Below, piece after piece: positions 1 through 43,553 of a stretch of DNA of 43,553 bases. Location of the stretch: the NCBI GenBank assembly GCA_949289445.1, contig CASEOD010000150.1, forward strand, positions 1 to 43,553, read 5' to 3'. This DNA is from an uncultured Eubacteriales bacterium (GTDB lineage: Bacteria > Bacillota > Clostridia > Peptostreptococcales > Anaerovoracaceae). The stretch's first letter is position 1, and each line of letters opens with the position of its first letter. The translations under genes were made by a program, and so were the position numbers. Below the pieces are notes generated by a model. The model saw only the letters and a program-made list of their open reading frames with translations, made no database searches and was not told the DNA's origin.

Positions 1-2
1 AA

Positions 3-389
3 ACCTATTATACAAACTGGTCGGGTCAGGCCTACAGACTTTACTCCTACGGCACTGTCAATGCTTCCGGAAACAGCATCATCACCGGAGTACAGAACAC
101 CACCATCAAGGCAAGTTCTGAACTGGGAAGCACCTATATCAGAGTCAACTGGGAAAAATCTCCGGGCTACAAGATGGACTGTTTTGAGATTTTCAGAACC
201 ACCAAGTCCGGTGAATACGATGACGAACCGTACTTCACCACAAAAGACGGCGATGCCGATTATTACAAAAATACCAAGGAACTGAAAAAAGGAGTCCGCT
301 ATTACTATAAAGTTCGTGGTGTCCGGGAAATTGACGGCATCACTTATTACAGCAAATGGTCAGGTCAGGCTTACAGGCTCTTTCAGTAG
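3..389 (+). CDS. Fn3-like repeat surface protein, C-terminal fragment (5' end outside window)
   Basis: The reading frame is open from the window edge to a stop at 387-389, giving 128 residues of the C-terminus; the first methionine in frame is internal at 174, so the true start lies upstream. Two fibronectin-type-III-like repeats are visible: the fragment opens with the end of one repeat (TNWSGQAYRLYS) and closes with an almost identical end of a second (SKWSGQAYRLFQ), about 110 residues later. The second repeat carries the typical VNWEKSPGY and YYYKVRGV strands. This type of repeat occurs in secreted or cell-wall proteins of Clostridia. No anchor or sorting signal follows the last repeat. 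The gene faces the two Fn3-like genes on the other strand, and a bidirectional hairpin separates them. Function is unknown; adhesion or glycan binding would be a guess. Confidence 0.75.
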   Translation, partial: TYYTNWSGQAYRLYSYGTVNASGNSIITGVQNTTIKASSELGSTYIRVNWEKSPGYKMDCFEIFRTTKSGEYDDEPYFTTKDGDADYYKNTKELKKGVRYYYKVRGVREIDGITYYSKWSGQAYRLFQ

Positions 390-495
390 ATAACGCGAAA
401 AGCTTTTCCGGTTCTTTGGGCAACAGCTCTTCTGACAGTTTTATCTGACAATCAGCCGTCTGCTGTTTTCCGGCAGTCTTGCGAGACAAATGAAA

Positions 496-542
496 GGCTC
501 TGCCCTAACGATGATTTTCGTTAAGGCAGAGCCTCTTTTTTT
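496..542. terminator. Bidirectional intrinsic terminator between convergent Fn3-like genes
   Basis: A 16-position stem (arms 496-511 and 518-533, one C/A mismatch, 6-nt loop) is followed on the plus strand by a run of T at 534-542. On the minus strand the other side is an A/T-rich stretch (488-495). It lies between the plus-strand stop at 389 and the minus-strand stop at 552, so it can serve both genes. Confidence 0.85.
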
Positions 543-551
543 AGCAGGATT

Positions 552-1322
552 TTATGCCGGATTCAGTTCCAGAACAGAATCTTCTCCGTTGTAACCGCAC
601 CTGAAATACCAGTCTTTTTCCGCATCTTTTAAGATTTCAAGTCCGTCCGGATTATACGTCCTGATATAAAAGGTCTCCCCGGCGGCAACAGTAACTGTTC
701 CTTCCTTCTGCCAGGTCACACCGTCCATGCTGAAACCGGTCAGCTCCAGCAATGCGGTTCTTTTTTCAACAGCCCGGCCGTTTCTCACAGACTGGCTGTA
801 AGTCATCTCTCCTCTGTCAAGACTCAGTTCCATATCATAGGAGTACTCATCCAATGTGAGCTTGAATACAGGCTCGCAGGTCATCTTTCCTTCCGTAAGG
901 TATTCAGTCTCCCTGACGCACGGATTATCGTGAAACGCCTGTTTTTTCTTCACAGTCGTATACTTTCCCTTGATCATTTTCCCTTTATACAACTTGTACG
1001 GCCTTGCCTTGTAATAATAAGTCTTTCCCGGTTCGACTCTGCTGTCTGTGAATTCCCCCCGGGACAGCCTGACCTTTCCAATCTGCTTATAAGTTCCGGA
1101 TGCCGAACTGCTGCGGTAGATCAGCACTCCATCGCCTTCACTTCTGAGCTGCCAGTGCAGATAGATGTTATCCTTGTCCGAACTGTATGCGGAAAACCCC
1201 TTCAGTGCAGACGGCGCTTTTACCTTCGCCGTGCTCTTTACGGAGCCAAAGGCGCTGCACGGCAGCAGTCCCAGCACCAGCAGCAGAGAGAGGATCAGTA
1301 TAAATCCCTGTTTCTTAAACAT
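552..1322 (-). CDS. Secreted Fn3-like domain protein
   Basis: 256 residues with a clear signal peptide: basic MFKKQ, a hydrophobic core of about 17 residues, then PCSAFG as a likely cleavage region. The mature part starts with one Fn3-like domain (about residues 35-125; LHWQL, VLIYRSSS and KTYYYKARPY strands). The C-terminal half contains a second, unnamed beta-rich domain (LELTGFSMDGVTW, then TVTVAAGETFYIR). The same C-terminal pattern appears in the next gene upstream (VILTAYSTDGIHY, then YVLEPGKSVYLKF), so the two are paralogues. Only 14 bases separate them, so they are probably co-transcribed. No LPXTG motif or transmembrane anchor is present, so the protein is likely released or held non-covalently. 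No enzymatic motif is visible; function unknown. Confidence 0.8.
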   Translation of the reverse strand: MFKKQGFILILSLLLVLGLLPCSAFGSVKSTAKVKAPSALKGFSAYSSDKDNIYLHWQLRSEGDGVLIYRSSSASGTYKQIGKVRLSRGEFTDSRVEPGKTYYYKARPYKLYKGKMIKGKYTTVKKKQAFHDNPCVRETEYLTEGKMTCEPVFKLTLDEYSYDMELSLDRGEMTYSQSVRNGRAVEKRTALLELTGFSMDGVTWQKEGTVTVAAGETFYIRTYNPDGLEILKDAEKDWYFRCGYNGEDSVLELNPA

Positions 1323-1336
1323 TATCCATTCCCCCT

Positions 1337-2464
1337 TTAATAATCGTAAGAATAGGAACCGGGCATATTCTTCTCAAGTCTCAGACAGCCTGAATCAACC
1401 CGTTTCCCTCCATTCCGGTAACTGATATCCAGACTGATTCTGCAGTCCTTATAGTAAGTGACCTTGTCTGCCGACCGGAATTTCAGATAGACCGACTTTC
1501 CCGGCTCCAGAACGTAAGTGTCCTCCATGTCCATATAATGAATACCATCGGTGGAATAGGCGGTCAGAATTACCGGCGTACTGCTTTCCCAGGTGGAGAA
1601 GGCGGTCTTCTTTTCACCGCGGTAGGTGTAGTCGAAAGGCTCTCCCTCTTTACTGCCGTTTCTGTAAATCACAGCCGGAAAATTATGTTTCTCCGAAGTC
1701 AGTCTATAGATAAAGGTATCTCTTTTCCCCTCTTCCGGAAAATTCAGATCCAGAACAGATATCTGCAGAAACGGATTGAACACCTCCGCTTTTACCACAT
1801 CGCTGACGCGAGAGTAAGTCTTTCCGCCAATCTCCCTGACAGCCTTCACTCTGTAATACCAGCACTGACCGAAGCTGACCTCTTCATCAAGAATACTGCA
1901 TTCCGCCTCTGTATACTCCCCGATCTCCGTAAACGGTCCGTCTGGATCTGCAGAGCGATAGAAGATCAGTCTGTCCGCAAAGCTGCTGTGCCCGTATACC
2001 AGAACAGATTCCAGAGAATCAGGCTCTGCCCCTGCATCGGGCTTCATCACTCCTGCAGCCATCTTTACAGAAGCTGTCTGGCTGTAGACTTTTTTCCCGT
2101 TTTTATACCGGTATGCAAAGACCTCGTAGCGATAGAAACTGTCCTTTGCACAGTTTTTATCTGTAAAGGAGGTGGTCTTACCGCCGGTTATGGTTTTTAT
2201 CTTTTTGTACGTTCCGGCCTTCAACTCACCCTTGCTGCGATAGATTACATAACCTGCGGCGCTTTTCACCCTTTTCCAGGAAAGCCGGATGGATGTCCTT
2301 CCGGTCGCTTTTGCCGTCACCTTTGGAGCCGACAAAACCGTATCAGGTCCGCTGCCCGGCTTTACCTCTCCGTAAAAATACGATGCTCCAAAACCTGCGG
2401 AAACAGCTGATAAAACCATTGCTGCCGCCAGTAATGTCACAATGACTGCCCGTTTCTTCTTCAA
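1337..2464 (-). CDS. Secreted protein with two Fn3-like repeats
   Basis: The frame stays open upstream to a TTG at 2485, but I chose the TTG at 2464: an AAGGGGAG ribosome binding site (2480-2473) lies 8 bases before it, and the resulting N-terminus MKKKRAVIVTLLAAAM is a classic signal peptide. That gives 375 residues. Two Fn3-like repeats follow (first with RLSWKRVKSAAGYVIYRS, second with WYYRVKAVREIGGKTYSRVS), then a C-terminal beta domain shared with the downstream paralogue. It is the first gene of a two-gene unit. A promoter at 2738-2710 and a terminator-like hairpin at 2608-2558 precede it, leaving a leader of more than 200 bases. The role is unknown; secretion is well supported, binding function is inferred only from Fn3 architecture. 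Confidence 0.75.
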   Translation of the reverse strand: MKKKRAVIVTLLAAAMVLSAVSAGFGASYFYGEVKPGSGPDTVLSAPKVTAKATGRTSIRLSWKRVKSAAGYVIYRSKGELKAGTYKKIKTITGGKTTSFTDKNCAKDSFYRYEVFAYRYKNGKKVYSQTASVKMAAGVMKPDAGAEPDSLESVLVYGHSSFADRLIFYRSADPDGPFTEIGEYTEAECSILDEEVSFGQCWYYRVKAVREIGGKTYSRVSDVVKAEVFNPFLQISVLDLNFPEEGKRDTFIYRLTSEKHNFPAVIYRNGSKEGEPFDYTYRGEKKTAFSTWESSTPVILTAYSTDGIHYMDMEDTYVLEPGKSVYLKFRSADKVTYYKDCRISLDISYRNGGKRVDSGCLRLEKNMPGSYSYDY

Positions 2465-2557
2465 ATTCAACACTCCCCTTCCCAATGTTCCTCTTTTACG
2501 TTTTCTTGTGCCAGATTACCTGTCTTGCCTTTGTCTTACAAACTGTTCTCTCTTCCG

Positions 2558-2608
2558 AAAAAAACACACGCTATGAAAAACAGTGTTTCACTGCTTCTCA
2601 CAGCGTGT
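2558..2608 (-). terminator. Terminator-like hairpin in the leader of the Fn3 gene pair
   Basis: On the minus strand a 10-position stem (2608-2599 with 2575-2566, one mismatch) encloses a smaller CAGTG/CACTG hairpin and is followed by GTTTTTTT (2565-2558). It lies between the stop of the acyl-CoA ligase (2754) and the Fn3 gene start (2464), downstream of the candidate promoter at 2738-2710. It may end ligase transcription, or act as a leader attenuator for the Fn3 genes. Confidence 0.65.
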
Positions 2609-2709
2609 TCCTATACGTCGATGAAAACTCGTTTTGTTTCCTGCAAAGATACGTCTCAACATGGTAACTTTCCTCAAAAACAATCTTTCTATAAACTTGT
2701 TTTTAAATC

Positions 2710-2738
2710 ATTATACCATCTTAGACATCGAAACTCAA
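2710..2738 (-). promoter_or_regulatory. Sigma-A-type promoter upstream of the Fn3 gene pair
   Basis: On the minus strand TTGAGT (2738-2733), a 17-base spacer and TATAAT (2715-2710). It sits just after the acyl-CoA ligase stop codon and would give the Fn3 mRNA a leader of about 240 bases. Confidence 0.55.
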
Positions 2739-2753
2739 TTCATTTAATCATCT

Positions 2754-4463
2754 TTAAGCTTCTTTTCGGGCCATTTCTTCTTCCAGTTCTCTGTAGGCGA
2801 CTTTTCCCACCAGCGTCTTCGGCAAAGAATCTCTGATTTCCAGTCTCTTCGGCAGAGCATATTTCGCCACGTTCTTTTCCAGATGCTTCATTATAGAGGC
2901 CTTTGTCTCTTCATTAGGCAAATATCCGGGTTTCAGTACGACAAAAGCGATAACCTTCTGGATTTTCAGAGGGTCCGGCACTCCGATTACACAACTCATA
3001 TGTACTGCTTCATGTGCGTCAAGCACATTTTCAATCTGAGACGGATAAACATTGTATCCGCTGGTAACGATCATTCTCTTGATTCTCTGGCGGAAATATA
3101 CGAATCCGTCATCATCCATCATGCCCAGATCTCCCGTATGCAGCCAGGTGAGCCCGTCATCATGAACCTTCAGGGTATCAGCAGTCTCCTCAGGCTGATT
3201 GATGTACTTCATCATCACCGTAGGCCCGGAAAGACAGATCTCGCCTTCTTCTCCGTAAGGCACCTCTTCCGTGGTTCCCACTTTGACAATTTTGTAGTAA
3301 GTGTCAGGAAACGGAAGTCCGATGCTTCCCTCTTTCTCCATATGTACCGGTGTCAGACAGCTTGCTGTCACGCATTCTGTCGTGCCGTAACCTTCGCGGA
3401 CAACAATGTGCGCACCGTGAGATTTGAGAAATGCGTCGAAACGTTTTTTCAGTTCGATGGACAGCGAGTCACCTCCGCTGAATACTCCTTTCAGGCATGA
3501 CAGATTCACCTTATCCAGACTTGGCAGACGCAGCAGAGCCTCATAAAGGGTCGGTACTCCGGCAATAAAATTCGGGCGATGCTTTTTCAGGAGTTTGGCA
3601 TAGCTTTCAGGGGTGAATCTCGGAATCAGGATACATCTTCCTCCGTTTGCCACCATGGAATGAATGCTGACACCCAGACCGAAGCCGTGGAACATAGGCA
3701 TAACAGCCAGCATTTTGTCTCCCGGCTTGAACATCATATTCGTCGCAATGATCTGGGCGGCAAGAGCATTAAAATTCAGATTGGAAAGGAGAATTCCCTT
3801 CATGGTTCCGGTGGTGCCTCCGCTGTACAGAATAACGGCAGGATCTTTACTTTCCCGTTTTACGCGATATTCTGCTTTATAGGATTTTCCGTTTTTGATG
3901 AAATTGTTCCACCAGATAAGAACGGCGTCTTTGGGTACCTTCTTCACCTTTCTTCCTTCCACCAGATAGTAACCTTTTTTCTTGATAGGACTGAGCACAT
4001 CCTTGACACTGGTGATGATCAGACTGCGAAGAGGCACATTCTGCCTGATGTTTTCAAATTTTCCATACATCTGATCCAGTGCAAGGCACACTGCGCTGCC
4101 CGACTCCCTGATGGTGAATTCTATCTCCTTTTCACTGGAAAGAGGATGCACCATATTGGCAATGGCCCCTACAAGATTCACCGCATAGAACATGACCATG
4201 GTCTGCGGCGCATTAGGCATACAGATAGTGACCGCCTCTCCCTCTTTCACGCCGATCGCCTTCAGCGCTCTGGCGCAGTCATTGATCTCTCTGATAAACA
4301 TCTTATAGGTAGTTCTGCTTCCCATAAAATCATAAGCAATATAGTCGGGATACTTCTCCGCAATAGATGCCACTGCTTCATACATAGAACCCTGTCTGTA
4401 TTCCAGATGGGCAGGCACGCCGCCCAGATTCTTAATCCAGGGTGTTTTAACCTCTGTTGTCAT
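2754..4463 (-). CDS. AMP-forming long-chain acyl-CoA ligase (FadD-like)
   Basis: 569 residues, ANL superfamily. The family activates a carboxylic acid with ATP to an acyl-adenylate and transfers it to CoA. Seen: nucleotide-binding loop YSGGTTGTMKG (213-223), YGTTE (359-363), TGD (443-445), hinge region around FRQRIKRMIVTSG (457-469) and the C-terminal catalytic lysine region LPKTLVGKVAYREL (Lys554). In the first loop Met replaces the usual Pro. A segment of about 40 residues (150-192) with aromatic and basic residues is an insertion relative to short family members. The start ATG has an AAAGGAGG site 9 bases upstream and overlaps the end of the upstream acyltransferase gene by 17 bases, so the two are translated together. 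The natural acid substrate cannot be read from the sequence. Confidence 0.85.
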   Translation of the reverse strand: MTTEVKTPWIKNLGGVPAHLEYRQGSMYEAVASIAEKYPDYIAYDFMGSRTTYKMFIREINDCARALKAIGVKEGEAVTICMPNAPQTMVMFYAVNLVGAIANMVHPLSSEKEIEFTIRESGSAVCLALDQMYGKFENIRQNVPLRSLIITSVKDVLSPIKKKGYYLVEGRKVKKVPKDAVLIWWNNFIKNGKSYKAEYRVKRESKDPAVILYSGGTTGTMKGILLSNLNFNALAAQIIATNMMFKPGDKMLAVMPMFHGFGLGVSIHSMVANGGRCILIPRFTPESYAKLLKKHRPNFIAGVPTLYEALLRLPSLDKVNLSCLKGVFSGGDSLSIELKKRFDAFLKSHGAHIVVREGYGTTECVTASCLTPVHMEKEGSIGLPFPDTYYKIVKVGTTEEVPYGEEGEICLSGPTVMMKYINQPEETADTLKVHDDGLTWLHTGDLGMMDDDGFVYFRQRIKRMIVTSGYNVYPSQIENVLDAHEAVHMSCVIGVPDPLKIQKVIAFVVLKPGYLPNEETKASIMKHLEKNVAKYALPKRLEIRDSLPKTLVGKVAYRELEEEMARKEA

Positions 4464-5322
4464 AATCCACTTCCTCCTTTGCCGGAGTTTCTAAAAGCTC
4501 CGGATTCTGCATCAGATATTTGAATAGTTTTACAGTCTTTGAATAATAGTAACCGTCAGCGATTCGTTCGTCCAGGGTCAGGCCTATGTCGAGAACCTCT
4601 CTGCCGTCCACTGTTTTCTTTTCTCCGAGAATCACGAAAATAGAATTGGTACCCCAGTTGGAAAGATGGTGGTATCCCGATCTCAGTCCTATGGAACCGA
4701 GGTTGGTCAGAAATACGGTTGCATAGTTTGGATCTTCCCTGATGAGAAAGTCAGGCACTTTTCCATAATAGTCAAGCTTATGAAGAAGCCACATGACAAA
4801 CCGCAAAACCGGTCTTGGCAGTCTCATCAGCATGTCCATCTGGTCTGTGGTGTTGTCGGTCTCTGCTGTCTCGGGCGCCGGGCCTCTGTAGCGGTCTATA
4901 ATATCGTAAACTTTGTCTCTTACTGTTTCAATGGTTGCGTCTTCGTCAAAAGACAGATAGGCCAGAGCCTCTCCTCCGTCATCCGAAAACTCCTTTTTCA
5001 CCACAAACGCCGCCGTCAGTTCATCTCTCTGATAAATTCTTCCTCCCTTGACAAAACGATTCATCTTGGGCCTCAGAGTAATGGTTTTGACCAGGGCTGC
5101 CACAATAAGCTGAAAAAGCTTATATTTCATCTCTGGATTTTCTGCATTTTTTTCATTTATGTATTCATTCACTCTGGTCAGATCAATCCGTTCGCAGATA
5201 TATGCTTCATTATCAGCCCGGTTCGGATAGATATACGGCATAATTCCGTGCAGAGAGTCCAGTTCCCGAAGCCATCTGGCATCTTTGCGATCTCCCCGTC
5301 TTTTCTTGTAATCTTTTCCCAT
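4447..5322 (-). CDS. 2-oxoacid dehydrogenase E2-type acyltransferase domain protein, catalytic His replaced
   Basis: 291 residues that match only the catalytic domain of dihydrolipoyl acyltransferases (chloramphenicol acetyltransferase fold). There is no lipoyl domain and no E1/E3-binding domain. Seen: FLTNLGSIG (204-212), typical of the E2 core, and near the C-terminus DERIADG (251-257), which aligns with the family's DHRxxDG. The Asp and Gly are kept but the catalytic His is Glu252. The protein is therefore either inactive as a classic acyltransferase or uses a different chemistry. It is the first gene of a pair with the acyl-CoA ligase and has its own promoter (5386-5358). I infer that it handles or binds the acyl-CoA made by the ligase, or acts as a scaffold; this is unproven. 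Confidence 0.75.
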   Translation of the reverse strand: MGKDYKKRRGDRKDARWLRELDSLHGIMPYIYPNRADNEAYICERIDLTRVNEYINEKNAENPEMKYKLFQLIVAALVKTITLRPKMNRFVKGGRIYQRDELTAAFVVKKEFSDDGGEALAYLSFDEDATIETVRDKVYDIIDRYRGPAPETAETDNTTDQMDMLMRLPRPVLRFVMWLLHKLDYYGKVPDFLIREDPNYATVFLTNLGSIGLRSGYHHLSNWGTNSIFVILGEKKTVDGREVLDIGLTLDERIADGYYYSKTVKLFKYLMQNPELLETPAKEEVDYDNRG

Positions 5323-5357
5323 ATTCGAACCTCTCTTCTAAATTTACTCGACATTTT

Positions 5358-5386
5358 ATTTTACTTTTTTTACAGACAAAAGTCAA
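5358..5386 (-). promoter_or_regulatory. Promoter of the acyltransferase/acyl-CoA ligase pair
   Basis: On the minus strand TTGACT (5386-5381), 17 bases, TAAAAT (5363-5358), about 35 bases before the acyltransferase start at 5322. Confidence 0.65.
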
Positions 5387-5431
5387 ATGCAACTTAATGA
5401 CTGAATATTGATCTCTGTCCGATTCCAAGTA

Positions 5432-5462
5432 AAGGCCGATCCAGCTAATCCGGATCGGCCTT
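5432..5462 (-). terminator. Hairpin after ppdK
   Basis: A perfect 11-bp stem (arms 5462-5452 and 5442-5432) with a 9-nt loop lies 22 bases after the ppdK stop. The following minus-strand sequence is TTTACTTGG (counting the last two stem bases), a weak U-tract, so termination may be partial. Confidence 0.6.
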
Positions 5463-5483
5463 GGGCTGATCTGCATCTGCAGT

Positions 5484-8108
5484 CTATTTCTTGTTTGCAA
5501 TGGCCGCCTGCGCTGCCGCAATTCTTGCCACAGGCACGCGGAACGGTGAACAGGACACATAGTTCAGTCCGATCCGATGGCAGAAGTCGATACTTCTCGG
5601 ATCTCCGCCGTGCTCTCCGCAGATTCCCAGTTTGATATTCGGTCTGGTCTGTCTGCCCAGTTTTACGGCATTTTCCATCAGCTTTCCGACACCTTCCTGA
5701 TCCAGTGTCTGGAACGGATCATCTTCCAGTATCCCTTTCTCTACATATTCTTTAATCAGTTTCCCCGTATCATCTCTGGAGAAACCGAAAGTCATCTGTG
5801 TCAGGTCATTGGTTCCAAAGGAGAAGAACTCTGCCTCCTCCGCAACCTGATCCGCTGTCAGCGCTGCTCTTGGCACTTCGATCATGGTTCCGATGAGGTA
5901 ATTGATGGAAGAACCATAGGCAGCTTTGCATTTTTCTGCGGTTTCTACAACAATATTCTTCACATAGAGCATCTCTTTTCTGCTGCCTACCAGAGGAATC
6001 ATAATTTCAGGCGTAATTTCCACATCTTTCTCCTGCATTACTTCAATTGCAGCTTCCATAATGGCTTTTGTCTGCATCTCGGCAATTTCAGGATAGGTTA
6101 CTGCCAGTCTGCAGCCTCTGTGTCCCAGCATCGGATTAAACTCATGAAGTTCCGAACCAATCTGATTGAGTCTTTCCACAGAAATTCCGGAATGTTCGGC
6201 CAGTTCTACGGTTTCTTCCTCTGTCTGCGGCAGGAATTCATGAAGCGGTGGATCCAGCAGTCTGATGGTCACAGGCTTATCCTCCATCACTTCATACATA
6301 GCTTTGAAATCAGATTTCTGGAACGGCAGCAGTTTGTCCAGCGCAGTTCTTCTTTCTTCCTCAGTTTCCGACATAATCATCTGTCTGATGGCAGGAATTC
6401 TCTCTTCCTCAAAGAACATATGCTCTGTTCGGCACAGACCGATTCCCTCTGCGCCGAATTCTACAGCCTGTCTGGCATCACGAGGATTGTCCGCATTGGT
6501 TCTGACTTTCAGAGTCCTGATTTCATCTGCCCAGGACATGATTGTTCCGAAATCACCTGAAAACTCCGGCGCTACGGTTTTAATCTGTCCGTTATAGACC
6601 GCTCCAGTAGTACCGTTGAGAGAAATGTATTCACCTTCTGTAAATGTCCTGTTATCTACTGTCAGTGTTTTCTCGCTTTCATCTACCTGAATGGAAGAGC
6701 ATCCTGCTACGCAGCATTTCCCCATGCCTCTTGCCACAACAGCGGCATGAGAAGTCATTCCTCCTCTTGCAGTCAGAATGCCTTCTGCAGCGACCATGCC
6801 CGCCAGATCCTCCGGCGAAGTTTCCTGTCTCACCAGAATGGTCTTTTCTCCGTTGGCAGCGGCAGCAGCGGCATCTTGCGCAGTGAAGTAAATCTTTCCG
6901 GTTGCCGCTCCCGGCGATGCCGGAAGTCCCTTGGCAAGAGTTTCCGCATCAGCTTCGGCTTCCTGATCGAAATTCGGGTGAAGCAGCTGATCAATCTGGG
7001 CAGGATCGATTCTTGAAACTGCTTCTGCTTTGGAAATCAGGCCTTCGTTTACCATGTCAACGGCAACCTTTACCGCAGATACCGCAGTTCTCTTTGCCGC
7101 TCTGGTCTGGAGCATGTAAAGCTTACCTCTCTCTACCGTAAACTCCATGTCCTGCATATCCTTATAGTGCTTCTCAAGTACATCAGCAATTCTTGAAAAA
7201 TCTTTATATACTTCCGGGAAGGCTTCAGCCATTTCACTGATCGGTTTTGGCGTTCTGATTCCCGCAACCACATCTTCTCCCTGCGCATTAACCAGAAATT
7301 CACCGTACAGCCTGTTTTCACCGTTGGCAGGATCTCTGGTAAAGGCTACACCGGTACCTGACGTATCTCCCATATTGCCAAATACCATGGACTGGACGTT
7401 GACCGCTGTTCCCAGCTTATCTGAGATATTGTTCAGTTTCCTGTAAAGGATGGCTCTTTCGTTATTCCAGGAACGGAATACCGCAGAGATGGCTTCCATC
7501 AGCTGTTGCTCCGGCTCCTGCGGGAATTCTCTCCCCATCTCTTCTTTTACCAGAGCCTTATAACCCTCAATGATAACCTTCAGATCCTCTGTGGTAAGAT
7601 CCACATCAAATTCGGCTCCGGCTTTTTCCTTCTGTCCATCGAAAATCGCATCGAACTTGGACTTTGAGATTTCCATGACCACATCGCCGAACATCTGAAT
7701 AAATCTCCTGTAGCTGTCATAGGCAAATCTCGGATTTTCCGTAAGCTCCGCCATGCTGACAACCGTATCGTCATTTAAACCCAGATTCAAAATGGTGTCC
7801 ATCATGCCCGGCATGGAAAATACAGAGCCTGAACGAACAGATACCAGCAGAGGATTCTCTCTGTCTCCGAATCTTTTCCCGGTTACATTTTCCAGTTCCT
7901 CCATTTTCGCATGAATCTCATCAATGATGGCAGGATCAATCGTCTTTCCCTCTTCATAATACTTATTGCATGCTTCTGTGGTTACTGTAAATCCAAAAGG
8001 CACAGGCAGCCCGATTTTGGTCATTTCTGCCAGATTCGCACCTTTGCCGCCCAGCAGACTTCTCATATCCTTTGAACCTTCGTTAAATGAGTAAACAAAT
8101 TTCTCCAT
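5484..8108 (-). CDS. ppdK: Pyruvate, phosphate dikinase
   Basis: 874 residues, the standard length of bacterial PPDK. It interconverts pyruvate, ATP and phosphate with phosphoenolpyruvate, AMP and pyrophosphate in the cytoplasm, and in anaerobes it often works in the glycolytic direction using pyrophosphate. Seen in order: N-terminal ATP-grasp nucleotide domain (starts MEKFVYSFNEGSKDMRSLLG, with KGANLAEM), the central phospho-histidine domain with GGMTSHAAVVARGMGKCCV (catalytic His near residue 455), and the C-terminal PEP-binding barrel with GTNDLTQMTFGFSRDD and CGEHGGDP. It is the last gene of a long unit, 25 bases after glycyl-tRNA synthetase, and a hairpin follows. The PPDK regulatory protein (DUF299 kinase/phosphorylase) that is often adjacent is not found in the window. 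Confidence 0.97.
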   Translation of the reverse strand: MEKFVYSFNEGSKDMRSLLGGKGANLAEMTKIGLPVPFGFTVTTEACNKYYEEGKTIDPAIIDEIHAKMEELENVTGKRFGDRENPLLVSVRSGSVFSMPGMMDTILNLGLNDDTVVSMAELTENPRFAYDSYRRFIQMFGDVVMEISKSKFDAIFDGQKEKAGAEFDVDLTTEDLKVIIEGYKALVKEEMGREFPQEPEQQLMEAISAVFRSWNNERAILYRKLNNISDKLGTAVNVQSMVFGNMGDTSGTGVAFTRDPANGENRLYGEFLVNAQGEDVVAGIRTPKPISEMAEAFPEVYKDFSRIADVLEKHYKDMQDMEFTVERGKLYMLQTRAAKRTAVSAVKVAVDMVNEGLISKAEAVSRIDPAQIDQLLHPNFDQEAEADAETLAKGLPASPGAATGKIYFTAQDAAAAAANGEKTILVRQETSPEDLAGMVAAEGILTARGGMTSHAAVVARGMGKCCVAGCSSIQVDESEKTLTVDNRTFTEGEYISLNGTTGAVYNGQIKTVAPEFSGDFGTIMSWADEIRTLKVRTNADNPRDARQAVEFGAEGIGLCRTEHMFFEEERIPAIRQMIMSETEEERRTALDKLLPFQKSDFKAMYEVMEDKPVTIRLLDPPLHEFLPQTEEETVELAEHSGISVERLNQIGSELHEFNPMLGHRGCRLAVTYPEIAEMQTKAIMEAAIEVMQEKDVEITPEIMIPLVGSRKEMLYVKNIVVETAEKCKAAYGSSINYLIGTMIEVPRAALTADQVAEEAEFFSFGTNDLTQMTFGFSRDDTGKLIKEYVEKGILEDDPFQTLDQEGVGKLMENAVKLGRQTRPNIKLGICGEHGGDPRSIDFCHRIGLNYVSCSPFRVPVARIAAAQAAIANKK

Positions 8109-8133
8109 ATCAGTATCTCCTTATCAGTCCCGT

Positions 8134-9537
<1,404 letters not shown>

Positions 9538-9579
9538 TGGTTAATATCCTGACCTTTCCAAATATAGTTTTATCTTGTG

Positions 9580-10266
9580 TTAGTCTTCCTTGTGAATCTC
9601 ATCATACTGACAGTCGTCGCATCTTTCCTCACAAGGGTCTTCGCAGACCTGACAGTCCTTGTCGCAGATATTGACACAGTCAATATCAATATAATCGTCA
9701 TCCTTGTCCTTTTTCAGTTTCTCTGCAGCTTCCATTGCCACATCTTTGGCTTTAGCAAACGCAACACCGCTCTTTTCCTTAATGTCCTCATATACGCCGG
9801 GAGCTTTTTCTTTAATGTCCGCATAGATATCGCTGCCCTTCTCTTTGGCATCTTCGTAAAGATCTCCTGCTTTTTCAGTCAGATCGATTACAGAACCGTC
9901 GTCCTTGACGAACTCAATTTTGCACTTGAATCCAAAAGCCGCCACGATACCGGCGATCATGCCCCATGGCGCTACAACAGTTCCCAGAACGCCCACCGTA
10001 AGAGGAATATTGATCAGAGTATCTCCGTCTCTGGTAACCAGAATCTTGGAAATATTCCCCTTCTTTACAGTTTCCTTCATCTTTGCAATCAGAGCTTCCT
10101 TCTGATCTCCCAGCTTGCGGGAAGGTTTCTGATCGATGGTCTCCTCGATGGCGATAATCGCATCCACCACATTGCCTTCTGCAGCTTCCAGCGCCTCTTT
10201 TGCCTCTTTATAGGTCACCCCTGTTCTGTCTTTGACCAGTTCGATCTTTTCCAACGTAATCTCCAT
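9580..10266 (-). CDS. DUF4342-like protein with 11-residue repeats and Cys-rich tail
   Basis: 228 residues in four parts. Residues 1-45 look like a UBA/elongation-factor-Ts-type three-helix domain (RTGVTYKEAKEALEAAEGNVVDAI in outline). Residues 70-120 match the DUF4342 pattern with one hydrophobic segment (88-112). Residues 136-168 are three exact-length 11-residue repeats (LYEDAKEKGSD, IYADIKEKAPG, VYEDIKEKSGV), likely an amphipathic helix. Residues 197-219 hold seven cysteines spaced C-x3-C-x3-C-x2-C-x3-C-x3-C-x2-C in an acidic context, a probable metal-binding tail. The gene lies 11 bases after recO. The membrane segment suggests a tether, with the Cys tail on the cytoplasmic side if the helix is inserted. 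No function is established for DUF4342; the Cys tail is an unusual addition. Confidence 0.75.
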   Translation of the reverse strand: MEITLEKIELVKDRTGVTYKEAKEALEAAEGNVVDAIIAIEETIDQKPSRKLGDQKEALIAKMKETVKKGNISKILVTRDGDTLINIPLTVGVLGTVVAPWGMIAGIVAAFGFKCKIEFVKDDGSVIDLTEKAGDLYEDAKEKGSDIYADIKEKAPGVYEDIKEKSGVAFAKAKDVAMEAAEKLKKDKDDDYIDIDCVNICDKDCQVCEDPCEERCDDCQYDEIHKED

Positions 10267-10277
10267 AGTACAACCTC

Positions 10278-11024
10278 CTAAAAAATTTCTCTCAAAATAC
10301 TGTCGCTTTTCAGTCTCCCGATATCCAGATAATACGACAAATACTCTCTTAAAACTGTCTGCAGCTCCTCAGCCGCATCCTCGTCCAGCGCTATTTTTTC
10401 AAAGCCTTTCATAGGTGTTTTGGAAAAATATTTTAATATATTAACTATATCAAATTTCGTCTCATAAATCAACGTATCATTGGCAGGATTTCTGCATTTC
10501 TCACAGACCATGCCGCCGTCTCTGACACTGAAATACCTGAGGTTTTCATTCCCTCCGCAGCAGGCGCATCTGTCAAGGACGGGAAAGCTTCCCACGATGG
10601 AAAGAGCCTTGACTTCGTAGGCCAGCACCAGAGTCTTATGGCGCTTTTCCCGTTTCTCCATAGCAGCAAGAAAGTCTGTCAGCAGGGCAAAGAGTCCGGG
10701 CTGCGGCAGTTCGTCAGGCACAAGTTTTTCTGTCAGTTCCAGAACAAATGACGACTCCATATACTTATCCACATCTTCACCGATTCTGAAAAAACTGCGG
10801 ATAACTTCTGCGCCGTTAAGATTGTAATAGTCTCTGCCCTTGTAGAGCTCATAGTTTCCGTAAGTAAAGGGTCTTATGGCCAGAGCGGTCTTGTTCCTGC
10901 CCTTTTCAGTCAGACTGGTGCCCACACTGATTTTTCCGTATTTTTTTGTAAACAGAAGAAGCATTCTTCTGCCGCCTGCCGCTTTGACCTGGCGAAAGAT
11001 GATTCCCTCTGTGCTCGTATACAT
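10278..11024 (-). CDS. recO: DNA repair protein RecO
   Basis: 248 residues, usual length. RecO anneals single strands and, with RecF and RecR, loads RecA at gaps. Seen: N-terminal OB-fold start MYTSTEGIIFRQVKAAGGRR with TKKYGKIS, and a C-terminal four-cysteine zinc site, CACC (near residue 154) and CEKC (near 175). It begins 3 bases after the era stop codon, the conserved era-recO order in Bacillota, and is followed closely by the DUF4342-like gene. Confidence 0.93.
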   Translation of the reverse strand: MYTSTEGIIFRQVKAAGGRRMLLLFTKKYGKISVGTSLTEKGRNKTALAIRPFTYGNYELYKGRDYYNLNGAEVIRSFFRIGEDVDKYMESSFVLELTEKLVPDELPQPGLFALLTDFLAAMEKREKRHKTLVLAYEVKALSIVGSFPVLDRCACCGGNENLRYFSVRDGGMVCEKCRNPANDTLIYETKFDIVNILKYFSKTPMKGFEKIALDEDAAEELQTVLREYLSYYLDIGRLKSDSILREIF

Positions 11025-11027
11025 ATT

Positions 11028-11927
11028 CTATTCCTTATAGCCGAAGTTGGACAGTGCAAAGTCGCTGTCTCTCCAGTTCTCCTTTACTTTGACCCACAGT
11101 TCAAGAAAGACTTTTGTTCCCAGCAGGCCCTCAATTTCCAGACGGGCAGCCTTGCCGATCCCTTTCAGCTTCTTTCCCTGTTTACCGAAGATAATTCCTT
11201 TATGAGATTGTTTCTCACAATAAATTACGGCGCCGATTCTCGTTACCTTCGGTTCCTCCCTGTAGGATTCAATTTCCACAGCCACACCGTGAGGAACTTC
11301 TTCTTCCAGATAGCTCAAAACCTTTTCCCTGATGATTTCACTGACAATAAACCGTTCCGGATGATCGGTGACCATGTCGGCAGGAAAGAACATGGGCCCT
11401 TCCTCCAGAAAAGTTTCCAGCTTCTTAAGAAGCACATCCACATTTTTTCCTTCCAGCGCGGATGTGCCGAAGATAGCCTCGAATACGCCTGTTTCATCGT
11501 ATTCCTCAAAAATCTCCCGGTATTCTTCCGGAGACATTCTGTCGATTTTATTGATAACCAGAATTTTCGGTGTCTGCAGATCTCTGATCATGTCCAGAAT
11601 ATACTTGTCTCCCGGTCCCTTTTTCATGCTTCCGTCCACCAGAAACAATACCACATCCACTTCCTTAAATGTGTTCACCGCCATGTCTGTCATTGCTGCG
11701 CCCAGCTTATTTCTGGCCTTGTGTATACCCGGCGTATCGATAAACACCATCTGCACTCCGTCTTCGCCGGAATCGTCAAATCTGGTGTAGATCCCTCTGA
11801 TGCTGTTTCTTGTGGTCTGAGGCTTGTCCGTCGTAATGGCGATCTTTTCTCCCAGAATACTGTTCAGCAGCGTGGACTTTCCCACATTGGGGCGTCCGAT
11901 AATCCCTATAAAACCTGATTTCATCAT
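11028..11927 (-). CDS. era: GTPase Era
   Basis: 299 residues. Era is an essential GTPase that binds the 3' end of 16S rRNA and helps small-subunit assembly. Seen: G1 GRPNVGKST (12-20), G3 DTPGIH, G4 NKID, and a C-terminal KH domain with IIFGKQGKKLKGIGKAAR, the RNA-binding GxxG region. The start overlaps the end of cdd by 4 bases (ATGA-type coupling). The first two residues are both Met; either may be the start. Confidence 0.97.
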   Translation of the reverse strand: MMKSGFIGIIGRPNVGKSTLLNSILGEKIAITTDKPQTTRNSIRGIYTRFDDSGEDGVQMVFIDTPGIHKARNKLGAAMTDMAVNTFKEVDVVLFLVDGSMKKGPGDKYILDMIRDLQTPKILVINKIDRMSPEEYREIFEEYDETGVFEAIFGTSALEGKNVDVLLKKLETFLEEGPMFFPADMVTDHPERFIVSEIIREKVLSYLEEEVPHGVAVEIESYREEPKVTRIGAVIYCEKQSHKGIIFGKQGKKLKGIGKAARLEIEGLLGTKVFLELWVKVKENWRDSDFALSNFGYKE

Positions 11928-12334
11928 AGTCTGAATCCTTTCGGCAATAATTCCTTCAGTGAATATATTTCTAAATGTTCTTCATCATCTCCCAGTATCA
12001 CAGTGAGATCCGGGGCAAATTCGTACAGAAACTGTCTGCAGATTCCACATGGCGCAGCCATGCCTTTTCCCTCTGCTATGCCTCCGCCGACTACCGCCAG
12101 AGCTTCAAACTCCCGGAAACCCTCTGAGACTGCTTTGACACAGGCTGTTCTCTCCGCACAGATGGTACCTCCGTAAGAGGAATTTTCCACATTAACCCCC
12201 AGAAAAACTTCTCCTGTCTTTGTCAGCAGAGCCGCTCCCACCCGAAATCCGGAAAAAGGCGCAAAGGCGTTGGGCAGCGCGCTGACGGCACTGCGGTACA
12301 GCTGTCTGTATTCATTCAGTTTCGATTCTGTCAT
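11924..12334 (-). CDS. cdd: Cytidine deaminase
   Basis: 136 residues, the short tetrameric form. It deaminates cytidine and deoxycytidine to uridine for pyrimidine salvage. Seen: NVENSSYGGTICAERTA with the catalytic CAE motif, and PCGICRQ carrying the other two zinc cysteines. It lies 4 bases after ybeY and overlaps era by 4 bases. In Bacillus dgkA lies between ybeY and cdd; here it is missing and the genes abut. Confidence 0.95.
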   Translation of the reverse strand: MTESKLNEYRQLYRSAVSALPNAFAPFSGFRVGAALLTKTGEVFLGVNVENSSYGGTICAERTACVKAVSEGFREFEALAVVGGGIAEGKGMAAPCGICRQFLYEFAPDLTVILGDDEEHLEIYSLKELLPKGFRL

Positions 12335-12338
12335 ATTC

Positions 12339-12791
12339 TTATCTCCCGATTCCTAAGTATTCCATCACTTCTTCTTCTCTCTGCCTCATTTCCGCCTTTT
12401 CCTCAGAGTCCATGTGATCGTATCCTAAAAGGTGAAGAATACTGTGCGTAAAAAGATATATCATTTCCCTCTCAAAGGAATGTCCGAAGGCCTCAGCCTG
12501 TTCTTCAGCTCTCTTTCTGCAGATCACCACATCCCCCAGACAGATTTCCCCAAAGCCGGGAATCTCGTTCAAATCATCGAACTGGGGGAAAGACAGTACG
12601 TCAGTCACTTTGTCTGTATTGCGGTAATCCCGGTTCAGCCGTCTGATTTCATCTTCATCAACAAAAGTTACGCTGATCTCGCTGCGGCTCTGATCGATCT
12701 GTTCCAGTTCCAGACACCGGGCCGCCGCCTTCTCCATAACAGTGAGAATCTCCGGACTTACCTGCTGTTCTTCCTCAAAATATAATTTCAT
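12339..12791 (-). CDS. ybeY: Endoribonuclease YbeY (rRNA maturation factor)
   Basis: 150 residues, usual length. YbeY is a zinc-dependent RNase involved in 16S rRNA 3'-end processing and ribosome quality control. Seen: the C-terminal metal motif HSILHLLGYDH (H-x3-H-x5-H) and the conserved LNRDYRNTDKVTDVLSFP. It starts 2 bases after phoH ends, and cdd follows after 4 bases, so it is a tightly packed member of the operon. The 7TM-HD phosphodiesterase gene (pgpH/yqfF) often found between phoH and ybeY is absent. Confidence 0.95.
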   Translation of the reverse strand: MKLYFEEEQQVSPEILTVMEKAAARCLELEQIDQSRSEISVTFVDEDEIRRLNRDYRNTDKVTDVLSFPQFDDLNEIPGFGEICLGDVVICRKRAEEQAEAFGHSFEREMIYLFTHSILHLLGYDHMDSEEKAEMRQREEEVMEYLGIGR

Positions 12792-12793
12792 AT

Positions 12794-13777
12794 CTATTCC
12801 TCTGTTTCTTCCGGATGCTGTCTGTAAAAAGCATCATAAGCATTGATAATTTTCTTTACCAGTTCATGTCTGACCACATCAACATCTTTCAGATAGCAGA
12901 AAGCAATGTCTCTGACCGGTTTCAGCACGCGCTCCGCCTCGATGAGACCGCTTTTTCTGCCTCTGGGCAGATCTATCTGGGTGATGTCACCGGTGACAAC
13001 CACCTTGGAACCAAAGCCCATACGTGTCAGAAACATTTTCATCTGTTCTCTGGTGGTATTCTGTGCTTCGTCCAGAATAATAAAGGAATTATCAAGGGTT
13101 CTGCCTCTCATGTAAGCAAGAGGCACCACCTCGATGGCTTCTTTTTCCTTCAGACGAAGAGCATTTTCCCTGCCCAGAATATCATAAAGCGCATCATAAA
13201 GAGGCCTCAGATACGGATCCACCTTCTCCTGCAGGTCACCCGGCAGAAATCCCAGACGTTCTCCCGCCTCCACCGCGGGTCTTGCCAGAATAATCTTCTG
13301 AACTTCCTTGTTCTTAAAAGCATTTACTGCCATGGCCACAGCAATATAGGTCTTTCCTGTTCCTGCCGGACCGATACCGAAGACGATATCCTTCTTTCTG
13401 ATGCTGTTCACATATTCCTTCTGACCGATGGTCTTGGGTTTCAGCGGCCTTCCTTTACTGGTAAAGCAGATGATGTCTCTGCTGACGTTGTTGTCTTTAT
13501 AGGAAAGACCCTGTTTTTTCATGCTGATGATATAAGCCACTTTCTGTACATCCAGATGTTCACCTGTCCGCAGCGCCGACATCAGTTCCTCCAGTATACC
13601 CTCCGCCAGTTCCATTTCACCGCCACGAATCAGAAGACAGTCATCTCGCTGAAAAATTTCCACGCCGGTGCTTTCCTGAATCAGGTTCAGATTGGCGTCC
13701 ATGTTGCCGAACAGTTCAATCCTGTCCACATCATCAGCTACCTGTATCTTCTTCAGTTCCTCGTTTATGTTCGTCAA
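12794..13777 (-). CDS. phoH: PhoH family P-loop ATPase
   Basis: 327 residues. Seen: N-terminal KH-like region (about residues 15-75), then the PhoH ATPase core with Walker A GPAGTGKT (136-143) and Walker B FIILDEAQNT. The start codon is TTG, supported by GAGAAGGAG 7 bases upstream. The gene begins 44 bases inside the end of yqfD, which implies translational coupling. PhoH-like proteins are linked to RNA metabolism; the position next to ybeY agrees, but the biochemical role is not settled. Confidence 0.94.
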   Translation of the reverse strand: MTNINEELKKIQVADDVDRIELFGNMDANLNLIQESTGVEIFQRDDCLLIRGGEMELAEGILEELMSALRTGEHLDVQKVAYIISMKKQGLSYKDNNVSRDIICFTSKGRPLKPKTIGQKEYVNSIRKKDIVFGIGPAGTGKTYIAVAMAVNAFKNKEVQKIILARPAVEAGERLGFLPGDLQEKVDPYLRPLYDALYDILGRENALRLKEKEAIEVVPLAYMRGRTLDNSFIILDEAQNTTREQMKMFLTRMGFGSKVVVTGDITQIDLPRGRKSGLIEAERVLKPVRDIAFCYLKDVDVVRHELVKKIINAYDAFYRQHPEETEE

Positions 13778-14774
13778 TTACAATCTCCTTCTCTATCCCG
13801 ACCTGCTGCCGGGTTTCTACTGTTCCATATACACTTATTATATTTTTTTTCTCGGTAAAATGAAAGTCTTTATTTATAATTTGGGCACTTTCCGGCACAT
13901 TTTCTTTAATCCACAGTCGCAAAAGCCGCCGGGCCTCTTTGTTGCGTTCTTCTTCCGTCAGATCACTGTCAAGGCTGAAAGTATAGTAATAGGGAACCCT
14001 CGCCACAATTTTGCCGTCGGCATGAGTGTAATGATAAAGGGTTTCTCCTTCCTCCACCGGATAAGACGGGTGCTCTATGGGAACCGTGCCCGAAATTAGT
14101 ATATCCCCTTTTTTGACGTAATCATTCTCCGCAGCCTGCCCTCTTCCTTTGTAGGTGTAAATCTGTTCAATGTAACAGTCCGTTTCCGCCACAATATCAC
14201 AGGGAACACTGTCACCGACTGTTTCTGAAGGAGCCTGCTCACTTTCCGAAATCTGTACTTCCACATAGTTTCCCTCGTAAGCGACTCTCGCCCAGACGAT
14301 ATTGTCAAAGGTCTGAAACAGCTTTTTCTCGATGGCCACGCAGTCAAACCTCTTCAGCGCTCCCTCGTAAAGACCCTCTTCCGCAATGCTCTGTCTGATG
14401 GCGGTTTCTGTAATGCTTCTGCAGCCGATAATGTTGATTTCTCTCACAAACAGAGTCTGCGCAAAAAACAGAAGCAGAAAAAGGGCGACCCCCGCCACCG
14501 TCATTCTGCTCCGCCGCAGACATATCATGGCGGGTATGATGCCCTTCTGTGACAGAACGGTAAACTTATATCTGCTTTTCGCCAGTTTTTTCATACGGCG
14601 AAAACCCTCTCCGCTGACGGTGAAAGAAACCTCTGTCTCATCTTTATAATGTATGTCTCTGACAGTGACCCCCTCTGCCGCCGCCTGAGAAATCAGCCTT
14701 TCGGGTCTGAACCCCTCAAGCCTTACCCTTACCTGATGTTTTATAAAATTCGATGCCTGTGATTTCCCCTTCAA
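13734..14774 (-). CDS. yqfD: Sporulation protein YqfD
   Basis: No ATG start is available. I prefer the TTG at 14774, which has GAAGGA about 10 bases upstream and gives MKGKSQASNFIKHQVRVRLEG, matching the length of the family's N-terminus; in-frame TTG at 14810 and GTG at 14801 are alternatives. That gives 346 residues. Seen: a basic N-terminal cytoplasmic domain, one transmembrane helix (SRMTVAGVALFLLLFFAQTL), then a POTRA-like extracellular part (REINIIGCRSITETAIRQSI). In Bacillus yqfD is in the SigE regulon; the protein is needed for efficient sporulation. It overlaps yqfC by 59 bases and phoH by 44. Its presence supports a spore-forming ancestry but does not prove that this strain sporulates. 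Confidence 0.88.
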   Translation of the reverse strand: MKGKSQASNFIKHQVRVRLEGFRPERLISQAAAEGVTVRDIHYKDETEVSFTVSGEGFRRMKKLAKSRYKFTVLSQKGIIPAMICLRRSRMTVAGVALFLLLFFAQTLFVREINIIGCRSITETAIRQSIAEEGLYEGALKRFDCVAIEKKLFQTFDNIVWARVAYEGNYVEVQISESEQAPSETVGDSVPCDIVAETDCYIEQIYTYKGRGQAAENDYVKKGDILISGTVPIEHPSYPVEEGETLYHYTHADGKIVARVPYYYTFSLDSDLTEEERNKEARRLLRLWIKENVPESAQIINKDFHFTEKKNIISVYGTVETRQQVGIEKEIVIDEHKRGTEEDTGS

Positions 14775-14979
14775 GTTCCATACGTCCTTCCCAGATTTCA
14801 CTGATGACAAAACCGCTGCCTCTGACCGTCACAAAAAAACGTCCCGTATCCACAGTAACAGAAGTATCGCTGATCAGTGTCACCTGTCTGACGTTTTCAA
14901 TGACCGCGGCGCCGGCAGAGGCCGTAATTTTCGGTCCTGTAATATCAAAATCATATGTCAGTTCATTTATCAGTTTCAT
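14716..14979 (-). CDS. yqfC: Sporulation protein YqfC
   Basis: 87 residues, all beta-strand-like, matching the small YabP/YqfC family (VTLISDTSVTVDTGRFFVTVRGSGF region). In Bacillus it is encoded next to yqfD and expressed in the mother cell. It is the first gene of the ten-gene unit that ends with ppdK, following the terminator after yqeY. The ATG has no good Shine-Dalgarno sequence (GCATATATTAAACC precedes it), so expression may be low or the transcript may be leaderless. Confidence 0.87.
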   Translation of the reverse strand: MKLINELTYDFDITGPKITASAGAAVIENVRQVTLISDTSVTVDTGRFFVTVRGSGFVISEIWEGRMELEGEITGIEFYKTSGKGKA

Positions 14980-15030
14980 GGTTTAATATATGCGGGTAAT
15001 CTTCCGGTATGCCTAAGGAAAAGAACGCGT

Positions 15031-15060
15031 AAAAAAACAACCCGAATCATCTTCGGGTTG
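15031..15060 (-). terminator. Intrinsic terminator after yqeY
   Basis: On the minus strand a perfect 9-bp stem (CAACCCGAA, loop GATGA, TTCGGGTTG) is followed by TTTTTTT (15037-15031). It lies 11 bases after the yqeY stop and separates rpsU-yqeY from the yqfC operon. Confidence 0.92.
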
Positions 15061-15071
15061 TCCTGTTTTCC

Positions 15072-15518
15072 TTATGAAAGAAATTCCATCACGACGTCCT
15101 TTACCAGAGAACCGTCGGCAAGACCTTTTACCTTTCCCATTACGGGTCCCATGAGTTTTCCCATGTTCTGTCTGCCTCCCTCAATTCCCAGGGATGCTGC
15201 GGTTTCCTTTACAATTTCCAGAATCTTTTCTCTGGATAACTGTTCCGGCAGGTACTTGTTCAGAATCTCAATTTCAGCGTTATATGCATCTGCCAAATCT
15301 GTTCTTCCGGCCGTTTCAAAATCAGCGAGGGCATCTTTCCGCATTTTTACCTGCTTAGATAAAATGGCAATAATGCCTGCATCGTCCAGTTCTTCTCTGT
15401 TGTCCACCTCATACTGCTTAATGGCGGCACGAGCCAGACTGATAGTATTTTTGGCTATATCGTCGTGGGCTTTCATAGCCTCCTTGAAATCAGCCATCAG
15501 TTGTTCTTTTAAAGTCAT
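15072..15518 (-). CDS. yqeY: GatB/YqeY domain protein
   Basis: 148 residues, helical, matching YqeY. The C-terminal domain resembles the tail domain of the amidotransferase subunit GatB, which recognises tRNA. Seen: N-terminal MTLKEQLMADFKEAMKAHD and IEILNKYLPEQLS, the family signature. A good GAGGTGAT site precedes the ATG. It follows rpsU by 24 bases, the standard rpsU-yqeY pair in Bacillota. A direct role in tRNA-dependent amidation is unproven. Confidence 0.93.
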   Translation of the reverse strand: MTLKEQLMADFKEAMKAHDDIAKNTISLARAAIKQYEVDNREELDDAGIIAILSKQVKMRKDALADFETAGRTDLADAYNAEIEILNKYLPEQLSREKILEIVKETAASLGIEGGRQNMGKLMGPVMGKVKGLADGSLVKDVVMEFLS

Positions 15519-15542
15519 TTATATCACCTCGATCCTAAATGA

Positions 15543-15722
15543 CTAGTATTTCTTAGCCTTTTTTCTGGCGGCTTCAGACTTTTTCTTTCTCTTTACGCTT
15601 GGTTTTTCGTAATGCTCTCTTTTTCTCAGCTCGCTCATTACGCCGTCTCTTGCGCATGATCTCTTGAATCTCTTCAGAGCGCTTTCCAAACTCTCGTTTT
15701 CTCTTACGATAACTTGTGCCAT
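15543..15722 (-). CDS. rpsU: Ribosomal protein S21
   Basis: 59 residues, basic, part of the 30S subunit near the mRNA 3'-end binding site. I chose the ATG at 15722 ([19 protein letters not shown]), the family's usual N-terminus; AGGAGG lies 11 bases upstream. The in-frame GTG at 15734 overlaps that binding site and is unlikely. The C-terminus is rich in Lys/Arg ([17 protein letters not shown]). A promoter with a perfect TATAAT box (15820-15792) drives rpsU-yqeY. Confidence 0.96.
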
Positions 15723-15791
15723 ATTCCAATTCACCTCCTGACTAACTTGAAAATTGTTGGCTGTGAACAGTCTTTTGCCTATAACGGCAAT

Positions 15792-15820
15792 ATTATACTA
15801 CTTTTATGGACAATAGGCAA
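15792..15820 (-). promoter_or_regulatory. Promoter of rpsU-yqeY
   Basis: On the minus strand TTGCCT (15820-15815), 17-base spacer, TATAAT (15797-15792), about 70 bases before the rpsU start. Confidence 0.75.
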
Positions 15821-15866
15821 GCCATAATTTCAAATTAATTTATGGAAACTGAAACCGACGATGAAA

Positions 15867-17228
15867 TCATCTGAAGCTTTCCTCAGACAGCAATATCTTC
15901 GCAAGCGCAACCGCAAAAATCTTTCCGCAGCAGATCAGGGTGTCGGTCGTGATGTATTCGTTGACTTCATGGCAGGTGTCTTCATCCTCAGGGAAAAGCG
16001 GACCCCACGATACGATGCCCGGCATGGCCTTGGCATAGGTTCCTCCATACTCCAGAGAAAACCGGTTCTTTCTGCCTGCAGCCTCTTCATAGGCCTCAGC
16101 AAATACCCTGAGAAACGGTCGCTGACTGGATACGTAGACTGCCTGCTGCAGAGAACTGATTTCCAGTGTGCCTCCCAGGCTCTCGGCAAGATGGCGGAAG
16201 CGGTCCACAATGTCCTCCGGCTTATTTCCGTAAGCGAAACGGATATTCACATTAACTGTCACGTCATTTTTTTCTGTGCGGACAACTGTGGGAGACAGGA
16301 CGTTCCGATGGACAAACTCGCCGTTAAAGTATTCGCTTTCACTGTAAATACCCATCGGTTTTCCGTAGACATCCTTCAGTTTTTCACTGAGTTTCTGTAA
16401 AACTTCCAGAAGGCGGTTTTCTTTCAAATCCGCTTCCGCAAGTTTCTCCGCCATGATGAACAGGGCGTTTTCTCCCCTTTCCGGCTGACAGGAATGAACG
16501 CTCTTTCCGACGGCCTCCACGGTTTTTTCACAGATTTTCTCCCCTTTTCGATATTCTGTCAAAACAGCTGTGCAGCGATCCGGTACGATATTGTTGACAG
16601 TTCCTGCCTGCAAACCGGTCAGATACCATCCGTCTTCAGCGCCGCCATGATCTGCCGCAAACCGCAGCAGCAGATCCATGTCCCCTTTTTCAATATTGCA
16701 GACAGGAAATTCTCCGTCAGGTGTAAATCCATAATCAGGCAGAGGGTTTTCTCTGACATAAGCCTCCATGTCATCCCACTCTGTTTCCTCCTGAGTTCCC
16801 ATTATCATCTGAACTTTTTTATAAAGGGGCTGTCCGCAGTCTTTCACGGCTTTCATCGCATAAAGACATGCTATGATCGGTCCCTTGTCATCAAGGGTCC
16901 CCCTTCCGTAAAGTTTTCCGTCAAGACGGGTGAGCGTAAAAGGATCTCTGTTCCACGAAGACAGATCTCCCGGCGGCACCACATCGACATGCGTGAGAAT
17001 CCCTACAGTTTCAGCGCCTTCTCCCATGGAAACCACGCCTACACGGCCGTCTGCCTTTACCGCCGTATCAAAACCCATCTCTTCGGCAAGATGCAGTATA
17101 TAGTCCAGAGCCTCTTTCACCCGGTGCCGATCTCCGGAAATACCCGGAATCTTTACGAAGCCCTCCAGATCTTTGATCATCAGTTCTTCGCACTCTTCTA
17201 TAGTCTGCTTCAGTTTTTCTGTATTCAC
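15867..17228 (-). CDS. pepV: M20 family dipeptidase PepV-like
   Basis: 453 residues from the GTG at 17228, chosen because AAAAGGTG lies 9 bases upstream; an in-frame GTG at 17240 overlaps that site. PepV is a cytoplasmic di-zinc amino-dipeptidase. Seen: HVDVVPPGD (first zinc His/Asp), GRGTLDDKGP (bridging Asp), GTQEETEWDD (catalytic Glu pair), and a lid domain between about residues 185 and 325. The C-terminal EYGGTYAKAM and DTCHEVNEY complete the site. It follows the LysO-type exporter by 44 bases, so both share the lysO promoter and leader RNA. Together they suggest dipeptide breakdown followed by export of an excess amino acid, an inference from pairing. Confidence 0.9.
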   Translation of the reverse strand: MNTEKLKQTIEECEELMIKDLEGFVKIPGISGDRHRVKEALDYILHLAEEMGFDTAVKADGRVGVVSMGEGAETVGILTHVDVVPPGDLSSWNRDPFTLTRLDGKLYGRGTLDDKGPIIACLYAMKAVKDCGQPLYKKVQMIMGTQEETEWDDMEAYVRENPLPDYGFTPDGEFPVCNIEKGDMDLLLRFAADHGGAEDGWYLTGLQAGTVNNIVPDRCTAVLTEYRKGEKICEKTVEAVGKSVHSCQPERGENALFIMAEKLAEADLKENRLLEVLQKLSEKLKDVYGKPMGIYSESEYFNGEFVHRNVLSPTVVRTEKNDVTVNVNIRFAYGNKPEDIVDRFRHLAESLGGTLEISSLQQAVYVSSQRPFLRVFAEAYEEAAGRKNRFSLEYGGTYAKAMPGIVSWGPLFPEDEDTCHEVNEYITTDTLICCGKIFAVALAKILLSEESFR

Positions 17229-17271
17229 TGATGTATTCACCTTTTTTCCTTTCCGGCCTTTTCTTCGCCAT

Positions 17272-18282
17272 TTATAACCAGTTTAGAATCATCGGTACAA
17301 CCACAGGTACCGCTGCGCTTTCCACAACACCGCACAAAAAAGAATATACGGCGATATCGCTCCCTGTAGATCTCTCAATAATGGGAAGGCATACGTCCAT
17401 AGAAGAGCAGGCCGGTACAGCCACCGCTTCAAGATATCCTGCTTTTTCGGCGATCAGAGGGATAATCAGTACAGAAATCAGTTCCCGCAATACGTTGTGC
17501 ATAAAAGAAACCGCACCGGCAGTCACCAGTCCGGCCTCCAGTATTATTCCCGGTGCCAGACTGTACCAGCCGAATCCCGCGCCGACAGCCAGAGCCTCTT
17601 TCATCGAAAAAGCCGGAAGAAAAAAAGAACATATTCCCGCACCAAACAGAGTTCCCGCCATGATGGCAAAAGGAAAGGCCGCCACCCTGAATCCGACCTG
17701 CCGGAAATGCTGAACGACCGTTCCGTCTACCCCCATATCGAATCCGACAAAAAACAGAAGTACGCAAAGACCCACATTGATCAGTTTCCCTGTCAGTGCG
17801 GAAAACCATGTCATATCAGAAAAAAGATTTCCTGCCGCAAAATGTCCGAAGGCCAGTCCTCCTGCCACACAGACCACGATGATCAGTGTCATGACGGAGA
17901 ATCTCTTTTCTCCCTTTTCTGTCTGTTCTGCCGCAGCCCCGTCTTCCTCGGCAAGTTCTGGCGGCGGTGTAACTGTTGCTGTACCTGTCCGCAGCCGGCC
18001 TGTTCTGTCAATTCCCATCAGTTTTCTCAGCAACATAATGAAAAGGACTGAAAAAAAGATGGCAAATATGGTAATGACAAAGGCATAGAGACCGATGGAA
18101 TTGAGATTTTCAATCACCTGCGGGTTGGCCCCCATGCGCATACCCATTGTAAATATCAAGACGATCATAGCTGCCGTCTGCAGCCGGCCTGTCCGGCAAA
18201 GCAGTTCCTTCCTTCTGCGAAGTCTTCCTCCTGTAAAGCAGCCGATCGCCGCCATTGTCAAATACAATGCCAAATCACCCAT
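17272..18282 (-). CDS. lysO: LysO family amino-acid exporter
   Basis: 336 residues with about eight hydrophobic segments. The C-terminal two thirds match the LysO/DUF340 family (YbjE in E. coli, lysine efflux): AGFGWYSLAPGII, then HNVLRELISVLIIPLIAEK and VESAAVPVVVPMIL. A hydrophilic, Glu/Ala-rich linker (about residues 95-130) separates an N-terminal membrane unit from the C-terminal one. The ATG lacks a close Shine-Dalgarno sequence; GGAAG lies about 8 bases upstream. The gene has a strong promoter (18617-18590) and a 300-base leader with an extensive hairpin ending in a U-tract, so expression is probably controlled by transcription attenuation. Lysine as the substrate is inferred from the family. 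Confidence 0.85.
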   Translation of the reverse strand: MGDLALYLTMAAIGCFTGGRLRRRKELLCRTGRLQTAAMIVLIFTMGMRMGANPQVIENLNSIGLYAFVITIFAIFFSVLFIMLLRKLMGIDRTGRLRTGTATVTPPPELAEEDGAAAEQTEKGEKRFSVMTLIIVVCVAGGLAFGHFAAGNLFSDMTWFSALTGKLINVGLCVLLFFVGFDMGVDGTVVQHFRQVGFRVAAFPFAIMAGTLFGAGICSFFLPAFSMKEALAVGAGFGWYSLAPGIILEAGLVTAGAVSFMHNVLRELISVLIIPLIAEKAGYLEAVAVPACSSMDVCLPIIERSTGSDIAVYSFLCGVVESAAVPVVVPMILNWL

Positions 18283-18322
18283 AACAAGCTTCCAAAAGTC
18301 CTTTCACCGCCGAATTGAAGAC

Positions 18323-18484
18323 AAAAAAATAAAGTACCGACTGTTTCTGCTGTAACTGTAATTTCCTCTCTCAAAGGTTCCATCTTAGATATCTGCTGAG
18401 AATCTGCAGAGCGTGTACTGCAAGTACTCAGTCTTCTAAGCTTCAGCTTTGTGAAATTATCCGTTCAGTGTCACAGTCGGTACT
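18323..18484 (-). ncRNA. Structured leader RNA with built-in terminator, candidate novel cis-regulatory RNA
   Basis: Read on the minus strand, a perfect 12-bp helix (18484-18473 with 18344-18333) encloses 128 bases and runs into TTATTTTTTTG (18332-18322). Inside, helices nest in register: 18469-18466/18358-18355 (4 bp), 18459-18453/18365-18359 (7), 18451-18447/18376-18372 (5), 18440-18435/18389-18384 (6), 18431-18427/18400-18396 (5), 18422-18418/18409-18405 (5), with an 8-base apical loop (18417-18410). This totals 44 Watson-Crick pairs separated by internal loops. A further 6-bp complement (18513-18508 with 18311-18306) could enclose all of it. GTAC (18494-18491) can pair with part of the 5' arm as a weak alternative. 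I see no L-box (lysine) or T-box signature. Confidence 0.7.
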
Positions 18485-18589
18485 ATCTCTGTACTTCAAA
18501 CACTTCTGGCGGTCTCACCTCTTTCTTACGGAACTTCTTCCTCCGTTTATTTTTAAGCTTTAAATCTCTTTATCGCTTTTTGTAATTAA

Positions 18590-18617
18590 AGTATAACACC
18601 AAAAGAGAAAATGTCAA
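18590..18617 (-). promoter_or_regulatory. Strong promoter of the lysO-pepV unit
   Basis: On the minus strand TTGACA (18617-18612), 16-base spacer, TATACT (18595-18590). Transcription would begin near 18583, about 300 bases before the lysO start. Between promoter and the structured RNA lies a purine-rich stretch with a small ACGGA/TCCGT hairpin; nothing coding is seen in 18283-18734. Confidence 0.85.
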
Positions 18618-18688
18618 TACCTTTTTCTGAATTTTTTTATTTTTGTAAATTCGGTGCATATGCAGGATGATTTGCTTCTCGGATACAG

Positions 18689-18716
18689 AAAAGAGGCGGA
18701 TTGCACCGCCTCTTTT
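18689..18716 (-). terminator. Intrinsic terminator after the HIT protein gene
   Basis: A perfect 11-bp stem with a 6-nt loop (18716-18706 and 18699-18689), ending in CUCUUUU on the minus strand, 18 bases after the HIT stop codon. Confidence 0.85.
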
Positions 18717-18734
18717 CATTTTGGAACCGGTTCA

Positions 18735-19076
18735 TTAGCCCGGTGGCCAGGTCATCTTTCTCTTTCCGAGAATATGGAAATGAAGATGCTTTACTGTCTG
18801 GAAAGCGTCTTCTCCATTATTGCTGACAACTCTGTAACCGTTTTCCAGTCCCAGATCAGCCGCAATCTCATGGATTTTGAACATGATATATCCCAGCAGT
18901 TCCTGATCTTCTTCCTTCACATCGTCTAATGACGAAATATGTTTCTTTGGAATGACCAGCACATGAACAGGGGCCTGAGGATCCAGATCATGAAACGCTA
19001 TGATCCGATCGTCTTCATAAGCCACATTGGATGGGATTTCATGATTTGCAATCATGCAGAAAATGCAATCAGCCAT
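18735..19076 (-). CDS. HIT family nucleotide-binding protein (HinT-like)
   Basis: 113 residues. The family hydrolyses adenosine 5'-phosphoramidates and related aminoacyl-AMP conjugates. Seen: N-terminal CIFC (4-7) and MIANHEIPS, IPKKHISSL (43-50), and the histidine triad HLHFH (97-101). It overlaps the end of mtaB by 8 bases, so it is translated with it, and a strong terminator follows. HinT-type genes are common beside RNA-modification genes of this cluster. Confidence 0.93.
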   Translation of the reverse strand: MADCIFCMIANHEIPSNVAYEDDRIIAFHDLDPQAPVHVLVIPKKHISSLDDVKEEDQELLGYIMFKIHEIAADLGLENGYRVVSNNGEDAFQTVKHLHFHILGKRKMTWPPG

Positions 19077-20373
19077 TTACTATCTCTCCTTTCATTCCGT
19101 CTTGATATTCCTCCAGTAATTTTACCATGGAAAACTGATTTAAAAGTGAGTGCGCGCCTTGCACGTACACTCTGACATAGTTGTCCGTGTAGCCGGTCAG
19201 AAAGCCTTCTGCCGTTTCTTCTTCAAAAAGCACTCTGCGGCATGCGCCTCTGCATTTACCGTAAAACACCGATGCGGCCTGTTCCGCCTTTTCCATCAGC
19301 TCCCGGCTCCTCCGGTTTTTCACATTGCCGTCCACCTGTTCCTTCATTTCAGAGGCTCTTGTCCCTTTCCTTCTGGAATATCTGAAAGCATGTACCTTAC
19401 AGAAACCTGCCTCATCGATGATACGCAGACTGTCTGCAAAATCTTCTTCCGACTCCCCCGGAAAACCGGCAATGATATCTGTGGTGATACCGTACAGAGG
19501 ATCGAAATCCTGCAGAACCTTTACAATCTCCAGATATTCCCGTCCGGTATAATGTCTGTTCATGGCAGAAAGGATTCTGTCGGAGCCGCTCTGAACAGAC
19601 AGATGCAGATGAGGACACAGTTTCTCGTACTGCAGAAGCCGTTTCACATATTCTGCATTGATCACTGTCGGTTCCAGAGAACTGAGGCGAATCCGAAAAT
19701 CACCCTCAAGCGCATTCAGTCTTCCGATGAGAGGTTCGATTCCTCCGTATCCCAAATCTTCACCATAGAGCGCCGTGTTGATTCCTGTCAGAATGATCTC
19801 CCTGAAACCCTGGCTGATAAGGCCCTCTGCCTCTTCGATGATCTCCGGCAGTGCTCTGCTTCTGACTCTGCCTCTGGCATAAGGTATGATACAGTAGGAG
19901 CAGAACCGGTTGCAGCCTTCCTGAATCTTGATGTAGGCTCTGGTTCTGGACTCCATGGAAGTAACGATTCCGGTGGAACAATATTCCGTCAGTCTGTCCG
20001 GAGGCAGGACATGCTGCAGTATGCCTCCTTTTTCTGTCAGGGCGTCCTCAATGTAGCGCAGCAGATTCTGTTTCTCATTGGTTCCCGCCACCACATTCAC
20101 CCCTTCAATACGCGAAACCTCCTCCGGGCTCACCTGCGCGTAGCATCCCGTCACCGCTATTATAGCTTCCGGGTTGACATTTTTCATCCGGCGGATGTAC
20201 TGGCGGGATTTGCGATCCGCCAGATTGGTTACCGTACAGGTATTGATAACATATGCATCCGCAAAGTCCTCCTCCCCGACAATGCGATGGCCGGCGGCAG
20301 AAAACTGTTCCTTCATGGCTTCCGTTTCGTACTGATTGACTTTGCAGCCTAATGTGTGAAATGCAATTCTCAT
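19069..20373 (-). CDS. mtaB: tRNA t6A37 methylthiotransferase MtaB
   Basis: 434 residues from the ATG at 20373 (MRIAFHTLGCKVNQYETEAM), which has AAAGGA 5 bases upstream; an in-frame ATG at 20403 is unlikely. MtaB adds a methylthio group to t6A at position 37 of tRNAs decoding ANN codons. Seen: N-terminal MTTase domain with three cysteines (LGCKVNQ, NTCTVTN, VTGCYAQ) for one iron-sulfur cluster, the radical-SAM CNRFCSYC for the second, and a C-terminal TRAM-like domain. It has its own promoter (20434-20406), divergent from the M23/NodB gene, and is translationally coupled to the HIT gene. Confidence 0.95.
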   Translation of the reverse strand: MRIAFHTLGCKVNQYETEAMKEQFSAAGHRIVGEEDFADAYVINTCTVTNLADRKSRQYIRRMKNVNPEAIIAVTGCYAQVSPEEVSRIEGVNVVAGTNEKQNLLRYIEDALTEKGGILQHVLPPDRLTEYCSTGIVTSMESRTRAYIKIQEGCNRFCSYCIIPYARGRVRSRALPEIIEEAEGLISQGFREIILTGINTALYGEDLGYGGIEPLIGRLNALEGDFRIRLSSLEPTVINAEYVKRLLQYEKLCPHLHLSVQSGSDRILSAMNRHYTGREYLEIVKVLQDFDPLYGITTDIIAGFPGESEEDFADSLRIIDEAGFCKVHAFRYSRRKGTRASEMKEQVDGNVKNRRSRELMEKAEQAASVFYGKCRGACRRVLFEEETAEGFLTGYTDNYVRVYVQGAHSLLNQFSMVKLLEEYQDGMKGEIVNG

Positions 20374-20405
20374 AAAGTTCCTTTCTATCCCATTCATATA
20401 CATAA

Positions 20406-20434
20406 ATAGTACAACCTTTTCTCCTTTTCTTCAA
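20406..20434 (-). promoter_or_regulatory. Promoter of mtaB-HIT
   Basis: On the minus strand TTGAAG (20434-20429), 17-base spacer, TACTAT (20411-20406). It abuts the upstream element of the divergent promoter at 20435. Confidence 0.5.
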
Positions 20435-20463
20435 GAATAATCTTTAAGAGACACCGATATACT
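20435..20463 (+). promoter_or_regulatory. Candidate SigE-like promoter of the M23/NodB gene
   Basis: GAATAAT (20435-20441), 14 bases, GATATACT (20456-20463). This resembles the mother-cell SigE consensus (KMATATT, N14-15, CATACAnT) with one mismatch in the first element and two in the second. A housekeeping reading (TATACT at 20458 with GAATAA) is weak. Confidence 0.35.
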
Positions 20464-20483
20464 GTGTTGAAAGGAAACAAACT

Positions 20484-22217
20484 ATGGCAAAGAAATTTCT
20501 ATCTGTTTTTCTTCTCGGTCTTCTGATCTTTGTCACTGTCTGTGAAAAATCAGCGCCGATACCTGTTGCAAAAGCCACAGAGGATGGAGAAGAAGACTAC
20601 ATCAAATGGGTGGATTTTAATGTGACCTATGAGGCCCTCGAAGATGCCATGAATCTGGATATTGAAACTTACCAGCAGGATCTTCATCTTCCCTGGACAG
20701 AAAGTCTGGCTTATCTGGCCTGCCGTAACGGCGGCGACTTTTCCGGCTATAAAAAAAGCCAGCTGGACAGTTTCGCCGAAAAAAGAACTGCCGGCAGTTC
20801 CATAGAAGATCTGACAAAGGACTTCAAAGTCTATGATTATTATTTTAAAGCCTATTCAGCTGTCATCGGCAATTTCCTCGGGATGCGGGAAGACGGCACT
20901 TACGGACTGACTGCCTATTCTCCCGTTGCCGCAGGATACTGGTATACTGAAAGTGATGATTTCGGAAACGGCAGAAGCTACGGTTTCGCCAGAAAGCATC
21001 TCGGCCATGACATGTTCTGTTCTCCGGGCACGCCCATTATGGCGGTAGAAGACGGAACAGTAGAGGCCCTGGGCTGGAACCAGTACGGCGGCTGGCGAAT
21101 CGGCATCCGTTCCGGTGACGGGCAGCGGTATTATTACTATGCCCATCTCCGAAAAGACTCCCCCTATGCCGAAGAGCTGAAAATCGGAAGCAAGGTAAAT
21201 GCCGGACAGCTCATCGGCTATTCCGGTCAGACAGGATACAGCATCAAAGAGAATGTCAACAATATCGACGTGCCCCATCTGCACTTCGGTATGCAGCTCA
21301 TCTTTGACGAATCTCAGAAAGAATGTCTTGCAGAAATCTGGATCGATACTTACCCGCTGATAAGGCTCCTGTCAAAAAACTGCTCCGATCAGCTTTCTGC
21401 AGACAGCTCCCAGACAGCCTCTGTCCGGACTCCGTCCTTCGTAGATTCTCTGGCTGCCGCCGATCCGGCACCTGTAAAAGTCCCCATTCTCATGTATCAC
21501 GGTCTGACTGACAAACAGAGCATGATCAATGATTACTATATCTCCGCTGCTGATTTTGAGACTGATCTGGAATATCTCAAATCTCACGGCTACACAACGG
21601 TCACCATGACAGATCTGATCAACTATGTATATGATGAAACAGGAAAAGTCACTCTGCCGCAAAACCCGGTGATTCTCACTTTTGATGACGGTTTTCTCAA
21701 CAACCACACCTTTGCCACACCGCTGCTGAAAAAATACGGCATGAAAGCGGTTATCTCGGTTATCGGCAGTGCCTCAGAAGAAATGTCACAGACAAAATAC
21801 AAGAATGAAGCCTCCTGTGCCGTTACCTGGAGTCAGCTTCAGGAAATGGCAAACACCGGTCTCTGGGAAGTTCAGAACCACACCTACGATCTTCACAATA
21901 TCAAAGACGGTCGAAAAGGCGCCGGCAGGAAAACCGGGGAAAGCGAAGACTCCTATGAAAAGCTTCTGAAAGATGATCTGCAGCAGCTGCAGACCCAAAT
22001 CAGGGAAACCGTGGGCGTCACACCCAATACCTTCACCTGGCCTTTCGGCGCTTATACGCAGGAAAGCCGTCCTCTGCTGAAAGAAATGGGATTTCGGGCC
22101 ACTCTGAGCTGTGCTTCAGGTATCAACGAAATAAAAAAAGGCGATACGGAATGTCTGTATCTGCTGAAAAGAAACATCCGAAAACCGGGAACAGATATCA
22201 GTTCCTGTCTGTCATGA
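20484..22217 (+). CDS. Secreted M23 endopeptidase / NodB polysaccharide deacetylase fusion
   Basis: 577 residues; start supported by AAAGGA 8 bases upstream. An N-terminal signal or anchor (MAKKFLSVFLLGLLIFVTVC) is followed by an uncharacterised domain (30-160). The M23 (LytM-type) domain has His172 and Asp176 (HLGHD), His221 (YAHL) and HLH at 265-267, all zinc/catalytic positions, so it should cleave peptide cross-bridges. After a Ser/Ala linker (300-328) comes a NodB domain starting VPILMYHG (333-340), with TFDDGF (Asp401/Asp402) and His466/His471 as likely metal ligands, which should deacetylate peptidoglycan sugars. Both catalytic sets look intact. It is the only complete plus-strand gene here, and a possible SigE-type promoter suggests a sporulation role. 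Cell-wall remodelling is well supported; timing is inference. Confidence 0.88.
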   Translation: MAKKFLSVFLLGLLIFVTVCEKSAPIPVAKATEDGEEDYIKWVDFNVTYEALEDAMNLDIETYQQDLHLPWTESLAYLACRNGGDFSGYKKSQLDSFAEKRTAGSSIEDLTKDFKVYDYYFKAYSAVIGNFLGMREDGTYGLTAYSPVAAGYWYTESDDFGNGRSYGFARKHLGHDMFCSPGTPIMAVEDGTVEALGWNQYGGWRIGIRSGDGQRYYYYAHLRKDSPYAEELKIGSKVNAGQLIGYSGQTGYSIKENVNNIDVPHLHFGMQLIFDESQKECLAEIWIDTYPLIRLLSKNCSDQLSADSSQTASVRTPSFVDSLAAADPAPVKVPILMYHGLTDKQSMINDYYISAADFETDLEYLKSHGYTTVTMTDLINYVYDETGKVTLPQNPVILTFDDGFLNNHTFATPLLKKYGMKAVISVIGSASEEMSQTKYKNEASCAVTWSQLQEMANTGLWEVQNHTYDLHNIKDGRKGAGRKTGESEDSYEKLLKDDLQQLQTQIRETVGVTPNTFTWPFGAYTQESRPLLKEMGFRATLSCASGINEIKKGDTECLYLLKRNIRKPGTDISSCLS

Positions 22218-22267
22218 CAGAAACTTTCTCAAACCACCGGTGAGTCTCCGCAGGCAGAACAGAAAAT

Positions 22268-22320
22268 GAAGCGCCGCATCACAGACAACGATTCTATGGT
22301 GCAGCGCTTCCGTCTTTTTA
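22268..22320. terminator. Bidirectional terminator between convergent genes
   Basis: A 14-position stem (22268-22281 with 22297-22310; one mismatch, one G-U pair) and 15-nt loop. On the plus strand CGTCTTTTTA follows; on the minus strand ATTTTC. It serves the M23/NodB gene and the transglutaminase gene, whose stop codon is at 22318-22320. Confidence 0.8.
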
Positions 22321-23694
22321 ATATTCTTTCAGCCAAATCACCTTTGACCGGCCTGTAAAGTCGCTTCTCGTCAGCATTCTGTCTTCTCTTTCCGCCTCTC
22401 CTGTCTGGCTGTCATAGGGATCCAGCCTGAAATGCTGTTTTGGAGGTTCGAATTCCGCCATGACTTTCGTATTGAAGACAACCCGGTAAGGATCGATATT
22501 GCCGAAGTAAAAATCTGCAGCCTCCCTGTTGCCATAGACCATGGCGCCTCCTCCAAAGGAGCAGTCCACCGGTCGCCAGCCTGCTCCCTCAAAGTAGACG
22601 GCTGCCCAGTCATGCATGCCGGTTTCGCTGTCTTCCACAGTAATCCCCGACTCCCATCTTGCGGGAATCCCGTTATAGCGGCACAGGGTGATAAACAGAA
22701 GGGACTGCAGACCACAATCTCCTCTTCCCCGAACCGCAAAATATTCGCCCACATGATCGATGGCAGCATAGTCTTTCACATAGGAATAGCGGTAATTGTC
22801 CAGCATATAGTCGTAAATCTTCTTGGCGATCACAGTTTTATCGGTCTCTTCACCGACAATCTTTCGGGAAAGTTCTCTGATAAACGGCGAAAACACAATG
22901 GCAGGACTTCTTTCCGACAGATCTTCTTCCGTAAAGCCTTCGCCCGTATACTCAGTCTTTCCGTTTCCCGCTGCCAGCAGATCCTCATAGGACATATAGT
23001 TTATTTCTGTGGAAAAACGGTAACGGAGCGTAAAGGTTCTTCTCTCATCACCGTCGGAGAAAAATGCTGCTGTTCTTGCCGGCGCATCTTCTCCTGCAAT
23101 GCGGCAATCCCCGTCTGCGGAAACAAATTCCTCAGATTTCATTATGGTGCCCTTCAGGGACGGATAAGGAATGTCGACTCTCAGCCTGCAGCCTTTTGCC
23201 GCATCTTCAGAGACAGTAACGGTTCTCTCTATCTCTCCTTCCAGACCGAGAAATCCTTTGTCCCGGATCTTTTCTGTCATATTCTTAACCCAGGTTCCGT
23301 CAGAGATTTCAGTTTTCAGTCCCGGCCAGCTTCTCAGCATGGGATTGGATGTCAGAAGAGCTGATCTGCTGCTTTCAAAATACCTTTTCTCACCTTCTAC
23401 AAATGCCCAGTCCAAATCCAGTGCAATCCTGTCCAGATCCTCTTTGGAGAATCCCGGCGCCACCTCGGCGATCTCTGCAATCAGTTTCTCCTCTGTCAGG
23501 GTGTAAAAGCTGCAGTTTACCTTCAGTTTATGAAGTTCCAGCTGTATGCACCGCTTTACCGCTTCAGGCAGATCTTTCCGGCTGCAGTGAAGCTCTGCAT
23601 ACTTTTCAAACTCAGAAATTTTTCCCGACCATTTCAGTCTCTCCAGATCCTCGGGAATTCCTGCTGCCGCATCCTTCAAATAGGTTAAGTCCAT
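22318..23694 (-). CDS. Cytoplasmic transglutaminase-like protein
   Basis: 458 residues. The C-terminal third is a transglutaminase-like cysteine-protease fold: RGRGDCGLQSLLF (Cys327), GMHDWAAVYF (His361), WRPVDCSF (Asp377), an intact triad. Before it is a beta-rich domain (about 150-270) and a helical N-terminal region (1-110). There is no signal peptide or membrane segment, so it probably acts inside the cell, unlike most wall-associated family members. The gene lies 33 bases after rsmE and is the last of the prmA unit. Substrate and reaction (proteolysis, transamidation or deamidation) cannot be told from sequence. Confidence 0.8.
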   Translation of the reverse strand: MDLTYLKDAAAGIPEDLERLKWSGKISEFEKYAELHCSRKDLPEAVKRCIQLELHKLKVNCSFYTLTEEKLIAEIAEVAPGFSKEDLDRIALDLDWAFVEGEKRYFESSRSALLTSNPMLRSWPGLKTEISDGTWVKNMTEKIRDKGFLGLEGEIERTVTVSEDAAKGCRLRVDIPYPSLKGTIMKSEEFVSADGDCRIAGEDAPARTAAFFSDGDERRTFTLRYRFSTEINYMSYEDLLAAGNGKTEYTGEGFTEEDLSERSPAIVFSPFIRELSRKIVGEETDKTVIAKKIYDYMLDNYRYSYVKDYAAIDHVGEYFAVRGRGDCGLQSLLFITLCRYNGIPARWESGITVEDSETGMHDWAAVYFEGAGWRPVDCSFGGGAMVYGNREAADFYFGNIDPYRVVFNTKVMAEFEPPKQHFRLDPYDSQTGEAEREDRMLTRSDFTGRSKVIWLKEY

Positions 23695-23727
23695 TTTGTC
23701 TCCTCCTTGTCATCATAATTCGTTTAT

Positions 23728-24468
23728 CTATAATTCCAGTTCGTACATGATCATAGCCAGCGCGGCCATTCCTGCCGTTTCTGTTCTGAGAACAGTCTTT
23801 CCCAGACTCACCCTGACAGCTCTCCACTGATCCATCAAAGCCGCTTCCCTGTCGGAAAATCCTCCTTCGGGTCCTATCACAACAGCTATAGTCTCAGGTT
23901 TTTCTGTCAGATTCCGCAGGCAGTCTTTCATAGTCCGGTTACTCTCATTTTCATAGGGGAACAGCACCAGATCAAACGAGGAAAGCTGCTCCTGCAGCTT
24001 CGAAAACCCAATCTGCTGCCCTATCTCCGGAATCATTCCTCTCTTGCACTGTTTCACCGCCTCGTCGGAAATCTTCTGCCAGCGCTCCAGCTTCTTTGAG
24101 AAATTTCCCTTCTCCACTACCACGGTACGATCCATAAACACCGGCACAATACTGTGAACTCCCAGTTCCACACATTTCTGTACAATGGTCTCCATCTTTC
24201 CCGCCTTGGGTACCCCCTGAAACAGGGTCACCTGAATCTGCGGCTCTCTGGCAAACTTCTGTTTATCCAGAATACTGAGCAGCACCTGCTCAGCATCTAT
24301 AGAAAGAATCTCCGTCTCATATTCCCACCGGCAGGAGTCAGACACTTCCACTCTGTCTCCTTCCCGCAGACGCATAACCTTTATCATATGCCTGATGTCG
24401 CCCTGATCCGTGATACGGATCACCTTATCCTCCACATTGCCGGCATCTGTAAAAATTTTCATATCCAT
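23728..24468 (-). CDS. rsmE: 16S rRNA m3U1498 methyltransferase RsmE
   Basis: 246 residues. RsmE methylates N3 of U1498 in 16S rRNA using S-adenosylmethionine. Seen: N-terminal PUA-like domain (HMIKVMRLREGDRVEVSD), then the SPOUT knot with VIGPEGGFSDREAALM and LGKTVLRTETAGMAAL, the cofactor-binding signature. The start overlaps the membrane-protein gene by 10 bases. Its place close to prmA is conserved in Bacillota. Confidence 0.95.
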   Translation of the reverse strand: MDMKIFTDAGNVEDKVIRITDQGDIRHMIKVMRLREGDRVEVSDSCRWEYETEILSIDAEQVLLSILDKQKFAREPQIQVTLFQGVPKAGKMETIVQKCVELGVHSIVPVFMDRTVVVEKGNFSKKLERWQKISDEAVKQCKRGMIPEIGQQIGFSKLQEQLSSFDLVLFPYENESNRTMKDCLRNLTEKPETIAVVIGPEGGFSDREAALMDQWRAVRVSLGKTVLRTETAGMAALAMIMYELEL

Positions 24469-25070
24469 CCTCCAAAAATCTGCGAAAGCACATCAAAATA
24501 TACCAGGGCAAAGGTGAAGACGATGACAAAAGGCAATACCATCAGTTTCTGCACTTTGCCGCCTGCCATCAGAACATAGAGGATCACTCCGCACACCACA
24601 TCAAGAATCAGCGGAAGCTGCCACCCTCTGTAAATGGGGTACGCTTCTGCTGCAAGAAGGGAGATCGGCACAGCTGCGCAGGCAGCGCCCAGCCATTCCT
24701 TCTGAGAGGCATGCCAGCAGATAAACCCTACCAGTGCGCCGATTGCCGCAAAGATCACCCAGTAAAGCAGAGTTCTTCCCGATACAGCTGTGCCCAGCAG
24801 ATACCGGTGGGTAAAATATGCGGAAATAACCCCGCAGAAATATACGAATACGTGAAGAGCCGCCCGAAACCCTTCCTGAGAATAAACAGCCAGCAGTGCT
24901 GACACGAACACCCAGATTCCCAGATTTGAAACGACAGCGCCGGCAACAGTCACGTTCTCCAGATCCTTTGCAACCCATCCCATCAGAAGGCCAAGAACCA
25001 GAGAAAACAGAATAAACACGGTATCGTTTCTGCGCTTTCCATAACTCTTCTTCAAATAACTCCTCCCCAT
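24459..25070 (-). CDS. Multi-pass membrane protein of unknown function
   Basis: 203 residues with about seven hydrophobic segments and a basic N-terminus (MGRSYLKKSYGKRR), so the N-terminus should be cytoplasmic. I recognise no catalytic or transporter motif. It may belong to one of the small Clostridial membrane DUF families. It sits between prmA (28-base gap) and rsmE (10-base overlap), two genes that are usually adjacent, so it is an insertion into a conserved pair and is co-transcribed with it. Confidence 0.7.
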   Translation of the reverse strand: MGRSYLKKSYGKRRNDTVFILFSLVLGLLMGWVAKDLENVTVAGAVVSNLGIWVFVSALLAVYSQEGFRAALHVFVYFCGVISAYFTHRYLLGTAVSGRTLLYWVIFAAIGALVGFICWHASQKEWLGAACAAVPISLLAAEAYPIYRGWQLPLILDVVCGVILYVLMAGGKVQKLMVLPFVIVFTFALVYFDVLSQIFGGWI

Positions 25071-25098
25071 CCGTTCGTCCGTATCCTCATCGGATCTC

Positions 25099-26064
25099 CT
25101 ACAGCTTCGCTACGATGCAGCACCATCCGCCGTCTTCTCTGATCTCTAAAATTCCAAATCCTCGGGAACGGAGATACTCTGCCACCTGCACTTCCTTTTC
25201 CACCAGAATCCCGGAAGAAATGAAAATCCCGTCCCTGCTCATATGTCCGGCCACATCGTCTGCCAGCATCATGACCAGATCCGCCATCAGATTGGCAACC
25301 ACAATATCCGCCTTGTAATCAATTCCCTTTGTCAGATCTCCCATCTGCGCCCGGGCAGTCTTCTGTACTCCGTTTAAAGCGATATTCTCAGAGGCCACCT
25401 CTACTGCCACAGGATCGATGTCAATGCCCAGCACATCCTCGGCACAAAGAAGCGCCGCTGCAATGGATAAAATCCCGCTGCCGCATCCCACATCCAGCAC
25501 CTTGTCACTCTGCTTCTGATACTTTTCCAGCATCTTCACACACAGCGACGTTGTCTCATGAGTACCTGTTCCGAAAGCCATGCCCGGATCGATCTCTATG
25601 ACCAGATCCCCGTCCTTCTTTTCATATTCCTCCCAGGTCGGCTTGACCACGATGGAATCAGAAATCCTCGTCGGCTTAAAATACTCCTTCCATCTGTCTT
25701 TCCACTCCGCATCATCTTTCAGACTGAGACAGACACGCAGACTTCCGAAATCAGCCGCCCGGCCGAACTCTCCTGCTTCCGCCCGTTCTTTCAGTTCCTT
25801 CATGGCAGGCTCAATTTCTTCTGCAAGCCTGCGGTTTTCTTCCGTATCCTCCAGATAGACGGTCACTCTGGGACAGTCTTTCATTTTCTCTGCAATACTG
25901 TCGTCCAGATAGTCCCAGTCATAAGTCTGTTTTTTATCCATCAGATCCTCGATGTCACGGGGATCCTCCACTACGGTATCGGTAATCCCAAGGCTCATCA
26001 GGGTTCCCACCACGGCCTCGATTCCGGTCTCTGAAGTTTCTATGTTAATTTCAAAGTACTTCAA
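25099..26064 (-). CDS. prmA: Ribosomal protein L11 methyltransferase PrmA
   Basis: 321 residues from the TTG at 26064, chosen because AGGAGG lies 7 bases upstream and the protein then begins MKYFEINIET as in the family; the frame is open to 26133 but that extension has no support. PrmA trimethylates L11. Seen: N-terminal substrate domain, then the Rossmann fold with DPGMAFGTGTHETTS, VLDVGCGSGILSIAA (SAM binding) and VVANLMADLV. It is the first gene of the prmA-membrane protein-rsmE-transglutaminase unit and follows the terminator of the sugar symporter gene. Confidence 0.93.
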   Translation of the reverse strand: MKYFEINIETSETGIEAVVGTLMSLGITDTVVEDPRDIEDLMDKKQTYDWDYLDDSIAEKMKDCPRVTVYLEDTEENRRLAEEIEPAMKELKERAEAGEFGRAADFGSLRVCLSLKDDAEWKDRWKEYFKPTRISDSIVVKPTWEEYEKKDGDLVIEIDPGMAFGTGTHETTSLCVKMLEKYQKQSDKVLDVGCGSGILSIAAALLCAEDVLGIDIDPVAVEVASENIALNGVQKTARAQMGDLTKGIDYKADIVVANLMADLVMMLADDVAGHMSRDGIFISSGILVEKEVQVAEYLRSRGFGILEIREDGGWCCIVAKL

Positions 26065-26131
26065 TGCACTACCTCCTGAATTTTCCTTTCTATATATTCT
26101 ATCACAAAGCCCTGCCGGCGGTAAAGCATAC

Positions 26132-26172
26132 AAAAAAATCTGTCCCTGTATTTTTCACAGACGGACAGATTT
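26132..26172 (-). terminator. Intrinsic terminator after the sugar symporter gene
   Basis: On the minus strand a 10-bp stem (26172-26163 with 26145-26136), with an inner CTGT/ACAG hairpin, is followed by TTTTG. It lies 20 bases after the symporter stop. Confidence 0.85.
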
Positions 26173-26191
26173 CCACAATTGCTCTCAGTTC

Positions 26192-27619
26192 TCAGAAGAT
26201 ATCACGGTAGTCTGCCAGATTGACAGTTTCTCCACGACGGCGTTTTTCCACTCCGGCAACGATCCTGCCGTAGGTTTTCTTATTGATGGGATAACGGCTC
26301 AGAATCAGCGCCACCAGCACCATGCACAGACCCGGGATCAGACAGTAACAGTTACCGATCCAGTTCAGTGCTCCGACAGTCTGCGCCGTTCCCGCATCAG
26401 AAAACCCTGCCCACTGCAGAATAAGTCCCAGAAGCTGCACCCCTGCAGCCGCCGAAAGGGACTCGGACAGGGCCTGCAGGGAAATGACCTCTCCGGAACG
26501 CTGTTTTCCCGAATACAGTTCTTCCGCCTCGCAGACATCATAGATCATAGCCGGCATCAGCTGCCAGTAGCAGGTATTTCCCACCGAGAACACAGCACTG
26601 ACAGCACAGGCAGAGAAAACGGAATTCACACCCCAAAAACGACACAGTATGAGTACAGCCCCGCTGAAAGCAAGACCCGACACCGCAGCGGTTTTCTTAT
26701 CTGTCTTGACTGCCAGTTTTCCCACAAACGGGGTCATGGCTATGCCAAACACTGTCATAAACAGAGTGATGGCTGAAATTTTTTCTGAAGGCAGCGCCAT
26801 GTTATAGGTGTAATAATAGACCATATCGGACAGAAAAACTGTGTTGGCAATCAGATAAATCAGACTGGCTCCAATCAGATATCTGATTGGACGGAGTCTG
26901 ATGATGGAACCGTAAGAACCAAACATCTTCCTGATATTGGCAAAAGTGAGAATTTTAGGCCGGGCAGGATCTTTTACGAAGTCCGGCACATCGCTTTCTC
27001 TGATGGTCAGCGAGCATATCAGCAGAGCAGCGCAGCTTGCCGTACCCACTGCCAGCCCCACCGCCGACCAGGAAGTATCCCGGCTGAAGCCGATCCCCAT
27101 CAGCGCAGCCACTAAAAAGGTGGGCATCACCGTACCCAATCCCTTTCCAATCTGATTGAACACATAAGAATAGGATCGAAGTACGGTTCTTTCATGGTAG
27201 TCCTCTGTCAGCTCTGAACCCCAGGTCATGTAAGGTACAAAGAACAGTGCAAAACACCACCAGAACAGAATGGTCACGGCCCCGTAATACAGCACCTTCA
27301 TGGTGTAAGGCATTTCAATATGAGTAAACAGCAGAGTTGTCACGATGGCCGACGGAACCGCCGCTGCCATGAGAAAGGGTTTTCGCTTTCCGAACCGTGT
27401 TTCAATATTGTCCGACAGAAATCCGCTGATCGGACCGCATACAGCCTCCCAGATGCATCCGAGAGCCAGGATCAGACCCGCTGCAGCAGGCCTGATCCCC
27501 ACAACTGTGGTCAGAAAAAACAGCAGGAAGGTTTCAATCAGGGTAAAAAGGCCGTTATCCGCAAGGCCCCCGATTCCGTAAGACAGTTTTGTCCGAAAAC
27601 GCAGTTTCATATCTTTCAC
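26192..27619 (-). CDS. GPH-family (MelB-like) sugar:cation symporter
   Basis: 475 residues with about 12 hydrophobic segments. Matches the glycoside-pentoside-hexuronide:cation symporters: N-terminal KLSYGIGGLADNGLFTLIE, the loop DNIETRFGKRKPFLM between helices 2 and 3, and PYMTWGSELTEDYHERTVLRS. The substrate is not readable; there are no sugar-metabolism genes next to it, unlike most family members. It has a promoter overlapping a dyad (27685-27702) that could be an operator, and its own terminator, so it is a single-gene unit inserted in the dnaJ-prmA interval. Confidence 0.85.
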   Translation of the reverse strand: MKDMKLRFRTKLSYGIGGLADNGLFTLIETFLLFFLTTVVGIRPAAAGLILALGCIWEAVCGPISGFLSDNIETRFGKRKPFLMAAAVPSAIVTTLLFTHIEMPYTMKVLYYGAVTILFWWCFALFFVPYMTWGSELTEDYHERTVLRSYSYVFNQIGKGLGTVMPTFLVAALMGIGFSRDTSWSAVGLAVGTASCAALLICSLTIRESDVPDFVKDPARPKILTFANIRKMFGSYGSIIRLRPIRYLIGASLIYLIANTVFLSDMVYYYTYNMALPSEKISAITLFMTVFGIAMTPFVGKLAVKTDKKTAAVSGLAFSGAVLILCRFWGVNSVFSACAVSAVFSVGNTCYWQLMPAMIYDVCEAEELYSGKQRSGEVISLQALSESLSAAAGVQLLGLILQWAGFSDAGTAQTVGALNWIGNCYCLIPGLCMVLVALILSRYPINKKTYGRIVAGVEKRRRGETVNLADYRDIF

Positions 27620-27675
27620 CTCTCCGCCGTATCAAAATATCATTCACAGATAAATTTTCTCTTCTCCCACGTTAT

Positions 27676-27706
27676 ATCATAAACCCCGGTATTATACCAG
27701 GGTCAA
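27676..27706 (-). promoter_or_regulatory. Promoter with overlapping dyad (candidate operator) of the sugar symporter
   Basis: On the minus strand TTGACC (27706-27701) and TATGAT (27681-27676) with a long 19-base spacer; between them lies GGTATAATACC, an exact dyad flanked by CCC and GGG (27685-27702). The TATAAT in the dyad centre could be a second -10 box with TTTCAA at 27719-27714. A repressor bound here would block either promoter. Confidence 0.4.
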
Positions 27707-27744
27707 GAGAATTTTGAAAAAACATAAAATATTTGCGCTGTAAA

Positions 27745-27786
27745 CGGGGCAGCTCTGCCGCCTTCCGACTGCAGCCTGCCGCCCCG
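27745..27786 (-). terminator. Weak hairpin after the ATP-grasp/LRR gene
   Basis: A 9-bp stem with one G-U pair (27786-27778 with 27753-27745) and a long loop, followed on the minus strand by TTTACAG. It lies 17 bases after the stop. The poor U-tract makes it only a possible terminator. Confidence 0.3.
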
Positions 27787-27802
27787 CACGATTTCGTTCT
27801 GT

Positions 27803-29560
27803 TCAGCCGTTGTTCTGATCTTTGCATCCCTTGAAACAGTTAATCCCCTGGAACCTGCATTTTTCTCTGATCGGCTCCGCCTCCAGTGATTCACAGTTGA
27901 GAAAGCCTCTTGCCAGAACTGTAATCTCTTTACTCTGAAAATCCGCCTTTTCAAGACGGCTGCAGCCCTGAAAGGCTCTGTCTTCGATTCTGGCAAGACC
28001 GGTTCCGGCCGAGAATTCAAGCAGAGATTTGCAACCGGAAAAAGCTCTGCAGCCGAGTGCTTTCACCTCATCGCCCACAATTACCTTTTCCAGAGAAGCA
28101 CAGTTCTGAAATGCTCTCGCCATAATATGGGTTACTCCTTTCAGAGGACTGACAGATTTCAGTGATCTGCAGTTATTGAAAGCTGACTCGCCAACCACCT
28201 CAAGGGAGTCCGGCAGTTCTGCCTTCAGCAGACTGCTGCAGCCGGAAAAAGCCAGATATCCGATCTCGGAAACCGATTTTCCGACAGATACATACTCAAC
28301 TTCCTCCTGATGAGAAAAAGCTTTCCCTGCGATTTTTGTCACAGGCTTTCCGTGCACGGATTCCCCGATTATTATTTCCCTTGACGGTTCCGCAAGTCCG
28401 GCGGCTTCTGCATGGTCTATGTATTCATGGTACAAAACACCATTCTGCTCCACTTCTCTGTAGGCGTGAGAAAAAAACTCATCCAGAACTTCTCCGGTTC
28501 GTTCTCCGTAAAGAGGTCCGTTGTTGTACTGATGGAGCTGAGTGTCTCCCTTCATGTTCCATTCAATGAAAATCGGATTTTCATTTTCGTCAATGGAGAA
28601 GTCCCAGGAGATGAGACGAAGCTGAGGAAAATGAAGATGCTGTGTTTTGATGGTATCTATGAGTCTGTCAAAACCCGGAATCTGAACACCTTCCGGGTTA
28701 AACCCTGTCTCCGGATGGGTCTCGTAGGTATTTGCCCATTTATCGTGGAAAGGACCTTTCATCTTTCCGTCAAGCGTGATTCCGCAATTGATCCCCCCTC
28801 GGTTTCCACCGTCCACAAAGACACCGCTTCTGCCTGCTCTCAGAACGATGGAGATAATTTCACACCGGTCACCGGAAAGCATGGACAGCACTCTTATGGT
28901 ATTGACAGATTTTTCGTGGATAGATGCCAGCAGGGGATGCTGTCTGATAATCGCCTGCACCTCTATATCAGGCCGCCAGGTTTCCAGCAGACGACGCACT
29001 TCGTTTCTGGTCACAGCCCTTCCCAGCGGCCGAACTCCGGAGCCCCTGCTGGTTCCCATGGCCGGTTTCATAACGGCAATCTTATCCCCGTCCGTCTCTT
29101 TCTTCTGTTCCATGATAATATCCACCGCCTCTTTTACGGTGATCGGATTATAGCTGCTGTCCCGAAAAGCGCCTGCAATCTTATGAACCAGAGTTTTTGG
29201 CGTATTCAGTTCCCTCAGAATCAGTTCTGTAAAATTCTTGTCCTTGAAAGCCTCCACATAATCCTGATCCATAAAATATCTGCTCATATGATATTTCTGC
29301 AGATCTTCTGGGATGTACCGCTCGTCAAATTTTCCCGTCACATTCATATAGAACCGGTGCACCCTGGGATCGACTTTGTAGATAAACTCGTAAGGTTTCC
29401 AGAATCTTTCAAGTCTGTCCATCTGTTCCTGCGTCAAATCGACAAAGTCCTCTCTTTCTGCCTGATCATAATAGGACATTACTCTGATGCAGTTTTTCCG
29501 GAGTTTTTCATCGTATTCCAAATCGATTGCCGTGTTCAGTCTTCCTTTTATTCTGTACAT
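27803..29560 (-). CDS. Sugar-transfer-associated ATP-grasp protein fused to BspA-type leucine-rich repeats
   Basis: 585 residues; ATG preceded by AAAGGAGG. Residues 1-375 match the ATP-grasp family linked to surface sugar transfer: KPAMGTSRGSGVRPLGR (165-181, nucleotide loop), SVNTIRVLSM (218-227), GNRGGINCG (252-260), and WDF with FIEWNMKGDTQLHQYN (319-346), which contains the metal and ATP ligands. Residues 393-585 are BspA-like LRRs (repeated AFxxCxSLxxVxxxxxV). There is no signal peptide or membrane segment, so the LRRs are probably cytoplasmic, although BspA repeats are usually surface-exposed. The gene stands alone between dnaJ and the symporter. ATP-dependent ligation is inferred; the acceptor is unknown. 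Confidence 0.8.
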   Translation of the reverse strand: MYRIKGRLNTAIDLEYDEKLRKNCIRVMSYYDQAEREDFVDLTQEQMDRLERFWKPYEFIYKVDPRVHRFYMNVTGKFDERYIPEDLQKYHMSRYFMDQDYVEAFKDKNFTELILRELNTPKTLVHKIAGAFRDSSYNPITVKEAVDIIMEQKKETDGDKIAVMKPAMGTSRGSGVRPLGRAVTRNEVRRLLETWRPDIEVQAIIRQHPLLASIHEKSVNTIRVLSMLSGDRCEIISIVLRAGRSGVFVDGGNRGGINCGITLDGKMKGPFHDKWANTYETHPETGFNPEGVQIPGFDRLIDTIKTQHLHFPQLRLISWDFSIDENENPIFIEWNMKGDTQLHQYNNGPLYGERTGEVLDEFFSHAYREVEQNGVLYHEYIDHAEAAGLAEPSREIIIGESVHGKPVTKIAGKAFSHQEEVEYVSVGKSVSEIGYLAFSGCSSLLKAELPDSLEVVGESAFNNCRSLKSVSPLKGVTHIMARAFQNCASLEKVIVGDEVKALGCRAFSGCKSLLEFSAGTGLARIEDRAFQGCSRLEKADFQSKEITVLARGFLNCESLEAEPIREKCRFQGINCFKGCKDQNNG

Positions 29561-29664
29561 TCATATTCCTCCTTTACCAGCGGGCGCGCCTTATTCTCTC
29601 ATGCAAAACTTATTTCTCCTGTCAGTATGAAACTATTTTATCAGAAAACAATGAAAATGCCATG

Positions 29665-29705
29665 AAAAAAAGCGAAATTCTTCTACTCTTCCGAATTTCG
29701 CTTTT
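29665..29705 (-). terminator. Intrinsic terminator after dnaJ
   Basis: A perfect 13-bp stem (29705-29693 with 29680-29668), 12-nt loop, and TTTTTTT across the end of the stem (29671-29665) on the minus strand, 25 bases after the dnaJ stop. Confidence 0.9.
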
Positions 29706-29729
29706 CTGACTGTCTTTTTCACGGCAACG

Positions 29730-30863
29730 TTATTTAAACAGTTCTTTTACCTTTTCTGCAAAGCCGGATTTTTTCTGATAGCACTTGCTGTCCATTGCCT
29801 TATCCATTTCCTCAATGGCCTTTTTCTGCTTAGGACTCAGTTTTGAAGGAACCTCCAGAATCACCTTGACATACAGATCTCCCATACGTCCCGTTCTCAC
29901 ATTCCTGACACCCTTTCCTTTCAGACGGAATACTGTATTAGGCTGAGTTCCTGCAGGAACCTTATACGAAACCTTGCCGTCCAGAGTCGGCACTGTAATT
30001 TCATCTCCAAGAGCCGCCTGACCGAAGGTGATCGGAATGTCTAAGTACAAATTGTCACGATCCCGCTTGAACAGCTTGTGAGGTCTTACTGTAATCACCA
30101 CATAAAAGTCTCCGTTAGGGCCTCCGTTCTGACCGGGTTCTCCCTGACCTCTGATCGGAATTACGCTGTCATTGTCCACACCTGCCGGAATGTCCACGCT
30201 GATTTTGATAGTCTTGCGAACCTTTCCCGTGCCTCCGCAGTCGTGGCAGGGAGTTTCGATAATCGTTCCCTTTCCGCCGCACTCAGGACAAGGTCCGCTG
30301 CTCTGGAACTGACCGAAAGGTGTCCTCTGCACTGTATGCACCTGACCGGTACCTCCGCAGTTTGGACAGGTTTTCTTCTCCGTTCCCGGCGCATTGCCCT
30401 CGCCTCCGCAGGTGGTACACTTCACATATTTTGTGATACTGATGTTCTTTTTGCATCCGAAAGCGGCTTCTTCAAAATCGATGGTAATGGCTTTCTGCAG
30501 ATCTCTGCCCTTCATCGGAGCATTTCTTCTGGCTGCGCCGCCGCCACCGAACATATTGCCGAAAATATCAAAGATATCGTCAAACCCGCCGCCGAAGCCG
30601 CCAAAGCCTGCGCCGCCGCCAAAGCCTGCATTGGGATCTACCCCCGCATGGCCGAAACGGTCATACTTGCTTTTCTTCTCAGGATCTGACAGAACGCTGT
30701 ATGCCTCGTTTACCTCTTTAAAATGTTCTTCGGCTTTCTTATCTCCCGGATTCTTGTCCGGGTGGTATTTCATCGCCATCTTCCGGAAGGCCTTCTTGAT
30801 CTCGTCCTCACTGGCTCCCTTTTTCAATCCAAGGACCTCATAATAATCTCTCTTTTCTGCCAT
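29730..30863 (-). CDS. dnaJ: Chaperone DnaJ (Hsp40)
   Basis: 377 residues, full length. Co-chaperone that delivers clients to DnaK and stimulates its ATPase. Seen: J domain with HPD (YHPDKNPGD), a Gly/Phe-rich stretch (about 75-110), four CxxCxGxG zinc repeats ([32 protein letters not shown]) and the C-terminal client-binding domain. It is separated from dnaK by about 200 bases with three hairpins, so its expression may be set separately from dnaK. Confidence 0.98.
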
Positions 30864-30920
30864 ATTCTCATACCTTCCATAAAAAATTCCAACTTAATCT
30901 TAACTTCATATAACGCACTA

Positions 30921-31044
30921 AAATTTGCCCGCGGCAGGATGCACCTGCCATGAGCAAATTTAATTTCAGCAGGGCGATAAGGCGTAAACCTTATCGCCGA
31001 AATAATTCTGTGGCAAGGTGCCAGGGAAGCGAGCTTCCGCCACA
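30921..31044. repeat. Three tandem hairpins between dnaK and dnaJ
   Basis: Three imperfect palindromes fill the dnaK-dnaJ gap. One: TGTGGC/GCCACA (31009-31014, 31039-31044) around GGAAGC/GCTTCC. Two: a perfect 10-bp stem (30973-30982 with 30989-30998) with an outer ATTTC/GAAAT. Three: AAATTTGC/GCAAATTT (30921-30928, 30954-30961) around GGCAGG/CCTGCC. None ends in a strong U-tract. They may form an interspersed repeat element or an mRNA processing and stability region. No copy was noticed elsewhere in the window. Confidence 0.7.
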
Positions 31045-31066
31045 ATTTCTTAATACTGCAGCGACT

Positions 31067-32965
31067 TTATTTGTTATCGTCATCGACAACTTCATAGTCC
31101 GCATCAACTACATTGTCTCCCGAAGGGCCTGCATTTGCATCTGCCGCGCCTGCGTTCGGGTTAAAACCTGCGGCTCCCATATTAGGATCGAAGCCTGCAC
31201 CTGCACCGCCTGCAGCCTGCTGTGCAGCCTGTGCCTGTTCATACAGCTTAGTGGAAATAGCATGGAATTTCTCTGTTAAAGCTTCTGTCTTAGCCTTGAT
31301 ATCATCAGGATTATTTGCTTCCAGAGCTTTCTTCAGATCATTCATGGCATCTTCCGCAGCCTTCTTTTCATCCTCGGAAATCTTTCCGTCCAGCTCTTTC
31401 AGAGCTTTTTCTGTTTCGTAAACCAGGTTTTCAGCCTTGTTTCTCTCTTCGATCTCAGCCTTTCTCTTCTTGTCCTCTTCAGCATACTGTTCTGCTTCTT
31501 TTACCTTCTGATTGATTTCTTCTTCAGACAGGTTGGTGGAAGAAGTGATGGTGATGTTCTGCATCTTTCCTGTGCCCAGATCCTTCGCGCTTACGTTTAC
31601 GATACCGTTAGCGTCTATATCGAAGGTTACCTCAATCTGCGGAATTCCGCGAGGAGCCGGAGCAATACCTGTCAGCTGGAATCTTCCCAGTGTGATATTG
31701 CCTGCAGCCATCTCTCTTTCACCCTGCATTACATGAATGTCTACAGCAGTCTGGTTGTCGGCTGCAGTGGAGAAGATCTGGCTCTTCTTTGTAGGAATTG
31801 TGGTATTTCTTTCAATCAGTTTGGTAGCCACACCGCCCAGAGTCTCGATGGACAGGGACAGCGGAGTAACATCCAGCAGCAGTACGTCATGCACTTCACC
31901 GGTCAGTACGCCTGCCTGAATAGCGGCGCCGATAGCCACACATTCGTCCGGGTTGATGCCCTTGAACGGTTCTTTACCGGTTACTCTCTTTACAGCTTCC
32001 TGTACAGCCGGGATTCTGGTGGAGCCGCCTACCAGAATAACCTTTGCCAAATCGCTGTTGGTTACACCGGCATCAGCCATTGCCTTTTTCATCGGCTCAA
32101 TGGATTTATTTACAAGGTCAGCAGTCAGCTGATCAAATTTTGCACGAGTCAGATCCATGTTCAGGTGGAGCGGTCCGTCTGCAGTTACCGTGATAAACGG
32201 CAGATTGATGTTGGTGGTCTGTGCGCTGGACAGCTCTTTCTTTGCCTTTTCTGCGGCTTCTTTTAATCTCTGCAGGGCCATCTTGTCGGATCTCAGGTCA
32301 ACACCATGCTCTTTTGCAAAACTGTCAGCCAGGAAATTCATGATGGCATTGTCAAAGTCATCGCCGCCCAGATGTGTATCGCCGTTTGTAGCCAGTACCT
32401 CAAATACGCCGTCACCCAGTTCCAGAATGGACACATCGAAAGTACCGCCGCCCAGGTCATATACCAGAATCTTATGAGAGCCTTCCTCTTTGTCAAGTCC
32501 GTATGCCAAAGATGCGGCAGTCGGTTCGTTGATAATTCTCTTTACTTCAAGACCTGCAATTTTGCCGGCGTCTTTGGTTGCCTGCTTCTGCGCGTCTGAG
32601 AAGTATGCCGGAACTGTGATTACAGCTTCTGTCACTTTTTCGCCCAGATAGCTTTCGGCATCTGCTTTCAGCTTGCTCAGGATCATCGCTGAAATATCCT
32701 GCGGTGTGTATTTCTTTCCGTCGATTTCCACGGAATAGTTCTCACCCATATGTCTCTTGATGGATGCGATGGTTCTGTCAGGATTTGTTACCGCCTGTCT
32801 CTTTGCGGTTTCACCCACAAGTCTTTCTCCGTTCTTTGCAAAACCCACAACGGAAGGTGTGGTTCTGTTACCTTCTGCGTTGGCGATTACCACAGGATCT
32901 CCGCCCTCCAGTACGGACACGCAGCTGTTAGTTGTACCTAAGTCTATACCAATTACTTTTGCCAT
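31067..32965 (-). CDS. dnaK: Chaperone DnaK (Hsp70)
   Basis: 632 residues, full length; AAAAGGAGG precedes the ATG. ATP-dependent folding chaperone. Seen: [12 protein letters not shown] (phosphate 1), [12 protein letters not shown] (phosphate 2), [13 protein letters not shown] (adenosine), the linker [11 protein letters not shown], the peptide-binding domain and helical lid, and a Gly/Ala/Asn-rich tail ending in [12 protein letters not shown], typical of Gram-positive DnaK. Third gene of the CIRCE-controlled operon after hrcA and grpE. Confidence 0.99.
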
Positions 32966-33038
32966 TTTTAATTCCTCCTTTTGGATTATCTCAATTCTTA
33001 TTTTACAGATTCAGTTTGCAGGCCATCAGCTCAGCCGG

Positions 33039-33647
33039 TCAGTTATTCACTTTTACCATAGATGCTCTGATAACCTTTTTATTAAGTAAATACCCCTTCT
33101 GCAGTACTTCGGTAACCTTGCCGCTTTCGTAGTCGGCATTGTCTTCTGTCATAACCGCATTGTGATAATTGGGATCAAAATCTTCACCCAGCGCTTTGAT
33201 TTCCTCCAGACCCGCTTTTTCCAGCACATCTGTCATCTGCTTGAAAATCATTCTCATACCTTCGGCGAATCCTTCATCTGCAGCCTCATGCTGCAGAGCT
33301 CTCTCAAAATTGTCCATCACGGCAAGCAGTTCGGACACAAGCTTTTCGTTGGCATAGGCGTAAATATCGCCTTTTTCCTTCTCCACTCTTTTCTTGTAGT
33401 TCTGGAAATCCGCCATCAGTCTCATGTACTTCGTATTGAGAGCCTCATCTTCTTCTGAAGATTTGTCTTCCGAGGTTTTCTCACTTTCGTCCCCGGCATC
33501 GGATTTCTGTTCTTCCGCAGATTCAGTTTCTTCTTCCGGCAGGGTATTTTCTGCTTCTTCCGTTTCTTCTGGTTCGGCAGCCTTCTGCTGCTCCTTCACT
33601 TCTTCGCTGTTCACTTTGTTTTCCTCTTTATTCACTTTCTTCACCAC
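33039..33647 (-). CDS. grpE: Nucleotide exchange factor GrpE
   Basis: 202 residues. Releases ADP from DnaK. The first 65 residues are highly acidic and low complexity (many Glu/Ser), followed by the long helix (MRLMADFQNYKKRVEKEK) and the C-terminal beta domain (DPNYHNAVM region, VLQKGYLLNKKVIRASMVKV). The start codon is GTG and lies 20 bases inside the end of hrcA, implying coupling; a second GTG follows immediately and one lies four codons in, so the exact start is uncertain by a few residues. Confidence 0.95.
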   Translation of the reverse strand: MVKKVNKEENKVNSEEVKEQQKAAEPEETEEAENTLPEEETESAEEQKSDAGDESEKTSEDKSSEEDEALNTKYMRLMADFQNYKKRVEKEKGDIYAYANEKLVSELLAVMDNFERALQHEAADEGFAEGMRMIFKQMTDVLEKAGLEEIKALGEDFDPNYHNAVMTEDNADYESGKVTEVLQKGYLLNKKVIRASMVKVNN

Positions 33648-34674
33648 CGCTTTCTAATCTAAAGGTGTTGCTTAGATTGTCTGTCAGATATTCAATCAGA
33701 GACGTGATCTCGCCATACTTCATACGGGTCGGTCCGATAACACCGATTTTCCCCACCAGTTTTCCGTCTACATGATAGGTTGCCGTGATCAGGGAACAAT
33801 CATTCATCAAATCGTCAGCATTTTCATCTCCGATAGTGACGATGATGCCATCTTCACGTTCCATCAGCTTTCTGGCAAAGTCCTCTTTCTTATCCAGCAG
33901 GGACAGAAAACTTCTGGCCTTCTCCAGATCGTTATACTCAGGAATATCGAAAATATTGGTAAGACCGTCCATGTACAGGTTCACATTGAGCATCTCCTCC
34001 AGAGTCTTCATAAAGTTAGGCATGATGTTCTCCGCCAGTCTGCTCATGGCTGTAATATCAGTCTCAAAATGTTCAATAATATGATTCCTTAAAACGTCCG
34101 TGATCTTCTTGCCGTTGTAGCTATAGGTCATATTCTTTGCCAGAATCTGAAGCCCTTCTTCCGTATACGGCACTCTCAGCTTCAGAGCGGTATTGGAAAC
34201 CTTGCCGCTTTCGGAAACGATCATCAGTACCACCGTTCTTTCATCCACAGGCAGCAGATTGATGAACTTGAGCGTATCCTCATTCTGGCTCGGGGTCATT
34301 GCAAAAGACGTCAGATTGGTAATTTCTGATAAAATCTTTGCCGCATGTCGGATCGTCTGATCAAATTCGTTGACGTCGGCTCTCAGTTTCTCTGCTATAA
34401 TTTTTTTCTCTGCCCGCGTCAGCTCATGCCTTTCCATCAGATTGTTTACATATAATCTGTACGCTTTGTCGGAAGGTACCCTGCCAGCGGAAGTATGCGG
34501 GTGAGTCAGATAACCCATCTCTTCCAGGTCGCTCATCTCATTTCTGATGGTAGCGGGGCTGATACCCAAATCAAATCTCTTAGAAAGGGTTCTTGAACCG
34601 ACAGGCTCTGCAGACCTGATATAATCACTGATAATGGCCTGCAATATCTTCAGTTTTCTTTCTGTCAATTCCAT
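33628..34674 (-). CDS. hrcA: Heat-inducible transcription repressor HrcA
   Basis: 348 residues from the ATG at 34674 (MELTERKLKILQAII), with AAGGAG 7 bases upstream; an ATG at 34695 would fall inside CIRCE. HrcA binds CIRCE and represses the class I heat-shock genes. Seen: N-terminal winged helix (SRTLSKRFDLGISPATIRNE region), then the GAF-like domain. A perfect CIRCE element (34689-34715) lies directly upstream, so it is self-regulated and controls grpE, dnaK and possibly dnaJ. Confidence 0.96.
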   Translation of the reverse strand: MELTERKLKILQAIISDYIRSAEPVGSRTLSKRFDLGISPATIRNEMSDLEEMGYLTHPHTSAGRVPSDKAYRLYVNNLMERHELTRAEKKIIAEKLRADVNEFDQTIRHAAKILSEITNLTSFAMTPSQNEDTLKFINLLPVDERTVVLMIVSESGKVSNTALKLRVPYTEEGLQILAKNMTYSYNGKKITDVLRNHIIEHFETDITAMSRLAENIMPNFMKTLEEMLNVNLYMDGLTNIFDIPEYNDLEKARSFLSLLDKKEDFARKLMEREDGIIVTIGDENADDLMNDCSLITATYHVDGKLVGKIGVIGPTRMKYGEITSLIEYLTDNLSNTFRLESGGEESE

Positions 34675-34688
34675 AATCTTTCTCCTTA

Positions 34689-34715
34689 TTAGCACTCACC
34701 CCTTTAGAGTGCTAA
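34689..34715. promoter_or_regulatory. CIRCE operator (HrcA binding site)
   Basis: TTAGCACTC, 9-base spacer, GAGTGCTAA: an exact match to the CIRCE consensus, placed between the hrcA promoter and start codon. Confidence 0.98.
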
Positions 34716-34726
34716 TCACTATATAT

Positions 34727-34755
34727 AAGATACTCCTAATCCGGCTTAATGTCAA
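34727..34755 (-). promoter_or_regulatory. Promoter of hrcA-grpE-dnaK-dnaJ
   Basis: On the minus strand TTGACA (34755-34750), 17 bases, TATCTT (34732-34727), just upstream of CIRCE. No second CIRCE is seen before dnaK or dnaJ. Confidence 0.75.
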
Positions 34756-34945
34756 CAGGTATTTCGTATTTTTTTATGTATTTTTCGTGAAAATCAGACA
34801 TAAAAAAAACATAATGCGGAAAAAGTTCAGCAGAGCGGAGAAATCCCATTCTGCAGCTGACGACAGTCAGTTTCGGAATCCGTTTTATTCCGTAATGCGG
34901 GACAGATATACAAGATACCCGAAAAACATATTTTTATTCACGTAA

Positions 34946-34997
34946 AGAGGGAGTGCCGCAAAATTATCAAAATAGATAATTTTGCGGCACTCCCTCT
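34946..34997. terminator. Perfect 23-bp hairpin after the SPFH gene
   Basis: Arms 34946-34968 and 34975-34997 are exact complements with a 6-nt loop (AAAATA). On the minus strand CTCTTTACG follows, a poor U-tract. It probably ends the exporter-nfeD-SPFH transcript 42 bases after the stop, but the long perfect stem is unusual for a simple terminator. The rest of the gap, 34756-34945, shows only a small CGGAAT/ATTCCG hairpin and no gene. Confidence 0.65.
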
Positions 34998-35039
34998 ATC
35001 AACTTATTGTTTCGTTCTTTCGAACAACGCGCATTAAAG

Positions 35040-35975
35040 CTAGTCTTCCTTTACCAGTTCCCTGAGAGATGTGGCAAGTCCTGCAAGACCAGAAATCTCT
35101 GACGGAATGATAATCTTGGTAGCCTGTCCGTCAGCGGCTTTTTCAAAGGAACTGAGACTCTTGAGAGCGATAACTTCCTTATTGGGTTCTGACTCTACCA
35201 GCATACGGATACCGTCTGCCGTAGCCTGCTGTACCATTCTGATGGCTTCTGCCTGACCTTCCGCTTCGCGGATTGCGGCTTCCTTCTTTGCCTCAGCCTC
35301 CAGAATCTTGGATTCCTTGTTGGCTTCCGCTTCCAGAATCACAGCTTCTTTTTTACCTTCTGCGATAAGAACTGCGGATTTCTTTTCACCTTCTGCCCGC
35401 AGAATAGCCTCTCTTCTTTCACGCTCTGCGCGCATCTGTTTTTCCATAGCCATCTGAATATCTTCAGGAGGTGTGATATTTTTCACCTCCACACGATTGA
35501 TCTTGATGCCCCATGGGTCGGTGGCCTCGTCAAGAACCAGTCTGATTTTGGTGTTGATATGCTCACGGCTTGTCAGGGTGCCGTCCAGTTCCAGCTCACC
35601 GATAATGTTTCTGAGCGTGGTAGCCGTCAGATTTTCGATAGCGTCCATAGGGCTTTCCACACCATAAGTATACAGCTTCGGATCGGTAATCTGAAAATAT
35701 ACGACAGTATCAATCTCCATGGTTACGTTATCCTTTGTAATAACCGGCTGCGGCGGAAAATCGATCACCTTCTCTTTCAGTGATACTTTTCTGGAAATCT
35801 TGTCAATGAGAGGAATCTTGAAATGCAGGCCAACCTGCCAGGTCCCCTTATATGCGCCCAGCCGTTCGATTACATAGGCCTTGGCCTGCGGCACAATTCT
35901 GATATTGGTTACGATTAAGCCGATAATAACAATGATTACTATGGCTATGATGATAAAGCTGATGATGTTGTCCAT
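35040..35975 (-). CDS. SPFH/band 7 membrane protein (stomatin-like)
   Basis: 311 residues. One N-terminal transmembrane helix (about 4-24), the band 7 domain (about 25-185; VPQAKAYVIERLGAYKGTW and GELELDGTLTSREHIN are typical), then a coiled coil with repeated AEAxKE units (about 190-255) and a short hydrophobic tail. Such proteins oligomerise into membrane microdomain scaffolds. It follows nfeD by 14 bases, the standard NfeD-SPFH pairing in which NfeD's OB-fold works with the stomatin oligomer. Confidence 0.92.
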   Translation of the reverse strand: MDNIISFIIIAIVIIVIIGLIVTNIRIVPQAKAYVIERLGAYKGTWQVGLHFKIPLIDKISRKVSLKEKVIDFPPQPVITKDNVTMEIDTVVYFQITDPKLYTYGVESPMDAIENLTATTLRNIIGELELDGTLTSREHINTKIRLVLDEATDPWGIKINRVEVKNITPPEDIQMAMEKQMRAERERREAILRAEGEKKSAVLIAEGKKEAVILEAEANKESKILEAEAKKEAAIREAEGQAEAIRMVQQATADGIRMLVESEPNKEVIALKSLSSFEKAADGQATKIIIPSEISGLAGLATSLRELVKED

Positions 35976-35989
35976 ATTATAATAACCTC

Positions 35990-36466
35990 CTAACTCTTCA
36001 GAGGACGCACGATGGCTCTGACGCCCTCAATCCCAACAACTTCTACTTCCGTTCCTTCTGCAATCATCTCTTCGCCGTCGACACAGACCGCAGTCCAGTC
36101 CTGTCCGCCGATTCTGACGATGCCCGGTTCAAAAGGCCTGATTGAGGCCTTGACCACAGCCTCTTTTCCAATCAGGGCATCCACATTGGTTTTCTCTGTC
36201 CCCGTGCGCAGCTTTTTCACAAAAAGCTTTCTCGTAAACAGAAGAAAAACAACTGATACCACAAAAAACAGCACGATCTGCACTCCGACGGCTGCACCCA
36301 GAAGGGTAGCGACAAGCGCGACGGCAGAACCGGCCGCAAACCAGATGGTCGTAAGACCCATGGTCAGACCTTCGATTATCACAAAGACAATCACTGCCGC
36401 CAGCCAGAATACAGACATGCTGACAGTCAACCCGAAAAATGACAAATCCCTTACCTCCTTTTTCAC
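35990..36466 (-). CDS. NfeD family protein, short form
   Basis: 158 residues: two to three transmembrane segments (about 15-80), then an OB-fold domain (about 90-155; LIGKEAVVKASIRPFEPGIV, then GTEVEVVGIEGVRAIV). There is no ClpP-like serine protease domain, so it is the short NfeD1b type. It is paired with the downstream SPFH gene and follows the small exporter gene by 25 bases. Confidence 0.88.
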   Translation of the reverse strand: MKKEVRDLSFFGLTVSMSVFWLAAVIVFVIIEGLTMGLTTIWFAAGSAVALVATLLGAAVGVQIVLFFVVSVVFLLFTRKLFVKKLRTGTEKTNVDALIGKEAVVKASIRPFEPGIVRIGGQDWTAVCVDGEEMIAEGTEVEVVGIEGVRAIVRPLKS

Positions 36467-36491
36467 TAAAACCGCTGTTAGCCTTTTATCT

Positions 36492-36965
36492 TTAAATCAG
36501 CATACTGGCTCCGTATGTGATATAAGATACGATAATTCCTGCAATAACGACACCGATGAAAACTGCCGGCAGCGCCCGTTTCAGCCTCATGTTCAGCATA
36601 GCGGCAACCAGTGCGCCGGTCCAGGCGCCGGTTCCCGGCAGCGGTATTGCCACCAGAATAACCAGTCCCCACCACTCATATTTATCGATGAGAGCCGACT
36701 GTTTCTCCGCTTTGGCTTCAAAACGCCGCACAAGTCTGTCCAGCTTTTCGCTCTTTACCCGCATCCAGTCGAAAACTTTGCGTACGAACAGGATGATCAC
36801 CGGAACGGGAATCATATTTCCTATGATGGCCATAGCCAGAGCCTCCGGTACGGAAAGTCCGGCCGCAACGCCTGCGGGAATTGCTCCACGCAGCTCAATC
36901 ACAGGCACCATGGCAATCAGAGCCGTCATCATTAAGTTGCCGATATGTGTTCCCCAAAATAACAT
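36492..36965 (-). CDS. Small multi-drug export family membrane protein (COG2426)
   Basis: 157 residues with four or more hydrophobic segments. Matches the family named small multi-drug export protein: MVPVIELRGAIPAG near the N-terminus and LVAIPLPGTGAWTGALVA near residue 110, the two conserved Pro/Gly-rich re-entrant motifs. The name is historical; these proteins resemble DedA-like membrane proteins and drug export is not established. It has its own promoter and appears to head the unit with nfeD and the SPFH gene. Confidence 0.82.
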   Translation of the reverse strand: MLFWGTHIGNLMMTALIAMVPVIELRGAIPAGVAAGLSVPEALAMAIIGNMIPVPVIILFVRKVFDWMRVKSEKLDRLVRRFEAKAEKQSALIDKYEWWGLVILVAIPLPGTGAWTGALVAAMLNMRLKRALPAVFIGVVIAGIIVSYITYGASMLI

Positions 36966-36997
36966 CTTTTAATATCCCATCTCTTTTTATTTATCCT

Positions 36998-37026
36998 ATT
37001 ATAACTTAATCTTTGACTAATGTAAA
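36998..37026 (-). promoter_or_regulatory. Promoter of the exporter-nfeD-SPFH unit
   Basis: On the minus strand TTTACA (37026-37021), 17 bases, TATAAT (37003-36998), 32 bases before the first start codon. Confidence 0.8.
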
Positions 37027-37070
37027 TAGTCTGAAATCACTTCCTGTAATTCCCGCTTTTCTCATATGCA

Positions 37071-37105
37071 CAAAACCCCAAAAAGACAGACTTTTCGGGG
37101 TTTTG
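37071..37105 (-). terminator. Intrinsic terminator after potD
   Basis: On the minus strand CAAAACCCC pairs with GGGGTTTTG (37105-37097 with 37079-37071), extended by inner A/T pairs. The U-rich part lies in the 3' arm. 28 bases after the potD stop. Confidence 0.8.
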
Positions 37106-37133
37106 AATCAAAAGGCATCATAGAGGGGAATTC

Positions 37134-38198
37134 TTAGCCTTTAAATTTCTTCCAGTATTTCGTATACAGATCATCACCGTCGGTTCCCAGATTTTTCAAA
37201 GTCTCACACTTATCCAGTACAGATTCTTCAGGGAACAGCACCTTCATCTTGTCTGCGTCATCCTTGACGCTGTCGATAACTGCCTTGTTTGGAATGGAAT
37301 AGGTCAGATACTCATAGTTGGTCATTGCCACATCCTGATCCAGCATAAAGTTGATCCATTTTTCAGCATTTTCCTTGTTGTTTGCTGCTGCAGGAATCGC
37401 CCAGCAGTCAGTAAACTCCTCGCTGCCTTCCTCAGGAATGACAAACTCCAGATTCGGCATGGTGTCTTTGCAGTAAAGCACTTCACCGTTCCATACTACA
37501 GCAATGTTTGCAGATTCACCCAGCAGCGCATCGCGGGCAGAATCATTGGCATATTTGTAAACCAGCGGTTTCTGCTCAATTAAATAATCCGAAGCAGTCT
37601 GCAGTTCTGATTCCGTTACCGTATTCAGAGAATATCCCTTTGCTTTTAAGGCAATGGCCATGGTATCTCTCATGCTGTCAGGCATCACAATCTGTTCTTT
37701 ATACTGCTCATCCCAGAGATCATTCCAGGATGTGATGGAACCTTTTTTGATTTTCTCTGTATTGTACAGAATCCCCATGGTTCCCCAGGTATGCGGAACG
37801 CTGTATTTATTGCCGGGATCAAAGGTTTCGGAAATTGCAAGATACTTTTCATCCAGATTCTCCAGGTTCGGAATATTGTCATAGTTGATTTCCGCCAGCA
37901 GATCTTCTGATATGAGTTTTTCAATCATGTAATCAGATGCACAGATTACATCGTATTCAACGGAGTTGTTCTTGATTACGGGATACATTTCCTCGTTGGT
38001 GTCAAAGTTGTCCATTACAACTTTAATACCTGTTTCAGCTTCAAACTCATCAATAAGGGCAGGGTCGATGTAGTCGCCAAAAGAATAGATGCGGACTTCA
38101 CCGCTTCCTTCCTCACCTCCGCCTCCGCAGGAAGCAAGCACTCCTGCAGTGCAGAGCACCATCATCAGGGTCAAAAGCAAAACAATCTTTTTTTTCAT
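37134..38198 (-). CDS. potD: Spermidine/putrescine ABC transporter substrate-binding lipoprotein
   Basis: 354 residues. Lipoprotein signal with lipobox LASC (Cys24) followed by a Gly-rich spacer, then a class of periplasmic-binding fold typical of PotD/PotF: VRIYSFGDYIDPALIDEFE, VPHTWGTMGILYNTEKI, SITSWNDLWD and NIAVVWNGEVLY. It would sit on the outer face of the membrane and pass polyamine to PotBC. It overlaps potC by 4 bases and is last in the xre-potABCD operon. Confidence 0.93.
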   Translation of the reverse strand: MKKKIVLLLTLMMVLCTAGVLASCGGGGEEGSGEVRIYSFGDYIDPALIDEFEAETGIKVVMDNFDTNEEMYPVIKNNSVEYDVICASDYMIEKLISEDLLAEINYDNIPNLENLDEKYLAISETFDPGNKYSVPHTWGTMGILYNTEKIKKGSITSWNDLWDEQYKEQIVMPDSMRDTMAIALKAKGYSLNTVTESELQTASDYLIEQKPLVYKYANDSARDALLGESANIAVVWNGEVLYCKDTMPNLEFVIPEEGSEEFTDCWAIPAAANNKENAEKWINFMLDQDVAMTNYEYLTYSIPNKAVIDSVKDDADKMKVLFPEESVLDKCETLKNLGTDGDDLYTKYWKKFKG

Positions 38199-38971
38199 TC
38201 TTTCTTTTCTCCTTTACTTGAAATCAGATTTGAAATCGTCAATATCACCAGTGCGGTGACAAAGATAACGGTAGAAAGTGCAAAGAGGGTCGGCCGGATT
38301 CCCACCTTCACCTGACTGTAAATCAGAGTGGAGATAGTATTGATGCCTGCGCCTCTCGTAAAGTGAGTGATGACAAAGTCATCCACCGACATGGTGAAAG
38401 CCAGCAGAAAGCCGCTGACAATACCCGGTCGAATATCCGGTAGCACCACCTTGTAAAATGCATAAAAAGGTGTTGCGCCCAGATCCAGCGCCGCCTCATA
38501 GATATTTCCCGACAGCTGCCTGAACTTGGGCATCACCGATAAAATAACATACGGTATGCAGATGGTGATATGAGAAAGCAGAACTGTTCCCCAGCTCAGA
38601 GAAATGCCGAAAGCGATAAACGTCATCATCAGAGAAATACCGATGACAATATCCGCATTGAGCAGAGGAATGTTGTTCAGACCCATGATCACAGTTTCAC
38701 TTCTTTTTTTCATGGCCAGGATTCCCACGCAGGCCGCGGTACCGATGACTGTGGCAATGGCAGCCGCCGCAACGGCAATGGTAAAGGTGTTCCAGATCGC
38801 TTCCACAATCATACTGTTGGACAGCATTTCCTGATACCATTTAAGCGTAAATCCTGTCCAAACAGACATAGACTTGTTATCATTGAAGGAAAACACCATC
38901 AGGATAAAAATGGGCAGGTACAGGAACAGCAAAATGAGTATCAGGTAAAGACCCTTGATAAATTTTTTCAT
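38195..38971 (-). CDS. potC: Spermidine/putrescine ABC transporter permease PotC
   Basis: 258 residues with about six transmembrane segments. The EAA loop that contacts PotA is visible (IYEAALDLGATPFYAFYKVV) about 100 residues before the C-terminus. N-terminal FNDNKSMSVWTGFTLKWY is typical of PotC. Overlaps potB and potD by 4 bases each. Confidence 0.93.
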   Translation of the reverse strand: MKKFIKGLYLILILLFLYLPIFILMVFSFNDNKSMSVWTGFTLKWYQEMLSNSMIVEAIWNTFTIAVAAAAIATVIGTAACVGILAMKKRSETVIMGLNNIPLLNADIVIGISLMMTFIAFGISLSWGTVLLSHITICIPYVILSVMPKFRQLSGNIYEAALDLGATPFYAFYKVVLPDIRPGIVSGFLLAFTMSVDDFVITHFTRGAGINTISTLIYSQVKVGIRPTLFALSTVIFVTALVILTISNLISSKGEKKE

Positions 38972-39780
38972 ATCAGCGTTCCCTCCCCGTTCTTGTCAAG
39001 CTTTGAAAGGGCAGCCATGCTCAGAACGATGAAAACCATCATAATCAGCGACAGGCCGGAACCCAGATTCCAGTTGGAGCTTGTCGTGAACTCCTGCTCG
39101 ATAATATTTCCGATCAGATAGATCTTTCCGCCTCCCAGCATATTGGAAATGACAAAGGTGGTCAGAGACGGTACAAACACCATGGTGACACCGCTGGCAA
39201 TGCCGGGAATGCTGAGAGGAAGCAGGATGTCTGTCAGCACTTTACGCTTTCCGGCGCCCAGATCATAGGCCGCCTCAATGATACTGTCATCTATTTTCAT
39301 CAGTGTATTGTAAATCGGCAGCACCATAAACGGCAGGAAGTCATAAACCATACCTAAGATAATGGCTGCCGGCGTGTTGATAATTTCCAGGGCGGGCAGG
39401 TGAAGGAACTGCAGCAGAGAGTTGATCAGACCTCCCTTTTCCAGAATTACCTGCCAGGCCATGGTCCGAAGCAGAAAGTTCATCCACATCGGCAGAATAA
39501 AGATAAACACCATAAAACCCTTCTGTCCCAGTCTGCTTCCCTTCAGAATCAAAGCCAGCGGAAAAGCCAGCAGAAAGCAGATCAACGTACTTGCAACCGA
39601 CAGAATCAGAGACAGCCACAGAGCCTTTGCATGTTCAGCACTCAGGATAGCGGTAATATTGTCAAAAGTGAAAACGCCGCTGCGATCCGTAAATCCGTAG
39701 AACATGATAACTGCCAGAGGAATGATGGTGCCGCAGGCAATCCACAGCAGAAACGGATAGGCAAAAAATCTCCTAGACAT
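38968..39780 (-). CDS. potB: Spermidine/putrescine ABC transporter permease PotB
   Basis: 270 residues with about six transmembrane segments. EAA loop IIEAAYDLGAGKRKVLTDIL, preceded by FLPFMVLPIYNTLMKID as in PotB. Overlaps potA by 8 bases and potC by 4, so the transporter genes are translated in series. Confidence 0.93.
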   Translation of the reverse strand: MSRRFFAYPFLLWIACGTIIPLAVIMFYGFTDRSGVFTFDNITAILSAEHAKALWLSLILSVASTLICFLLAFPLALILKGSRLGQKGFMVFIFILPMWMNFLLRTMAWQVILEKGGLINSLLQFLHLPALEIINTPAAIILGMVYDFLPFMVLPIYNTLMKIDDSIIEAAYDLGAGKRKVLTDILLPLSIPGIASGVTMVFVPSLTTFVISNMLGGGKIYLIGNIIEQEFTTSSNWNLGSGLSLIMMVFIVLSMAALSKLDKNGEGTLI

Positions 39781-40846
39781 CGATTTCTATCGCCTCCTCC
39801 TCCTTTGACTGCGGTTTATGCATAATCTGAATATTCTCAGGAATTACATCCAGACTCACCCGGGTTCCCACAGGATAGCTGGTGGTGTTCTGCGCCAGCC
39901 AGGTATAGCCGCCAGCTTCGATTTCCATCTCGTAATGAACACCGATAAACACATTGTGTGTCACCTGCCCCTCAATCCGGTTTTCACCCGGCTTTCCGAT
40001 GAGCAGATCTTCCGGTCGGATGACCACATCCACAGGCTTATTCCTTCCAAAGCCTGCGTCAATGCAAGGAAAGACGGTATCGCAGATTCTCACCCGATAG
40101 TCTTCCAGCATCACCCCGTCAATGATGTTGCTATCACCGATAAAGTCGGCAACAAAAGCATTCTCAGGCTCGTTGTAGATTTCTTCCGGAGTACCCATCT
40201 GCTGAATGTAACCGCCGTTCATGACTACAACTTTGTCACTCATGGTCAGCGCCTCTTCCTGATCGTGGGTAACATAAATAAAAGTAATTCCCAGTTCATT
40301 CTTCAGACGAATCAGCTCATACTGCATGTCCTGTCTCAGTTTCAGATCCAGGGCTCCGAGAGGCTCATCAAGCAGAAGCACCTTCGGCTCGTTGACGATA
40401 GCCCTTGCCATGGCGATTCTCTGCTGCTGGCCGCCGGATAACTGGTTGATCTTCCGCTTTTCATAGCCGTCCAGATTGACGAGCTTCAGGGCATATTTTA
40501 CCTTATCCTTAATATAGTTCTCGCTTTTTCCGCTGATTTTCAGACCGAAAGCGATATTCTGCTCTACGTTCATATGAGGAAACAGAGCGTATTTCTGAAA
40601 AACAGTATTCAGATGGCGCTGATTTGGGGGCACGTTGGTGATGTCCTTCCCCTCAAAAAACACCTGTCCCTGATCAGGCGTTTCAAAACCGCCGACAATG
40701 CGAAGGGTCGTGGTTTTTCCACAGCCTGACGGACCGAGCAGGGTGATAAACTCGTTCTCGTTGACCGTCAGATTAAAATCGTCCAATACCTGCGTATCCT
40801 CGAAAGATTTATAGATATGTCTCAATTCGATGAGTGATTCTGCCAT
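39773..40846 (-). CDS. potA: Spermidine/putrescine ABC transporter ATPase PotA
   Basis: 357 residues. Walker A LLGPSGCGKTT, signature LSGGQQQRIAMARA, Walker B VLLLDEPLGALD, H-loop VTHDQEEAL, and a C-terminal TOBE-like regulatory domain (about 280-345). Energises polyamine uptake with PotBCD. It follows the XRE-cupin regulator by 36 bases. Confidence 0.95.
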   Translation of the reverse strand: MAESLIELRHIYKSFEDTQVLDDFNLTVNENEFITLLGPSGCGKTTTLRIVGGFETPDQGQVFFEGKDITNVPPNQRHLNTVFQKYALFPHMNVEQNIAFGLKISGKSENYIKDKVKYALKLVNLDGYEKRKINQLSGGQQQRIAMARAIVNEPKVLLLDEPLGALDLKLRQDMQYELIRLKNELGITFIYVTHDQEEALTMSDKVVVMNGGYIQQMGTPEEIYNEPENAFVADFIGDSNIIDGVMLEDYRVRICDTVFPCIDAGFGRNKPVDVVIRPEDLLIGKPGENRIEGQVTHNVFIGVHYEMEIEAGGYTWLAQNTTSYPVGTRVSLDVIPENIQIMHKPQSKEEEAIEIDV

Positions 40847-40882
40847 TTTGCATCCTTTCCAAAATTATCGATGAATTATCTG

Positions 40883-41416
40883 CTAAAAACTCGGAGGCGA
40901 ACTTACCCAGATAAGCTCCGCTCCGGTGTCCGATGTAACGTAATGCATCTTTGCAGGAATATAGTAGAATGAATCTCCCGCCTCAGCGTGATACTTTTTC
41001 TTGCCGATATGAATGGTGATTTCTCCCGAAAGAACAAATCCGAATTCTTCTCCTTCATGAGGATTATCCGGATAAGTCTGTCCTCCCGCCTGCAGCGTCA
41101 GCCTGATGGGCTCCATAATATTCTTCTGGGCACTGGGAATAATCCATTCTATCTTATTTTTCAGTTCATCGTCTTCTTTTTCAAAATAGTCCTCAGCTGT
41201 AAAAACCACCTGTTCCTCACTGTCCTCTGCAAAAAACTCTGCCACCGAGACCCCCAGACACTGAAGAATGTCTGATAAAGTCGCGATGGACGGCGAGGTC
41301 AGATCCCGCTCAAGCTGAGAAATAAAGCCCTTGGACAATTCTGCCCTGTCCGCAAGTTCCTCCTGCGTCAGGCCGTTGAAAATGCGGAGCGCTTTTATCT
41401 TGGGACCGATTTCCAT
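40883..41416 (-). CDS. XRE-family regulator with cupin domain (PuuR-like)
   Basis: 177 residues from the ATG at 41416, with GAGGG 7 bases upstream; the frame is open to 41491 but that extension lacks a binding site. N-terminal helix-turn-helix (LTQEELADRAELSKGFISQLERD) and C-terminal cupin (about 110-175; HEGEEFGFVLSGEITIHIG, AGDSFYYIP). This architecture is common for regulators of polyamine genes, and the gene heads the potABCD operon. I infer that the cupin senses a polyamine and that the protein represses its own operon, possibly through the dyad at 41470-41486. Confidence 0.9.
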   Translation of the reverse strand: MEIGPKIKALRIFNGLTQEELADRAELSKGFISQLERDLTSPSIATLSDILQCLGVSVAEFFAEDSEEQVVFTAEDYFEKEDDELKNKIEWIIPSAQKNIMEPIRLTLQAGGQTYPDNPHEGEEFGFVLSGEITIHIGKKKYHAEAGDSFYYIPAKMHYVTSDTGAELIWVSSPPSF

Positions 41417-41469
41417 TCTTTTACCCTCTTTCCGTTGTGCCTGACAGACACAAAGATTGTAAACCGCAT

Positions 41470-41486
41470 GTTTAGTATTTATAAAC
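41470..41486. promoter_or_regulatory. Candidate operator of the xre-potABCD operon
   Basis: GTTTA and TAAAC half-sites separated by 7 bases, lying between the promoter and the regulator's start codon. A further GTTTA (minus strand, 41464-41460) follows downstream. Suited to autoregulation by the XRE protein; only the position and symmetry support it. Confidence 0.35.
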
Positions 41487-41500
41487 TGCAACGCAAATAT

Positions 41501-41528
41501 ATTATACCTGTTTTTTATATGATGTCAA
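41501..41528 (-). promoter_or_regulatory. Promoter of xre-potABCD
   Basis: On the minus strand TTGACA (41528-41523), 16 bases, TATAAT (41506-41501): both hexamers are exact consensus. Confidence 0.9.
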
Positions 41529-41608
41529 TAGCATCTCCCATCTATTTCAAAAAAGATGCAGAATATAATCAAAATCTGTTATTTTTGACCGATGCCGGCA
41601 TTAACTGC

Positions 41609-41651
41609 AAAAAAATAGACAACCTGACTATTCCTAATCTGCTGCCTATTT
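41609..41651 (-). terminator. Intrinsic terminator after the carD-like gene
   Basis: On the minus strand an 11-bp stem with two G-U pairs (41651-41641 with 41623-41613), 17-nt loop, followed by TTTTG and preceded in the stem by TTT. 13 bases after the stop. Confidence 0.65.
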
Positions 41652-41663
41652 GCCTGCGAGTAT

Positions 41664-42170
41664 TTATTTTTCTGATTCTTCAAGGGATTTTCTGATATAA
41701 GCCTGTACGTCTTCTCTGGAGATGTTGAGTGCTGCTGCAAATTCTCCGAATAAAAGGTCCTCGGCCCGCTTCATAAACTTTTTGTCTATCTGTCCAAGAT
41801 GACGGTTCTGAGCAAGGGCATCCATCTTTTTCATGTAGATAGACTTGGTAAGTTTCAGAAGTTCCAGACATTTGTGGGTGTCAATCACGGACTGATAATG
41901 TTTCGTAAGCTGCTGCATACTGCTGTTCTTATAGATTTCCGTGTGAATCTCAGGGATATCTCTAATCAGCTGTCTGGCTTCCTCTTCTGAGATCACCGGT
42001 CGCATAAATACTTTATCATTATCCACCGGTGCGTAGATCAGCCCGCTCTGATACAGAGGTTCCAACACATAATACAACTTGTCCTCATTGCCAAATGTCT
42101 GAGTTGTAATATCGGAAACCTTGCAGACCCCGGTGCTTCCATACATTATTAAATCGTCGATTTCGTACAT
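41664..42170 (-). CDS. CarD/CdnL-family RNA polymerase-binding regulator
   Basis: 168 residues. N-terminal Tudor-like RNA-polymerase-interaction domain (about 1-60; MYGSTGVCKVSDI, YYVLEPLY, IYAPVD) and a helical C-terminal DNA-binding domain ending KSLEESEK. The family stabilises open promoter complexes, often at rRNA and other growth genes. It stands alone with its own promoter and terminator. AGGAG is 12 bases upstream of the ATG, a long spacing. Confidence 0.9.
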   Translation of the reverse strand: MYEIDDLIMYGSTGVCKVSDITTQTFGNEDKLYYVLEPLYQSGLIYAPVDNDKVFMRPVISEEEARQLIRDIPEIHTEIYKNSSMQQLTKHYQSVIDTHKCLELLKLTKSIYMKKMDALAQNRHLGQIDKKFMKRAEDLLFGEFAAALNISREDVQAYIRKSLEESEK

Positions 42171-42221
42171 TTCGGCTCACATCTCCTTTCTAAATACTGA
42201 CTGTTTCCTGCTATATTAAAT

Positions 42222-42230
42222 ATTATACCA
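42222..42230 (-). promoter_or_regulatory. Extended -10 promoter of the carD-like gene
   Basis: On the minus strand TGGTATAAT (42230-42222), an extended -10 element with no clear -35 box; the upstream region is A/T-rich. About 52 bases before the start codon. The stretch 42231-42379 shows no other feature. Confidence 0.6.
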
Positions 42231-42379
42231 CGTTTTTCACAAAAAATGTAATTTTTTTGTATACAATTTTTCAAAAAAATACAACCGGCAAGCCGTCTTT
42301 TATAGCAGCGACAACGAAGCAGGAGCGGAAATAATGTCCGCAGACTTCCGAATCTTCCGGCCATTGGAGACAGATACCG

Positions 42380-42424
42380 AAAAAAAGACTGTGTACCCGT
42401 CAATCCTTGCAGATACACAGTCTT
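42380..42424 (-). terminator. Intrinsic terminator after the CobW-like gene
   Basis: On the minus strand an 11-bp perfect stem (42424-42414 with 42395-42385), 18-nt loop, then TTTTT (42384-42380). 41 bases after the stop. Confidence 0.88.
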
Positions 42425-42465
42425 CTATTCTTGCAGTCAAAAAATCTTTTTCTTCATTCTGTTCA

Positions 42466-43407
42466 TCAGAACTGCGCCACTTCCGGATCTGCTTCTTCTG
42501 CCTCGATCACTTCCGTGCAGTACAATACAGGTCCCACTTCTCCATAGGTTTCGTCAAATTCCACCTTAACTCTGGCCGTAACCGTCACCCAGCCGCCGTG
42601 TTCCAAAAGCCCCGCAGCATTATCCCATCTGCAGACCAGTCCGGCAAACTGGATATCTTCCACACAGCAGGTCATCACATGACGCCCAAAAACAAATTTA
42701 TCGTCAGGCATACCACCGCCAAGTACACTGCGGCCTTTCACCCGCAGCACTTTACCGTCATATTTGTCCTGCTCCTCATTGATGTCACGATACCATTCGG
42801 CAAAGGCATTGTCTTCAATTTCTATCAACGGAGCATCAAGGTCAAAGGGCAGAGGATCTGCAATCTGATCCATTTCCACATCATCTCTGTCGTATTCATA
42901 GAGAATCTGACTCTTACGGTTGGCCGCCCTTACGATTTTATGAAACTCCATCTTGTCAAAGCCCTTTACACATCTGTTAAAAACCACCAGCTCGGCGCTT
43001 TTCAGTTTATCGTAGACCAGCTGCCGCATGTTCTGGTTATAGGCAAGAAAGGTCTGTGCATCCGCAAAAAACATTTCCTGATAAGTGATCCATTCTTCGG
43101 GCATATTTCGATAAATAGTGTCCAGACTCCACATGCCGTTGTATTCCACAATGACACGTTCCACCCTGTGTTTCAGCTGCAGCTCCCGCAAATGCTCTTG
43201 TGTCAGTTCTTCTTCGTCTTCAACAGGTTCAATAAATACGTTGGTGCCGAAGAATTTGCTGCGGTGGTATTCCTCTTCCCCCTCTTCACAAAGCAGCAGC
43301 AGTGTTCTCTCTCCTGCGTTGAAATCAGGTCCTTCCAAAGCATCCTGAATAAATGTGGTTTTTCCGCTTTCCAAAAATCCTGTAAATAAGTATACCGGTA
43401 TTTCCAT
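42466..43407 (-). CDS. CobW-like GTPase fused to a DUF1980-type C-terminal domain
   Basis: 313 residues. Residues 1-195 are a G3E-type GTPase: P-loop GFLESGKTT (10-18) at the extreme N-terminus as in CobW, and FNRC (143-146) where NKxD is expected. The GCxCC metal site that COG0523 metal chaperones carry after the P-loop is absent, and VEYNGMW (87-93) replaces the usual ETTG. Residues 215-310 resemble the C-terminus of the DUF1980/TIGR03943 family: KFVFGRHVMTCCVEDIQFAG, then GGWVTVTARV and YCTEV. In other bacteria DUF1980 proteins pair with YraQ-type permeases and CobW-like GTPases in presumed metal handling. The AGAGG site lies 5 bases from the ATG. A role in metal handling is inference. Confidence 0.72.
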   Translation of the reverse strand: MEIPVYLFTGFLESGKTTFIQDALEGPDFNAGERTLLLLCEEGEEEYHRSKFFGTNVFIEPVEDEEELTQEHLRELQLKHRVERVIVEYNGMWSLDTIYRNMPEEWITYQEMFFADAQTFLAYNQNMRQLVYDKLKSAELVVFNRCVKGFDKMEFHKIVRAANRKSQILYEYDRDDVEMDQIADPLPFDLDAPLIEIEDNAFAEWYRDINEEQDKYDGKVLRVKGRSVLGGGMPDDKFVFGRHVMTCCVEDIQFAGLVCRWDNAAGLLEHGGWVTVTARVKVEFDETYGEVGPVLYCTEVIEAEEADPEVAQF

Positions 43408-43420
43408 AATGCCTCTTGTA

Positions 43421-43444
43421 TGATATTGAGGAAGATCAATATCA
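43421..43444. promoter_or_regulatory. Inverted repeat upstream of the CobW-like gene
   Basis: TGATATTGA and TCAATATCA with a 6-base spacer, a perfect 9-bp dyad ending 14 bases before the start codon. It could be an operator or a hairpin near the ribosome binding site. No clear promoter or gene is visible from here to the window end (43445-43553). Confidence 0.45.
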
Positions 43445-43553
43445 CATCTTTCCTTTCTTTTTAATATCGTGGTTTAATACATTCAGATACTGTGGACTTT
43501 TGATTTTGCCCTGTAGCTCTGACTACTCTATAGGAGTGTATTGCCGCTACTTT

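Follow-up and report, generated by a model that had tools for sequence, protein, structure and literature searches.

The minus strand between hinT and lysO-pepV in the window (the whole 43,553-nt stretch of DNA analysed) carries a promoter-like site followed by a long hairpin, which raises the question of what kind of RNA this is and whether it serves the genes that it precedes. The original prediction was a structured leader RNA of unknown class that controls lysO-pepV and is switched by a ligand or protein that changes its fold. On the whole, the conserved, covarying terminator RNA outside Rfam has stood, and its belonging to lysO-pepV has not; the part conserved throughout the family described here, a core and the frame of a tiny ORF, was absent from that prediction. 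The features of the locus, with the basis for each, are as follows.

15867..17240, minus strand: pepV-like M20 peptidase, the second downstream gene (domain match)
17272..18282, minus strand: lysO (PF03956), the next gene downstream (domain match)
18323..18333, minus strand: U-tract (sequence)
18333..18344, minus strand: terminator helix, 3′ arm (sequence)
18345..18472, minus strand: terminator hairpin interior (fold and genus alignment)
18473..18484, minus strand: terminator helix, 5′ arm, with a two-base overlap with the ORF stop codon (fold, covariation)
18483..18503, minus strand: predicted tiny ORF, GTG TTT GAA GTA CAG AGA TAG (MFEVQR*) (frame and stop position kept in relatives)
18501..18527, minus strand: core, AAGAAAGAGGTGAGACCGCCAGAAGTG, a 16S-tail complement (extended Shine-Dalgarno) that ends in the presumed start codon (pattern scans, duplex energy)
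18529..18545, minus strand: hairpin P1, CGGAGGAAGAAGTTCCG, immediately 5′ of the core (86% of cells paired, five genus loci)
18590..18617, minus strand: unit promoter, TTGACA-16-TATACT (11/12; best promoter-like site before the core in the listed relatives)
18689..18716, minus strand: hinT-terminator-like perfect 11-bp inverted repeat with a T-run (sequence inspected)
18735..19076, minus strand: hinT (HIT family), the upstream neighbour (domain match)

The near-consensus promoter of the original prediction is present: the minus-strand TTGACA-16-TATACT at 18617-18590 matches the consensus at 11 of 12 positions, and a TG precedes its -10. This was the sole promoter-like site reported by a promoter scan of both strands of 18200-18800, a count that carries little weight alone because shuffles of the same region average 0.9 such sites. 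Upstream, the inverted repeat at 18716-18689 would, judging from its sequence, end hinT transcription and part hinT from the unit. The window RNA, running from about 18583 to 18323, would be a leader of ~260 nt made up of a short 5′ region, P1, the core and a single long hairpin. Folding of 18580-18317 gave -70.3 kcal/mol (z = -3.86), and 0 of 200 dinucleotide shuffles were equally stable. A perfect 12-bp helix (18484-18473 with 18344-18333) directly adjoins the U-tract TTTATTTTTTT at 18333-18323, in agreement with the claim that the hairpin is itself the terminator, and inward from this helix the fold comprises 48 pairs in 9 stacks, close to the irregular hairpin of 44 pairs and seven helices that had been proposed. 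A terminator scan of 18200-18800 did not report the long hairpin, the loop of which far exceeds the 3-8 bases that the scan permits.

The check on helix covariation in homologues that the original prediction had called for came out in favour of the hairpin. In an alignment of five genus loci, both sides had changed in 10 of 41 pairs, versus 1-5 when the partners were slid, and 91.6% of cells paired, versus 37-53% with partners slid by 1-3 columns. Four of five covariation measures exceeded all 500 shuffles and the fifth (pair types) was reached by 39 of 500, in a test of five rows only whose consensus was derived from those same rows. P1 showed both-side changes in 3 of its 6 pairs across the five loci; in the shortest relative, L126, there is no room for it. 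As far as this alignment reaches, the long hairpin is real in the genus and its interior is a local elaboration: the domain at 18345..18472 is common to the hinT-linked genus copies and elsewhere has another length or is missing.

The RNA does not fall into a known class. None of the 4227 families of Rfam 15 matched in the window at gathering thresholds, in line with the unknown class originally proposed, and 18220-18680 searched up to E = 10 gave two weak matches only, to a snoRNA and a flavivirus frameshift element. The L-box and T-box motifs had been reported as not seen, and indeed the lysine riboswitch and T-box models matched neither the window at gathering thresholds nor 18220-18680 up to E = 10. 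Sixteen relative loci at gathering thresholds yielded three tRNAs and one ZTP riboswitch beside, and outside, an element; a set of 20 loci yielded no match, and 6S RNA did not appear among the Rfam results for the window and its relatives. The ZTP riboswitch (RF01750) lies at L091:562-642, minus strand, between the element and a purE-like gene. A riboswitch or T-box was rejected for want of Rfam support and of a conserved aptamer-like interior. The ligand-switched fold fared no better: an aptamer in the hairpin is unlikely because the interior and the 5′ domain vary or nearly vanish, the former spanning a simple loop to ~200 nt and the latter being almost absent in L126. We also rejected a passenger of mobile elements, as the window unit had no match in plasmids or phages and the core pattern occurred in a single viral contig that lacks the promoter-ORF-terminator arrangement. 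We found no description of the family in the one open-access library searched. By Rfam 15 and that literature search, the RNA family is undescribed.

Whether the unit belongs to lysO-pepV can be judged from its neighbours. In the window, 40 nt separate the U-tract from the start of lysO, a gap in which the promoter scan reported no site. A BLASTN search of 61 genomes, including that of the window, detected the unit in further members of the genus. Across the genus, it directly follows hinT at 5 of the 11 hinT loci with a readable downstream side. No two of these five hinT-linked units precede the same gene, and in two cases the next gene is convergent: lysO in the window, a convergent permease-like gene in genome G004, a guaA-like gene and rpsU, each with its own promoter-like site, in G006 and G008, respectively, and a convergent GntR-like gene in G009 (gene names outside the window were read from translations by eye, with no search behind them). 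Conversely, among 16 lysO loci examined, window included, the core was absent upstream of the 15 others (1-1.5 kb read each). lysO is found 1.8 kb (G004) and 2.6 kb (G009) downstream of the core, behind other genes, so that it is nearby in three of the five hinT-linked genomes and directly adjacent in the window only. In G007, hinT and lysO share one contig, ~3 kb apart, and the unit is missing. A second copy type follows a DUF1848-like gene in G004, G005 and G009. Across the wider family of 74 elements, a next ORF was called for 70 and was convergent in 23 of these 70, with calls that are automatic (at least 70 aa), some of them spurious, and with many elements from closely related genomes. 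Because the next genes vary and are often convergent, and because the upstream stretch read at other lysO loci lacks the core, the unit appears independent of lysO-pepV. As read from these comparisons, it is not a conserved lysO-pepV leader, contrary to the original prediction. The lysO-pepV genes of the window, lying just downstream, could receive read-through as a local circumstance.

Several further features were observed at these loci. After hinT of G007 and G011, where the core was not found, loci L201 and L205 carry, from 1842 on (hinT orientation), several inverted copies of TGTGCATATTT / AAATATGCACA that resemble an operator array. In the window, 20484-22217 on the plus strand is a single ORF with both a peptidase M23 and a polysaccharide deacetylase domain, and M23-deacetylase-like ORFs stand at the same place in G004, G006 and G009. 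At ~3330-3450 of the E. limosum locus L190, a CBS-like gene (named by eye) begins within ~35 nt after the element, resembling lysO in the window, and a promoter would not fit in the gap.

By its sequence, the window unit looks like a member of a family spread over three families of Clostridia, namely Anaerovoracaceae, f64 (which holds Eubacterium limosum) and f2. Pattern scans for the core, allowing up to 2 or 3 mismatches, matched 19 of 197 genomes in the window's taxonomic family, 33 of 345 in its order (G347, at least, seems to be a false match), 8 of 391 in its class (three of them apparently false), 23 of 40 in f64 and 12 of 41 in f2 (two false), counts that depend on the pattern and that diverged copies may escape. 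An exact-pattern scan of one genome per species (84,980 species) returned 23 contigs, including those of Emergencia timonensis, Anaerovorax odorimutans, Clostridium aminobutyricum and Bacilliculturomica massiliensis. This set was chosen without regard to the presence of a terminator; 22 of the 23 contigs show one, and L098 is cut by the contig end. Some genomes hold two or three copies, and the E. limosum genome G797 has three pattern matches, with cores at 46328, 3746216 and 3752897 on the plus strand of its contig C1. In G517, a copy lies at 2379767-2379791 of contig C1, minus strand. Two elements lie ~360 nt apart in G682 and G825 (entry loci: L192 = G682, L188 = G822, L189 = G797), and E. 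limosum-like genomes have two copies 1.6 or 6.7 kb apart and a third elsewhere.

For the wider element set, pattern hits judged to be non-elements were dropped (L145, L146, L150, L176, L187, L147 and L116; L116 showed no terminator, and no match was returned for L147). Core hits without a terminator in reach were also dropped, uncounted, so that nearness of a terminator is partly a selection criterion in this set. Four of the 78 records kept had a T-run beyond 300 nt (f2 first cores) and were removed, and the resulting 74 elements were used for next ORFs, stem start, GGA counts and stop position. Codon and pN/pS counts come from a different set, 74 records whose frame spans 30 nt or more; L126 falls below this length filter.

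Throughout the family, the order of parts is a promoter-like site, a 5′ part, the core, a short ORF and an intrinsic terminator. The 5′ part can be as short as 19 nt, counted from the -10 to the core in L126, or reach several hundred nt, and the terminator interior ranges from a plain loop (L104, L111) to ~200 nt (L089, L125). Long 5′ parts in f64 (L164, L169, L188, L192) share a stretch of approximately CUUAUAGCRUAUAGAGACUUAAG upstream of the core, which occurs twice in L169. Before the hairpin, the conserved core has the consensus GAAAGRGGUGAGWCC-N4-GAN-RUG, with local variants GGAGUGAG and a form one base shorter in f2. The f2 loci that we read have two cores per presumed RNA, the first of them without a start codon.

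The core is complementary to the 3′ tail of 16S rRNA. We located the 16S end GGATCACCTCCTTTCT in 7 of 15 genomes, the pattern having no match in the other 8, the window's own among these. The duplex of the window core with GGAUCACCUCCUUUCU has an energy of -17.9 kcal/mol, and for 57 distinct cores the pairing energy with the 16S tail has a median of -19.5 kcal/mol and spans -14.4 to -21.7. For comparison, 150 long local ORFs, with the best of many starts taken, reached -18.7 kcal/mol at best and -10.0 at the median; the median core thus pairs more strongly than all 150 local genes, and the window core is beaten by two of them, which, like the existence of cores as weak as -14.4, speaks against the explanation favoured below. 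Mononucleotide-shuffled cores had a median of -8.8 kcal/mol, and among 6000 random stretches of 28 nt, sampled from loci in which elements are present, 0.17% matched the strength of the window core (best -21.1). The complementarity is interrupted at fixed places, and the distance from GGUGA to the start codon, at 11 nt, is above the usual gap and counts against the explanation that we favour below; given both, initiation may be slow or need a special geometry. As no start codon follows the first cores of the two-core f2 RNAs, initiation may not be the only role of the core, another point against that explanation. An extension of the pairing into helix 45 of 16S rRNA (GGCUGG in these genomes) was considered and set aside, the computed gain being too unspecific to claim.

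Following the core, a tiny reading frame runs into the terminator. Codon 6 in the 74 records of at least 30 nt is ATG in 44, GTG in 24, GTA in 3, and GTT, ACT and ACG in 1 each (the ACT case is a first core of L186); the 6 of 74 that are neither ATG nor GTG count against a translated frame as the best explanation has it. In main cores, the ORF extends 5-15 codons to its stop, which is TAA in 33, TGA in 22 and TAG in 19 records. In 37 of 44 non-redundant elements, the first in-frame stop lies between -6 and +9 nt from where the terminator 5′ arm begins, versus 3 and 10 of 44 for the other two frames. Counted from the first base of the stop, the outermost predicted stem pair begins 4 nt downstream at the latest in 72 of 74 elements. 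In the window, the stop shares two bases with the 12-bp helix. L126 is informative here, as it has one extra base and the ATG, the frame and the stop at the terminator all shift along with it. The predicted peptides show recurrent E and K/R endings and synonymous swaps. Pairwise pN/pS was 0.34 in frame versus 0.85 and 0.54 in the shifted frames, from pairs that are not independent, and ~0.47 versus 0.58 and 0.79 in 29 independent pairs, values that make the signal of coding selection weak by itself. A start at the GTG inside GGTGAG (MSPPE.../MSPKE...) would keep the same frame and tolerate the GTA, GTT and ACG cases. It is not preferred because its codons 2-5 give no sign of in-frame selection (a ratio of 0.51, versus 2.06 and 0.17 in the shifted frames) and L126 breaks its frame yet keeps the later ATG frame. 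Translational coupling to an ORF whose stop would be the TGA of GGTGA was rejected as well, no consistent upstream ORF being found.

The best explanation, to which we assign a probability of about 0.45, is a free-standing, ribosome-engaging RNA gene in which a ribosome at the stop codon would weaken the terminator. The separate unit, the core, its 16S complementarity, the reading frame and the overlap of stop and terminator are results of the sequence analysis; from them we infer transcription, translation, ribosome-dependent read-through and a biological role. With its own promoter and intrinsic terminator, the unit would form a free-standing RNA gene, on whose core ribosomes would load through extended Shine-Dalgarno pairing with the 16S 3′ tail. 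The ribosome would then translate 5-15 codons and sit at the stop codon on the terminator 5′ arm, and the RNA would end at the terminator or extend, depending on ribosome loading and release. Placed there, the ribosome would cover much of the 5′ arm. When the whole sequence as far as 13 nt from the stop's first base was left out of the fold, the median energy of 44 elements changed from -29.2 to -4.0 kcal/mol, and of the 12 bases that precede the U-tract a median of 6 stayed paired instead of 11 (6 instead of 12 in the window). After occlusion, 9 of the 44 stay more stable than -20 kcal/mol, the window among them at -28.3. Occlusion thus weakens the terminator on paper and leaves read-through unproven, because structure and 3′-arm pairing partly remain. 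The anatomy of a ribosome-mediated attenuator, a short ORF able to occlude a terminator, is present; a conserved downstream gene under its control was not found among the lysO loci, the hinT loci or the 70 next ORFs. The main weakness of this explanation is that, with a convergent next gene, read-through is without an obvious target. A bolder version, which we regard as unlikely, is that the family may constitute a new class of RNA in which the core is an antisense bait for the 16S tail and ribosome loading and release on the 5-15-codon ORF set a short versus an extended transcript. Such an RNA would be a gauge of free ribosomes or of translation termination, independent of neighbouring genes.

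The chief rival, which we consider doubtful though serious, is a trans-acting or ribosome-binding sRNA whose core would hold or compete for the 30S subunit via the 16S 3′ tail, or engage another target, the tiny ORF merely keeping the 3′ end translated and the terminator being a plain one. Free-standing units with a good promoter and convergent neighbours fit such an sRNA, as do the paired cores of f2, the first without a start codon, the two or three copies in some genomes, and a median 16S complementarity exceeding that of 150 ordinary genes. However, an RNA of this kind would not require a stop at the terminator, as seen in 37 of 44 elements, and complementarity that is broken at fixed places does not appear tuned for maximal pairing. 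We find it improbable that the unit is an ordinary gene encoding a very short functional peptide: the kept frame, the recurrent E and K/R endings and the synonymous swaps would be expected of one, but length (5-15 codons) and sequence vary, selection in the independent pairs is weak, and the overlap with the terminator arm itself constrains the end of the peptide.

The ligand- or protein-responsive leader attenuating lysO-pepV, as first proposed, now seems most improbable. It would explain why lysO stands 40 nt past the U-tract with no promoter-like site reported between, why the hairpin is structured and covaries in the genus, and why lysO recurs 1.8 and 2.6 kb downstream in G004 and G009; against it, the next gene is not conserved, the same RNA precedes unrelated genes, Rfam gives no match, and the hairpin interior is missing or different in relatives. 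A sponge for CsrA-type GGA-binding proteins would suit a purine-rich RNA (62% A+G) with a Shine-Dalgarno-like core, present twice in f2, but is scarcely credible given that GGA is not enriched over 74 elements (mean z -0.54), with single ones enriched (L106, z 3.5).

Public RNA-seq and ribosome-profiling data exist for both E. limosum and A. woodii (PMC7873083), with accessions GSE97613 for E. limosum and PRJEB33460 for the Acetobacterium-like G517, and a dRNA-seq study of E. limosum lists 100 intergenic TSSs (PMC5651825). If the length of the transcript is set by ribosome loading and no gene is linked, the preferred ribosome-engaging RNA would be a new bacterial way to read the state of translation; if not, the units would still be an undescribed, sometimes multi-copy RNA gene family. 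In either case, a one-off riboswitch guess gives way to a testable family of apparently free-standing RNAs that includes Eubacterium limosum.

Lysine riboswitches and T-boxes are leaders that stand before amino-acid genes and carry a terminator. Unlike them, the unit has no Rfam match and is not tied in relatives to amino-acid genes. Dual-function sRNAs such as SgrS and RNAIII are free-standing RNAs with a short ORF; they differ from the family described here, which has no known target region and whose conserved part is the core plus an ORF that ends in the terminator. Ribosome-mediated transcription attenuators with a uORF, for example the uORFC motifs before cysS, hflX and aroF, are like our elements in that a single RNA combines a short ORF with an intrinsic terminator within reach of the ribosome (PMC8632094). 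Those attenuators have one fixed downstream gene, whereas our elements precede varied and often convergent genes, their tiny peptides are without single-amino-acid runs, and their core complements the 16S tail over an extended stretch. Extended Shine-Dalgarno start sites are documented in Staphylococcus aureus and resemble our findings in pairing that reaches past the usual motif, non-standard start codons and small ORFs (PMC13009471). Unlike the S. aureus sites, the elements reported here combine a free-standing RNA, a terminator at the stop codon and a longer gap to the start.
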